Source of the DNA: Phytopythium helicoides
Lineage: Eukaryota; Oomycota; Peronosporomycetes; Pythiales; Pythiaceae
NCBI GenBank assembly: GCA_024867545.1
Contig: JANFNE010000007.1
Coordinates: 434,001-498,000, forward strand
DNA: 64,000 nt
Reading direction: 5' to 3'
Part shown: in pieces, positions 1 to 64,000 of the stretch
Layout: each line of letters begins with the position of its first letter
Numbering within the stretch: position 1 is the stretch's first letter
Made by a program: the position numbers and the translations under genes
Notes under the pieces: model-generated
The model's database searches: none
What the model saw: the letters and a program-made list of their open reading frames with translations, nothing else
Told to the model about the DNA's origin: nothing

Positions 1-1
1 G

Positions 2-550
2 CTGCACTTCCTCGCCGTCACGGGCGTGATCGTGAACATCGGTCTAATCTTCATCTCGACTGGCGCGATGGAGTTCTTCTCGAAGACGTGCACGCAGCAG
101 ATCACGGACGCCATGAACGGGGACTTTTCTCGCTTTCGCTTCGGCCCGGACTTTGCATGCTACTCGCTGACGACGCGCATGGTGCTCATCCTTGTGATGG
201 AGAACGCGTTGCTGCTGGGCGTGTGGTCGTTCTGGAAGATGCGGCGCAGCGTGCCGGCTGAGCTGGAGCTCGCGACAGTGCAGCAGGAGTTCCGCTTCAA
301 GACGGCACTGTACGCACGCGCGACCGGCGGCTCGCCCGAGAGCGCGCAGCTGCCCGCCACATCCGCGCAGCTGGCGTCTGCCGCCCCAGGCGCCAATGGG
401 GACGCTCCTTCGGCGCCCGCGAGGCGTAAAGGCGCGCTGGCCACCATGGCGCAGAGCCTGCTGGGCTCCCGCGAGGAGCGCCAGCCGCTGCTGTCGAGCC
501 AGCGCCTCGCGCGCGCCTGGGACGCCTCGCTGTCGCCTGCCTCGGCCTAG
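2..550 (+). CDS. C-terminal end of an anoctamin/TMEM16-like membrane protein (partial)
   Basis: The reading frame is open from the first bases of the window to a TAG at 548-550, so the 5' part lies outside. The visible part has a hydrophobic segment (VIVNIGLIFIS), a loop, a second hydrophobic segment (MVLILVMENALLLGVWSFW), then a basic/acidic stretch with SVPAELELATVQQEFRFKTAL, and a low-complexity Ala/Ser/Pro tail. A last transmembrane helix followed by 'xxPxxxxxxxxxEF' is the layout of the end of anoctamins, which are calcium-activated channels or lipid scramblases. The call rests on this layout only; another polytopic membrane protein is possible. Confidence 0.5.
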   Translation: MHFLAVTGVIVNIGLIFISTGAMEFFSKTCTQQITDAMNGDFSRFRFGPDFACYSLTTRMVLILVMENALLLGVWSFWKMRRSVPAELELATVQQEFRFKTALYARATGGSPESAQLPATSAQLASAAPGANGDAPSAPARRKGALATMAQSLLGSREERQPLLSSQRLARAWDASLSPASA

Positions 551-1416
551 TCGGCCGCTGAGTATGGCGGAGCGTCGGCCGCTGGGTCGACCTGCATGTG
601 CGTTGCTGCTGGTATTTTCGCGACTGGCAGCTAAGGAAGGAGCTGCGTATCCACTTCTTGTCCGCGTGGGGGTTGCCCCTGAGCGACGGGGCGCGACAAT
701 GGCTGCCGCGCTTGTGGCTGAGGATGTTCCAGGCCGCCGCGGGTTGAACCGGATACCTCGCGGATGTTGAAGTTGCCTGCAAAAAGTGTTCAGAATGAAT
801 GAAAGAAGTGAATGTCTCGTCTCCGAGGGTCGGTGGCGCGGTTGTGATGATGATTGTGACGCACAGCCTCGCGGCGAAGCGATCACATCGGGGGAGCTGA
901 AATCTACGGTACAAACAGCGAGCGGCGCAGCTCGCGGCCGCCCAGCGGTGGCGCGGCGCCAGCGGCCGTCAACGTACGGTACGGAGCGCAGACGTGGCAG
1001 AGGTTCGGTGCAAGCTGGTCCACTGTGGAGAGGACGACCGAAAGAAAGCGCCAAGTCGTAAGGCGAGCGTCTTCCGACCTTCCACGTCAGCACCTGCTTT
1101 TCCTCCGGCAGTTGATATAGGTGTTGATATGTTTATATCTGTCAAAGGTGAAATTAGCGCAACATTGACGTCACTAACCTATGGTAATAAATAAACCTGA
1201 TAAAACATATGTATACAAATCTATAGAGTCATCTCGTCTTTCGCGTCATGCGGCTGCCTCGCGCCACCGACCGCGAGGCTGGCGCCACCGACCAGGGGAA
1301 GGCGCCGACTGTCGGCTCCGCAGCGCGGACTCCGCAGTCGTCAATTCGCTTCGAGGCGCGCAAGTCGGACAGGCGTCCTGCTCCACGCAGTTTGGCGCAT
1401 CAAGCAGCAGCAGCAG
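551..1416. other. intergenic, no gene seen
   Basis: About 870 bases between the anoctamin end and the CH-domain gene. The middle (around 1100-1240) is AT-rich compared with the flanks and probably holds 3' end signals of the upstream gene. The long ORFs on both strands here have no recognisable protein features and are GC-driven. Confidence 0.5.
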
Positions 1417-3149
1417 ATGGCGACGCAGCGCGCGCCCGTGCAGGCGCGAGGCGGCGGCTACGGGCTGGACGCGGAGCTGGCGCGCAAGGCGGCGGAGCGC
1501 TACGACTACGAGATGGAGTTCGAGGCGCGCGAGTGGATCGAGGAGATCTCGGGCATGGAGATCGGCGAGGACTTCGGCGCGGGGCTCAAGGACGGCGTCA
1601 TCCTCTGCACGGTGGCCAACAAGATCCACCCGGGCGTCGTGCGCCGCGTCGAGACCAAGTCCAAGATGCCCTTCAAGCTCATGGAGAACGTCTCCAACTT
1701 CATCAAGGCCTGCCGCACCATGGGCGTCAACGAGTTTGACCTGTTTGAGACCGTCGACCTCTTTGAGCTCAAGGACCTCGGTGCGTGGCGGTGCTCTTCA
1801 CTCTCGTTGTCTACTCTGTGCTTACTAACTCTTCCTCTCTTCTACCCGTGACAGGCTGTGTCGTACGCTGCATTTTCGCGCTCGGACGCGCGGTGCAGCG
1901 GAACTACCCGGACTTTGACGGACCGACGCTCGGCGTCAAGGAGGCCGTGAAGAACGAGCGACAGTTCTCCAAAGACAAGCTCGCGGAGGCGCGCAACGCG
2001 CCATCGCTCGTGAACCTCGGCAGTATGCGGACGATGCCCCGCCTCGAGATCAGCCACGCCAACAACGTCACGTTCGGCGCCGACGCCGCGCTAAACCTGC
2101 ATCGCCCGCCGCCTCCGCCTCCACCGCCGTCGGCTGCGAAGATTGAGCTGCTCACACGGTACCGGGCATCCTCCAAGTACCTCCATTCCGACGAGGAACC
2201 CCCGGAGGTGTCGCAGGCATCATCCCCTACGACTGCGTCTGAGACTCCGTCACCAACGCGAAGCGAGATTGAGAAGACGGTTGCCGAACTCACTGAGGAT
2301 GTCAAGACCGTCGTTGTGAGTGACCCCACGGCGAAGTCGTCGATACCTGGGCTCAACCCCACTGTTGCTGTTGGCCAGACGCCTGAGGAAGAGGCTCAGC
2401 AGTGGATTGAGGATGTCATCAATGAGAAGTTCTTGGCTAGCTTTGGCGACAGTCTCAAGGACGGTGTGATCCTGTGCACGCTGTTGAACACTATCGTGCC
2501 GGGCATCATTCCGAAGATCCAGAACTCGCACATGCCGTTCAAGCAGATGGAGAACATCACTAACTTTCTCAAGGGTTGCCGCACTATTGGAGTTGCCGAG
2601 TTTGATCTGTTCGAGACCGTCGATCTGTTCGAGCTGAAGAACGTCGATTTGGTTGTCAAGTGCATCCACGCACTCGGCCGTACCGTGCAGAAGAACCTGC
2701 CTGAGTTCACCGGCCCAACTCTTGGTGTGAAGGAGGCCACTATCAACAAGCGCACTTTCTCGGAGGCGCAGCTCCGTGAAGCGCGCAGTGCCGTGCCGGT
2801 TCTTGCGCATGGCAGTAGCACCGTGATGGAGCGCGGTGTGTTTGATCGCTCTGCGTCAGTCACATTCGGCTACGACGCCGCCGCTAGTGGACGATCGAAG
2901 TCCCCTAGCAAGCCAGAGCCAGTGAACGCCTCGAAGAAGGAGGAGGTTCAGCAGCAGCAGGCCGGTGAAGACCCGTCCCCCGCTCCCAGCCCCGCCCCCG
3001 AGGCGGAGAACACATCTCCCTTCGCCAAGTGGGCGAGCCGCGCCGCCGCCGCCTCCAACACACAGACGTCATCGTCGACGACGAAGCCTAAGCCTCTGAA
3101 CTGGAGTGCGTCTTCGTCGGCGCTGCCAACGCGCACGGTGTGGAGCTAA
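1417..3149 (+). CDS. Double calponin-homology (transgelin-like) protein
   Basis: Two exons, 1417-1780 and 1855-3149, give 552 residues. The 74-nt intron has GTGCGT at the donor, TACTAAC near 1823 and ACAG at the acceptor. Splicing restores the end of the first CH domain (FELKDL|GCVVRCIFALGR). CH1 lies at about residues 35-145 and CH2 at about 298-410; they share LKDGVILCT, MPFK, MEN and EFDLFETVDLFELK, so they arose by duplication. Each is followed by a GPTLGVKEA segment, as in transgelin/calponin actin-binding proteins. A proline run near residue 206 separates them and the C-terminus is Ser/Ala/Pro-rich. The likely role is binding or bundling actin filaments in the cytoplasm. Confidence 0.88.
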
Positions 3150-3360
3150 GCGCGCAGCTGATGCAGCACGTTTCCTGCCGCCTTGTTGCTAGTAGCGCGG
3201 CAAGTCCTTTCGTTTGCCCTTGCGTCGCTGTGTGTGAATAAAATATTGGCCTCACATCTATCGTGTTCCTTTGCCATGTTCATGCAGGGAGGTCCTTCAC
3301 CGCTACATGAGCGTCTAATGCACGAAGCGTCCGCGTTTGTCTAGAGGGTACAGGCGCTTG

Positions 3361-4262
3361 TCACTGGCTCGCCACCGCCGAGAGCAGCTCCGTGCACGGC
3401 GCGTCGATCCTCACGTCGCACACGTCGTCGGCGCGCGTGGCGCCGAGATTGAGGATGGCGATGGGGAGTCCGTTGGCGCGCGCGTGGTTGACGAGGCGCA
3501 TGGCCGAGAAGACCTTGAGCGAGGATCCGACCACGAGCAGCGCGCTGGCGTCGTCCATGCACTCGACCGAGCGCGTGCGCGTGGCGGCCGGCAGGTTCTC
3601 GCCGAAGAAGACGACGCGTGGCTTCATGAGGCCTCCGCAGCGCTCGCACGCCTGGGTACTGGAAGTCGTCGTAGTTCCACGTGATGTCGACGTCTCCGTC
3701 GGGGTTGACGCTGGACGCGACGTCGCCCGCGTCCTCCTCTCCAGGGTGCAGCAGCGACCACTGCGCGACCTTGGGGTTGAGCCTGCGCGAGCTCCAGCTG
3801 GTAGCGCTCGCGTGAGACGACGTGCCGGCAGCCCTGGCACTCGACCTCGTACAGCGAGCCGTGCAGCTCGAGCACCTCCCGCGCGCCGCTCTTGGAGTGC
3901 AGCCGGTCGACGTTCTGCGTGAGCACGTGCGAGACGAGTCCGTCCCGCTGCAGCGCCGCCACGGCGCGGTGCGAGTCGTTGGGCTGCGCGTGCTGGATCT
4001 TGGGCCAGCCGAGGAAGCTGCGCGCCCAGTAGCGCTGGCGGTACGTGTGCGCGCCCACGAACTCCTGGAACTGCAGCGGCTTGAAGTCCTTGTTGCGCAC
4101 GTACACGCCGTTGGGCCCGCGGTAGTCGGGGATCCCAGAGTCCGTCGAGATGCCCGCGCCCGTCAGCACCACGGCGCGCCCGCCCGCGCGCTCCAGGAAG
4201 CGCCGCAGCGTCGCCACGTGCGCCTCCAGCGGCGACCGCGCCGCCGATTTGGCCTGCAGCAT
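3361..4262 (-). CDS. Sirtuin (SIR2 family, SIRT4-like), reading frame broken twice
   Basis: Starts at ATG 4262-4260 and stops at TGA 3363-3361. Sirtuin NAD-dependent deacylase motifs are plain: GAGISTDSGIPDYRGP, TQNVDRLHSKSG, catalytic ELHGSLYEVEC, zinc pairs CQGC and CERCGG, KPRVVFFGENLP, VVGSSLKVFSA and IAILNLG. The coding frame must change at about 3782 and again at about 3661, each time by one surplus base (or two missing). The frame between the shifts is clearly coding (LNPKVAQWSLLHPGEEDAG and VNPDGDVDITWNYDDF), and the gaps are too small for introns. The gene is therefore either a recent pseudogene or intact with two base-call errors; the conserved motifs favour errors. The spacing resembles class II (SIRT4) sirtuins, which are often mitochondrial. 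Confidence 0.85.
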
Positions 4263-5411
4263 GGCGAAAGTGGCCGAACGCCGAGGAGCTTCTCCTGCGG
4301 TCGACTTGATCTGACTATGCTCGCAGCTTTTCTATAGAGAAATGACGATACCACATGTCTGCGGGCCGATCGACGGTGGTGATCGGTGCGCTGCGATTGC
4401 CACGCAAATATATCCGACTTGGAGCGCTTCGTGGCCGTCCGCAGATGCGGCCTCATGTATGGCGAGCCTGCCACCGACCTCCAAGCTTCCGCCATTATGT
4501 CGCCTCAGTTGCTAGAGGTGCTCGCTCCATCAGCATTGATCGCCTTATGCTTGTGCTGGATGCTCTGAAAGAGCTCATATCGTCAAGCATAGCGCTGCCG
4601 CGGTGATCACAATGCCTGTGCCTCACTACGCTTCAGACCACGATCGGAACGATGCGCTGCTGCTGCTCGAGCAACCAACAGCTTGTCTGCGTTTGACACA
4701 TGACCAATCTGGCGCCTGAACCCACTGATGATCTGCGCCTCACGAGCTGCGGATCCGTCCGAGTACACATCGACACAACTCCCATCCCCAAGCCGGACTT
4801 CACCGTGCTCGCTGCTGTCATGCCGCATTCCTCATGTCGCTAAAGGCCAAGCCAAGTCTTCTCCTGCAGTCCAAAGGGTTCGAGTCCCTCGGCAGCGCCC
4901 ACTTCCTCCGACGAGACTCGACCCACGGCAGAGTCGCTGCTTCCGCCCCAGCCCGTCGCATTACAAGCATTACCACCACGGACGGCGCTCGCCACGACCG
5001 CTCGCTTTGAGGCTCCGGCGCTCTCCTTCGCTCTTCACAACTGGCCGCGGCCTCCACGAGCCGCAGACGCTCGAGCGCCTCGCTGCTTCCACCTGCGCGC
5101 GTCGCATTGCTCGACACCTCGCGTCGCTTCCAGCATCTAGATGGACGCCTCGCTAGAATCGCGCGACCTGAGCTCCGATTGGCAGAAAATCCCCAGCAGC
5201 CACCACCAAAAAAAAAAAAAACCTGGGGGAAAAAAACGAGCAGGGCAACTTCAACGCAGACAAACCTCTTGGTTTGAGTATACCGCGTAGCTGCTCGTCT
5301 GGTACGGTACGCGGCGACGGCCTGCAGGTGACGGCGGTGCATGTGGCGGCGGTCGAGGCGAACGGGCGTTGCCGCAGGCGCCGCCAGTTCCCAACGCGCC
5401 AGGCGGTAAAC
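4263..5411. other. intergenic, divergent promoter region; no gene seen
   Basis: About 1.15 kb between the divergently transcribed sirtuin and PP2C genes. It contains an isolated tRNA B-box-like GGTTCGAGTCC near 4877-4887 with no tRNA fold around it, and an A-rich patch at 5207-5230. I found no coding segment. The PP2C frame is open further upstream, but the start at 5412 fits better. Confidence 0.5.
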
Positions 5412-6908
5412 ATGAGCGACGGCGACAGCAGAAGCGCGAGCGCCGGCGGCCGCTGGGGCCGAGCGCGCGCCAAAGCGGAAGCCAGCGGCGCGACGGACGC
5501 CGGCGGCGCCGAGAGCGTCAACCAGGACGCGCACTTTGCGCTCGCGGCGGCGGGCGGCGCCGCGCTGGTCGTCGGCGTGTTCGACGGCCACGGAAAGGAG
5601 GCGGGGCGCTGCGTGGCGCGCGCGGCCTGCGCCTTCTTCGAGCAGCGCGCGCGCGCGATGGAGCGCGAGGAGCTGGACGCGCTGGAGCGAGACCCGCGCG
5701 CGGGCTTCCGGCAAATGTTCGCGGCCTGCCACGAGGCCGTCAAGGAGACGCTGCGCGACTTCTACGAGGCCGCCGGCTTCGTCGTCTACGAGCAGCCCGA
5801 CGGATTCCTCGTCAAACAGGACCCCGCCACGCACCTGTTCGCCAACGTGCGCGGAGGCACCACGGCCACGATCGTGGTCGTGCTCGACGGAGGGAGGAAG
5901 GTGCTCGCGGCGAACGTAGGAGACTCGACCGCGCTGATAGGGTGCGACACAGGACGCGCGCTCGTGACTGCGCGAGATGTCAAGATCTACGGCGGAGCGA
6001 GCAAGGCGGGTCACGCGGACGCGTCCAAGATGCGGTCGTCCAGCCATGCAGAGACCGAGGAAGAGGACGACGACGACCTGGATGCCTTCGAGATACGAGA
6101 CTCGTGCACGAGCGTCTCGAGCAGCGCAAACTCGAGCTCTCCTGGAGACATCGAGAGCAGCAGCAACAGCAACAACAACATGCGCCACGAACGCACAGAG
6201 TTGGTGGCGCTCACAGGAGACCACGGAGCCGACAGCGTATCCGAGTTCCTGCGCATCCGCCGTGTAAGATGCTGTGATTCAGACCCTAGTATGCCAGAGC
6301 TGCGGTTCCTGTACGACTCGTCCAACCTGAGAACGCGCCGTCTGCCCATCTTTTCGTGGAGCGAGAGCGGTGAGCTGAGCCGCAACTACCCCGGCGACTA
6401 CTTCAAGAACGTGAGGGACGAGTGGGCGACCGTGGTTGCTACGCCGCTCACGTCGCTATTCCCAGACGCACTCGCGTTCACACGTTCACTAGGAGATCTA
6501 CACATGCACGCATACGGTGTTTCGTGCGAGCCGACTGTGGTCGAGCTGTCACTTGACAAGCTGCTGGCACGCGAGCTCGGACTCGAGTCTGACGGCGATA
6601 ATCAGAGCGAGCACTTGTCTAGCAACCAAGAACAGGAGGAGCACATCGAGCGGTTCACGCTGGTCGTCGCCACGGACGGCGTGTGGGACAACTGGAAGTA
6701 CGAGGAGCTCTTCCGCTGCCTGCACGACGTTCGCGACCGCGAGCTCAAGTCGGCGACCAGCTCGCAGCAGGACGAGTCCATGGCGCGAGCCATGGTGAGC
6801 CATCTCATGCAGGAGAACCTCACGCGTGCAGAGGAGACGTTCGGCGACCAGGCCGACAACATGACGGCCGTCGTGTGCACCCTGGAGCTCGCCTTCCGCT
6901 ATGTGTAG
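5412..6908 (+). CDS. PP2C-family (PPM) Ser/Thr protein phosphatase
   Basis: Single exon, 498 residues from ATG 5412. PPM motifs in order: ESVNQDAHFA, VFDGHGKEAG (metal-binding DGHG), RGGTTATIVVV, AANVGDSTALI, a late ALTGDHG-type segment, FTRSLGDLHMH, VVATDGVWDNW and GDQADNMTAVV. The catalytic Asp residues that bind Mg/Mn are all present, so it should be active. Between the GDS motif and LTGDH there is a low-complexity acidic/Ser/Asn insert (about residues 190-260, with an Asn/Ser run from AGC/AAC repeats) that is not part of the core fold. An in-frame ATG at 5274 would add 46 Arg-rich residues; I prefer 5412 because the family core begins soon after. The long antisense ORF here is a shadow. 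Confidence 0.9.
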   Translation: MSDGDSRSASAGGRWGRARAKAEASGATDAGGAESVNQDAHFALAAAGGAALVVGVFDGHGKEAGRCVARAACAFFEQRARAMEREELDALERDPRAGFRQMFAACHEAVKETLRDFYEAAGFVVYEQPDGFLVKQDPATHLFANVRGGTTATIVVVLDGGRKVLAANVGDSTALIGCDTGRALVTARDVKIYGGASKAGHADASKMRSSSHAETEEEDDDDLDAFEIRDSCTSVSSSANSSSPGDIESSSNSNNNMRHERTELVALTGDHGADSVSEFLRIRRVRCCDSDPSMPELRFLYDSSNLRTRRLPIFSWSESGELSRNYPGDYFKNVRDEWATVVATPLTSLFPDALAFTRSLGDLHMHAYGVSCEPTVVELSLDKLLARELGLESDGDNQSEHLSSNQEQEEHIERFTLVVATDGVWDNWKYEELFRCLHDVRDRELKSATSSQQDESMARAMVSHLMQENLTRAEETFGDQADNMTAVVCTLELAFRYV

Positions 6909-7069
6909 CCGTCCATCACGTTGAAGCCGCCTCTCGTCGTTATATCAGTAAAACCCCGTACGAATCCCCCCTCTGCACTGCCTTCGTTTCCATTTTACGT
7001 TTCGTGTGCGCCACTCCAAGAGCTCCGATCGGCATCACCAGTCCACTCGCGATCATCCTGCGGCTGAGC

Positions 7070-8633
7070 ATGAGCCTACTGCTGCGCTGCGCCGCCCGCG
7101 CGCCCTCCGCGCCGCGCGCCTGTCGCCCATCGCCCGCTCTGGCGCTTGGTGCGCGTGCGCTCTCGGCCTCCGCCCCCGTCTCAGGTGCGTGGCTTCACTC
7201 GCTGGGCGGCCCTCGCGAGGTTGGCAGCAGTCGGTTGATGGGTGAGGCGCAGAGCTCGAGTGGATGACGACCAAGCGCGACCCGTTCTGCAACGTGGGCG
7301 AGTCCATCGCGGCCAAGATCGGCGTCAACCTGCACCGCCAGAAGCACCACCCGCTCAACATCATCAAGTCCACCATCGAGCGCTACTTCGACAAGCTGCA
7401 CGCCGAGCACGGGTATCGCTCAGCTGAGCTGCATGTGCGCCAACTGTAGAGATCCGGCGACTAACCGAACCACTGCTCGAACTCGACAGCCACCCCAAGT
7501 TCGCCATGTTCGACGACCTCAGCCCCGTCGTGTCGGCAGAGGACTGCTTTGACGCCATGCTCGTGCCCAAGGACCACGTGAGCCGCCGACCCACCGACAC
7601 GTACTACGTCAACCCGACCACCGTGCTGCGCGCGCACACGAGCGCGCACGAGGTGCCCACCATGAAGCAGGGCGTCACGTCCTTCCTTGTCACGGGCGAC
7701 GTGTACCGCCGCGACGAGATCGACGCGAGCCACTACCCCGTCTTCCACCAGATGGAGGGCGTGCGCATCTTCACCGAGCTGGACGCGAACATGCCGCGCG
7801 AGGAGAAGGTCGAGCTGGTCCGCGACGAGCTCAAGAAGACGCTCGAGGGACTCGTGGCCGAGCTCTTTGGAGACGTCGAGATGCGCTGGGTCGAGGCTTA
7901 CTTCCCGTTCACGGAACCCTCGCTCGAGCTGGAGATCTTCTTCAACGTTCGTCATCGAGTGTCTTGACTTTCAAATTTGTGCATATACTAACATCTATCC
8001 TTCACAGGGTGACTGGCTTGAGGTGCTTGGGTGCGGCGTACTTCAGCAGCAGATTGTTCGCAACGCTGGACTGGGCGAGCAGGTTGGCTGGGCGTTTGGC
8101 CTCGGTCTTGAGCGTCTGGCAATGGTGCTGTTCGACATTCCGGATATCCGCCTCTTTTGGTCCAAGGACCCGCGCTTCATCTCTCAGTTCAAGGACGGAC
8201 AGATCACTACGTTTAAACCCTACAGCAAGTACCCGGCGTGCTACAAGGATGTGAGCTTCTGGCACGACGCCGACTTCCACGAGAACAACCTCTGCGAGGT
8301 TGTGCGGGAAGTTGCAGGTGACATCGTGGAGCAGGCAAGTAACGCGCAAGTGTTGATGATTTTGAGAGATGCATTAACAATTGGTACAGGTCGCGGTCGT
8401 GGATGAATTCACGCATCCCAAGACGCAGCGCGTGAGCAAGTGCTACCGCATTACGTATCGCCACATGGACCGCAACCTCACGAACGAGGAGATTGACGCC
8501 CTTCAGGTATGTGCCAGTTGTCTTACGTCGATCTGAATCGCTATTAGATTTTGACTGTGACGATTCGTCTTCCAACTTTCAGCTTCTCGTCCGAGAAAAG
8601 ATGGTCAAGGACCTGGGCGTCGAGCTGCGATAA
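7070..8633 (+). CDS. FARS2: Mitochondrial phenylalanine--tRNA ligase
   Basis: Six exons: 7070-7184, 7253-7412, 7490-7946, 8008-8334, 8390-8506, 8583-8633; 408 residues. It charges mitochondrial tRNA-Phe as a monomer. The N-terminus (MSLLLRCAARAPSAPRACRP) is Arg/Ala/Ser-rich without acids, typical of a mitochondrial presequence. Class II core: HPLNIIKSTIERYF, LRAHTSAHE, VYRRDEIDASHYPVFHQMEG (motif 2), GLGLERLAMVLFDIPDIRLFWS (motif 3 part). The C-terminal anticodon-binding domain has SFWHDADFHENNLCEVVREV and CYRITYRHMDRNLTNEE, as in FARS2. Intron 4 (8335-8389) has a GC donor (CAG|GCAAGT). The other introns are GT-AG, 61-77 nt, with CTAAC branch sites visible in introns 2 and 3. Confidence 0.95.
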
Positions 8634-8647
8634 ATTTCAGCTGCCCA

Positions 8648-11600
8648 ATGGAGTCTGCAGCAACAATAATAGCTCGCGAATACCTGCAACTAGCCAATAC
8701 ACAACAGGTATTTCTGCTGCGTTGCTCTGCGAATAGTTTCGAGAAACGGACTCGCCAAATTCGGCAAGCCAAGTGTGCCGTGATTCGAGTTTTTGTTGTT
8801 CCTTCCGCTTCCAATAAACTAGACCAGATGCAGGCTGCAGTCGAGGACAACGCTGCAGGATCGCCAAGCTGCTTGTCTCCAACCAACTGGAAGGAGAGAT
8901 TTGAGAGAGAGACCAAGGTATGCTTGTTGTGATTTAGTGAATGGTTCTGCTTTGATCAAAACTGTCTTGCTACTGCTGCTAAAGGTCAACCAAGAGCTTG
9001 GACGACGACTTCGAGTACGCTATCCCCAAGCACCCCTGCCCAAAGCTGGGAAACGTCCGAATGATTGACACGATCACTGGTTGGATTCGGTGTTACAGGA
9101 TGTAAAACAGCAGCTCATCGCCGAGAAGCTTCAAGTCGAGCAATTACGCACACTAGTTTATGATGAGCTGCGCGACCCTGCCTCCGACAAGGTTAGTAGC
9201 TTCAGTATTGCAAGAGTAAGATAGGTAATTGCTCACTGACACCATTAAGCTCTCGCCAACCGAGTGCGTCACTTGCTACAAGCTTCAACAGGAGGTAGAA
9301 CGCCTTCATGCTGTGATCGAGCATCTTAAATCCGAGTCCAATCAAGAAGCCAGCTCCAAGCCCTTGCTACCAACCTTAGATGTCGAGATCCAACTTGGCA
9401 CTGTGGAGCCAATGACTGCAATCTACGAGCCTTTGCCTCTGGATCATCCGATTGCAAAGAACTACAAAAGTCAAACTGAGATTGAGGTCGAGACCAACAA
9501 CGAAACGCATGGTAATCTTCTGGCCCTGTCTGCTGCTGTACCAGTCGTCGAGCACCGTATCCCAAACCGTCGTCATTCAGTCACCCTAGAGCTCAGCGTT
9601 CTTGAGCATGCGCTACCTCCACCTTCTATTCCAGAGCACACCCGCGCTCGGCAATACGTCCCTCGTCACAGTGTATCGGAGCTAGAAATCAGCAACCAAA
9701 TCTACCACGAGCAAAGCTATCAGGCATTCTTGGGACATAGCGATAAGGATTCAGCAAGTTCTTCGCTCAACGCACTGTTCAAATATGCGCTAGTAATTGC
9801 AGGTCCGACTCCGGCGAAGCCGAAACGGAATTTCTTCGCTGCAATCTCAGACCGTCTGCGCGGCGCCGATTTTCGCCGCACTCGTAGTATGCCTGAAGGT
9901 CAACAGCTCCAAGAAACTTCTACCACGGAGCTTACCACTTTCGGTAATGATAGCTCAACGCCGAACAAAGCTAAAGCGCAGGCTAGTGGAAGCTCTTGGT
10001 TTGCACGAGGCCGCACACAGCCTTCGGGTCCACTTCTAGATCTAGTCACGGAGGAACCATCACCTGTGTTGTCTCCGCAGAAACGCAATGGATGGCTCAC
10101 CAATCTTATGTCGAACGGGCTGAGGGGAAACAGCGGGAGCTCTTCGCCGCTTTCTCCTGAAAGTAATCTTTCACCTCTTCAAACGAATGGCAACCCTCCA
10201 GAGACGCCAAAGGGTAATACAGCTGCGTCCAAGATGTTGACAATGTTCCCTCCTCCAGTGACAGATAGCCCGGAAGTACCCGAGCTAGAGGGACTCGTAG
10301 AGATTTGCTTCCCTTACGGTGACAAGCCCCCACAAAGCCGTGACTATTCTCTTCCCAGCTTCGCCGTACACTGCAAGAGCGCCACCGTACCTTCCGAAGC
10401 GCAGACGCAACTTTCGTACTAACTCTTGCAAGCACAAACGCAACCTGTCCATCGGAAATGACGTATGCTATCTGTTTGCGATGCCCACTATTTCCCGATG
10501 AAGATCAAACAAGGTGTGAAGACAATAGTACCCAATCGACACCATCAGCACCGCTGCCAGCACAGTGCTGTATATGCTTGGTTACTCCATTTCCGTTTTT
10601 CAATCTGTTCTTCAAGGTGTTGTACGGCATCGCTGTGCTTTGGGATATCAAACGACGCGAGCACAACGAGCGTCGGGCGTCAGTTGACAGAGACGGTAGT
10701 TTACCTGATCTAGACATTGACAATTTTTCTCGACCATTAAGTCTGAAAGACTTTATTGGGCACTTTCAGAGCATTATGGAGCGACTTCGAGAGATGAAAT
10801 TTCCACCTATGGGTGGCTGGAGTCGTATGGTGCTGTCACCTGCCATTACCCCTCTATCTTTTCATCGACCGCATAGTGAGAATGCCGACCAAGAGCGACG
10901 AGCCCTGATGCTTGAGTACGCGGCACCAACTTTATTTGGTCTGCTATCTGTTGATCAGGTGCTTTTCTTGCTCGGATGTTTGTGCTGTGAGCGAAAGGTG
11001 TTACTCGTCTCCGAGCACGTGAACTCAGTTAGCGCATGTGTGCTGGCGCTCACAACGTTGTTAGCGCCATTGCAATGGGCTGGCCCAGTTATCACGGTCC
11101 TTCCTCCACGCCTTGAAGAGCTGCTTGAGGCACCAGTTCCTCTCATTGCTGGGCGTGTATCAGAAACGTTGTCAACAAGTTCATCGCAAGAAAGACCGAT
11201 GAATGGCGTGATCGAGATGGATATGGACCGCAACGATCTACGGATGCACGAAGAAGACATGATGATGTACCACGAGCTGAAGTTGCCCGACTGTGATGAG
11301 CTTGTGCACGAGCTTCGACCGTACGCTGAGCTGCTTTTCCAGAAACTCGACGATCCAGATTTTCCGTCGGCACAGCAAGCGGAAGCATGTGAACGCTTGT
11401 GTTCCCGTATCTACAACTACATCGCATTTATTTGCACTCAGGCAGTCGGTGGCACAGATGCAGAAGTGCTTGATGGAGCGCTTGGTCCCCGCCGATGCAG
11501 CGAGCTGACTGGGGCGTTCGTAGATCAACTCCGCGACACTCAAATGTTCAGCGTTTATCGTTTGATTCACCAAGAGCGCAGTGACGATGAGGAGGTCGAC

Positions 11601-11684
11601 GACGAAGATACGTTTGCAGATGATGGCGAGGACAGCGACACCAATATTGAGGACCTCAAAGAAATAGAGCCATTAGACGAGTGA
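8648..11684 (+). CDS. DENN-domain protein (Rab guanine-nucleotide exchange factor type)
   Basis: Exon model 8648-8917, 8985-9014, 9099-9191, 9250-10318, 10378-11684 gives 922 residues. The N-terminal part (to about residue 170) has coiled-coil character (QQLIAEKLQVEQLRTL, LQQEVERLHAVIEHLK). A Ser/Pro-rich stretch follows. The tripartite DENN domain runs from about residue 480: uDENN (VEICFPY, ADATFVLTLAS, MTYAICLRC), then CICLVTPFPFF, cDENN (VDQVLFLLGCL, ERKVLLVSEH, ALTTLLAPLQW), and dDENN with an acidic tail. DENN proteins activate Rab GTPases on membranes. Exons 4 and 5 are entered through AAG acceptors (9249, 10377), which are less usual; the 10319-10377 intron is the weakest point of the model. 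The start codon is only 14 nt after the FARS2 stop. Confidence 0.82.
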
Positions 11685-12362
11685 AAATACACACCAGTCA
11701 GAATGTGCACATATATTTGGTACACGCTGAGGTGGTGCTTCGACAGTGGATTCCTCACGAGTATCCCTGCAAACTCAAAATGGACTTCACATGGCCCAAC
11801 TTTAGCTTCACAGATCAGTTTATCAGTGAAACCGCTCTGAACGCAGGTTTGATGGTTGTTTTTGGCGACAAGCACTTTCAATTCCTTTCACCCTTTGACG
11901 ATCAGTGAAGCAAATATCCAGGAGTCTCTCTGCGCGCACGTTGGCTTTACCGAAGTGAAATCACATGCGCACTCCTCTGCTCCTGACAGTCGTATTGGTG
12001 CGATGCTCGTTTGTAGTGGTCTGCCATTGTTGAAATCTTGCACTCATTTGACGTCAATTTAGTGGAGTGCGAGCTGTAGCTGGGTGCACGCGTTGCAGGT
12101 ATCCCCGAACTCGTTACTTGGCTCGTGCTTTGATGATGCGTGGGTAGCATCGGTAGAATCGGAGCTGTCAATCTCTGCTGATGACCGCGACGTGGACGGC
12201 GACAAGCTTCATCCATTTCTCCACAAAGCATTGACCGAGCCACGCTTTTGGGTGATGTATTTACAGTTTTGCTATCGATTGGACTGATATTGTGTTCGAC
12301 TGACGCCTTGATGGCTGGATGACGCACCCTGACAGATTGAAGACCCAAGGACAGCAAAGGAT
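11685..12362. other. intergenic between DENN gene and GPCR gene
   Basis: About 680 bases. I see no supported gene. A short 5' exon carrying a signal peptide for the GPCR at 12363 could lie here, because the GPCR model starts without one and ACAG at 12333-12336 could be an acceptor, but I could not identify such an exon. Confidence 0.4.
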
Positions 12363-15143
12363 ATGGATAAGTTGTACCAACCCGACTGTCTTGAAGCTGG
12401 AGAAGTCTTCTACGGTGTTGGCTCGACTATTGATGAAAATGAGAATATTGTGGATCCAGGGTATGTCAACGGTACCCTTGTAGTGGAGCTGCATCCGTAT
12501 TCATCCCTGCGAGTCTCGACCATGCTGTTTGCAATTCTCGCTCAGGAGCTTGTAAGTATTGCTGTTGCAGATGTATTCTTGTGTATTTGAGTATAATCCT
12601 CACTGTTATGTCTTCAGCTCGGGTACAAGATATCATATCTTTCCCTTCAAACTAAGACGCGTTCGGCGCAGCGCATGTCGTCAAGTGGAGCTGGACTGTG
12701 TTCTCCTTCACATGTGCTGCTTGAAGTTCGTTCAGACGGGGAAACAGATTCATTTCTCGAGTATTCGCGGGAAACATATAGCTCGGCTAGCATCGGATAC
12801 TTTGGACGCGGTGGCATGTACACAACCACAAAGCTCATCAACGACGGTCAGAATACAAGCCTCTTCCCGCCAACTTTCGACGCCGCCTTCTGGCGCGACT
12901 ACGTTGACAGCGATGACCTGATCAACAGTCTCCCAGTATCGACGCTTACATCGAACAGTGACTACTTCCCTCCGTCGTACGAGACGTGCACAAATGGAAC
13001 ACTCGGGTGTGAAAACTATTGCACCTGGACAGAAGCGTGCGCTGACCGGATGGCAGCCGGAAACGAATGTCTGCTAGTTGTTATGTTTGACTCATTGATC
13101 GACACGGGCTACCTCCCAGCCGTACTTAGCAACCTGGGGATTCCAGGCAAGCTGTGCTACATCGGCTCAACCGCATCGACCGCGTTTGTTACAGAGATGG
13201 TGAAAAACGACACGCCTGTTGTGTTCTATTACTACGAGCCAGAACTCATGCCTGTCCGCCTGGATGGACTGATCCAACGGGTTTCTCTGCCTGCATACAC
13301 ACCAAAACTCGCCGCTGAAAACACAGCGACTTTTGGTGAAGATGGCCCTGGCACGGCGACAAGTAATCCAGTCAAGGTTGATTTTCCTTATGTGGAGCTT
13401 GACAAATATTCATCAACAGTGATTCAAGACTCTCCGCCAATTGAGTCGCTTATCAACCGCATTTCACTTTCATCTTTTGAAATCGACCAGCTCATTCGGC
13501 GCCATGCAGCATATCTATCTCTACCAAACCCGCCACCACGGCCCGGTTTCTCTGCTGCTTGTGCTTGGCTCAAAGTCCCAAGTAACTACAAGCTCTGGAG
13601 CCAATGGCTCGATCAACTGCCAAAATGCACCGTTGAGCAACATGTGACGTACACGTTTGCTGGCTGTTCTGTAAATGAAACTGTGGACGAGGCTTTTCCA
13701 AGAATCATAAACTTTGATTGGAAACTACCTGACCCTCGTGATCCTTCAAAGCCTTACAACTGTGATGGCGTATTGACAACACTACCACCATCGATAGAGA
13801 CGAGCAAAACCTGCAACTGGCTTAGCACCCACTACAGCACGTGGATTCAGTGGACGGATACAAAGCCGACCTGTTTTGCAGAGCACTACTCGTACAGTGT
13901 GTCAAGTTGTGATAGCAAGACTTCGCTGCGCACGATCGAGTTTTTCTGGAAAATTCCAGATAGTGAAAACGCATCACTATCACGTGAATGCACTGGCGGC
14001 ATTCAACTACCAGACACCACGCATATCGAGTGCGAGTACGTCATGTATGAAAGCAATGGATTCGTCATTGCCTTGGTTTGTGCTGTATTATTTAGCGTCT
14101 GCCTCGTGCTCTGCTTTGCTTATGTCGTGCATTTCCGGCACGCGCCAATCATCAAGCGATCTCAGTACCAATTTCTGCTGACTATGATTGTCGGAGCACT
14201 TTCGCTTACTTTGGCTACCATTACCTATGCTGGACCGCCTTCTTCCGCGACTTGTGTCATTCGACCAACCATCCTCACCTACGGCTTCACACTGGTCTTC
14301 GGCTCCCTCATGGTTAAATCGCTGCGCGTCTACCGAGTCTTCATGAAGTCGGCAATGAAGCGCGTTGTTCTGTCAGCAGTAACGATGTTCAAGATTCTCG
14401 CAGTCATCCTGATCATCGACACAGTTCTTCTGCTTCTATGGTTTTTAGTCGACCCTGGACTCGCTGTCACTACTCCTAAAGATGTCACCACAGAGTCGGG
14501 CGTCGTGACTGTGCCTATGGAGGCATGCAAATCCACAAGTTTTCTTTTCAACGCACTGCTTATCTTCTGGAAGGCCATGATGCTGTTTGCAGGTCTGTAC
14601 TTATCATTCTTGATCCGCAAGGTCTCAGCCGATTTTCAAGAATCAACTTGGATCTTTTCGTCCTCCCTAGTGGTGCTCTTCAGCAGCCTTCTACTGCTCG
14701 GTCTCGCTTACCTTGTTCAATTGACGGCTACAGCGTTCTACCTTCTGTTTGTATTCTTGTTACAAACGTCGGTATGCATTGTAGCAACGCTCATGCTACT
14801 ACCAAAACTTCTTCGGCACCGCGAAAATGTTGCCCAGAACACTGCGACAGCTGATACGACCTCAAGTGGCACCAGTAGCTCCGACATGAAGGGAGTGGTG
14901 CCTGACGGCAGCGGACCGACACCCAGGAAGCTTCCTGGATCATCACTACTCAGTGGCAAGAGTCAGCACATCAGTTTCTTCTCGAAGAAGAGCAACAGTA
15001 ACGTGGTACCTTCGAGCGTGCAAGTCACGCCCGTGGAAGCATTCTCTGGTCGATCCGAATCGAACAAGACATTTAAGCAGCGATCCGTCAACTCGCATGC
15101 TTCGGCTTCATCTAGAAAGCTGCCGTCCCAAACTCCGGAGTGA
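12363..15143 (+). CDS. Class C (GABA-B-type) 7TM receptor with substrate-binding-like ectodomain
   Basis: Exons 12363-12551 and 12618-15143 give 904 residues; the intron joins LAQEL|LGYKISYLSL. Residues to about 300 resemble a periplasmic-type ligand-binding domain (GLY-betaine/OpuAC kind: FWRDYVDS, YCTWTEACADRMAAG, VVFYYYEPELM). Next come two copies of a Cys/Trp module of about 70 residues (CAWLKVPSNYKLWSQW ... DWKLPDP; CNWLSTHYSTWIQW ... FWKIPDS). Seven hydrophobic helices lie at about 540-790, starting FVIALVCAVLFSVCLVLCF, with the class C hallmark LMVKSLRVYRVF. The cytoplasmic tail is Ser/Thr-rich. It is probably a plasma-membrane receptor for a small amino-acid-like ligand. No signal peptide is seen, so an upstream exon may be missing. 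Confidence 0.85.
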
Positions 15144-15675
15144 GATGCGCTACTTTCAGAAAATACACCATGTGCATTCACAGCCAGCTAGGTGAGATGA
15201 ACGACAAACTGAAGTTGAGGATCTGGTTGCTATTTAGGGGTCTTCAGTTTGTGTTCTTCAGAAATTGAGCCTAGGTTTGTCTACTTTACCCTCATATTGC
15301 AACTGACCACGTCGGACCCGACTGACACAAATCAAGTCAGCACACCCATCACATACCTCAGCTTTGCCGTATCTCAGATAGTCTCACGAACAGCTACGGC
15401 TGATGCGCAATGCCCACCAAGCAGAGCGGCGCTATACCGTATGCGGATAGGGCCTGATACAGTACCTCCACCACTCTTCCTGCCACGCCGGTCAGTCCTC
15501 CATTCATCCATCAATCGGGGATGCGACTCTTGAACGCCCTCATCTCAGTTTATTCCCGAACTTGCCTTCCGCCAAGCAGATCACAAGCCTACAGGACCCG
15601 ACGCCTGACCCAAACGCAAAGACCCTAGCGCCAAGCAGCTAAAATTCCTTTAGAAGAAACGTCCCAACCCTTGTG
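15144..15675. other. intergenic, no gene seen
   Basis: About 530 bases between the GPCR stop and the small membrane-protein gene; no motif or ORF with protein character. Confidence 0.5.
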
Positions 15676-16119
15676 ATGGCGGCGAAATCAGTGATTGGAG
15701 TACTTGGGCCACGATTACAGACGTTGGCGACAGCTTCGGCCGTATTTGGCGCATCCCTTGCAGCTGTGTATTCACTAGCGCTCGAGACGAAAGGCCAACC
15801 AATTGTCCGATTTCTACAGCCTTCGTACATTGAGCTGAGAGCCCCCAGGCAAGGCGCCGTCACGACCGGCGACGTGGTTCGAGCTTTCGAAGATCGTCCA
15901 TACATGATGACTGGAGCAGTCGGGATCCCTATCGGCTCAGCAGTCGCCTCGATCCAATTGTCAAAGTCTGCACTTCCGCTAGTCGAGCGTATCAGCCGAG
16001 CAAGTGCGTATGGCCAATTAGCAGTGATTGGTGTCGCGCTCGTCGCCATGATTATCCGAGACCGAGCCATGCAGCGACACAAGTACGAAAAGGAGCGCGC
16101 CAAGTGGTCTGCGAACTAG
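15676..16119 (+). CDS. Small two-helix membrane protein, function unknown
   Basis: Single exon, 147 residues from ATG 15676. Composition is normal and soluble segments alternate with two hydrophobic stretches: one near the N-terminus (ASAVFGASLAAVYSLA) and one near the C-terminus (YGQLAVIGVALVAMIIR). The C-terminus is basic (RAMQRHKYEKERAKW). A weak first helix with Ala/Ser and a basic start would also suit a mitochondrial inner- or outer-membrane protein. I do not recognise a family. The opposite strand is also open over the same interval, so coding on this strand rests on start context and protein-like composition. Confidence 0.5.
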   Translation: MAAKSVIGVLGPRLQTLATASAVFGASLAAVYSLALETKGQPIVRFLQPSYIELRAPRQGAVTTGDVVRAFEDRPYMMTGAVGIPIGSAVASIQLSKSALPLVERISRASAYGQLAVIGVALVAMIIRDRAMQRHKYEKERAKWSAN

Positions 16120-16831
16120 GAAGTATCATTACGTGATGTTGAGTAGAGTTCGCTCGAAGAACGACCTCCCAACCCTCACAAATGTATTTAGGTCAATTAC
16201 GAACACTTCCATTCAATCAACTGCGTTAGCAGGCATACTACTGTAACTTCGTCGTCGCGTGATAAAATAAACTGCCTTTGAACACTCTTCAAGAATTTAC
16301 CTTCTTTCTCTCTGCACAAATCTCGATGGAAATATCGCCCACTATTTCTTGTAAGAGCTAAGTGTTCATGAAATGTGCCGATAGCACTGACCTCGGCCCA
16401 TGGTTCAATCAAGCATGGGTCGATCGCTCTGAGCAGAGCTCTACGGCTGTAGTGGCAAGTGGTCTGCACTCCTATCTTCAATTAGCAAAAATGCGAATGA
16501 CTGAAGTAGCATTGCGAACATGTACCGTTGAGCGATATGAGCTCATCATGATCCTGCCATTTTCGAGTGTGCCGTATGAGCTGCACAATCAATAACGGCA
16601 GGTTCAATTTCAAACTCAAGCTACTTGCGAGATGTGTGTTCTGTGTCGTTGGCATCACAAGAGCCGCATTGCCAAACACTTTTGTGCTTATATCTCGTCG
16701 CTGTTTGCCTGGAGGGACCGAGACGCCTCTTGCCTACCCCTTGCTACCATGAGAGACCAAGCAAACATGCATATTTTGATCGGGCAGCGACGTTATTCTT
16801 CGCTTTCACGGCCATTTTTCCGCGAGTTTTT
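16120..16831. other. intergenic, no gene seen
   Basis: About 710 bases of lower GC content. Only short frames without recognisable features. A GPCR remnant begins at its end. Confidence 0.45.
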
Positions 16832-17190
16832 ATGTCATCTGCTAGGATGCACGAGATATTATTAGCCGTTTTCTTGCTCGTTGGTTCGGTGATTCTCGTG
16901 ACTTGGCTAGGTGTAAACCCATACGGTCACCACAGCATCTGGATTTATTACGGTTTGTAAAGAAGTTCGTCTTCATTTGCGCACGACTTATCGCCTGGAA
17001 GGCTTTGTGGGCTGTGCATGTCTATCACATCCGCAACGTGTCGACTTTCAGGAATCCACCTGCATCATCGCGTCGTCGATCGTGGTGCCGCACACAAGCA
17101 TCCTCGTGGTGGGACTCGCTTACTCGATCGAGATGTTGCCCATCTCATTCTTCCTCTTCCAGACGGCAACCGACCGACTGCGAAGCCCGT
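16832..17190 (+). pseudogene. Degraded class C GPCR fragment, related to the receptor at 12363-15143
   Basis: Three successive frames match consecutive parts of the intact receptor. MHEILLAVFLLVGSVILVTW corresponds to FKILAVILIIDTVLLLLWFL. About 16960-17050, in another frame, LIAWKALWAVHVYHIRNVST corresponds to LIFWKAMMLFAGLYLSFLIR. Then DFQESTCIIASSIVVPHTSI with LVVGLAYSIEMLPISFFLFQ corresponds to DFQESTWIFSSSLVVLFSSL with LLLGLAYLVQL. At least two frameshifts and loss of the rest make it a pseudogene covering roughly TM5 to TM7. It points to a former tandem receptor array. Confidence 0.7.
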
Positions 17191-17379
17191 GGCGAGCGAG
17201 ATCTTGCAGACTCGGAAGTTGCCTTTATGTACCCATGAGGATGTGACACGACGACGCGTCGCGCGTGGCTTGGTGCTTGGGGCGCCATCTGATTGGCCGC
17301 CCCATCGCAGGGCTAGGGTTCAAAACGAGCAGCTACGACCGTCTCACATTGGCAATTGGCACCGAGGGAGGCGACGACA

Positions 17380-18727
17380 ATGCTGGGGACGCGGAGCTTC
17401 GCGCGTGCGGGCGCCAAGTGGACGCGAACTGCGTGGTGAGGGCCTGGCCATGGCGTTCCGGAGGTCGTGAGGCAGAGAGTGATGGTGATCTGACGCGCCT
17501 GCGAGCAGGAGCACGCGCTTGCAGAGCTCGTTGGCGTACCGCGTGTTCGAGGAGGCGGACGCGCAGCCGACTAGGACAGCATTCGTGATGCACGGCATCC
17601 TGGGTACGTTGCGTTGGGCTCATCGTTGTGAGGAGGTGGTGGAGAATGCTGAGCGAGTTTGGCGCAGGCAACAAGCTCAACTGGCGCACGTTCTCGCAAA
17701 AGTGCGTGGCGAGATTGGTAGTGCGAGGGTGTGTGTGGAGAGAGTGACCGATCGGATGTGGTCGTGTGGCTTCTGCAGATTCACGGCCACCAACCCGGAC
17801 TGGCGTCTGGTGACGATTGATCTGCGAGGTGGGTGTTGTGTATGTCCTAATCGAGGTGCACGACTCGCTGACTACAAGTGGCACGACAGGGCACGGCGAC
17901 TCACCGACGTTCACGCCACCGCACAACCTCACAGCGTGCGCGCACGACATCATGTGAGACTTGGAACAGATTGATTGTCACTATAATTGCAATGTGGTCA
18001 TGTGTCCCTTGTTGACCGTAGCGCGCTCGCGGCGCAGCTGGATGTGGAGCCGGAGGCGATCTTTGGCCACTCGTTCGGGGGCAAAGTCGCGTTGACGTAT
18101 CTGCAGGAATGCCAGCAGCAATCGCGCACACTCCCCCGCCAGGTCTGGGTGCTGGATTCGCTTCCAGGGACCGGTTAGTGTTTGCTTTTTATGCATGGCC
18201 ACCAGAATAGCGCCTGAACACGCAGAAATCTCCAACGCGTTACAGCCAAGACCGACTACGCGAACCGCTCGCTTACTGCATCGATCGAGAGCGTTCTGCC
18301 GGCAGTCAAGGCTATCTCGTTGCCGATTCACTCCAAGTCGCAGCTCATCAAAGATCTGCAGGCGCAAGGAATCGGCCTCGGCGAAGCTCAATGGCTCACT
18401 ACGAATCTGCGTCAGACGAACTCGCAGCCTGAGGAATACGAGTGGAAAATGAACGTCGATGTGATCGAGCAGCTCTTCCAATCATTCCTAGCTACGGATT
18501 TGTGGCCGACTGTGCAAGATTCTCCCGCCGTCGAAGGTGAAGATGTGCACATCCATTTTGTGCGCGCCGAGAAGAACTCCATGTGGACTCCGCAGGTTCT
18601 CGCGGCGCTGGACGCGCTCAAGCAGCACAACGTGCACCACCACCTCCTCAGCAAGTCTGGTCATTGGGTGCACATTGACAACTTGCCCGGACTGCTGCAG
18701 ATTATCCAGTCCAATATGATTGCGTAG
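17380..18727 (+). CDS. Alpha/beta hydrolase, ABHD11-like
   Basis: Seven exons: 17380-17435 (or 17433), 17527 (or 17525)-17603, 17668-17701, 17779-17828, 17890-17953, 18022-18173, 18246-18727; 304 residues, close to ABHD11 (about 315). Joined landmarks: AFVMHGILGNKLNW (oxyanion HG), TIDLRGHGDSP, nucleophile elbow IFGHSFGGKVAL (Ser about residue 109), LDSLPGT, and SGHWVHIDNLPG with the catalytic His near residue 283. ABHD11 proteins are mitochondrial serine hydrolases; the N-terminus MLGTRSFARAGAKWTRTA would suit mitochondrial import. The first intron boundary can be drawn in two in-phase ways. The gene has unusually many tiny exons for its length. Confidence 0.87.
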
Positions 18728-19132
18728 ATGGATCCAGGAGTGGGGTTTAGGCAGGCGTTACAATGATAATGCAGTTCCTGCTTTTTCACTTGGTCATCGA
18801 AAACACATATCAAGCTCTCAAGTGTGTCGTCTGCCTCGGTTGCTGACTTGCAAGCCAGCCAAAAAATAAAAATAAAAATAAAAAATAAAGGCACGAGTTG
18901 CCACAGGTGGTTCCTTCCATTCATGAACGAATCCGAGCATAGAAAATAGAAAACAAGGAAAGTAGTAAAAACACCGAAAGCATGAGCATGAACATCTCCA
19001 CTTCAGATTAGACATGATCTTGAACATCCAGGCGCTGCACATCTAACTGAACACAGCTTTCAAACGCAATGCAGCTCAGTGAATGCTGCTGGTGCTTTAG
19101 CGAAATGCGCTAAATTGACTTGGGTGTTTGGC
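18728..19132. other. convergent intergenic spacer
   Basis: About 400 bases between the hydrolase and xylanase stop codons, with a simple A-rich AAAAT repeat at 18860-18885. No gene seen. Confidence 0.5.
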
Positions 19133-20326
19133 TTAGGTGCTCCATCCGCGGACGATGCCATCGTATGAGAGCTTGCGCACGAGCTTGGTGCCCTTTCCAC
19201 TCGGTTGGTACCAAGGAAGCGGCGTGGAGTTGGAAATCCAAGTGTACGTGTCGACAAAGTCCCAGATCGTGACGCCAACGCACTTAGATACTTGCTTGCA
19301 CGCCGCGACCGTGTTCTGGTACAGTGTCACCTGCTGGTTCTGTTGGTCCGTCGTCGGGTTAGTGTTGGGTGTCGACACATCGAGCTCCGTGACGGCGACA
19401 TCCAGGCCCAGTGCTGTGAAGCGGTTGAAGTTTTGGACCATGGCGGCTGTTGTAACAGTTTGCCCGACCGAAAGGTGCGACTGGAATCCGACGCCATTGA
19501 TTTCAATACCCTGGCTGATCAGCAACTTCACCATGTTGTACCCAGCAGTCGACTTGGCGTTGATCGTGTTGGTGTTGTAGTCGTTGTAGTACAGCTTGAC
19601 CTTGAGTCCGAGCTGTTTCTTGACAGCACTAGCCGTCTTGAACGCCGTCGAGATGTACTCGGTGCCAGTCTTCGTGTACCAGAACGATTTGCGGTACGTG
19701 GCATCGTCACCGATGACCTCGTTGACGACGTCCCATGCGTAGCATGAGTCGCCAAAGTGAGTCATGACCTTGGTGATGTGGTTGCTCAGCGCCTTGAGCA
19801 GGTCGTCTTTGCCGAGATTCTGCACCCACGTTGGCACCTGCGAGTGCTGTTTGAACCAAAGCAGGGGTTAAAAATCTACCCACAGCAGACTTGACATTGA
19901 ACTGGAAAGAAACGGTACCCAAACGAGCGTGTGGCAGCGAACCTTGGCGCCAGTGGACTTTGCCAAGGCGACAAGCTGGTCGGCGGCCGTATATGTGAAA
20001 ACATTTTGCTGCGGCTCAAGTGCGTCCCACTGCAATCAATGCGCAAATTGTGTTAGACTCGGAAAACCTGGTTTTCCGTTTCATATGCAGTATTCATGAA
20101 CCTTCATGGCGTTTGCCGGTGTGTAGATACCAAAGTCCTTGGTGTTCTTGAGCGCAGCGGTGTAATACGTGTCACTCGGTTCGAGGTTGGTGGCGGTGCC
20201 GAAGTACTTCCCCTGGGCCTTGGCGAGGTCGTTGAGACCATTCGAGCCCGTGTAGGTCGATGTCAGTTGGGAGGCGTTAGCGAGGGCCACGGAGCTCAGG
20301 ATCAGGCTCAACACGCGCTTCATCAT
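19133..20326 (-). CDS. Secreted GH10 endo-1,4-beta-xylanase
   Basis: Exons (minus) 20326-20102, 20029-19919, 19846-19133; 349 residues, all introns phase 0. A signal peptide is evident (MMKRVLSLILSSVALANAS). GH10 landmarks: GKYFGTATN, NAMKWDALEPQQNVF (formed across intron 1), VRCHTLVWHSQVPTWV (across intron 2), YAWDVVNEVIGDD with the acid/base Glu, LYYNDYNT, GFQSHLS, VAVTELDVSTP with the nucleophile Glu, and TIWDFVDTYTWI. It should cleave plant-wall xylan outside the cell. The retained W-H-x-Q and both glutamates suggest an active enzyme. It lies in a stretch of secreted-protein genes. Confidence 0.95.
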
Positions 20327-21381
20327 TGCAACTGGTGCCTTGTAGTTCTTGGGTGGCGAAACGAGAAGTGCGAACGAAGAGCGAGCAGACTGCAGAGTCG
20401 TCGTGGGAGCAGAAGGAAGAGCCTCGTGCACTGCTCGCGCGCTGTTCTGTAGTGTGCAACTCCGTGGCGTCACCATTAGGTGGTGTGCATCATATGGGAT
20501 CATGATGACGAGATCTGCAAACAAAACTGGCTAACGTGCGTTCGGGAGCGCCAGAAGGTTGAGCAGGGCAGCGACGCTGTACATGTGCATTCAAGTTTGC
20601 GTACGGACGGCAAGAGCACAATGATCACGAGTCGGACAACAGAGACGCTCCATGTAGAGGCCGAGCAGATGTGGATACAATATGACACGGGCTTGCAAGC
20701 GACGATCACGGCATTTCAGCCTGCGATATTCACCACAATTGCAACTCTCTCTCAGAGCGCCGTCCACATCTCATCGCAGAATTTATCAATTCACTCCGAC
20801 GTACAACGGTTGTAAATGATGTTTGGTATGTTATCCTTGATACAAGAGGCTCGAGGCTGACAGCGAATACGCATCTATTCAATCGCATAGCTGTCACTCC
20901 GATCTTGTGGTGTAAACGAAGAAAGATTCGCCGTTGAGACTGGTGATCACCACATCACCATGTCGCTGCTCTAGGCCTCAATGATCCCCTCATAGATCGC
21001 TGCAGATGGACATGCAGAACGATCGCCGCTCTCTGTGATCCACAAGTGAATCGTGGACGGACGCACTGGTTTTGCCGTTCGATCGCCACGCCGAATCATT
21101 CAAGGTCCGTGTCCTACTGCGAGGTCTACTCGTCCTCTACATGGTACTGCCGCATCTCTAGTCTCCGACTCGGTCTCACTATGGACTCGATCTCGCTCGT
21201 GTGCTTGTGCCCGTCTTGCAATCTCCGCTCGATGCTTGCAGTGATCAAACAACCCCGAAAAGCGTTAGCAGGTCTCGTCATTCGGTTGTAATCCAGTCGT
21301 AGGCCTTTTACCCGTAGGTAGGCGTTTTTGCCTCTCCACGCAAAAGCGTATCTTTCGAACCCAAGAGCTGCCTTGTCAATC
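20327..21381. other. divergent intergenic region of secreted-protein genes
   Basis: About 1.05 kb between the divergently transcribed xylanase and the secreted protein at 21382. No gene supported; it presumably holds both promoters. Confidence 0.5.
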
Positions 21382-22267
21382 ATGACGCCGTCTCGATCTC
21401 CGCTGGCGCTCCTGCTCGCCGCTGCCTTGGCTCTAGCGCTCTTCCTGGTGCCTACGACAGCTCTTAGACCCACTGGCACCGTGCCACCAGTGCTGCCGAG
21501 GCAGTTCAGCGCCGACGTGGTCGTGACTTCGCACTTGACGGAGCCGCAGCAGGCGTATCCGCCGTCCGTGCGTCGGCTGCGCGTGCTGTACGACTTTGAT
21601 CAGAAATTGGCGCGGGCTGAAGTGCTGCAGGGTCATGACCAAGGCAAGGTCTTCGTGCGTCGATACGACGCGGTGGGGAGCTGCATAGTTGGTGCTTCGG
21701 TCGAGGTTTGAAGATTGGAATGCTGACAGGATTCATGCTGGGCAGCAACGAGAGTACATGGCCAAGCGCGGCAAGTACCGAAGGTGTGAGCGCGCGTACT
21801 TGGGGGAGGAGATGCCTATTCCGGAGATCCCGTTTCCGCAGAGATTTGTCGTGAGTTTGCTATTTGAGACGACACATACACACATCCTTACACTTTCGTG
21901 CAGGGGGTCGAGAGCGTTCACGATGTGCCCTGCGAGCACTGGATCCACGCGTACGCCGACGTTCGCGTGCACATCTACAGTGAAGTCGCGACAGGAAGTA
22001 CGTTTCTCTGTTTGGAGCCAAGTGTTCCTGATGCACCCCAAAGCTTGACGTTTGAACTCTCTTTCAGCACCAATTCGCCTGACGGAAGAGAGTGTCGTCA
22101 ACGGTGTTCCAACGTTTTTGCTCACGTACGAACTGCACAATATCCAATTAGGGTCGCAGAATACGTCCGACTTCGGCGTCCCCGACGGCTTCACCCACAC
22201 CGAGTGCACGCGCAGCGTTACGGGGTTTCCGTACATTCACACCTTCCACTATTACCTGCGATTCTAA
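21382..22267 (+). CDS. Secreted protein of unknown function (about 229 aa)
   Basis: Exons 21382-21672, 21746-21850, 21904-21997, 22068-22267 give 229 residues. A strong signal peptide (SPLALLLAAALALALFLVP) is followed by a beta-rich extracellular domain: FSADVVVTSHLTEP, RVLYDFDQKLARAEV, VFVRRYDA, YRRCERAYL, VPCEHWIHAYAD, VRVHIYSEV, LLTYELHNIQLG, HTECTRS and a C-terminal FHYYLRF. Three Cys after the signal region (CERAYL, CEHW, HTEC) could form disulfides. The pattern 'LxxPxx..YDxxxxxxxxxx..C..W' is loosely like the N-terminal beta-domain of some cathepsin-like or ependymin-like proteins, but I cannot assign it. Intron boundaries are canonical. Confidence 0.72.
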
Positions 22268-22511
22268 AGGAAGCGTGCCAAACATCACGAAGAAAATGTT
22301 GTGCTGCATTAAGCCTGATTGCGGACACTCTCTGCTAGCTAACTACACGCTCATGGTCTTCAGTCAACACGTTAGAGCGCTTGAAAGACAGCCGAATCTT
22401 TTGCAGTGCCTCACACAACCACAGCTAAAAGAATCATGAAAGGAATAAGTGCCAACCGTGCGCCTCGAAACTCAAGCAAGTGTTGCTAAGCACACCACGT
22501 AGGGCCAGAGC

Positions 22512-23840
22512 CAACACTTGCCATCCAGACGGCGAGACCACCCACATGCCTACTTGCGGCCGTTCACAACACCCGAGACGCAACCAACCTTGCGCGTCTT
22601 CCCGCCAGTGCTGCGCTTCAAGTAACACGCCGTGCGACCCGGGTTGTCGTTCACGAACGTGTACGCAACACACCCGCTCGTCTTGGTGCACGCATCACAG
22701 CAGTCAGACGGCTGCAGACCGTACTTGACCTCGAGGTCGTTGCCGTAGAAGTCCACGTCCGTGTACTGCGCCGAGCACTGCGAAGGGGTGGCGATGCACT
22801 GGTAGTACCACTGGTTCCACGGCTGGCAGTACGAGTTGCTGGGGCAACCCACCGTGCCGCTCGCATCGCCACACATGTCACCGATCTTGATGTAGGACGA
22901 GCTGTCGTCGTTGTCATTGTCGTTGCCGCGAACGGTACCGGAGACGGCACCCTTGAGCGTCTTCTTGCTTCCCTTGCCGCTCTTGAGGTAGCACGCAGAG
23001 TGACCGTCGGCGTTGTAGTTGACGTGCGTGAAGGCTTTGCAGTTGGTGGTGGCGTGGCAGCGGTCGCAGCAGTCACCGGGGAGGATGTCCTTGATGGTCT
23101 GGAGGTCGTCGCCGTAGTAGTCGACGCCGACCTCAATCTTGCACTGTTTGGGCGTGGCGACGCACTGGTAGTACCATGGGTTCCACGGTTGGCAGTAGGC
23201 TCCCTTCTCGCACTTGGACGCTCCCTTGACGTCGTTGCCGCAGTTGTCGCCGAGCTTGCCGGTCGTTGAAGTGGGAGTTGAGGTCGTTGAAGTCGGGGTC
23301 GAGGTTGTCGAAGTCGGAGTCGGAGTCGATGTCGTCGAAGTGAATGGAGGTGTCGGCGTAGGGGTAGCCGCCATCCCAGGAGTCGGCAAAGGAACGCAAG
23401 TGGTTGCCGTCGGCGTGGGCGTCGGAGTCGGGAACGTCACACCGTTGGTACAAGTGATGTTCGCCCATAGCTTCGGATCGGACATCAGCGAGGCGTTACT
23501 CGGGTGCGAGACGCCGATGGTCCAGCGAACGACCTTGTTCGTCGTAACATTGAACTCGCAGCACGGGTCTCCGAGTTCCTGGCCGTTGGTCTGTCCATCG
23601 CCATCCGAGTCGGCCATGCAGTATGCACGCGTCCATCCAGGACCATACTTGACGTAGTCCTTGCCAAACTGGTTTGCGCCGCCGCGTCCCGTCACATTGG
23701 GATGGCCAATGTTCGGGTAGTCCGTGACGTTACCGCCGTTCGGGATCAAGGTAGCCCAGCGACGATGGGCCACAACATCTCTGGTTGAAGCAAGTAGTGC
23801 GCCGATGACGCCTGTAACGAAGAGGATACCCGAGCGCATG
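22512..23840 (-). repeat. Duplicated unit, copy 1 (paired with 24736-26238)
   Basis: From about 22512 to about 23640 the sequence appears essentially base-for-base the same as 24736 to about 26040, apart from the longer repeat linker in copy 2. Beyond about 23640 (N-terminal codons) and upstream of the start codon the two copies differ clearly. The unit was judged by eye. Confidence 0.8.
22550..23839 (-). CDS. Secreted temptin-CBM1-PAN (CBEL-like) cellulose-binding protein, copy 1
   Basis: Single exon, 429 residues. Signal peptide MRSGILFVTGVIGALLAST. Residues about 25-130 form a temptin-type Cys domain (IPNGGNVTDYPNIGHPN, YCMADSDGDGQTNGQELGDP). A Thr/Pro/Ser linker follows. Then two tandem units occur, each a CBM1-like cellulose-binding motif (CEKGAYCQPWNPWYYQCV; CPSNSYCQPWNQWYYQCI) followed by a PAN/Apple module (DYYGDDLQTIKDILPGDCCD..., DFYGNDLEVKYGLQPSDCCD...). 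CBM1+PAN pairs define oomycete CBEL proteins, which bind cellulose and act in wall adhesion and plant responses. N-terminal temptin plus CBEL units is a less familiar combination. Most of the gene is nearly identical to the copy at 24776. Confidence 0.9.
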   Translation of the reverse strand: MRSGILFVTGVIGALLASTRDVVAHRRWATLIPNGGNVTDYPNIGHPNVTGRGGANQFGKDYVKYGPGWTRAYCMADSDGDGQTNGQELGDPCCEFNVTTNKVVRWTIGVSHPSNASLMSDPKLWANITCTNGVTFPTPTPTPTATTCVPLPTPGMAATPTPTPPFTSTTSTPTPTSTTSTPTSTTSTPTSTTGKLGDNCGNDVKGASKCEKGAYCQPWNPWYYQCVATPKQCKIEVGVDYYGDDLQTIKDILPGDCCDRCHATTNCKAFTHVNYNADGHSACYLKSGKGSKKTLKGAVSGTVRGNDNDNDDSSSYIKIGDMCGDASGTVGCPSNSYCQPWNQWYYQCIATPSQCSAQYTDVDFYGNDLEVKYGLQPSDCCDACTKTSGCVAYTFVNDNPGRTACYLKRSTGGKTRKVGCVSGVVNGRK

Positions 23841-24775
23841 GTTGCGAGTGGAGTGGAAGCTTGTGGGGCTGGACACTGGGCTACTTGCTCTGTGAATCAC
23901 AAGAGCAATTAGAAAATGGCCAAGCTGTTGGGAAGAACAGAGAGGCAGATATTGCTAGGCAGCATGGCCCATCGATGCATCAGCTCCAACTCATTGCATA
24001 CACTACCGAGGAAAGTGCTGTTGCACAGGCCGCAGTGAAGTAGTCTCCATTCAACAATGTCCTCCGAAATTCTGCAACTTGCAAGTTGAAGCTGGCGTCA
24101 AGTGAGTTGAGCCAAAATGAAGGATGCACACAGTTCGGTGGTCTAGTTCACTGCTCCGCTCATTTATCTTGGTTTTAGGATGGCGAAACAGCTCACTGCT
24201 AGACCGGAACTAAGTGATCCGTCCGGCCGAAGCGCGTGCCTTCCACCGAGCATATGATCATTGTTGAATTGGACACCAAGTGCATGAGGTGTGCCAACTT
24301 AATGAGCAAGCTAGATGGCGGTCACGTCTCACTGAGTAAGCAAGCAGATCAAGCGTTTCCGTTTGTGGACTTTCCATATCGACTCTCACTCGATACGTTG
24401 GTGCGACTGAAGACTGCGGCCTAAGGTCTCCATTAGTTGACAAGCATAAGATAAGCATTAACTTCAGGCCTTGTCGTTCGGCAGCAAGGAGGATTCCGAT
24501 GCAATGCATTGACTTCAGAAGAACATGAAAAGGTGTGTGCTGCATTAAGGTTATGAGGGGTGACACCGATGTATCGTCAGCCACGTGCTCCTAATCGGCC
24601 GTCCACCGGCCCAACCTAGAGGTAACCAGCTTGATCGATAGTCCAAGCTATTCGCCAGAGCATCATCCCCCAAAGTCCAACACAAAGCGTCCGCACTGAA
24701 GGCGATTCGTCAACGTCAGCCTTGCCAAGGTCAAAGCCAACACTTGCCATCCAGACGGCGAGACCACCCACATGC
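23840..24775. other. intergenic; diverged duplicate of the region 26240-26700
   Basis: About 940 bases between the tandem CBEL-like genes. Segments at 24080-24340 align with 26420-26690 (shared CAAGTGAG, GTGATC-GTCCGG, GGTCACGTCTCA words) but with many differences. They are therefore the old duplicated promoters, now much more diverged than the gene bodies. No coding feature seen. Confidence 0.5.
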
Positions 24776-26239
24776 CTACTTGCGGCCGTTCACAACACCC
24801 GAGACGCAACCAACCTTGCGCGTCTTCCCGCCAGTGCTGCGCTTCAAGTAACACGCCGTGCGACCCGGGTTGTCGTTCACGAACGTGTACGCAACACACC
24901 CGCTCGTCTTGGTGCACGCATCACAGCAGTCAGACGGCTGCAGACCGTACTTGACCTCGAGGTCGTTGCCGTAGAAGTCCACGTCCGTGTACTGCGCCGA
25001 GCACTGCGAAGGGGTGGCGATGCACTGGTAGTACCACTGGTTCCACGGCTGGCAGTACGAGTTGCTGGGGCAACCCACCGTGCCGCTCGCATCGCCACAC
25101 ATGTCACCGATCTTGATGTAGGACGAGCTGTCGTCGTTGTCATTGTCGTTGCCGCGAACGGTACCGGAGACGGCACCCTTGAGCGTCTTCTTGCTTCCCT
25201 TGCCGCTCTTGAGGTAGCACGCAGAGTGACCGTCGGCGTTGTAGTTGACGTGCGTGAAGGCTTTGCAGTTGGTGGTGGCGTGGCAGCGGTCGCAGCAGTC
25301 ACCGGGGAGGATGTCCTTGATGGTCTGGAGGTCGTCGCCGTAGTAGTCGACGCCGACCTCAATCTTGCACTGTTTGGGCGTGGCGACGCACTGGTAGTAC
25401 CATGGGTTCCACGGTTGGCAGTAGGCTCCCTTCTCGCACTTGGACGCTCCCTTGACGTCGTTGCCGCAGTTGTCGCCGAGCTTGCCGGTCGTTGAAGTGG
25501 GAGTTGAGGTCGTTGAAGTCGGGGTCGAGGTTGTCGAAGTCGGAGTCGGAGTCGATGTCGTCGAAGTCGGAGTCGAGGTCGTCGAAGTCGGGGTCGAGGT
25601 CGTCGAAGTCGGAGTCGAGGTCGTCGAAGTCGGAGTCGATGTCGTCGAAGTCGGAGTCGAGGTCGTCGAAGTCGGAGTCGATGTCGTCGAAGTCGGAGGC
25701 GAGGTCGTCGAAGTCGGAGTCGAGGTCGTCGAAGTCGGGGTCGAAGTCGGCGTGGACGTGGGAGCACGAGTCGTAGAAGAAGGAGTGGAGGTGGGGGTTG
25801 GTGTCGGCGTCGGCGTGGGCGTCGGAGTCGGGAACGTCACACCGTTGGTACAAGTGATGTTCGCCCATAGCTTCGGATCGGACATCAGCGAGGCGTTACT
25901 CGGGTGCGAGACGCCGATGGTCCAGCGAACGACCTTGTTCGTCGTAACATTGAACTCGCAGCACGGGTCTCCGAGTTCCTGGCCGTTGGTCTGTCCATCG
26001 CCATCCGAGTCGGCCATGCAGTATGCACGCGTCCATCCAGGACCATACTTGGCCCAGTCCTTGCCGAACTGGTTCTCTCCACCGCGTCCCGTCACATTAG
26101 GATGACCAAGGTTTGGGTAGTCCGTGACGTTACCGCCGTTCGGGATCATGGCGACGTATCGGCGCTTGGCTGCTACATCGCTGGTTGAAGCAAGTAGTGC
26201 GCCGATGACGCCTGCGACGAAGAGGATACCCGAGCGCAT
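24776..26239 (-). CDS. Secreted temptin-CBM1-PAN (CBEL-like) cellulose-binding protein, copy 2
   Basis: 487 residues from ATG 26239; an in-frame upstream ATG at 26266 would only lengthen the part before the signal peptide. Same order as copy 1: signal peptide, temptin domain, Thr/Ser/Pro linker, then two CBM1+PAN units. The linker is greatly expanded (repeats of TSTTSTP), adding about 60 residues. The N-terminal temptin part differs from copy 1 at several residues (RRYVAMIPNGG versus RRWATLIPNGG; ENQFGKDWAKYG versus ANQFGKDYVKYG), while the C-terminal two thirds are identical as far as I can see. Likely cell-wall or secreted adhesion role. Confidence 0.9.
   Translation of the reverse strand: MRSGILFVAGVIGALLASTSDVAAKRRYVAMIPNGGNVTDYPNLGHPNVTGRGGENQFGKDWAKYGPGWTRAYCMADSDGDGQTNGQELGDPCCEFNVTTNKVVRWTIGVSHPSNASLMSDPKLWANITCTNGVTFPTPTPTPTPTPTPTSTPSSTTRAPTSTPTSTPTSTTSTPTSTTSPPTSTTSTPTSTTSTPTSTTSTPTSTTSTPTSTTSTPTSTTSTPTSTTSTPTPTSTTSTPTSTTSTPTSTTGKLGDNCGNDVKGASKCEKGAYCQPWNPWYYQCVATPKQCKIEVGVDYYGDDLQTIKDILPGDCCDRCHATTNCKAFTHVNYNADGHSACYLKSGKGSKKTLKGAVSGTVRGNDNDNDDSSSYIKIGDMCGDASGTVGCPSNSYCQPWNQWYYQCIATPSQCSAQYTDVDFYGNDLEVKYGLQPSDCCDACTKTSGCVAYTFVNDNPGRTACYLKRSTGGKTRKVGCVSGVVNGRK
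25490..25800 (-). repeat. Coding tandem repeat (24-nt units, Thr/Ser/Pro linker)
   Basis: About 11-12 imperfect 24-nt units of the GTCGTCGAAGTCGGAGTCGA kind encode TSTTSTPT on the minus strand. Copy 1 of the gene has only about 3-4 units in the matching place (23265-23340). Variation in repeat number probably arose by slippage or unequal exchange and changes the linker length between the temptin and cellulose-binding parts. Confidence 0.85.
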
Positions 26240-26868
26240 AGTTGCGAGTCGAGTGGACGTTTGCAAGCTGGGAGACCGGGCTGCTGCGCTTGTGTACCTT
26301 GAGGGTAATTAGTGAGTGAGCAGGTGATCACCGCGATCACCGCGGGTACTTTGGAAGGTCCCTGAGGCAACATCCGTGAGTCGCTTGTCTTCTGTATACT
26401 ATCTTGGTCTCAACCATGTTGAAGCAGGTAGCAAGTGAGCCAAGCCGAAAAGATGTGCAAAGTCTGGTGGTCCAGCACAGCGAGACGCGTGCTCCTCTGG
26501 ACCACCACTACTGCCCATTTGCCTTGGCATTTCGAAGAAACTCATGACTGACCTGGAATGGAGTGATCTGTCCGGTCGAGGCACGTGGTGGTCTCCGAAC
26601 TCACCCGATCACTTTTCGATTTTGTAATTCGAACAGCAAGAGTATCATAGCGTTGCTAGCTGCCGGTCACGTCTCAACTCACTCGGCTGAGCGGACAGTG
26701 AAAAAGTTTATTTGCGTTCGCATAGCGGAACTGAGGCTTGGCTGCAACGCCAATTGGTCAGGGTCCACGTGCCAGCTGCCATATCGGCGGACTGCGCCAG
26801 CTCACAGCCCAACGGCAACAAAGATATATTCGCACGTGTGATCGCAATCGAGAAATTTGCTTGCTGCA
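26240..26868. other. intergenic; promoter side of CBEL-like copy 2
   Basis: About 630 bases. The half near the CBEL-like gene is partly homologous to 23900-24350. No gene seen. Confidence 0.45.
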
Positions 26869-28651
26869 TCACTTGCTACATCTTACCGCCAATACTCGGA
26901 GGGCCATCCATGTACCCACGATGCTGCTGCTGCTGTGCTGTTGCTGTTGCTGCTGGTGGCTCGGATCAAAATCCACAGGTTGGTCCGGATAGAAACCTTG
27001 CGGGGGGAGGCCCCTCGGTGCCTGACGAGGATCAAAGCCGTACTGGTTGGAATCTTGATGGTAGCCGCCCATTTGACCATCGAAGTACCCAGCGGCGTGG
27101 CCTCCGTAGCCATAATTTCCGAAGCCCACGTGCGAGCCTGCATCTTCTGGCTCAAATCCACGATGCTGGAATTGTGGCGGTGGCGGGAGCGCATGCTGCT
27201 GCTGATACACGGGTTGATACGGTGGAAGCGCTTGTTGGGGGTGGTGGTATGGATGCTCTTGGGGTGGCTCAGAGCTCAATATGTCGTGGGACGAGTGAAG
27301 TGCCGCCGCATTCAACAGCGCTCGAGCACCGTCAGTTTCATAGCTGCTTGGTGCTGCATCCATTTCAACTTCCATACTGGAGCCAGGTCGAGAGTTACTG
27401 GCAGCGCTCTGCTCATCTTCCGACTGAGTGTCATGGCGATCTGACTGATCTTCATAGACTTCTGCATTGCCACCGCTTTCGACGGAGCCGTTGTCAGGAT
27501 GGGAGGATGTCTCTGCGTTTAGGGCACTGTTTCCCCCAGTCGATTCATCGCCGGTGTTCTCCGTGGACGCAGCTGTCGAGTCGGCAGTCGCCCCTGCACT
27601 GGCAGCAGCTTTCTCCTTCTCCTTGGCCAACAGCTTCTGCTTTTTGCGCTCCTCTGCCTTTAGGGCCTTTTCAGACTCGATCTGCTTTACCTCATCAATG
27701 TCAATCATAGAGATTCGGCTGCGCTGGCGCTTGAACCTTCCAGCATCAGCTTTACGCCTGATCTCGGATGTCACGTCCGACACATTTTTCTTGGGCACGG
27801 GGGGCTTTGCCGACGGCGGGGTCGCACGAGCTGGAGTTGTCGAGCTCGATGACGACGGGTGGAGCAGCGGTCGAGCCATCTGCGGACGGTGCACGGGTTT
27901 CTTCGGATGGCGGTCTGGATCAGTAAAAAGCAAACATTAGCAACCCAGTCCGCTGATAATAGCTGTCTGAATGTAGCAGCACCTTCGCGGTCGCCGCCCT
28001 TGCTGCCGGCCTCTGGGGGCGGCGCGATAACTGTGAAGTGCTTGGCTGGCTTGAGCGCGAGCTCCGGGCGAATCGACGGGTGCAGCAGCGCGTTCTCAAA
28101 CGACAAAAAGTCGTCCAGCGTGCGCTCCCGCGCCTCGCTGGGGCTCTCGATCGCGCCGACGATCGCCTTAGCCGTCTTGGCCAGCTGCTGGTGGAAGTAC
28201 GAGTCCCCTGCGGCGCCATTGGCGTCCATGAACTGCATCTGCGTCACCATGCCCGCGCAGACGCGCACCCACTGCGGTTCGCCGCCACGTCGTGAGCCGT
28301 CCGCATCCCACACCCTCGAGCGCGGCGCGCACCTCCTCGCCGTCGGCCTCTGCCAGCGCCAGCAGCTCCTGCAGCAGCGCGCGGCAGTCGCTCGCCTCCT
28401 CCTCGCGCACGCTCAGCACCGCGAGCAGCAGCCGCGCCTGCGCGCCGCCGCGTCAGTCCGCGTCCCTCCCCCGCGCTCTCATGCTCGCCGCGCACCTTGA
28501 CGGGCGTCTCCAGCCGCGGGAAGCTCGCGAGCGCGTCGGCCACGCGCTCACGCGTCAGCAGCGCGCCCAGCTCGCCCGCGCCCCACTCGGCGCGCAGCTT
28601 CTGCACGAGCCACGCGTCCGCCGCCTCCTGCCGCGCGCCGCCTGTCTCCAT
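26869..28651 (-). CDS. Negative elongation factor A-like protein (NELF-A)
   Basis: Exons (minus) 28651-28496, 28437-28333, 28271-27983, 27914-26869 give 531 residues, the usual NELF-A size. The spliced N-terminus matches the NELF-A helical (HDAg-like) domain: WLVQKLRAEWGAGELGALLT, FPRLETPVK|ARLLLAVLSV, CRALLQELLALAEADGEE|WV (family: ...LASLDSDPWV), and later LALKPAKHFTV (family PPVKHFQLK). A second conserved patch, FKRQRSRISMIDIDE, resembles the LLDISELD/RRKR element. The C-terminal half is low complexity (Gln, Pro, Ser, His). NELF pauses RNA polymerase II in the nucleus. Donor and acceptor sites were chosen so that all phases agree; the similarity is from memory. Confidence 0.68.
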
Positions 28652-28923
28652 GCTCGCCGCTTTCCTCTCTGGCGTCGGGCGGGAAGGCGTCGGCTATTCA
28701 CGGGGCGGTTTCCCCCCGTAAATAGTGGCCTCATCGTTCCGAGGTGTATTTGTTATTGCAATTCTTTTCAACTTGAAAATGAGAATATGCGAAATGGGAT
28801 AATACAGGTAATATGAAGATATAGGAGGTGTGCACAGCGCGCGGTTGATACGGGACGCAGCGCCGCAGGGGGAGCTGCCCGCGCCAATAGTGAACGCAAG
28901 AGACTCGCGCGGCCACGAACCCC

Positions 28924-30486
28924 ATGACGCGCGCGAACGGCGCGCGCGCTTCCTCGGCGCCCGCGACGCCTGAGCGCTCGGCGGAGCTGGCGCAGGCACA
29001 GGCGCCACCGCTGCCGCCCGCAGCCGCGCAGGTGCCGGCTCGCGCGCGCCGCGGGCGGCTGAGCAGCAAGTTCGGCACGGTCAACTACTCGGTGGACGAG
29101 ATGCGGCGGCTGAACGACAAGGTGCGCGCCGTGCTGCCCGTGTCGAGCGAGGAGTGGGTGCACGTGGCCTACCAGTTCAACTACCTGCGGCCCGACTCGA
29201 TCCCGTACAGAGAGGTCGACTCGCTCAAGCGCAAGTTCAAGAAGATGTACTGCGCGCGCGCGGACGCCGGCGGCGCGCTGCCAGACTACCTCGAGGACGC
29301 CAAGGACCTGCGCAGGCTCATCAACCAGCGCAGTGACAAGGCGCAGAGCGAGGACGCGCAGAGCGAGATCGGCGCGCCGGGGGACGACCCCGCGCTGGAG
29401 GCAGGCGCGGCGGCTGTCTCCGAGGGGCTCGACGTCGACGCTCCCGCCAACGCGGCCAGCGACGCCCACGAAACGAGGCCGACGACGATGTTATTAGCGG
29501 ACGACCTCCAGAGCGGACGGCCAGCAGAGCAGCCAGGGACCCAGGACCACATGGAGATCACTGTTGACGAAGGCTCCATCGCGTCCAAGCTCCGGCAGAT
29601 TGAGGAAGACTATCATCGCGCCATGGGAGCAACCTCAAACAAGCAGCAACTCGCACCTGTCGATGTATCTTCTCCTGCAGTGACGGGGACAAACGAGTTA
29701 GCATCAACTGCTGCAGCGGCACCCTCCAGTGCCACGTCTACAGGGCTCAGTTCGCCAACCTCTGCTAGCGCAGCAGTCGAGAACCCGGCCCTAATGCCTC
29801 CAGGTGGACCCATCTCAACATCAGGAATTATCGCCATGCTCAAGCACAGCATCGAGCGAAAAAGGAGAACTGTTGAAGAGCAGGCTTTGCACGAAAGTGC
29901 GCGTGTGCGCAAAGAGCGCAAGAAGAGGAAAATGGAGCAGGCACTGCAATCTATTCACCAGGAGCAGATCGAGCGAGAGGCGGCTGGAACCACAACTGCT
30001 TCGGCTGAGGCTTCAGCAGCACCAGCGCGATACCCACTATCCCCCGGTCGTGCCTATCAGCCCATTGCTGCCAATAATACTCCTGTTGCGCTTGCAGGAA
30101 ACACCACGGTCTCTGCGGACGCGTCAAGCCTTGGGCTCATGGAGATCATGCTTCACTACATGACTGCGCAGCAGCTCGAGACGGCGCGTCGCCAGGAGCT
30201 TGATGATGAGCGGCGGCGTGTTGAGCAGCTTGAGCGAGAAGAACGCCGTCGGCTGAAGGACCAGCAGCGCCGGAAACAACACCAGGAGCTCATGCTCGCA
30301 CTCAATGCATTGATGGGGGACAAGTTTCCGCCGTCATTACGGTATCATCTGGAGGCTGACACTACTGTGGGCGAGCCTGCCAGTGATTCAAATTCGATTC
30401 AGACCATTCCCCAAGATCTTTCAACCCACGCAGGCGGTGAAGACAGCGCAGATCACGAAACAACTGAAGCGTCAGTGTTGCTGTGA
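28924..30486 (+). CDS. DUF6818 (Myb/SANT-like) protein
   Basis: Single exon, 520 residues. Residues about 45-125 contain the domain: NYSVDEMRRLNDKVRAVLPV, EEWVHVAYQFN, SLKRKFKKMYCARADAGGAL and AKDLRRLINQRS. This tri-helical, Trp-containing pattern with KRKFKKL is the DUF6818 type common in oomycetes and related to Myb/SANT DNA-binding folds. The rest is low complexity with two charged coiled-coil helices (IERKRRTVEEQALHESARV; QELDDERRRVEQLEREERRR). A nuclear DNA-binding or chromatin role is inferred. It is divergent from the NELF-A gene across a 272-base gap. Confidence 0.75.
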   Translation: MTRANGARASSAPATPERSAELAQAQAPPLPPAAAQVPARARRGRLSSKFGTVNYSVDEMRRLNDKVRAVLPVSSEEWVHVAYQFNYLRPDSIPYREVDSLKRKFKKMYCARADAGGALPDYLEDAKDLRRLINQRSDKAQSEDAQSEIGAPGDDPALEAGAAAVSEGLDVDAPANAASDAHETRPTTMLLADDLQSGRPAEQPGTQDHMEITVDEGSIASKLRQIEEDYHRAMGATSNKQQLAPVDVSSPAVTGTNELASTAAAAPSSATSTGLSSPTSASAAVENPALMPPGGPISTSGIIAMLKHSIERKRRTVEEQALHESARVRKERKKRKMEQALQSIHQEQIEREAAGTTTASAEASAAPARYPLSPGRAYQPIAANNTPVALAGNTTVSADASSLGLMEIMLHYMTAQQLETARRQELDDERRRVEQLEREERRRLKDQQRRKQHQELMLALNALMGDKFPPSLRYHLEADTTVGEPASDSNSIQTIPQDLSTHAGGEDSADHETTEASVLL

Positions 30487-30602
30487 CGCATTTTGGACAA
30501 ACAGGTAGGCCTTTGTTATGAGAGCAGCATTCACATACGGTAATTTAGGACGTAGTTGACGTGGAGAAGAGAGGAACACACGCATGCGATTGACTCGACA
30601 CC

Positions 30603-32003
30603 TTAGAAGTCCTGGTCCGAGTCCGAGTTCGTCTCCGAGCCCGAGCCCCCGCCTGATCCTGAGTGGGACGCATCCTCATCCGAGTTGCCTGCCTCAGACC
30701 CAGAGCCATCATCGTTGTCAATGAGCTCGCCAGAGTCGGCCAAAGATACCTCGTCCGAGTCGGAGTCGGCATTTCCTCCGCCAGCACCTCCCCCACTTTT
30801 TGCCCGCCCGCTGTTACTCTCATCCGTAGATTCGTCGTCGTCATCGTCGTCGTCCTCATCGCTCCCGCTATCGGAGCCACTGTCGTCATTTCTACTTGCC
30901 GCCGCTTTGGACGCAGCCGCAGTTTTTCCTGCGACAGGTTTCTGGTTTCCACCGTTGCTTGACCGCCTTGCATCCGTCTTCCTCGAACCAGAACCGTTAT
31001 TATCGCTGGCATCCAGCAGAGACCCATCGATTTGGTCTTCCTGCTCGCCACGCAAGATGGCAAGCTCGTCGTCGCGGAACTTTTTCTGTAGCTTCTTGAG
31101 GCTTCGGTCGTTCTCCGCCAGCTGCTTGCGCTCACGAGCATTGTGCAAGTCGAGCTCACGCTGCAAGTAATCAAGGTTGCGAAATCGCTCGCAATAGATG
31201 GCATACTGCCGCTCGAGCTCTTTTTCCAGCTTTTCGTACTCGTCCATAAAGGCTGGACGGACATTTTGCAAACTCTTGAGTCGCTTCTCACTACGCTCAA
31301 GGTCGGTTTGGGCCTTCTTGATCTTGGCACTCAAAGCCTTTTCCTCCGCTTCAAGCTCGACGCACTGGCGCTCCGTGGACTCCAGGTTCTCTTGCATCCC
31401 CGACAAGATCTCTTTGATGCTCCGCTCGAGGTACTTCTGCTCGCTCGAGTTTTCGTTGTTGCTCGCGAGCGCGTCCAAGAACCGGATCGCGTGCTGCCGC
31501 GCATCGCGCACCTCAAGTTCGGCATCAAGCAAGTCGTACAGCTTCGCACCTGAAAGTGTAATATCAGATGCAAGCTGCCGAGTGGCTTTGGGATCCTTGA
31601 CACGTGACCCGAGAAGCGATTTCACCGACACGTCGTCGTCATCGTCGCCTTCTCCTTCGAGCCGCGATACATCAATCTTGGACGCTTCATACAGCACTTG
31701 TGCAAGCTTAATAAGTTCTTTGACGGCAAAACCGTCGGCCGCATACAGCTTCTTGGCGTTCAGCCGGATTCGCGCTTTCGCCATGACCTCCGTCACGACT
31801 TTCGTCAGGAACTCGATGCGATCATCTTCTGTGTCAATTTCCTCGCTCACGTTTGCGTGCGGGTCGTACTTTTTTACCATCCAATAGAGCATGTCGGACA
31901 CGAGCTCAAAGTTGGGCTTGCGGAAGTTTTCCATCGACACAGGGCGTGGATAGCCAAGCGCTCGCATCATCTCCGTCAGGTTTCGCAGCTCCCGGAACGA
32001 CAT
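30603..32003 (-). CDS. CLUAP1: Clusterin-associated protein 1 / IFT38, intraflagellar transport
   Basis: Single exon. The start MSFRELRN at 32003 matches the family's MSFRDLRN start; an in-frame ATG at 32030 would add nine residues. 466 residues. Hallmarks: TEMMRALGYPRPVSMENFR, PNFELVSDMLYWMVKKYDP, RIRLNAKKLYAADGFAVKEL (calponin-like N-terminal domain), then a long coiled coil (about 190-340) and an acidic Ser/Asp/Glu-rich tail ending in QDF. IFT38 is a subunit of the IFT-B complex that carries cargo along flagella, in keeping with zoospores. The tail contains a long Asp/Ser run from repeated codons. Confidence 0.95.
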   Translation of the reverse strand: MSFRELRNLTEMMRALGYPRPVSMENFRKPNFELVSDMLYWMVKKYDPHANVSEEIDTEDDRIEFLTKVVTEVMAKARIRLNAKKLYAADGFAVKELIKLAQVLYEASKIDVSRLEGEGDDDDDVSVKSLLGSRVKDPKATRQLASDITLSGAKLYDLLDAELEVRDARQHAIRFLDALASNNENSSEQKYLERSIKEILSGMQENLESTERQCVELEAEEKALSAKIKKAQTDLERSEKRLKSLQNVRPAFMDEYEKLEKELERQYAIYCERFRNLDYLQRELDLHNARERKQLAENDRSLKKLQKKFRDDELAILRGEQEDQIDGSLLDASDNNGSGSRKTDARRSSNGGNQKPVAGKTAAASKAAASRNDDSGSDSGSDEDDDDDDDESTDESNSGRAKSGGGAGGGNADSDSDEVSLADSGELIDNDDGSGSEAGNSDEDASHSGSGGGSGSETNSDSDQDF

Positions 32004-32303
32004 GGTGCCCGCTTCTCCGGTCTGGACCAAGGCTCAATACGCGATCGCCCAATAGGCTCCCTCGATCAGTCGCGGCCGCTCACATCCAGGCGACGGTTCT
32101 CGCTTGGCGTTTCACCACGTTTGGTGCTGCCATAAGTATTCAGCACTCGCTTCCTGTGTCGTTTTGAAGCATGCCTCCATGATTCTTTGATGATCAGAAA
32201 GCAAAGATGGCTGGGATGTATTCCTATACGCCCTCTTTGCTGAACGGCAGGAAGCACAATGTGTCCAAACTTGATGACATCGTTTCCATTGAGTCTCGTT
32301 TCT

Positions 32304-33485
32304 TTACGGCCTTTTCTTACGTTCGTATCGATCAAGCATCGATGGATTTCCTGACACGCCGCCAGTGTGAACGTACATGAGCTCCCGTGGCTTGTCTCCT
32401 TGCCTCGATGCCCTCAACACCCGGTCAAGAACAGCTTGATCAGTGAATAACGAGTGCCACGCAAACGACCCGTAGATGATATCAATCTCTATACCCGTTT
32501 CCGCGAGCACTTGATGATACATGTCGAGCAGCGGCCACCACAGACGTCCAAATCGCGACTTTCTTGCGGGGTTCAGAATCGCCGGTCGTCTTCTCACGTT
32601 AATCGCTGGGCTTAAGGTCGCAACACGGTCTGCTGCAGCCAGCTGATCGAACTGAAGGCGCAAGTAGTCGCTGTCTCCCACGCATGGTACCGCAAAGACC
32701 TCCACGCTTGGCATCACGTGCTGCGCTAGGTAGAATGCTGTGGTGCCTGTGCCACACGGCAAGACGACCGCAAGCTCCGAATCTGAGATTTCAGCCTTCA
32801 CGAAGTCGTTAATCTCTTCGGCGAGTTTGGCGACACCGCAACGGGCCTCGGGGAATGCTCCACCTTGAGGAATGTAAAGACCCTTTTGATCACCATTGAA
32901 GGTGACGCCACTGGTCTTTAGTGCTCGGGAGAAATCTTGAGTGTCGACGAGTGTGTGATACTCTTCGGATGAGAGAGGGACATGGCGCATACCAAGTGCT
33001 TGAGCTGCCTCGAGGTTTCCTGCTGGTTGATTAGAGCTTGTGATGCTCAGCCCGCGGCTAAAGTACGTGAACGGGACGCGCTTGATACTCGCGAGCTGCG
33101 CGATAGCCAGCATGGCGTTGCTCTGCGCGCCTCCGAAGCTGTAGAGGTGCGCGTCTGCGCACATCCAGGGATTGAATCGGTCACTTCAGGCTCATGAGCT
33201 GCATCCCTATGCATGTTGCTGCCTGGAGCCCCACCCACCCTTGAAGAATTCGTCATCCTGCTGCACGAACCAGTAGAGCTTGCGCATCTGCGCGCCACTC
33301 CGTCAGCCTTTCTGCTCGAATATCTCCGCAACCACAGACCGCGAGACGCTGAAACTTGGCAGGCGCCTCCGCACCTTATTCCCTGCGAGGAACAGCGAGT
33401 CGTCGCGCTTGACGAACACGCGGCGGCCGCGGAATCGCGCGCGCGTCACGGGCGTCGGCAGCGCTCCCCACCGCGGCGCCGCCAT
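32304..33485 (-). CDS. PLP-dependent ACC deaminase / D-cysteine desulfhydrase family enzyme
   Basis: Exons (minus) 33485-33375, 33287-33239, 33154-32304 give 336 residues, the family's normal length. Landmarks: FVKRDDSLFLAGNKMRKLYW (PLP Lys in GNKxRKL, formed across intron 1), SFGGAQSNAMLAIAQLA (phosphate/cofactor binding GGxQSN), IPQGGAFPEARCG, VVLPCGTGTTAFYLAQ (Gly/Thr loop), and MYVHTGGVSGNPSML near the end. It probably deaminates or desulfurates a small amino acid such as 1-aminocyclopropane-1-carboxylate or D-cysteine; sequence alone does not separate these. If ACC is the substrate it could affect plant ethylene, but that is speculation. Confidence 0.88.
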
Positions 33486-33763
33486 TGAACTGGAAATTGC
33501 TCCTCGAATCTGCACTGGACCATCACTCCGTGCACATCGGTCTCCCGTTTAGGTTCTGTATAGGTGGAGAGCGCACACAACGATTACGTTAATAAACCTA
33601 ATCGGGAGAACTCTTACAATTAGACGGTTTGCCTGGCGGGGTTTCACCCCAAGTGACCTTTCTCCGGAGGTGCTGGCCCTCGAATACGCCGGCGCCGGCC
33701 GCTCCTTCTCGGCTCTCCCTCGGCTCCAGCGGCGGCGCCAGACGCGCGCGGCGGTCGAGCAGC

Positions 33764-36574
33764 ATGCGGCGCCTGAGCTCGCGAGGTATCGGCGCGCGTT
33801 TGGCGGAAATCGGCGCGGGGGTCGCGGAGTTCTGACGTTTAACGTGCAACAGCCGGCGGCAAGAACTTCTCCATCAAGAGCGAGGAGGACCTGGAGGAGC
33901 TCATGCAGACGCTGATCACGCAGATCCAGCTCAAGCTCAAGAACGAGCTGGCGCTGCGCGAGATCTTCATCCCGAACCCCAAGGCCGAGGCGCGCTGCAA
34001 CATCTTCGTCTCGGACAACTACGCCACCTGCCCCAAGCTGTGCGTCTTCCTACAGTGCGGCACGGGTGCGTCCCAGTGCTTGATCGGTTGTAGAGTTTCC
34101 CAACTGCTAACGCTGATAGCTTCCGATTGGCGCTCGCAGGCATGCAGCCGGGCATCTGGACGCGCACGATCCACCCCAAGACGGGCTTCCAAGGCTCCAT
34201 GATCCCGTACCTCAAGACAGCGGTGCAGGGCGGCTACGGCGTCGTCGTCATGAACCCAAGCTCCAACTACTGCACCGTCAACGGCCATCGCGCCAAGATC
34301 CTGCACTCGTCCACCCCAGAAGACCATGTTGCCTACGTGTGGAAAAACTACATTCTGCCAAATGCAGCACAGGAAATCAGCTTCATCGTCCACGACGGCG
34401 CAGGCGTCTTGCTCAAGACTTTCCTCGGTACTCTGGGAAATGCGGACCTCAGACGCGTTGGTGGCGTCGCCTTCATTGAGTCAGCGCACCAGATTTCATC
34501 GTCGGACAGCAACAATGTGCGAGCCGTTCTGCGCGATCGCGCCGTCAACTTCGAGGCGTCCACAGAGCCCATGTTCACCGAAATCGGCTCGTCAAGGGCC
34601 CGTTTGGGCTGTACGTCGCTCTCTGTCGGCCGGACGTCAGGAGAGGCGAACAACCGAGACTGGACGGTGCACTCCGTCCAGACGTCAGCGTTTGTGTTTC
34701 TCCAGTCGATCGCCAACGGTCTTGAAGAGTCATTGAAGGCCATCAAAGCCACGTTTCCCAACAAGCTGATCGTCACGATCAACCGAGCACGCCTGACTGG
34801 ACAGCCTTACAACAACCCGTACGCGATCATCCACTGCTCTGGCCAAAAGAAAGAGACGGTAGGCAACCACAAGCATACTATGGACCCAGAGTGGAATCAA
34901 ACGTTCTCATTCCCAGTAACGTCTAGCGAAGCGACTGTCATAATCATGGTCAAGGACAAGACTTTTCCCATCCACTCTACGCTTGGCCAAGTGGCTGTGA
35001 GCATGAGCGAGGTTGGCTTGAACCGCGCCGATCGCCGGTGGTTTTCTCTTCGAGATGAAAGAGTCGCGACCTCACACGGCAACGGTGAGGTTGAGCTTAC
35101 TCTGGAGTGGGTTCACGATACATTCGTCGCGCGGTCCGACTCGTTCATTCGCGGTAATCGTGCCCCAGGTGGAGATATGTCAAGCCAGCGATCGAACGGT
35201 GGCATGTCGTCCCGTGGAGGCGCCGCTGGAGGCGATGACAACTGCTGCTACCTCTGCAAGAACACCTTTGTTCTTCATCGCCGCAGATACTGTCGTATGT
35301 GCTTACGCCTCGTGTGTACCTCCTGCTCGGATCGTCTTTTCCTGCCCGGTTTCAGCGAGCCCAAGCGTGTGTGCTCCGGCTGTTGTGATTTGCAGATGAT
35401 GCTGCACAACAAACTTCCGCGTATGGGACCTGGCGCTGCAGCAGTCAAGGTTCCTTCAGAAGAAAAGATGGCCGAATACACTCAGCGTATGGAGGCGATG
35501 CGCGAGCGTGAGCTTGCCAAGGAGGCTGAGCGCCGGCCACTCACAATCGAAGACTTCGATCTCATGAAGGTGGTTGGACGTGGTGCTTTCGGCAAGGTGC
35601 TGCTCGTGCGGAAAAAGGAGGGCAAGAACGCTGGTCACATTTACGCCATGAAGATTCTGGTGAAGGCGCACATTATCAAGAACGACCAAATCGAAAACAC
35701 CAAGGCCGAGCAACATATTCTCAAGGAAATCAACCATCCGTTCGTCGTTCGGCTGCGATATGCATTCCAAAACTCGGAGAAGCTGTACCTGATTATGGAC
35801 TACTACCCGGGTGGTTCGATGTTCTACCACCTGCGCAAGTCAAAGCGCTTCACCGAGGAGCGCACGCGTCTGTATATGGCACAGCTCCTTACGGCACTGA
35901 TGCACTTGCACAGCAAGTCGATCGCGTACCGTGACTTGAAGCTAGAGAATATTTTGATGGACCCCAAGGGCAACATCGCGCTCACGGATTTTGGTCTTTC
36001 GAAGGAAGGCCAGTCGATTGAGGGTGCCATTCGTGCGTCGCAAGCGGATTCGGGCATGAAAACCATTTGTGGTACGGCCGAGTACATGGCGCCAGAACTT
36101 TTGCGCCATCAGCCGTACGGCAAGGTGGTTGACTGGTGGAGTTACGGCATTTTGCTGTACGAGATGCTCACGGGTCGCACACCATTTGTGGATCGCAACC
36201 GGCGGCAGATGTTCAAGAACATCATGCAGGCAGAGATTATCTACCCATCGCACATTTCCCCGACAGCACGGTCTCTTATCTCGAAGTTGCTGAACCGTGA
36301 CCCGGCTCGTCGTCTGGGCGGTGGACCGAACGGTGGGCGAGACATTATGGCGCACCCGTTCTTCGAGCCCATCGATTGGGATAAGCTGTTGCGCAAGGAA
36401 ATCCCTCCTCCGTTCGTGCCTGAAGTATCGAGCGTGGATGATATTACGAACGTGCCGGAGATGTTCCAGAATATGGCAGCTGTAGACTCGCCAGTCAACA
36501 AAAAGAACGGCGAAGGACACCATTTCGAGGACTTTTCCTATCAGGAGGACGGCTACATCATGCGCGCCAACTGA
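33764..36574 (+). CDS. Arb2/FAM172-like domain, C2, FYVE-like zinc finger and AGC kinase in one protein
   Basis: Exons 33764-33785, 33853-34065, 34140-36574 give 889 residues; the first exon is 22 nt. Residues about 10-270 match FAM172A/Arb2 proteins: LCVFLQCGTGMQPGIWTRTI, GYGVVVMNPSSNYC, PEDHVAYVWKNYILP; where relatives have HSYGG this protein has HDGAG, so the putative nucleophile is missing. A C2 domain follows at about 285-405 (LIVTINRARLTG, DPEWNQTFSF). A Cys finger at about 445-495 (CCYLCKN, RRRYCRMCLRLVCTSCS) is FYVE-like but lacks the usual RRHHCR. The kinase at about 549-820 is complete: GRGAFGKV, YAMKIL, YRDLKLEN, DFGLSKEG, KTICGTAEYMAPE. The C-tail has the AGC hydrophobic motif FEDFSY. 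Lipid-directed kinase signalling is inferred. Confidence 0.9.
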
Positions 36575-36711
36575 AAAAGTCACTGTGTATTCGTGGCGTC
36601 TACGTCGGTACGTGTTCATTGTCGGGCTCCCTGTAGGCGAGACAGATACCGCCCTATAACACCGCCCAACGCTCGTCGGCGTTTACGTTTGCCTTGTACT
36701 TGGAGAATAGC

Positions 36712-37779
36712 TCATTCGGAGCCTTCTTTTGTCTTCTTTGCGCTTTGGCGCTCGGCCGACGGGGACCGCTGCCGTTTCTGGCGCATGTGCGGTGGTAGGC
36801 TTGGTCCAATGACTTTGCCTCGTGCAGGTTCCTCTTCATTCGCTGTTTCCTCCTTGCCCACTTGTTGTTTGCGAAGATTTGGAGGAAGCGTCGGTCCTAT
36901 GGAGCAAGCTGGCGCTTTATCCTCCGTCTCCTTTTGCACATCCGCTGCCTGCGATCGAAGATGTGGTGGTAGCTGCGGACCAATCGACTCCACGTCTTTC
37001 TTGCTCGATTGCTCTTCGTGTTGTGGTGCAGCGAGGTGCGGTGGTAGCGCTGGACCGACTGGTCTTCGAGCACCTCGTTGTTTGGCCGCTTCCGGTCGTC
37101 GCAGACGCCTTTCGTACTGCTGCAGCTGCCGACAGAAGCCCTCGTTAGGCTTAACCTGCAGCTCGCGTCCATATTAGTCGTCCTCTGCCATGTTCAGCGC
37201 GGCAGTGGTAGGCTCCGTACCACCGGCCGCTTCGCCACGAGGAAGCGCAGGGCGTCGTCAAAGCTCATGCCCTCGGCCTTGATGAGGTACGCGATCACGA
37301 CGGACGGCGAGCGGCTCACGCCCTTGTTGCAGTGCACGAGGATGCGACCTGGCCCACGATCGCGATGTGAACGCAGCCCGCTTGCGCCTCGTCAGCTCGC
37401 CACCGCCACCTCTCGCATCTCATGGAGCGTTGCTTACCATAGAACTTGGCCTGCTCGATGAAGGCCACGCAGCCCTCGAGCACGCCCAATATGTCCTCGG
37501 CCGCGTTATCGAAGATGGCGCAGCGCCGATACGTCAGCCGCTTGTCCTTGTCGAAGAAGTTGGGCACGCCCGCCACCGGGTCGGTGGTCTTGGGCGGCGT
37601 CACCTGCGCCTCGCGCCATTGCGGGGGTTAGCGGCGGCCGCTGAGCGCCGGAGAAACGCGAGAGGAGAGCTCACGTTCAGCACGTGCGTCACACGCAGCC
37701 GCTCGAGCAGCTCGCGGTCCCGCGCGTGCGCCTTGGAGCCCAGAAGCACGTGCGGCAGCACGCTCGTCGGCTCGTCCAT
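36712..37779 (-). CDS. Dual-specificity phosphatase fused to GPALPP repeats
   Basis: Exons (minus) 37779-37675, 37603-37438, 37348-37221, 37155-36712 give 280 residues. The first half is an atypical DSP: VLPHVLLGSKAHARDRELL, catalytic VHCNKGVSRSPSVVIAYL (HCx5RS), and SFDDALRFLVAKRPV|VKPNEGFCRQLQQYE, where the last intron falls exactly inside the conserved RPxxxPNxGFxxQLxxYE block. The same frame then runs into four GPxLPPxxR/A motifs (VGPALPPHLAA, IGPQLPPHLRS, IGPTLPPNLRK, IGPSLPPHMRQ), as in GPALPP1-type nuclear proteins, and ends basic (KRQRSPSAERQSAKKTK). A phosphatase acting on a nuclear or RNA-processing partner is an inference. It converges on the kinase gene (137 bases apart). Confidence 0.85.
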
Positions 37780-37953
37780 TGTGGTCGGCAGGTGGCTCTA
37801 GACTACAACATTCGGCTCAAAGTCGCGCGCCTCATACGGGTAATGTCGTGGACTTGAGAAGCTTCAACATGAGCTGGCCGCGTCGGTTCACGCCACACGT
37901 GCCATTGCGCCACTTGGGACTCGAAAAGCAGACATCCAACACTGGCACGACGC

Positions 37954-40900
37954 ATGGGTGGCCGGTTCTCGCGAGTGCAGTTTCGTGAACAGGACGCGGC
38001 CGTGCTGGCACCGTTCGTGCCGCTCACGCGTTCCTGGTGGGTCTAATATGCTCATCAAGCGGCCAGATTGCCATCCTTGACACGAACGAATTGTGTTCAG
38101 GGGACTCGAAGATGTGCGCATGCTGTCTACACGATTGAGACGACTTTCGTTCAACTTTTCGCTTACGAGTGACCAGTTCGCGGAGCTTCTTGCACTGCGG
38201 GGGAACACGTTGTTCCGCACCATGCTAGCGGAGTGGTTCGCAGCCTTTCAAAACACAAAAAGCAGCACGATCATCAATGGGCTGGAATTTCTTGCAGCAC
38301 TTGCGATAGCCAGTGACGACGGCAAGACGGCTGCCAAAGCCTGTGCCGTGTTTGACTTGTTCGACTTCGACGAGTCAGGTGCCATCACAATCGATGAGCT
38401 CAACATCCTCCTCAAGTCGGTTGTGCGTGGTCTCTCCAAAATGACAAAGGGGCTTGGACCGAGGCTCGTGAATCTTTGTCCCATGTCGGAAATTGGTGAA
38501 CTTGCGCTGCAGTGTTTCCACGAAGGAGATCTAGAAGAGGAACAGGACCTGTCGCGGGAGCTGTTTGTACAGTGGGTGAGACGCACACCTAAAATTGCAA
38601 CCCTTCTTCGGTGCTTTGCACAGAAGGATTTTGTAGGCGAAGAGGAAGCCGCTCTCACTATCCAGCGGTGTGTACGAGGTATGCGCGGTCGCCGTCGAGC
38701 GGCAGAAATCCGTTTTGAGAAGCAGCTCGAAATCGAGCAAGAGCTCGAGCAAGTTGTACGTCGACTACTCGTGATTCTGATTTCAAAAATTGCCCATGTA
38801 GAAGCTCATTTTCTTGGTGTCGTATTAGATAGAGCAAATTGAAGACCCGAAAGCCGCACGCAGGAAAAAGCGCGACCACCTTCGACAGATCAAGATCGAG
38901 AAATTTGCGCATCACGGGGCTCTGTATACCTTTGGTTCAAATGCTCGAGGGCAACTCGGGCATCCAGGGCAAGATATTGGTCGGCAACTTGCTGTGCCGC
39001 TGCTTACACCTTTTTTCAAAAACAACGAGCTACGAGTGACCAATGTAGCGCTAAGTGCGGTGCATGCATGTGCTGTGACATCCAATGGCCAAATGTTCAC
39101 ATGGGGAGCTGGGGTCCCGGGATCGTTCGGTTTTCTCCCGCGACGAAATGGTGTGCATGACAAGCCATCTGATCAGTCGATATTATCGTATGTGCGACGG
39201 CATCCAACAAAAGTGGACGACGTTGACGACGTTGTGATCGTCGATTGCTGTCTTGGTAGTCATCACTCTGTAGCTCTGAGTGAAAGCGGAGCTATCTACA
39301 CATGGGGCTCAGCTGGCTTTGGACAACTCGGACATGGTGACTTTACACTCTCTGAGTCGATTAACGACATTGATGCCATTTACAAAAAGCAGTTCGATCA
39401 ACACACAGGCCATGAGTATCCGTTTGTGGAGCTACCGATACAACTTGACAAAAGCCTGTTCGAAGAGATGCGAATACTCCAAGTCGCTTGTGGCTACTAC
39501 TGCACCCTCGCGCTGACCGATGACGGCAGTGTCTTCAGCTGGGGAGAAGGCTCCGATGGGCAGCTTGGACTTGGGTATGCCGACGATTTCCAGGTTGGAT
39601 TCCTCGATGAGCATATTCACAGTAGCAGTTTTGTGTACATGCACACGCCGAAACGCATCGATGCGCTAAAAGATCCCATTGGCTTTGTTGCGATCGGCGG
39701 TAACCATGTCTATGCTGTTAGCCTCGATCACAAAAAGGTCTTTGAATGGGGAGCGTGGCACCGGAGACTTGGTGACACACAGGAAAGTACCTTCAGTCCG
39801 CAGGAAAACGCTTTCCTCGGGACTTTGGGAGTCGATACGATTGCTGTTGGCAAGGAGCACTCTCTTGCAACCTGCGCGCGCATTGAGTTCTCGCTGTCAC
39901 TTGATGATGTGCGATACCAGACACAGCCCGGGACCTCTGGGGATAGTGAAGACCGATCACCTGTGTCAGGATGTGTTGCCATGTGCGCCATGTTTGGAGC
40001 TCAACCGGTGAACCTTACTCGGGAAGTCTCCGGTGCACTGTGTTGCGCAAGAGCTCCGATGACTCAATCGTCGCAAGCTGGAGAACGCAGCATGCTATCG
40101 TCCTCGGCTCTCACTGATGCAGCATTGGGCGATCGAACAGATAGCTCAATTCGCTCGAGTTTGAGCCGATGTGTGGGAAAGATAGTGTTTCTTGAGCGCG
40201 GTACTGCAACAGGTTTCTGGATCTCATTGCTTCTTCGAGGTGCAAATCATTCCAGTACTCGTGGATGCGGAGTTTCATCTCTCCTCGAGATACCATGCGT
40301 TCCTGCTGCGTTTGGACCTCCCGTCACCGATGCGGGACTGAGCTCCCGCCTGTTCTACACACCAGAAAAACTTCGGTGCCTTCGACTTTATGTTCGTCCA
40401 GATGAGATTGTGGGCAAAATCGTTGTGCTAGAGTTTGCACAGAGTGATCTCGATATGGACTCTGATGAGCTAGAGTTGAGCGACATGATAGAGCGCATCA
40501 TGCTCACCTTGGTTGAGAAAGTCAAAGATGCCCAGGAAGCTGGGGCGTCCGGTGTAGTCATCGTGTTTGACTTCCTCGAGGCAGACGCATTTCCACTAGA
40601 AATCGCTGAAGACGACGATTTTGAATTTCGAATTCCAACGGTCATGGTGCGAAAAAGTCATCACGGCGAGCTGTTGCTAGATCACCTGCGGGGAGCAGCG
40701 GAAGGAAACGCGACCGCCTCTGGCGGGAAACATCCATTTGTTGTGGTATCTTACAAGGAGGATATATTGGGCAAACAGGTGCGTGCTGACGCCTGGAGAG
40801 AAATTTTTATGGCGATACGACTGACTAATCTACCACTGACTTTAAAAGATATCAACAGCCCAAAAGCTCGGAGCACGTGCTATTGTAGTAGCTCAGAATT

Positions 40901-41817
40901 GTATCGAGCAGGATCCCGTTCGGGTACGGGTGTGACGCCATATTGCGGAAATGGTTCCGTTTCTAACGAGTTGTCCATGCATAGCTTCGAACATCAATCT
41001 TCGGTGACGGCACCGAGAAGTCGCCAGAAAGCACGGGCATCAAAATCCCTGTTATAATGATCCCGTTCGAGGTATCCAGCTTTCTTGTCTACCATCCTGT
41101 ATTGAATTTTTATTTCTAAGGTTGTTTACCACCGATATATCCCAGACTGGCGAGAAAGTCAAGGCAAGCGTCGTAGGCATTGATGCAGAGGATACGACTG
41201 CGCGCATTCGTCCAGCAGGTTACGGACAGCTTTACGCTTGGGGATTTGGACAAAACGGACGTCTGGGATTGGTATTGTGTCTCTCGGTGCTTTTGTTTAT
41301 CTTTGCTGCTATTCTGATTGAATGGTGTTTCGCAGGGCGACATTGACAATGAGGCGCTTTTCCAGACGGGTTTCGATGGTGCGCGACAGATCAGCTACCA
41401 GTACGTGACGAATCCGGAGCCAGTTAGTGCACTACAGAGTACTCGTATCTCGAGCATCGCATGCGGCGAGGAGCATTCCGCCGCCGTTTCCAGTACGCTG
41501 CTACTGTAGTTGTTTTCCACGGTGGCTTGTGCTGTTCCGTTCTCACGCTCTTTCCTGCTATCAGACGACGGCACGCTCTATTCCTGGGGCTGCGGCCGCG
41601 ACGGCCGCCTCGGTAGCGGCTCTAGTGATGACGAGTTCGTACCGTTCGCAGTGCGGTCGCTCCAGTCGGTGCGCGTCGCCAAGGTCGCGTGTGGTCCTCG
41701 GCAGACGGTGTGTACCCATGTGTGAATCCCGCACCCGTCGCACATTTCGTCCGACTGACCCGTCACTATTTGCAGTTCGCGGTGACCCACAATCCCTCGC
41801 TAGGGTCTCCAAAGTAG
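37954..41817 (+). CDS. EF-hand / IQ / RCC1-repeat protein with inserted PA-like domain, predicted N-myristoylated
   Basis: Nine exons: 37954-38036, 38101-38755, 38835-40778, 40849-40923, 40985-41071, 41146-41271, 41336-41492, 41565-41707, 41776-41817; 1103 residues. The start MGGRFSRV fits N-myristoylation (Gly2, Ser6). About 110-145: EF-hand loop DFDESGAITIDEL. About 215: IQ motif TIQRCVRGMRGRRR. From about 275: RCC1 blades (LYTFGSNARGQLGHPG, IYTWGSAGFGQLGHG, VFSWGEGSDGQLGLG). About 760-950: two protease-associated (PA)-like halves (GASGVVIVFDFLEA, IPTVMVRKSHHGELLLDHL; GARAIVVAQNCIE, IKIPVIMIPFE). Then RCC1 blades resume (LYAWGFGQNGRLGL, LYSWGCGRDGRLGSG). A membrane-bound, calcium-responsive scaffold or GTPase regulator is inferred. 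Confidence 0.85.
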
Positions 41818-41893
41818 GGATTGTAAGGGACATACTCGGGACCGCCGGGCCTTTTTGTTTCCACCCGTTCATTTCCCAGGTGAGCTAGTGGCG

Positions 41894-44638
41894 ATGGCGC
41901 GCGGCAAGAAGAAGGGCGGGCGTCGCGGCGACGACTCGAGCGACGAGGAGCCGCAGGCGGCTGCGGCTGCGGCTGCGGCTGCGCCTGTGGACGCTGGAAA
42001 GAGCGACAAGAAGGCGGCGCGCAAGGAGAAGATGAAGGCCAAGAAGGCGCAGAAGGCGCAGGAGGAGGAGGTCAGCGTGCGGTCGGACGAGCAGGAGCAG
42101 GAAGAGGAGGAGGACCCGTACGCGCAGGTGGCGGCCTCGGTGGGCAGGAAGAAGGACAAGAAGAAGGGCAAGAAGCAGGCCTTTGTGCCCTCGGACGACG
42201 AGAAGGAGGAGCAGGAGCAGGAGCAAGAAGAGGAGGACCCGTACGCGCAGGTCGCGGCAAGCGTCAGCTCCAAGAAGAAGAAGGACAAGAAGAAGGCCAA
42301 GAAGCAGGCGTTCATCCCGTCAGATGAGGAGGAGGAGGAGCAGGAGCAGGAGCAGGAAGAGGAGGACCCGTACGCGCAGGTCGCGGCAAGCGTCAGCTCC
42401 AAGAAGAAGAAGGACAAGAAGAAGGGCAAGAAGCAGACCTTCATCCCGTCGGACGACGAGGAGGAGGAAGAAGAGGAGGACAAGGCTGCCGCGGAAGAGG
42501 AGGAGGAGGAGGAAGCCGCGCCTACCCCGGAGCCGGAGGTCGTCGAGAAGAAGGACAAGAAGAAGGACAAGAAGAAGAAGAAGATGATCTCGTCCGACCT
42601 GTTCTTTGATCCTGTCGAGAAGGTCGACGAGGAGGACGACAAGAAGAAGAAAAAGAAGAAGAAGGTCAAGCTTCCGTTCGATGTCGACGGCAACGGTGAC
42701 GAGGAGGGTGGTGAAGAGGAGGAGAAGAAGTCCAAGAAGAAGAAAGAAAAGGAGGGCAAGCGTCTCAGTAACAAGGACCGTAAGCGCCTCAAGGAGGAGC
42801 AGGAGCGTGCGGAGCGCGAGGAGGAGTACCACCGCGCCGCCAACCCGATGGATGGTGCCCAATTCTCGGTGTCTCAGCAGGCGTTCACGGAGGACTCGAA
42901 CTGGGAGAATGCTACTGACATTCACATTGAGAACTTTACGATTAACGCTCACAACAAGCTGCTCTACGAAAATGCGTCGCTACACATCAACGCTGGCGGC
43001 AAGTACGGTCTTGTGGGACCTAACGGTCAGGGTAAGACGACCATTCTGAAGATGATTGCGCTTGGCGAGCTCAAGATCCCGCCGAAGATCGACTGTCTGT
43101 ACGTCGAGCAGGAAGTCGTTGCAGACGAGACTCGTGCTGTTGATGCCGTTTTGAAGGCCGATGAGGAGCGCTGGAAGCTGCTTGAGGAGGAAAAGTTTTT
43201 GCTTGCTGAACTGGAGAAGAAGCAGGATTCTGCTTTGGACGACCGCCTCAACGAAGTGTACGAGCAGCTTTCGACGATGAACGCCTCTGCCGCCGAGGCT
43301 CGTGCGCGTCGTATTCTGTTCGGTCTTGGCTTCGACTCGGCGATGCAGGAGAAGCAGACGAAGGACTTTTCCGGTGGTTGGCGAATGCGTATTTCGCTTG
43401 CTAAGGCGTTGTATGTCGAGCCAACTCTGTTGATGCTTGATGAGCCGACGAACCATCTTGACCTGAACGCCGTCATTTGGCTTGACGACTACCTTCAGAA
43501 GTGGAAGAAGACGTTGCTCGTTGTGTCGCACGACGCCGACTTCCTCAACAGCGTGTGCTCAGAGGTTCTGCATCTTGAGAACCGCAAGCTCGTGCATTAC
43601 AAGGGTAACTACGACACGTTCCGGGACATGGAGAAGACGAAGCGCAAGCAAATGGAGAAAGCCTGGGAAAAGCAGCAGAAGCAGCTGCGTAACCTCAAGG
43701 CTTCGGGCAAGTCGTCCAAGAAGGCGACGGAGATTGTTAAGAAGAAACGCGAGCCAGGTGCTCGTGCGACCAAGGGCAAGGCGCTTACGACGGACGAGGC
43801 GTCTGCGTCCTCACAGCCGACGGACCTGATTGAGCGCCCGAAGGAGTACATTGTGGAGTTCCACTTCCCCGAGACGACGATGGTGTCGCCACCGATCCTC
43901 GAGGTGCGCGAGGCAAGTTTCCGCTACGGTGATGGTCCGTACCTGTTCAAGGGTTCGGACTTTGGTATCGATATGTCATCACGCGTGTGCATTGTCGGTC
44001 CTAACGGTGTCGGTAAGAGTACGCTGCTCAAGATGATCACTGGCGAAGTCCGTGTGACCGAGGGTGAGGTGCGCCGCAACCCGCGCGTGCGTCTCGGCGT
44101 GTACAGCCAGCACTTTGTGGACAAGCTGCCTATGGGCGAGACGCCGGTTGAGTATCTGCGCCGGTTGTTCCAGGACCAGACGTACCAGCAGGTTCGCAAC
44201 CTGCTCGGCAAGGTCGGTCTGGAGGGTCACGCCCACGAGATCAAGAACCGCCTGCTGTCGGGTGGTCAGAAGGCGCGTGTGGTGATTGCGGAGCTGATCC
44301 TGATGCGGCCACACATTTTGATTCTTGACGAGCCGACGAACAACCTGGATATTGAGTCGATCGACGCGCTGTGCGACGCCATTCGCGAGTTTGACGGCGG
44401 CGTGGTGATCGTTACCCACGACGCGCGCCTGATTGAGTCGACCGAGTGCGTGCTGTGGGTGGTGGGTGACCAGGACGTGGTCGTGTACGACGGCTCGTTC
44501 GAGAGCTACCGCCAGTCGATCCTGGACGACCTGTCGAAGAAGGCGCTCGAGGAGGAGGAGCGGCTCAAGGAGAACGCTGCCAAGAAGGCCGAGGCGCGCG
44601 CTGCCAAGGCGGCCGCGTCCAGGCAGGTGGATGCGTAG
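41894..44638 (+). CDS. ABC-F family ATPase (ABCF1/GCN20-like)
   Basis: Single exon from ATG 41894 (GTGGCGATGGCG), 914 residues. Residues 1-320 are a Lys/Glu-rich extension with repeats. Two ABC ATPase domains follow: Walker A GPNGQGKTTIL and GPNGVGKSTLL; signature FSGGWRMRISLA and LSGGQKARVVIA; Walker B LLMLDEPTNHLD and ILILDEPTNNLD. A charged helical linker lies between them, as usual for ABC-F proteins, and there are no membrane segments. The long charged N-terminus resembles ABCF1/ABC50, which binds eIF2 and ribosomes in translation initiation, or GCN20. The start lies 76 bases after the RCC1 gene's stop. Confidence 0.93.
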   Translation: MARGKKKGGRRGDDSSDEEPQAAAAAAAAAPVDAGKSDKKAARKEKMKAKKAQKAQEEEVSVRSDEQEQEEEEDPYAQVAASVGRKKDKKKGKKQAFVPSDDEKEEQEQEQEEEDPYAQVAASVSSKKKKDKKKAKKQAFIPSDEEEEEQEQEQEEEDPYAQVAASVSSKKKKDKKKGKKQTFIPSDDEEEEEEEDKAAAEEEEEEEAAPTPEPEVVEKKDKKKDKKKKKMISSDLFFDPVEKVDEEDDKKKKKKKKVKLPFDVDGNGDEEGGEEEEKKSKKKKEKEGKRLSNKDRKRLKEEQERAEREEEYHRAANPMDGAQFSVSQQAFTEDSNWENATDIHIENFTINAHNKLLYENASLHINAGGKYGLVGPNGQGKTTILKMIALGELKIPPKIDCLYVEQEVVADETRAVDAVLKADEERWKLLEEEKFLLAELEKKQDSALDDRLNEVYEQLSTMNASAAEARARRILFGLGFDSAMQEKQTKDFSGGWRMRISLAKALYVEPTLLMLDEPTNHLDLNAVIWLDDYLQKWKKTLLVVSHDADFLNSVCSEVLHLENRKLVHYKGNYDTFRDMEKTKRKQMEKAWEKQQKQLRNLKASGKSSKKATEIVKKKREPGARATKGKALTTDEASASSQPTDLIERPKEYIVEFHFPETTMVSPPILEVREASFRYGDGPYLFKGSDFGIDMSSRVCIVGPNGVGKSTLLKMITGEVRVTEGEVRRNPRVRLGVYSQHFVDKLPMGETPVEYLRRLFQDQTYQQVRNLLGKVGLEGHAHEIKNRLLSGGQKARVVIAELILMRPHILILDEPTNNLDIESIDALCDAIREFDGGVVIVTHDARLIESTECVLWVVGDQDVVVYDGSFESYRQSILDDLSKKALEEEERLKENAAKKAEARAAKAAASRQVDA
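42103..42483 (+). repeat. Three tandem 41-43-residue repeats inside the ABC-F N-terminus
   Basis: Three copies of EEEDPYAQVAAS-(V)-Lys-rich-KKQxFxPSDDE-Glu/Gln-rich occur in a row; copies 2 and 3 begin 129 bases apart and are nearly identical at the DNA level, so the expansion is recent. Confidence 0.85.
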
Positions 44639-45003
44639 TGCAGACACATGTGGGTCGCTCAAGGGCATTAGAGGCTCGCTGTAGTCGCCAGAAGGCGCAA
44701 GAATGATCATGGCAACGGTTGCATTGGACATGGACGCTGGCATGTTGAAGTGGTAGGTTCGTAACGGAACACCGCCGTTACGATGGTAAATAGGTTTACA
44801 CCTAACACGATGCCCTGTCAGACATAGTGCGCATGCGTTTCCGCAGGCCCTCTTCTGTCCCTCCTCTCTGATTGGCGGAAAAGCGCGCGGGCATTGGTTG
44901 GTTCTGCCCTCGCGAGTGGCTGCTGTGGGTTTGGCGATGGCGGGCGGCGGCGGTCATTCCATTCCCTGCAGAACTTCTCCTCGCTTTACGCATCGGAAAC
45001 GCC
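44639..45003. other. intergenic; promoter of the eS24 gene
   Basis: About 365 bases. TCATTCC at 44954-44960, about 45 bases before the eS24 start, fits the first half of the oomycete initiator consensus (TCATTYY). No gene seen. Confidence 0.4.
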
Positions 45004-45712
45004 ATGGCTGACAAGGGCCCCGTCACGGTGCGCACGCGCAAGTTCCTCCGCAACAGCCTGCTGGCTCGCCGCCAAATGGTACGCCTCGTGCTCTGGCGCT
45101 GCTGCTTTGATGGCGCATGCTAACGCGCGCGCAGCTCGTCGAGGTGATCCACCCGGGCCGCCCCAACGTGCCCAAGGCCGAGCTCCAGGAGAAGATCGCC
45201 AAGGTACGCGGCGGTTGATGGTCGGAGCAGGGATAGAGGAGGACGACGCGGCCGAGAGGAGCCACTGGATACGGAGGGGAGCGCACAGATACAGGGAGAG
45301 GACAGGGCGGACGACCGGCGGCGCAGCAGCAACGCTCCCCTCCCGATCCTCCAGCAATGACTCGCGCCGCGGCGATCCCTTTTAGCCTCTCTACGCACAC
45401 AAGTTGATGGAGGACAACGTGCTCACGCCTTGTTCCCCGCAGATGTACAAGGTCAAGGACGCCAACACGGTGTTCCTGTACGGCTTCCGCACGCAGTTCG
45501 GTGGCGGCAAGAGCTCGGGCTTCGGCCTCGTGTACGACTCGGTGAACGACGCCAAGCGCTTCGAGCCCAAGTACCGCCTCATCCGCCAGGGCCTGGCCGA
45601 GAAGGTCGAGACCTCGCGCAAGCAGATCAAGGAGGCCAAGAACCGCGGCAAGAAGATCCGTGGTGTCGGCCGCCGTATCGCTCGCCACAAGGCCGCCAAG
45701 GCCAACAAGTAG
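45004..45712 (+). CDS. RPS24: 40S ribosomal protein eS24
   Basis: Exons 45004-45078, 45135-45203, 45443-45712 give 137 residues, the normal size. The joined protein has [80 protein letters not shown] and a basic C-terminus. These are the hallmarks of eS24 of the small ribosomal subunit. Intron 2 is 239 nt, several times longer than any other intron in this window; I looked for a snoRNA with clear C and D boxes in it and found none. The exon 1 break after codon 25 is phase 0. Confidence 0.96.
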
Positions 45713-46063
45713 ACAGCGGATCACCCGTGGTCCGTGCTGTCGGCGGTTGCTAGAGCCGCGCTCGCGCGCATGCTCGCCTTCGCCGAAAGTTTATGGGGGT
45801 TCACAGAAATTCTTGCCGGGGAGTAGTAACAGATCAACAGACTTTGCGGTTTGCTTGACCCAACTCACTCGCCCTGGTCTTGGTGGTTGTGGCCATGCAG
45901 CTGCTTCTAGTTCATGCGTTTTCTTGTTGTCTACGCAGCTCCAGCTCTGTCCTGGTCGCGAGGAGTTCGCGGGTTCTTTGGAGGTTGACTGTCAACAGAA
46001 AATGAATCCAAGCAGGATTGGTGGCATTTGATACATTAGAAAGTCGAGGCAAACACGCACGAC
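45713..46063. other. convergent intergenic spacer
   Basis: About 350 bases between the eS24 stop and the stop of the minus-strand CaaX gene. No gene seen. Confidence 0.5.
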
Positions 46064-46835
46064 TCACTGTATGACGCAGCAACCTCGCGGAGCGCCTGCG
46101 GCACCGCCTGGAGGCGGTTGCTTGCTGTAGTGCGTCCTATTGGAATAATTAATCTCGGCGAGCACCTCGCCAGTCTCGTCCGCGAACGTCAGCCGCCTTC
46201 CAGTCTTTGCTCGCGTCCATGGCGGTGGTTCGTCCGCTAGCCCAGTAGTAGGAGCGGCTTCTGCTGTCACCGTCGGTTGCTCGTCCATATCGTCGTCGAT
46301 AACTCCCCCACCACCTTGGTCGTCTCCGGTTGTGCCATTTACCTTGCGGTGGCTTCCACCGGCTGGAAGCGCTCCGATTCCTGGTTTTCCGCCGCCAACG
46401 CCCTTGCTTGGTCCCGTGTCATCGGTGGGTGCCGTCATGAAAGTCGATTGGTGATGGACGCTGAGCTCGGCTCGCCGTGCAGACCCAACCTCAATGTCGT
46501 CGTCTCCTTGGTGGTCGCCCTTGAGTCCGTGGACAACAAGAGTGTGGCTGTTGCTGCCCAAGTCGGATCGCGAGTCGTCCATGGGGTGCACAGATGGGCG
46601 CATCAATCCCCTGATCATCCACTGCGCGTCGCCCCGGACGTCCTCGGGCACAAGGCGTGGGTCGCTGTTTCTGGCCGCGTCAGTCGGAAGGACGGGGCTC
46701 TTGGTCTAAGCTCAAGACGGCGTTCCCTTCGTTGGCCTCGATCTCATTCGGCGGCAGCTGGCAGCTCAGACGCAAGTGGCGGCGGAACTCACAACCTCGA
46801 GCAACCTCGACGGTCACGCCTCGGTGCTATAAACA
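46064..46835 (-). CDS. CaaX-box protein with possible Hsp20-like segment; 5' end unresolved
   Basis: The reliable part is the frame 46720-46064, ending R-G-C-C-V-I-Q-stop. CVIQ is a CaaX farnesylation box and the preceding Cys could be palmitoylated, so the protein is probably membrane-anchored. Upstream, in a frame one base away (junction at a GGGG/CCCC run, 46694-46697), there is a well-formed segment: VTVEVARGCEFRRHLRLS and LPPNEIEANEGNAVLSL. This resembles the end of an alpha-crystallin/Hsp20 domain (FxRxFxLPxxxxxxxIxAxxxNGVLxL). The middle is Gly/Asp/Thr-rich and disordered-looking. Further upstream, frames to about 46990 look coding in places (PSFIAVEVIRTEYFTSC) but are interrupted by a TAG. 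I could not place the start codon. Confidence 0.5.
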
Positions 46836-47141
46836 GCTTGTAAAATACTCGGTCCTTATCACCTCCACGGCGATGAAGGAAGGGCTGGACGACTTCCCTA
46901 TAAATATGGGCTCCCAACGGGATGACCCACCCCCACTGAAAGCAAACGACGGATCGTGGCTGACGGGGAATCTTTTTCGAGTCAAAATCGAAAGTGCTCG
47001 GCACCTTGAGGTGACTCAGCGGGAACAATTTTGGCGCTTTACATGACGTGAGAACGGAGAACAACGATAACTTACATGGCATCCCAGTCGCTAATACTTC
47101 GAAGTACTAGCCAGCTCAAATAATTCTTCTGGCTGAGACTA

Positions 47142-48931
47142 TCATAATGAACGAGTTGAATCTGAATTGACTGGCGACGAGTTTGCCTTCGGCGTGTCGT
47201 CGTCTGCGGCTGAGGGTACGCGTTGGGTGAGCTCAAGCGCACGAGCAATGGATGCTGGCGTCACGGGTTCTCGGCTCGGCACCTGGTCCATGTGTGCGTA
47301 CAACTCGCTATTGGGTCGGGGCCACCAGATAGATGCTGCTGCAAGCAGGATACCGAAAAAGAGGAGGCGGCTAGTAGCCCACACCAGCCATATCGATGTC
47401 CAGCTCACGGCGATCGCGTCAGAATAACTGTTCATGAACAAAAAATCAGAAAACAATCAGGAGGAAACCAAGGATGTAGACTTACATGGCACCCTCGATG
47501 GCCATGAGGAAGAATGAGGCGATCACGTACACCAATAGCATACGATGGAGGGCTGAGTACATCTTCAGCTTTGCAGTCTGCAGAAGTCATGTATTGATGT
47601 AAGTTGACGCAGGCGGCAACACGATAAAGACAAAGGTAGTACCTGGCCAAAGGCAGCAAGATTCTTTCGCGTCAGAGCCAAAGACGTAAAGATCCAGCCG
47701 CCAAAGCAGACGTTGGTCATAATAACAAGTGCTTCCCATACTGCTGGCGGTCGCATATCGCCATCAGATTGGTTGGAAATATGGCTGATCTCAAGCGCGC
47801 CGACCGCAATGAAATAGCACAAAGCCAGTCCAGAGACGACGAAGACCTCGGGCCACGAGATATGTGGCCGCAGAATTCCGTAGCCCAAACATAGTAGAGT
47901 GGTCGCGATCCTTGCTACCATGCCGGCCAATATCCGCATCATTGTCGAGAAGATGACAGCACTAGGGTAAGGACAGCACGCAGGCTGCCCCGAGCTGTTG
48001 AGTGACTTGAACGTCACAAACCACGAGAAACAGTCAACTGTGTCCAGGTATCCTGGCAAGTTAGCACAACCCCCGGTTTACAATATTGGAAGATACCAAA
48101 GCCATTCGCACCAGTCGACAGAAGCAATACGGCAAGCACAAAGTAGTGCAATCCGATTGTGTTTTCTCGATGGCGGACTACTGCGACCACGAACGCGGCG
48201 CTAAATATCAAGTAGAGTAGAGAGAGGACGCCACTGTGGTTCCGTCAAAGCCTTGTGAGCAACGAAAAACAAGATCTTGCAGTCGATATCAATGAATACG
48301 TACTTGAACTGGTAGATGCCTGCAAGCAGCGCAGGGAGGTAGCCATACGAGTTCTCGAACGTCACGGTGGCGTCAACGTAGAGCAACGGGTCCGTCATGG
48401 GGTAAAGCGAGAACTGCTCGGCACTAACGGGGTAGTATCCGAACGCCTCGTTCTTCTGCTTCCAGCAGGGACGATGAGCACCTTCCTGCAGCGCACTGGT
48501 GTTTGGGTGGAAAGCTGTGCTGATGGTGACCTCGGCGCCGTCTTCGATGACGTGGAACTCGCCGTAGAGCAGCCCCTGCGTGTTGTCGGCCGAAAAGTTG
48601 GCCGCGCAGACGCTCGAGTCGTTGAGCTGGCCCAGCCTCCCTCCGTCCGTGAAGCTCGCGAACCGCCACTCCCAGCTCGAAGTAGTCGCGCAGCTTGTGC
48701 ACCGTGATGGAGTCGGCCACCTCGTCGTCCCGCAACGCGCGCACCGTGGCGTTGACCGCGACCGTCGAGCGGCCGCTGGCGCTGCCCCAGGGCCCGCGCC
48801 CGTCCGCGAACATGCGCTCCGTGAACCTGCAGCCCATGAGCCGGTCCTCGAACCTGTGGATCGACCCGTCGGCGCGCCGGCCGAGCGCCAGCAGCAGCAG
48901 CAGCAGCAGCGCCGGCAGCAGGCCGCGCCAT
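47142..48931 (-). CDS. GOST / lung-7TM-receptor-like membrane protein (minus-strand member of a pair)
   Basis: Signal peptide region (RGLLPALLLLLLLAL) then a luminal beta-rich domain (RFASFTDGGRLGQLNDSSVC, LLYGEFHVIEDGAEVTIS, YPMTDPLLYVDATVTFENSY), then seven hydrophobic helices (GVLSLLYLIFSAAFVVAVVR, LHYFVLAVLLLSTGANG, ILAGMVARIATTLLCLGYGI, IAVSWTSIWLVWATSRLLFF) and a polar tail. This is the fold order of GPR107/TMEM87-type Golgi and trafficking proteins. Introns are at YQF|NGVL, IFQY|FDCF, AAFGQ|TAKL and EGA|.YSDA. Two single-base frame breaks are needed near the start: about 48928 (just after ATG 48931) and the GGG run at 48671-48673. Both are one surplus base. It is homologous to the gene at 49241. 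Confidence 0.78.
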
Positions 48932-49240
48932 GCTCGAGGTATCCGCTCCGTCCTTTCTCGGCCGTCAACTGTCGGGTCCGAAGGTGTCGAGCGCCTTTCG
49001 TCCAATCACGCGACGCTAAATGGATCTTTTCGGCCAATCGTGATCCTTATCAGCCGTGTGACACGCGAGGTTTCGCCCAATCCGCGCCTGCCACCACGCC
49101 CATTTTCCGCCAATCCACGCGAGGATGCGGCGGGATATGACGACAAGAACGTCCGGCGACATTGCCCGAGCTGCGCTGGAGCTGCTCGCCCCCGGCGCCT
49201 CCCGACAGCCCCCGGCGCCTCCCGACAGCCCCCGGCGGCC
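48932..49240. promoter_or_regulatory. Shared divergent promoter region with a 20-bp tandem repeat
   Basis: 309 bases between the start codons of the two GOST paralogues. A 20-base unit (CCCGGCGCCTCCCGACAGCC) is present at 49191-49210 and 49211-49230, with a half copy reaching 49240 directly before the plus-strand ATG. That promoter elements lie here is inferred from the layout. Confidence 0.55.
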
Positions 49241-50937
49241 ATGGCGGCCGTGCGCTCGACGCTCGCGGTGCTGGCGGCGATCTCGCAGCTGCTGGCGCTC
49301 GCCGCGGCGTCCATCTACCCCGTGACCAGCAGCTTCTGGGTGCCGCCGTTCCAGCGCGCCGAGAAAATGTTCGCCACCGACCACGGGCCCGTGTTCGCGC
49401 ACGCGGGCAACTCGACCGTCACGGTGGATGTGAGCGGCGTGAACGTGACGCGCGCCATGGACAACTGGCGCCTCGTCGTCTTCTTCTACCACGTCGACAA
49501 CTACGACGCCTTCGCCGCGGTCGAGGACAAGGTCGAGGTGCTCGCCTGCTCGCAGGAGGACGTCACGTTCGACGGCATCACCGGCGTCGAGAAGTTCGTC
49601 TTCACGGTGCAAAATGCCAGCGTCGCCGCCACGGCGCAGCACCTTGTGACTGTCGCAGGGTGGACCGACACGCAGATCTACATCTGTACGAACGACGAAG
49701 ACTCGAACGCCGAGGACCTGGCGTTCGAAGGCACGATGGAGATCCGCAACCCATACGGACTGCTGCCCGCCGTGCTGTATGGTATGCTGCCGTTCAGCGG
49801 ACTGCTCGCCGTCGGCTACGTTGTACTCGACTTGTTCTTCGTCGTGTTGCTTGTGCGCTTCCGCAAGGAGATCATCCAGCTACATTATGGCATCCTGCTC
49901 ATCCTGGTCATAGGGTACCGCATCCACCAGCGTCTGGTTCTATGCGTTTTACCGCATGAACCAGACGGGCGAGCCAGTGTGCTGTCCTTACCCGACCATC
50001 TTCCTTGTTGCGGTCATCATGGATGTACGTACCCTTTCGACACTGAAGAGAAGAATGCGTTTTGTGTGTGTTACTCACCCTCTATCTCACATGCAGGCTC
50101 TGGTGCGTACTCTTGCACGCATCATTCTTCTCGTCGTGTGTCTAGGCTACGGCATCGTCCGCAGCAACTTGACCAAGCCTGAGGTGGCTGTCGTGACGTT
50201 GCTATCGCTGTGCTACTTCGTGTCCGGTGTCGCCGACGAAGTGACGCGTGGAACGTCGAGTGGTGCTGACTTCCGCCAAAAACCGACAGCCTGGTCATTC
50301 ATCCAGCTCATCTGCAACCTGACCTTTATCCTTTGGATTCAGCACTCGCTCGAGCGAATCCTGAAGGTCCTTCGCGAGCAAAAAGCAGTTCGCCAAGCTC
50401 GCGATGTACCGCTCGCTCGCATGGTCTCTCGTTGCTTTTGTTATCTTCTTCACGATTCTGACGGCTGTAGCCGTCTGCAGGTCAGTTTTTTGTGGGGCAT
50501 CACATGTTGAATTATCCAAACTAACCATCTTCTACTTTGCAGCCGCCTAGGTGTGTTCGAGTGGGACGTCGAGTGGGAGTGGATGCAGCTCGTCGCCTGG
50601 CCAGTGCTCAATTTCATCGTGTCGGCGGCAATGTGCTTCATCTGGCGCCCGACCCAGAGCAGTTCTCAGTACGCCTTCTCCATGCAGGTATGTTTATACT
50701 TCGCTGTCGTATTTATCAGCGTTCACTTAACTAACTCTGAACGCACGTGCCAATTTTTAGCTGCCCATGACGGATGACCAGGCTGGTGTTGAGATGACAT
50801 CGACCTCTACCCGCTCTTCTTCGTCCGAAGATGACCCAGAGATGGAGTCGGATGACGAAGTGGAGGGTGAAGTATCGCCTTCTAAGCCACAGCCTGTGAA
50901 GAAGCACGACGACGATGACGACATCGAGGAAGTGTAA
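49241..50937 (+). CDS. GOST / lung-7TM-receptor-like membrane protein (plus-strand member of a pair)
   Basis: Exons about 49241-50024, 50097-50480, 50543-50687, 50761-50937. Signal peptide MAAVRSTLAVLAAISQLLAL. Luminal domain with NSTVTVDVSGVNVTR, VVFFYHVDNYD, VEVLACSQEDVTF, HLVTVAGWTDTQIYIC. Helices from SGLLAVGYVVLDLFFVVLLV, then LHYGILLILVI, FYAFYRMNQTGEPVCCPYP, LARIILLVVCLGYGIVRSNL, LAWSLVAFVIFFTILTAVAV. Acidic C-terminal tail ending DDDDDIEEV. The frame must change by one surplus base in the GGG at 49913-49915 and again in the AAAAA at 50380-50384, after which AKLAMYRSLAW follows as in the paralogue (AKLKMYSALHR). Likely a Golgi/endosomal trafficking protein of the GOST family. Confidence 0.8.
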
Positions 50938-51028
50938 GCCAGTCCGTTGACTGGTGTCTGTAGATTTCCCTACTCTTTTTCCATCCTCGAAATCAACTTG
51001 TTCAGTGTGGTAGGAACGCAATCGACAA

Positions 51029-53418
51029 TTAGTCTTCTGTGACTCGTCCTCCTTCCCAATCAATGATCTTTCTACGAAAGCACTGGAAATCGATAGCACA
51101 AGCCACTACAGTTACGCATCTTTCTTGTGGTCGCCAGAAAACCGGAGCACCAGAAGCGCGACCGACAATGAAGCAAAGTCCAGGCATCAGCAGCGACTTG
51201 CTCGAGGTCGCGCTGTCTCGCTGCTTGCCACCCAGCACGTTCGCGTCCGACTCGGTGACTGTCGCGTCAAGGTTCGTGATGCGCTTTCCAATACCTGGAG
51301 CGTCTTCATACACGACGTTCTTGCTCTCCTTCTTGGGAGGGCACGGCTTGACAGCAGCTTCTTCGGCGGCTTCCTGAGGAGACTCACCTTCGCGAAGGCG
51401 CTTCGGCTGGCATGCATCCGGGATGAACTGCGAGCGACATACACCATAAGCAAACCGAGATTTACACAAGTGAGAATCGAAACCACTCACCTCGGCAGGT
51501 CCAGTGTACCCTGCGCAAACCGACTCCCCGAGGTACCTCAATGTGATACCGTGGCTTGCGTCACCAATCGGCTGACCATTAATGATCACATAGGGAACCC
51601 ATGGTGCCTTAATCTTTGATCGAGCCTCGACATGCTGGAGATTCGCGAAACACAGCGTCAGAACCACTCAAAAGTGAACACGAGAAAAGCTTGGGACAGT
51701 ATACCTTTCGAAGAAGAGCTTCGCTCTTGGTGTCATAGCAAGTCTTCATCCGCGTAAGTACATCGCCAGAGAAGCACTTGCCCACGATAGCACTCCACGT
51801 AAGGCCCTTATGGTCGCTGCTCTCCATGCACGCAAGAGAGTTGATCTGTGGTCCGATCTCAGGAACCTCCTCGATCACACAACTGAGCCACCGGTGGCCC
51901 ATGCACTCCACGAGGCCCTTTGTGCACATAAAGTTGCCATCTTGGTCAATGGTCGTGCCCGCCGCAGGAACAGGGCTGGTAATGAGCTAAAGTGTTAGGG
52001 AAGTGCTATGGAATCCTCGAACATTGCGGCAACGTACACAAAGTCGACGATCTTGTGGAACCTGTATAATCAGCAAATGAAATGTGGCGTGTGAGAGTCA
52101 GTATCTACAGAAAAGGAATCATGACCGAACACGTACTGGGGGTCTTGCATGAGCTTGAGAAGTGGCCTGGTGATGAAGGACATGCATCCGGGGCTAGAAG
52201 ACACATATTTATGTCAATGCATGAGGCTGATGATGACTCCGTCTGACATGTCCTTACCAGAAAGCTCGCCAATACATCTCCATCCGCGTCTTTCCGGTGG
52301 TGACACCACCGTTCACGACCGCTGGCTGCTGCTGCTCCGGAGCCTCCACGTTCTTCTCACCAACGTTGACCTTCGGGTCTGGCTTTGCCAACAGGTTCTC
52401 AGGTGCTGCAGCATTCTCGACCGGGAAGTTCTTTTGCGGTCCTGCCAGCGCCGCACACTCCTGTGGGTATGACTCGGTCGGGCCTTTGTAAGCCTGACAA
52501 ATGCTGGTCTTGAGTGTAATGAGGCCAACGCCTTCCGTCGCCGATCCCAGCACGACGTCGTTTACGACCGTCTACATCCGCATAGATAGTATCTACGTTA
52601 GCGCGATTGTCCTCCAGAGACAGTTGAGCAAGAGCAGTAGTCCACGAACGTATGGCATCCAGAGCACCGATCCCGCCCGGTCCCTGCGAATCATCTGCAG
52701 CAACAAGTCCTTGCTTCGCGTGTCGAAGCACTCCTTAACGACGACACGCTCCTCGTCCGTCAGGCAGTTCTTCATCTTGGTGTTCCAGTCCCCAACTCGG
52801 CCGGACTCGTCGCCCTCAATGCACTGGTCGCCCCAACCGTCAGAACCTGGTCATGTAGATCGCGACCAGCATCGATAACAACGCACGGCAATATTGGAGA
52901 GGTACTTGACCACGTCGTCGCGGTCCTTGTCCATGACGCAGACCTGCCAGCGGTGGCCCGTGCACTCGATCGGGCCGGCCTCGCACTCGATGGCGCCGTC
53001 CTTCTCCGTCATTCCCGCGGCCGGGATGAGCCTGCGTCAGATCGCCGAGGTCAGCCAGCGCTCCATCACCTCAACATTCATCCGCGCGTACGTCAGGTCC
53101 ACAATGTTCCGGAACCTGTCGCCACCACCACGTCAGCACCTGGACCACCGGCAGCAACCCCAACAGCCACAAGAACGTACTGCTCGCTGCGCACGAGCTC
53201 CAGCAGCGGGTCGCCCACGAACCACTGGCACGCGGGGCTGCGTCAGCAAGCACCGTCAGCCTCCGCCTCGCCCGCCAGCCGCCGCGCGCGCCGCACCAGA
53301 AGGCGCGGAAGAAGACGCGCAGCCCCACGCGGTGCTGCGCCGCGACGCCCTCGGCCGCCGCCAGCGCGCCGCTCAGCGCCGGCAGCGCCAGCAGCAGCAG
53401 CGACAGCAGGCGCGTCAT
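51029..53418 (-). CDS. Secreted or lysosomal protein with two GILT thiol-reductase domains
   Basis: Starts with signal peptide MTRLLSLLLLALPALSG at 53418. Splicing at 53297/53237 builds the active site RAFCPACQWFVGDPLLELV (CxxC). Then, via a 24-nt exon (RNIVDLT), LIPAAGMTEKDG, CEAGPIECTGHRWQVCVM, CSDGWGDQCIEGDES and NTKMKNCLTDEER form GILT domain 1. A linker (AAPENLLAKPDPKVNVGEKN) leads to domain 2: RAFCPGCMSFITRPLLKL, a 22-nt exon, CTKGLVECMGHRWLSC, LACMESSDHKGL, GKCFSGDVLTRMKTCYDT, and APWVPYVIINGQPIGDASHG. GILT proteins reduce protein disulfides in acidic compartments. The intron positions of the two domains correspond. The junction after EQY (about 53177) does not give a clean phase. Confidence 0.78.
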
Positions 53419-53718
53419 GCTCAGGCGGTCGGTCGCTCGGTCGGTCGGTCGCTCGGGGGCTGCAGGAAGAGCAGGCGGCGCCAATGCCGCCGCGTGGGCG
53501 CCGACACTTTACCGTTTGCGGCAGGCACTCGCCGCAGAGGTGTGTGGGCCACACCCAATTGCGTGTGGGCCACACCACCCGCCGACTATTGTGAGAGCCG
53601 GACAAGATACTTTTTTTCCGCCGCCTTTGCGCTCTGAGCCGAGCAGCTACTCGCGAACTGGCTGCCACCTTGAAGCTGATGGCGAGCGTGGGCCGCTGGC
53701 ATTTCTGCTCAGCCAACT

Positions 53719-54626
53719 ATGGAGGCGGCGGTGGGCGGAGGGCTCTCGCCCTCGGAGCTCGACGCCCACCGACAGGTGCTCGAGATGGCGCGCACGATCG
53801 AGGAGCTGCAGCGAGACTTCGCGAACATGCAGGAGGAGCTCAGCGCGGCGTATGAGCAGCTCCGCGAGAGGCCTGCGGGGCAAAAGAGCGACGAGGGCGA
53901 GTCGCCGAGTCGTAAAGAGTGCTGGGGTGGAGGTGGTGGGGACGGACGGTGCTGCTCACACGAGCAAGAGGCTCGTGAGCTCAAGAAGGTGGGTGGTTGT
54001 ACCATTGACCGAAAGACGGTCAACCCAGGAGCTCACGCGGAAGGCTTTCGTAGCTCATCGAGGTCAAGGACGTCGCGCTGAAAGAGGCATTGGATCAGAG
54101 GAACCTGTACCGAGTAGAGCTGGATAAGGCAGAGGTGCTCATTCGAGAACTGCGTTCGTTGCACATTGAGGTGATCGGCGGTCGTGGAAACGCGTCTTCG
54201 CTGAAGACTGCAGTAGTCCCGAGCTGCGCATGGTACTCATCTGGTACTGCAGATGTGCGTGTGCCTCCCTCGCTCTCGGCATCGGCCCTGCTAGGCACGT
54301 CGGGTTCCATTGCAGCTCCGCACACAGAGAGGTTTGACGACGGGAGCTCGTACCAGAAAAAGGAGAACGACTCGCTGTTCTGGCGGAAGCAATACCGGGA
54401 AGCTGTACGTATGCGCAAGAAGCCGGGCGTCGTTACGACGACGGGTTCTAGTAGAAACATCACAACGAATTCGAAGCCAGAAAAGCCCTCGCTCAAGATT
54501 TTCTCGGCTCCCAACACCCAGCGCCAGCGTGTGATCACGGACGAGAGCATCCCATTCTCGCGGTACATTGGTATCAGCGCACGCCAGCACGAGATCATCA
54601 AGGAACAGCACCGCATCCTGTCGTAG
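53719..54626 (+). CDS. Coiled-coil protein, function unknown
   Basis: Exons 53719-53988 and 54054-54626 give 280 residues. The N-terminal third is helical with heptads (HRQVLEMARTIEELQRDFA, MQEELSAAYEQLRE). A Gly/Cys-rich insert follows, then the helix continues across the intron (EQEARELKK|LIEVKDVALKEALDQR, YRVELDKAEVLIRELRSLH). The C-terminal half is Ser/Thr-rich and ends with IPFSRYIGISARQHEIIKEQ. No domain I recognise. The intron is 65 nt, GT-AG. The gene is divergent from the double-GILT gene (300 bases apart) and convergent with the repeat protein at 54776. Confidence 0.65.
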
Positions 54627-54775
54627 GCCCTAGTCAAAAGTATATACATTGGGAACTAGCGAGCGAGTCTGGCAGTTCGGTCGCTCATTTAGGGGGAGCG
54701 GGAGTAAAGCTACAACAGACTGGAAACAGCTACGGCTGACGACACGAAACGAAGCCTCGGTCGATGTCAAAGTGT

Positions 54776-56729
54776 TCACAGGCTCTTCTCTTCAGCAACG
54801 GGACTCGCACTCGCATCCGGTACTGGAGCTGGCGGATGCTCCTCCGACTTGGCACCCTCGGAAGGCTCAGCAAGAGGACTCTGCTTTGCGTCGGCTACTT
54901 CGCTCTCGGACTCCTCGGCTAGCGAGCCACTTGCCTCTGCGTCCGTGTCAGGTGTGTCGAAAATCTTCCCCTCTCGAGCTGCCTTGATGGCCTCGTTGAT
55001 GACTGCCCGCCGCTTGAACTCGGGTGTGTTCTTGGGCATCTCTGGCGCCGGAATGGTCCGGCCGTCAACGACGAGATGGGTGACGCGTTCGTACGGGAAA
55101 GACTCGACGCTCGACTCGTGGAAGAAGCCACGGAACCGCAGACGACGCAGGTTGATCTCGTAGATCTTTTCTTGGGGACGGATATCGACGACAAAGCCTG
55201 ATCCGAACTTGGTCACGACGCGTTCACCCTTTTGGAACTTGGGCTTTCTGCACGAACCCATGATGCAAAGAGAGGTCAGTCAGATCACAAGATGTGTCAT
55301 ATACAACTCAACGACCATCGTGCACACGTACGGAGCCATCTTGATGGTCGCGATGGACGACACGCGTTGTCTCACGCTCGAGAGGGTCGTCAAGCCACCC
55401 GAAGCCGATGCCTTGACTGACGCAGATGCGTTGAAGACCGAGTTCCGCGTGATGTTCAGGATCGAGGTCAACCGCGTGTTCTGTGCGCCACTGGAATTGC
55501 TCACATACACCAGAGATGCCTCTGCGTACGCATCGTGGATGTACAGCATGGGTGCTTGCGTCGTTGTGGTCAGTGAAGAGTCCAACTTGACCTCGTACGT
55601 CTCGTCCTCCTCGCGATAGCAGACAATCTGGCCAAGTCCGTACGGCGTCTTGACGCGCTCGCCATCCGCGAAATGGGTCCGGCGCTGGAGCAGGCGCACC
55701 GAGTCTTCGTTCATGTAAGCCGTAGCGCCGCAGGGCGTCTGCAACACGAAGAACTTGTCTTCGCGCACCTCGGTCACGGTGCACGTGCCGAAAATCGTGA
55801 CAGCCTTGCCGTACTCGCGCGAGCCCTTTTTACTGCTGTAAAGTTCACGGCGCACAGGCAACAAGTGAGTGATGATGATGAAAATGTGATTCAAGTCGGG
55901 TTCAAGCCGATTACCTCTTGCTGGGCGCCGACGCCGACACGGACTGGCTGCGCTTGGCGAAGACGTTCGGGTAGCCAACGCTGGGCGTACTGCTGCGCAG
56001 CGACGAGTACCCCTCGAACAGCATGTTCTTGGTGTTCTGCATAATGGATCCGCGCGTGATCTTTTCAAACTTCTTGGTGGTAGCCTTCATGCGCCAGACG
56101 TGCTCGTCGTCCCAGCGCCAGTCGAGCGCGATGCTGTACATGTCGTCCTCGACGTAGTAGTGCTCGACGGTGGCGAGTCCCCAGCGCGTCTTGACGCGCT
56201 CGCCGACCACCGACTTGATCTCGCGGATGATGGCGTCCTCGCGCAGGTACGCGACGCTGTTGGGCACAAGCTGCACGATGTAGAATCCGTCCTCGAGGCG
56301 CAGGTCGAGCACGGTGCCCGTACCAAAGACCGTGGCGACGCACTGTCCCCGTCGCCACTTGAAGGCGTCGGCCGATGGCTCGGCGTCTGCCGCGGCCGCG
56401 CCGTCCGTGGCGGGGTCGGGCGCCGAGCTCTGGCGGATGCTCATCTTGCGGTAGAGCGACGTGGCCGTCTGCTCGATGGACATGCCGCGCCTGCGCAGCG
56501 CCGCGGCGGCTGCCGACGCGGCGGACGGCGGGGGCAGCGCGCCGTCGTGCGACTTGCGCTCGCTGGGGAAGTCGGGCAGCTCTCCCAGCTCGTCGGCGTC
56601 ACCCGCGGGGCCGTCGTGGTCCTTGCCCTCCTTCTTCTGCAGCAGGTACGTGGGCACGCGCGGCAGCAGGCTGCCGATGCCCAGGAACTTCTTCTTGGCG
56701 GCCGCGCCGCCCTCCTCCGTCGACACCAT
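54776..56729 (-). CDS. Protein of five repeated 'GxxVxTxxGxGxV' beta modules, unknown function
   Basis: Exons (minus) 56729-55915, 55835-55326, 55247-54776 give 598 residues. Five modules of a small beta-barrel-like pattern occur: GQCVATVFGTGTVLDLRLED, GERVKTRWGLATVEHYYVED, GKAVTIFGTCTVTEVREDK, GERVKTPYGLGQIVCYREED and GERVVTKFGSGFVVDIRPQ. Each is followed by xxYxVxLxx. Between modules 2 and 3 and between 4 and 5 there are Ser/Thr-rich linkers, and the C-terminus is acidic (DAEASGSLAEESESEVADAK). The modules resemble SH3/Tudor/KOW-type barrels in length, but I cannot name the family. No signal peptide or membrane helix. A (GA)n tract lies just before the start codon. Confidence 0.7.
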
Positions 56730-57189
56730 GAGCTCCAGCAGGTAAGAGAGAGAGAGAGAGAGAGCGAGAGGCTTGGCTACTGCTGGCGTGGCGCGCGTTG
56801 GAGTGCTCGCAGCTCCCGTGCTCGTGCTACGTAGCTCCCCCTCCGTCCTTTCCGCCGGCCGCGCGGAATTGGACGACCGGACCGCGGGATTAGCGGACAG
56901 CCGAATATGAGATATGTCGAATGCTTTGTCTGTTTAAATTGCCATTGTACTGTCATTTAGTAGAGAAAAAACATATATATGAGATTTGACATGGTTGACG
57001 GGAGGTTTAGCGAATGGTCGAGTCGTCGACTTGGTCGAGCGCGAGAAACGATCCCGCTAATCAGATGTTTCGCCTAAAAGCTAGGGATTACTTCGTAAAA
57101 CGTATCGGTCTTTTGACACATGTAAAAGTAACTCGAACAAGTTGACGGCGCTGTCGAGAGGTGGCAGCCACCGACGACCCAAGTTGAAG
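56730..57189. other. intergenic, no gene seen
   Basis: About 460 bases between the start of the five-module gene and the stop of the LisH-like gene, including the (GA)n tract and an AT-rich part around 56930-57000. Confidence 0.5.
56745..56764. repeat. (GA)n microsatellite
   Basis: About ten GA units immediately upstream of the minus-strand start at 56729, so it would be a CT-rich tract in the 5' leader or promoter. Confidence 0.9.
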
Positions 57190-58990
57190 TCAGCTCGTGA
57201 TCTGCTGCCACTCCTTGTTGTTGAGCGTGTGCACCGACTCGCTGCGCAGCTGGTTGTAGTGTCAGGTGCTTGCCGACGAGCCCGCGGTTGGCCACGACCT
57301 TGACCTTCGCCGTCTTCTTGCGGCGCACCACACGCGGCCGCCCGTCCACATCCAGCACCAGCAGCTCCTCCGTGTCGCTGTCTCCGTCCTCGCTGTTGAG
57401 CTCGAACGCGTGAAAGTCGAGTGGGTCGCATCGATGCAGCGCCCGCACTCGCGCTGCCTCCTTCAGCTGGTGCTCCTCAGCAGCCGCCCTCGCAGACTCG
57501 GCCTGCTTTACACGCATCTCGGCAGATGACGGCTGACGCAAAAAGGGCTCGTGTCAGTGGGCCACCACAATCATGGAGATAAATACGCTAGTCTACAATC
57601 AATCGCACCCGGTAGAAAGAAACGTCCAGCAAGAGCTGCTTGCAGAACACACAGATCGGCACCTCGTCGTAAAAGTGAGCGATTTGAGATCGGTCTCCGG
57701 AGTCTTCTTCTCCTCGCTCACCATCATTACCGCCGCCAGATTCTCTGCACTTTGGATCGGATGCGGAACGATTCGGCAAATGCAAGTCGCCGTTGGATGC
57801 CGTTGTAGAAACGCTCCATTTCGACCGTAGATCAAAGATGGCCTTGTAAGTCACCCTCATGATCAAGCTTTTCTTTGGAAAGACAAACTCGCACAATCCG
57901 CACGGCTCTTTGGTCAGTCCGTCCATAGCGCTGCTGAGCAATTCGGTCTGCTCGGCGGCAAGCACCCGTCGGAGCTGCCGCTGCTTCTCTCGTGCTTGAA
58001 TTTTCCCGATTGTTCGCTTCGACTTTTCAAACTCTTGGTTGTACGCGTTGGATTTGGCTCGCACACGCCGAATGGTCTTGATCGCTTCTTTCGAAAGCGA
58101 AGAGTACTGGGACATCAGCAGTTCTTCGCTCATCTCCTCCAGCAGCAATGTAGTCTCTGTTTCCTTGGGCTTCTTCTCATCGTCGCTCTCGTCTGGACTC
58201 ACTGCGATGTTTGTGTCTGTGATTTGCGGTAAGGCGCCAACGGCAACATTGCTAAAATGGCGAGCACTAGGACCATTGGTCGCCTTCAAACTTTGACAGC
58301 GCGTCATTGACTTTTCGCTCTTTGGCGATCGGGTCTCGGGGGTTTCCATGACGGCTCCGAGCAGTATCGGTGATCCTGGCCGAATCTTGGTTGGAGAAGA
58401 GGACAAGTTCGCGCGATGTGAGAGTGTGCTAGCAGCACTAATAGGCCGAAGCGGTCGCTTCAAGCCGGGCTGGGAACCACTTAAAGATACGAGCTCTGGT
58501 GTGCTTCGGCAAGTAATCGCCGACTTAGGGCGAAATCCGGCGTCCGGTCTATTGTTTGGAGACGGTTGCGCCACGAGTTCTGGTGTCGACGACGATCCTC
58601 GAGATCGAAAGGCGTTGCTCTTCTTGACGACTCGTTGGTCACAGTCCACCACTTTCTTCTTGCTCATCAGGATGGTGGGCTGTTGCCACGGTGGCTGGGA
58701 TGCCACGCTAAGCTTTTTAGTTGACCCGAGTCTCTGTGCGAGAAGGGACTCGAGCAACGTCCTCAGGACTGGAGCGGCTGGATGTTTGTCAGCGTCAGGG
58801 ATCGTATGCAGCAGTAGCTCTAGCAGAGCCTCTCGCTTGGACTGCTGTGGCGCCAGGCGGTCCAACCGCACGCCCTCGATGTCGAACGCCTGCACCGTGG
58901 CGTGGAAGGCGGATCGCTCGAGCCAGTCGCGCACGAGCAGCAGCGCAAGCTCCTCCGCCTGGTCTCGGGGTCCTCCGCGTCTTCTGCCAT
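57190..58990 (-). CDS. LisH-like / Cys-motif protein of unknown function, with frame breaks at both ends
   Basis: Main exon from about 58990 to 57607, second exon 57532-57190 (joined DVSFYR|PSSAEMRVKQ, phase 0). The N-terminal segment (ELALLLVRDWLERSAFHATV, FDIEGVRL) looks like a LisH-type dimerisation helix pair. The middle is Ser/Pro-rich, then a helical region (EELLMSQYSSLSKEAIKTIR, NQEFEKSKRTIGKIQAREKQ), then a paired Cys motif (CGLCEFVFPKKSL ... HFYDEVPICVFCKQ) that may bind zinc. The last part is charged and ends NNKEWQQITS. ATG 58990 is out of frame with the LisH segment by one missing base (CCCC run), and the last 24 codons need one surplus base removed near 57262. Estimated length about 575 residues. 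Confidence 0.6.
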
Positions 58991-59152
58991 CCGTCGCTCG
59001 CAATCGCAGTGGCCATCATGGACACCATGTCGGCCGGCCCGAAATACAGCGATGTTGAAGTGGTTGGCACGGCGCGATGGCCATCAGGGCCGGGACCGAA
59101 ATAGTGACACCGCGCCGGCAAAACCTGCAGTTGCCATCGAGGCGAGACGGCG

Positions 59153-62100
59153 ATGGTGACGCTCGACGTGTGCGGCGTGGCGGTGGACTTCCCGTTCCAG
59201 CCCTACGACTCGCAGCTCGTGTACATGGAGAAGGTGGTGCAGGCGCTGTCGTCCAAGCAGAACGCGATCCTCGAGAGCCCCACGGGCACGGGCAAGGTGC
59301 CTTCGCCGCTGGTCGTTGGCGGTCGGTCGCCGGCCTTTCTGACCTTGCTCCGCATCGGCAGACGCTGTGCCTGCTGTGCGCGACGCTGGGCTGGCGCAGA
59401 CACATGGAGAAGAGCCTGGCGGCGGGCAACGGCCCGGCTGCGGTGTTCGCGCAGCGCAGGCAGCGCCAGCAGCTCGCGTACGAGGACGAGGACAAGCGCG
59501 AGGACGACGCGCCGCTGCTGCCGCGCATCATATACTCGTCGCGCACGCACTCGCAGCTCAAGCAGGTCGTGCAGGAGCTCAAGAACACGGCCTACCGCCC
59601 GCGCGTCGCTGTGCTCGGCTCCAGAGAGCACCTCTGCGTGCACGACAAGGTCTCGCAGATGCGCGGCACGCGCCAGAACCTAGCCTGCCGGTCCACGGTC
59701 AAAGCCAACAAGTCGGTCCTCTGCTGTCGAGCTTTGCCTGCAAACTTCCGATTGCTTACTGCTGTGGTCCCAGGTGCCAGTACAAAGCGGGGTTTGACGC
59801 GTCCGTCCGACGCTCCAAGCAGTCCACACTCCCCATCATGGACATCGAGGAGCTTGTCGAGAGCATGAAGGAGAAGCATGTGCGTTATTTTGATGCTGGA
59901 TTGCTCTCTAGGGTAAACTCACCTATCCATGACGTTTTGCAGATCTGCCCGTTTTTCAAGACTCGCAGTATCGTGGCGGACGCAGAGCTCGTCTTCGTCC
60001 CATACAACTACCTGATTGATCCTATGGCGCGCCGGTCTATCGGCATCTCGCTTGAGAACGCAGTGCTCATCTTTGATGAAGCGCACAACGTCGAATCCAT
60101 TGCAAGTGAAGCCGCATCGTATGCGTTAACATCAGCAGACATCACCGGATGCGTATCGGAAGTGGACCAGTTTATCAAAGCACTCTCAGATCACCAAGTT
60201 GTACTTGGTCCAGGAAGCTCCCTCAACGTCGAGGTTCGTTTAATTAGATATCATGTATCTGTTATGACTCGGCCAACTCAAATTGTGTGGTGCAGTCCGC
60301 CCAGACGCTGAAAGCACTACTGCTGGAAATCGGCAAAGGACTGAACAATTTCCCACTGTCATCCTCAGGAGGATTCACCAAGGTACACACATCTGCTGTG
60401 CATTGCTAGCGTGGGTTTCTTCGAACCTCCTCGACTGACAGAATGTTATGCAGCCCGGCCAATACATATTTGAGTTTTTCCAGCAGTTCAACGTAAACTT
60501 TGACACATGCCCGCTCGTTCTGAGCATGATCGAGGAGATCATTGAAGTGGCGAATGCGGGCAACGACGCTCAACGGGCGGCATCGAAACTGGACTCTCTG
60601 CTTTCATTCTTAGGGACGATATTTCGGAACAAAGAGAAGCATGTCCAGGTAAGTTTGTTAGATTTGTGGCACTCAAAGATGCTCTGCCCTGATGCCTGAG
60701 TATGTTTCATCTAGGCTGCAGAAAACTATCGTGTTCACATTCAAGAAGTCCAGGACAAGTGAGTACTAATAAGAGTCGTAGCGTAGGATAGTGATTCTAA
60801 CACTTGCGATGCATTCGCCTCCAGGTCATCGAGTGGGGGACGAGTATTTAACTCTGTCAGGAAAAACAAGTCGATGCGCGTTTTCAACTATTGGTGTTTT
60901 CATCCGGGGGTTTCTTTCCAAGAAATCTGTGCAAATAACGTCTACAATGTTGTGTTGACAAGGTAATATGCCTGCTGTAAACGGATAAGGAGATGTGTAA
61001 CGTGGCTAACTTGCCTTCTTTTGCTCAGTGGCACACTGTCTCCGCTGGAGACTACCATCAAAGAGTTGGGAATTGAATTTCCGGTCCGGCTTGAGAACAG
61101 CCATGTCATCGATGCCAACCAAGTGTGGGTTGGTGTTGTGGGGACAGGAGTTACCGGAAAGAGACTGAACTCAAGCTATAATTTCCGATCAACTGACGCG
61201 TATATGATCGAGCTGGGCAACACTATCGTGAACTTTACGCGCCTGGTGCCGAAAGGCTTGCTGGTTTTCTTCCCTTCATACACTATTCTGGAGCAGAGTA
61301 TTGAGCGGTGGCAAAAACCTGGCGAAGGAGAGAGCGAGGTCTCCATTTGGGATCGCATCCTTCAGCAAAAAGCAGCTTTTGTTGAGCCCCGTGGTCGGCT
61401 GGATTTCAAGGCTGTGGTGGACGAATACCACGAGACAATCGCAGACAACCCAAACGGCGCAGTTTTCTTTGCAGTGTGTCGTGGAAAGGTACTCAGTACT
61501 TCTTTGTTGTTTTCTGGTGAGGGTTTAGTTGCTAAACTACACATTCTATCGTGCAGGTCAGTGAGGGTATCGACTTTTCCAATGACAAAGGTCGTGCTGT
61601 TGTCATTACTGGACTTCCATTTCCGCCGACAAAAGACCCGAAGATCGTGTTGAAGAAGGGCATCCTTGACCAGGCTCAGGTGGCCCCAGGTCAACTCGTA
61701 AGATGTTTGTAAGGCGAATGAGTATGCTAAGTGTCGAGCCTGACATCCTTGCTTTTGACTGTCATGCGAAAGAAACTCACAGGGAACCAGTGGTACATCC
61801 AGCAAGCTGCGCGGGCCGTTAACCAGGCGATAGGGCGTGTCATTCGCCATCGGCACGATTACGGTGCAATCATTTTGTGTGACGAACGATTCGCCTTGCC
61901 CCAGCAACAAAACTGTTTGTCAAAATGGCTTCAACCGTACTGTCGCCCTTGCAGAAACTACGGTAAGGCTTGCGAAAACATGGACGCCTCTTTGGAGTCT
62001 GTCTACTCACAGTATCATTTGCTCTTTTAATTTCCAGGAGAGGCGCATATTGGGCTCACCCGATTTTTCAAAGCAAACAAAGCTGCGCATCCGGTCGTGC

Positions 62101-63293
62101 CACAGCCTTTGAAGTCAGTTGGTCTTTCAAAGAAATTTGTATCTCCTGTTATTCCGGATCCTCCGTCGTTTTCCAGCGCACCTGGCGATGCACAGGCTCA
62201 GACAAGTCTACGACAGATTTTGGAGGAAGATACAACAGGAATTGGGGATGGGCAATCGTATGTGAACCCAAACCTACTTAGAAAACCAAGCAACACATCT
62301 AAGCAGCAAGGTGTGTCATTTACAAAGGATTCCGGTAGAGATATTCGTGGTCGTTAACCTATGCTCCATTTGTGTACAGCAGTTGCGCCACCGTTTGCAA
62401 GTCGTCTCAACACGGTTCCAAGACAAGAAACAGTACCGCGCAAGCGTACACTTGGCTCGATGCTGGCAGCAAATTCTGCTATTACGGAAACAACATCATC
62501 TATACCTCGCCCGTTTGTTGCACCACGCAGTCGACCAACAGGCTCTATTGCATCAACTGCGGCGCAGGGGAACTTTCCAAGCGAGTTAAGCCGGCAGCAG
62601 TCCGCAAATGACGATTCAAGCACGACTGGACCGGCTGGTGCATTCCCATCCATTGCTCGACGTGTCCTTCCCGCAGAGCAGGTGTCTGAATTATATGGGT
62701 ACGTGCGGCAATTGCACGCAAACAATGATATTGAGGCGGCATTAGAAGGGATTATCCGTCTGCTTGAAAGTCCGAGCTGCCAAGAATTAGTCGATTTGAT
62801 GCCGAAACTTCTGGGAGGCACTATTTCAGCTCGATTCGTCGAGCTAGCAAGATCTCACGGTCTACGAGTGGCTGCTCCCGCTCTTGATGGTGCCGAGAAC
62901 GGAGAGTCAAGTCGAACGGATGCGCCTTCAGCGGGTGGAATCACTTCGTTCTTTGCTAAGCTTCAGCAATCCAAGAGAAGGCGATACCACGGATCTTCAG
63001 AGATCCCTACTGCAGCTGTTATCAAGGACCCGCAGTGCTCTGTCTGTTACGAGATTACTCGCAAGGCGTACGCGTCGCGATGCGGCCACATCTGCTGCCT
63101 CGGGTGCTGGAAAAAGGTACGGAGAATCATTTTCCATGTGAATGTCGGCTTGAGTTGCTAACCTAGGCACTGTGGTGTGAAGATGGAGAAAGATGGCTTT
63201 ACGTCTTGCCCCTTATGCAAAGTGCCAGTCAAGTTGGACCAATTGAGTCTGATTCGTGCAGCCAAGGCAGAATCGACGGCAGAAAGTCACTAG
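59153..63293 (+). CDS. RTEL1: RTEL1-type DNA helicase with C-terminal RING finger
   Basis: About 13 exons. First exon 59153-59296 (48 codons) ends with Walker A ESPTGTGK, continued at 59362 by [16 protein letters not shown]. Superfamily 2 XPD/FANCJ motifs: [15 protein letters not shown], Fe-S cluster Cys ([19 protein letters not shown]), [79 protein letters not shown] and [19 protein letters not shown]. These match RTEL1, which unwinds D-loops and G-quadruplexes and guards telomeres. A Ser/Pro-rich region and a helical (harmonin-like) segment ([17 protein letters not shown]) precede a [43 protein letters not shown]. The last intron appears to use an AAG acceptor. The splice after KANKS (about 59732) is not clean. 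Confidence 0.92.
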
Positions 63294-63907
63294 TTTTATT
63301 GCAAGCGGATTCAAGGGTATCTTTTCACCCTTGGAATTCAAGCTCTCGCACGCGATTGTGCGCATGTGACGTGGAGTTAGTAGACGTGGTGTGCATCACA
63401 CCATCCCATAGGCAGCAGCATTCGCGGATCGTGCAATCAGTCAAACCAAGCGCTTGCGCTGCTTCATTTTGCGTTGGGCAAGGTGGTTGTTGCGTCACGA
63501 ACCCTACAGTTTGTGCGGGCCGTTAGTTGTTGCACTGAAACCGACATGGAGCTCGGGGCGGCGGTTGTATGGTCGGATACTGTCCGGGCTTTAAGGCTTT
63601 TGAACACAGTGGAGCACCTGACTTTCTGGCTCAGCTCAGAGTGGCGGTTGATTGTATAAATAGGAATTGCAGCACCAGACTATTGACCCGCCCACATCAA
63701 CAGCCCGCGCATTTTCTTCAACGCTCTGCCAGAGTGCGTTTCGGAACTACTGCCTTCTGCTTGCCGCGTGCAATGCATTATCCAGTATTGCGCTCGTCTA
63801 TCGGCGCGTTCACTTTCCGACTTGGATCAACGCAGCCAAGCTCTTCCTCTACAATACAAAGATTGACCGTGTAGCAGCTATCCAGCGATCGACGGGTAAA
63901 CGTCGAC
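63294..63907. other. intergenic; possible promoter of the next gene
   Basis: About 610 bases after RTEL1. TATAAATA at 63655-63662 is a possible TATA box for the plus-strand gene starting at 63908, though about 250 bases upstream of its ATG. Other frames here have no protein features. Confidence 0.4.
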
Positions 63908-64000
63908 ATGTTCTTTGCCAACGGATTCGTCGAGTCGGCGGAGCGCCGAGGCACTTCCTGCTCGATCGAGGAGAGCGATATTCTGCGCGAGCTCCTCATG
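63908..64000 (+). CDS. Start of a protein-coding gene cut by the window end
   Basis: ATG at 63908 opens a frame of 31 codons that reaches the last base without a stop. It begins MFFANGFVESAERRG and continues CSIEESDILRELL, amphipathic and protein-like. Too short to identify. Confidence 0.4.
   Translation, partial: MFFANGFVESAERRGTSCSIEESDILRELLM

Follow-up and report, generated by a model that had tools for sequence, protein, structure and literature searches.

A single spliced gene of the oomycete Phytopythium helicoides, located at positions 33764..36574 (+ strand) of the window (the 64,000-nucleotide stretch of contig JANFNE010000007.1 analyzed here), encodes one polypeptide chain that comprises an Arb2 domain, a C2 domain, a FYVE-like zinc finger and an AGC-type protein kinase. 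This arrangement had been read from the sequence in the first-pass annotation, and the observation is confirmed, while the interpretation attached to it is supported in part: one gene, four domains and an Arb2 part that is probably a binding module have stood, but the picture was incomplete, as the gene is one of at least seven Arb2-AGC genes in this genome. The joining of Arb2 to an AGC kinase has been published before; its genome-wide linkage to kinases is new here and, in our opinion, the more interesting part.

The gene consists of three exons (33764-33785, 33853-34065 and 34140-36574, stop codon included), separated by two GT-AG introns (33786-33852 and 34066-34139). Joining 33785 to 33853 and 34065 to 34140, exactly where the first-pass annotation had placed the splice sites, gives an 889-aa protein in frame, whose stop codon ends at 36574. 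The gene start and both junctions agree with the ortholog P0002 (MRRLSSRAGGKNFS; LCVFLQPGEGMQPG) and also with the ortholog P0005, with one Ala less. Exon 3 lies within a single open frame of 826 codons, which covers most of Arb2 and all of the C2 domain, the finger and the kinase. In a Pfam profile search of the 889-aa protein, carried out with curated cut-offs for each domain, Arb2, C2, FYVE and Pkinase were all recovered above their cut-offs, FYVE narrowly, in agreement with the domains named at the outset. Just upstream of the kinase gene and in divergent orientation there is an open frame (32304-33185, - strand) that we take to resemble ACC deaminase or D-cysteine desulfhydrase. Elsewhere in the window, two adjoining and very similar open frames (22550-23896 and 24776-26308, - strand) encode a cysteine-rich protein and differ mainly in the copy number of a 21-bp tandem repeat (3.0 vs 12.2 copies), which encodes a Thr/Pro/Ser-rich linker.

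The Arb2 domain spans residues about 13-270 (33867..34714, intron 2 included) and was matched by the Pfam model PF22749 at residues 13-222 with 83.1 bits (cut-off 26.8), the sister model PF09757 remaining below its cut-off on this protein (17.5 vs 26.6). In the first fold search the kinase took up the whole list, and the structural match comes from a second model, that of an ortholog fragment without the kinase, in which the fold of the Arb2 domains of Clr3 and Hda1 was found. For this fragment the 50 rows listed by Foldseek were C2-bearing chains, and the Arb2 matches derive from a second look, with VIA-align, at Foldseek's top 1000.

The C2 domain (residues about 286-405, 34760..35119) was matched by PF00168 at residues 288-382 (44.6 bits, cut-off 22); it resembles synaptotagmin by sequence, and in the ortholog model its fold matches Munc13 and other C2 domains. 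A Ca2+-binding C2 domain possesses five calcium-site aspartates. In the alignment with synaptotagmin-1, SDPY reads NNPY and among the aligned sites only the Asp of VKD is kept; the first site falls outside this alignment, but residues 293-306 contain no acidic residue, and the set of five is not present. N304 and D351 are identical in 20 of 20 rows. The FYVE-like finger (residues 446-496, 35240..35392), similar by sequence to RUFY1, EEA1 and Vps27, was matched by PF01363 at residues 446-495 (29.8 bits, cut-off 27.8), and eight zinc-binding cysteines (C448, C451, C463, C466, C471, C474, C490 and C493) can be read from it. It has RRRYCRMC in place of the FYVE basic patch, as already noted at first inspection, with RRRYCR where the canonical motif is RRHHCR, and the Tyr position is occupied by His in 6 of the 20 rows. 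The FYVE motif has been defined by WxxD and R(R/K)HHCR (PMC10381902). Residues 425-447 contain no Trp in any of the 20 rows, so the WxxD of PI3P-binding FYVE domains is missing, and the second element lacks one His. Since a C2 domain and a finger are both present, recruitment to membranes is plausible; on the other hand, neither PI3P switching nor Ca2+ switching finds support in the sequence, given the missing WxxD, the incomplete R(R/K)HHCR and the single calcium-site Asp in the aligned part. The "lipid-switched" kinase of the first-pass annotation therefore retains its plausible recruitment, but not the canonical determinants of PI3P or Ca2+ binding.

The AGC-type kinase domain (residues about 549-820, 35549..36364) was matched by Pkinase at residues 553-820 with 240 bits (cut-off 31.7) and contains the motifs GRGAFGKV, AMK, YRDLKLEN, DFG and APE. 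It has a phosphosite position in the activation loop, Thr720 (KTICGT, 36062..36064), and is followed by an AGC C-terminal tail (36365..36571) with the turn motif DSPV (S862) and the hydrophobic motif FEDFSY (S878), a combination that identifies it as an AGC kinase. Its best solved match by sequence is AKT2. Neither a PH domain, as required for Akt/PKB, nor a C1 domain, as required for protein kinase C, was matched up to E 1 in searches whose HMMER filters can lose weak matches. The full-length model superimposes on PKC-beta with rmsd values of 14-30 and a TM-score to the query of about 0.25, the confidence of the kinase in that model being poor (10-residue means 35-92); as modeled, the match to PKC-beta is one of domain order only and not of a shared arrangement.

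A protein search with residues 1-500 (7994 candidates scored) revealed 35 relatives among the matches listed, 19 of which carry Arb2, C2, FYVE and kinase in one protein. The other 16 are without at least one of the four domains, some of them being fragments or sub-threshold cases; in P0028 the finger can be read by eye though there is no FYVE match. The matches that name a source come from, among others, Phytophthora, Bremia, Hyaloperonospora, Pythium, Albugo, Saprolegnia, Thraustotheca and Aphanomyces, and from this spread the four-part layout probably predates the divergence of the main oomycete orders. In three protein searches every match that names an organism, among the matches listed, is an oomycete, in keeping with the lineage-specific kinase first envisaged; these searches rely on shared short words and several matches give no organism, so this says nothing about absence elsewhere. 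P0006 carries a database name in which C2, FYVE and kinase are already combined. A protein search with the Arb2 alignment (7993 candidates scored) yielded at least 13 proteins, all close to its row from the paralog C18. P0033 from Pythium insidiosum (621 aa) has PX, Arb2 and kinase matches and no C2 or FYVE match; its matched part is 83% identical to the four-part gene over 26% of the query, and it may be either a gene model joined in error or a genuine variant.

In the 49-Mb genome, the PF22749 profile found 8 places (9 candidates scored), and the Arb2 domain of the paralog C1, used as a query, found the same 8 places with 10 matches (11 candidates scored); PF09757 gave no match here, but none in any control genome either, so this blank carries no weight. 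At each of the 8 places one open frame, of 696-1226 codons, holds no less than the C-terminal part of Arb2 and the beginning of an AGC kinase match, and neither the PF22749 nor the C1-Arb2 search found a free Arb2 domain without a kinase. The Arb2 match at C68:77k runs across an in-frame stop; its portion within the kinase frame reaches 23.1 bits vs the cut-off of 26.8, and the rest apparently comes from an upstream open piece. C1 and C42 are nearly identical, both contigs share other near-identical pairs, and they look like two haplotype copies, which leaves seven distinct genes, a lower bound like our other gene counts, as both introns and candidate limits can hide copies. Near-identical pairs of kinase or FYVE matches occur between contigs C1/C42, C57/C90, C6/C20, C7/C77 and C23/C68, as if both haplotypes had been partially assembled.

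The seven genes differ in what accompanies their two common ends: Arb2-C2-FYVE-AGC is encoded at 33764..36574, Arb2-FYVE-AGC by C1/C42 and C68:77k, Arb2-AGC by C32, C5 and C18, and C39 is a long protein with a PH-like, sub-threshold match (23.9 vs 25.1) before Arb2-AGC. By eye, among the matches listed (at least 147 FYVE matches, 150 of 224 candidates, and at least 137 kinase matches, 126 of 959 candidates), three distinct kinase genes share their frame with a FYVE match, and all three are Arb2 kinases. Six of the seven Arb2 genes group as one clade of the kinase tree (support 97/90, and 100/99 in a smaller row set), and the Arb2 label requires 2 changes vs a mean of 7.2 in shuffles, none of the 500 shuffles being as low. 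The AU test speaks against a single clade for all 8 Arb2 rows (p 0.036), the C18 kinase falling outside among 20 other AGC rows; with 6 of those 20 rows and 9 orthologs the Arb2 rows come together, though with support of just 41/0, and hence the placement of C18 depends on the choice of rows. The finger requires 3 changes on the tree of the smaller row set.

We consider it reasonably probable that the protein is an Akt/S6K/novel-PKC-like kinase, recruited by its C2 domain and finger and switched by phosphorylation, with Arb2 serving for docking, dimerization or restraint. The C2 domain and the finger would bring the kinase to a membrane or to a membrane-bound partner, a PDK1-like kinase would phosphorylate T720, and the phosphorylated S862 and S878 would stabilize the active form, while the alpha/beta-hydrolase-like, non-catalytic Arb2 domain might dock to a partner, dimerize or restrain the kinase until the front end is engaged. 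Evidence against recruitment to membranes comes from a relative, the FYVE-AGC kinase PsZFPK1 of P. sojae, whose GFP fusion is reported to be distributed like free GFP (cytoplasmic, with the nucleus brightest), whether or not the finger is present (PMC10381902).

The nuclear signal, shared as it is with the empty GFP control, is also the kind of observation expected if Arb2 carried the kinase to RNA polymerase II, nucleosomes or Argonaute, i.e. if the protein were linked to chromatin or small RNAs. Arb2 has been listed as a chromatin association domain (PMC3019232), Hda1 is reported to require its Arb2 domain to bind active genes and to interact with Pol II (PMC6753149), and FAM172A, which has a large Arb2 domain, binds AGO2 (PMC10205598). 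We nevertheless regard this as unlikely: the same protein contains modules of the membrane type, namely C2 and the FYVE-like finger, and Arb2 is its fastest changing and least conserved folded part, as judged from the identity to the Saprolegniales orthologs P0023, P0024, P0026 and P0028 (40-44%, compared to 70-72% for C2, 76-80% for the finger and 79-84% for the kinase). Besides, the Arb2 domain of FAM172A is described as split by a nuclear localization signal (PMC10205598), while our protein has no long insert in Arb2 relative to eight family rows, an alignment that does not include FAM172A.

It is much less probable still that the protein is a bifunctional enzyme, in which an active hydrolase with Asp164 as the nucleophile is joined to the kinase. 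In the alignments Asp164 (VHDGAG, 34394..34396) takes the place of the alpha/beta hydrolase nucleophile serine, some alpha/beta hydrolases, e.g. haloalkane dehalogenases, do use an Asp nucleophile, and this elbow residue is Asp in 17 of the 20 rows; of nine family rows, the paralogs C1 and C18 retain Ser. However, the elbow is Glu in two rows and Asn in one, the two candidate histidines are missing in 5/20 and 3/20 rows, with three Saprolegniales rows devoid of both, so a conserved Ser nucleophile with His is not found across the 20 rows, and the solved Arb2 domain has no triad. Ligand binding or unusual catalysis may still be compatible with the sequence, in view of the prevalent elbow Asp and of nine Arb2 columns that are invariant among nine diverse rows. 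The Arb2 part is probably a non-catalytic pseudo-hydrolase that acts as a docking or binding module, as initially surmised from the HDGAG sequence. Finally, two neighboring genes or an annotation fusion would account for the 7 of 35 relatives listed that have Arb2 and C2 and no kinase match (P0001, P0003, P0004, P0008, P0010, P0011 and P0031), but we rejected separate genes, which appear extremely improbable, on the basis of the open frame of exon 3, uninterrupted from Arb2 to the kinase tail, and of the orthologs with all four domains in one protein.

As regards the history of the family, we tentatively propose, at somewhat less than even confidence, that an ancestral Arb2-AGC kinase predated the split of Saprolegniales and Peronosporales and radiated to about seven genes, Arb2 being wholly a kinase-control module. 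Membrane modules (the finger, C2 plus the finger, or the PH-like domain) would have been gained or lost, either ahead of the two constant ends or between them, most members would have lost the hydrolase serine, and the four-part gene would correspond to novel PKC but have been assembled independently. The AGC kinases are long-standing drug targets, and among the named matches the Arb2-AGC group is confined to oomycetes. If Arb2 controls the kinase, it would provide a control surface of a kind not observed in kinases of plants or animals, and a domain of histone deacetylases and of a small-RNA factor would be able to regulate a kinase.

The first-pass annotation knew of no kinase with an N-terminal Arb2 domain, which was wrong: PITG_06776, an AGC kinase of Phytophthora infestans, was reported in 2010 to have one, said to be borne by no other known kinase (PMC3019232). 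Orthologs were recorded there for P. ramorum, P. sojae and H. arabidopsidis, and the kinase was reported absent from diatoms, ciliates and apicomplexans. Among the P. infestans AGC kinases that report counts two with Arb2, one with C2 and two with FYVE. Its Figure 2 draws six proteins for novel domains, Arb2 among them, and the figure legend places a FYVE domain on PITG_01365, which we guess to be the Arb2 example of that figure (PMC3019232). PITG_06776 resembles our gene in its N-terminal Arb2 and AGC kinase, the arrangement by which the latter joins the oomycete Arb2-AGC group; the sections on PITG_06776 name no C2 or FYVE, and judged from this description it may be an ortholog of the four-part gene or of an Arb2-FYVE paralog. 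Five P. sojae kinases, PsZFPK1-5, were described in 2023 as FYVE-AGC kinases (PMC10381902) and have a FYVE-type finger ahead of the kinase, as in our gene; the function of PsZFPK1 is reported there to require the N-terminal region (residues 2-321), the finger, the kinase and T602. The word Arb2 appears nowhere in the main text of PMC10381902, nor is Arb2 mentioned in the part of PMC8233823, on P. sojae FYVE proteins, considered here. Yet PsZFPK4 (P0053, PHYSODRAFT_360424) has an Arb2 match of 102 bits besides FYVE and kinase, so that at least this published "FYVE kinase" is recast as an Arb2 kinase, with Arb2, FYVE and kinase and, unlike the four-part gene, no C2 match. An attempt to establish orthology to PsZFPK1 by the RRIPCS motif was abandoned, as the longer pattern gave 0 matches and the shorter one 33 vs 12 in a reversed control; two of these 33 (C57 and C90) lie about 2 kb downstream of a kinase match in stop-broken frames. 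Among openly licensed papers, the order Arb2-C2-FYVE-AGC was not found in print.

Novel PKCs are characterized by the order C2, zinc finger, AGC kinase, turn motif and hydrophobic motif. The domain order of our protein is alike, with a FYVE-like finger replacing C1 and Arb2 added at the front. The kinase itself is closest to AKT2, but the PH domain of Akt has no match here. With Clr3 and Hda1 the protein shares the fold of Arb2, as modeled for the ortholog, which in these proteins is attached to histone deacetylases and in FAM172A to no kinase, whereas here it is attached to a kinase.
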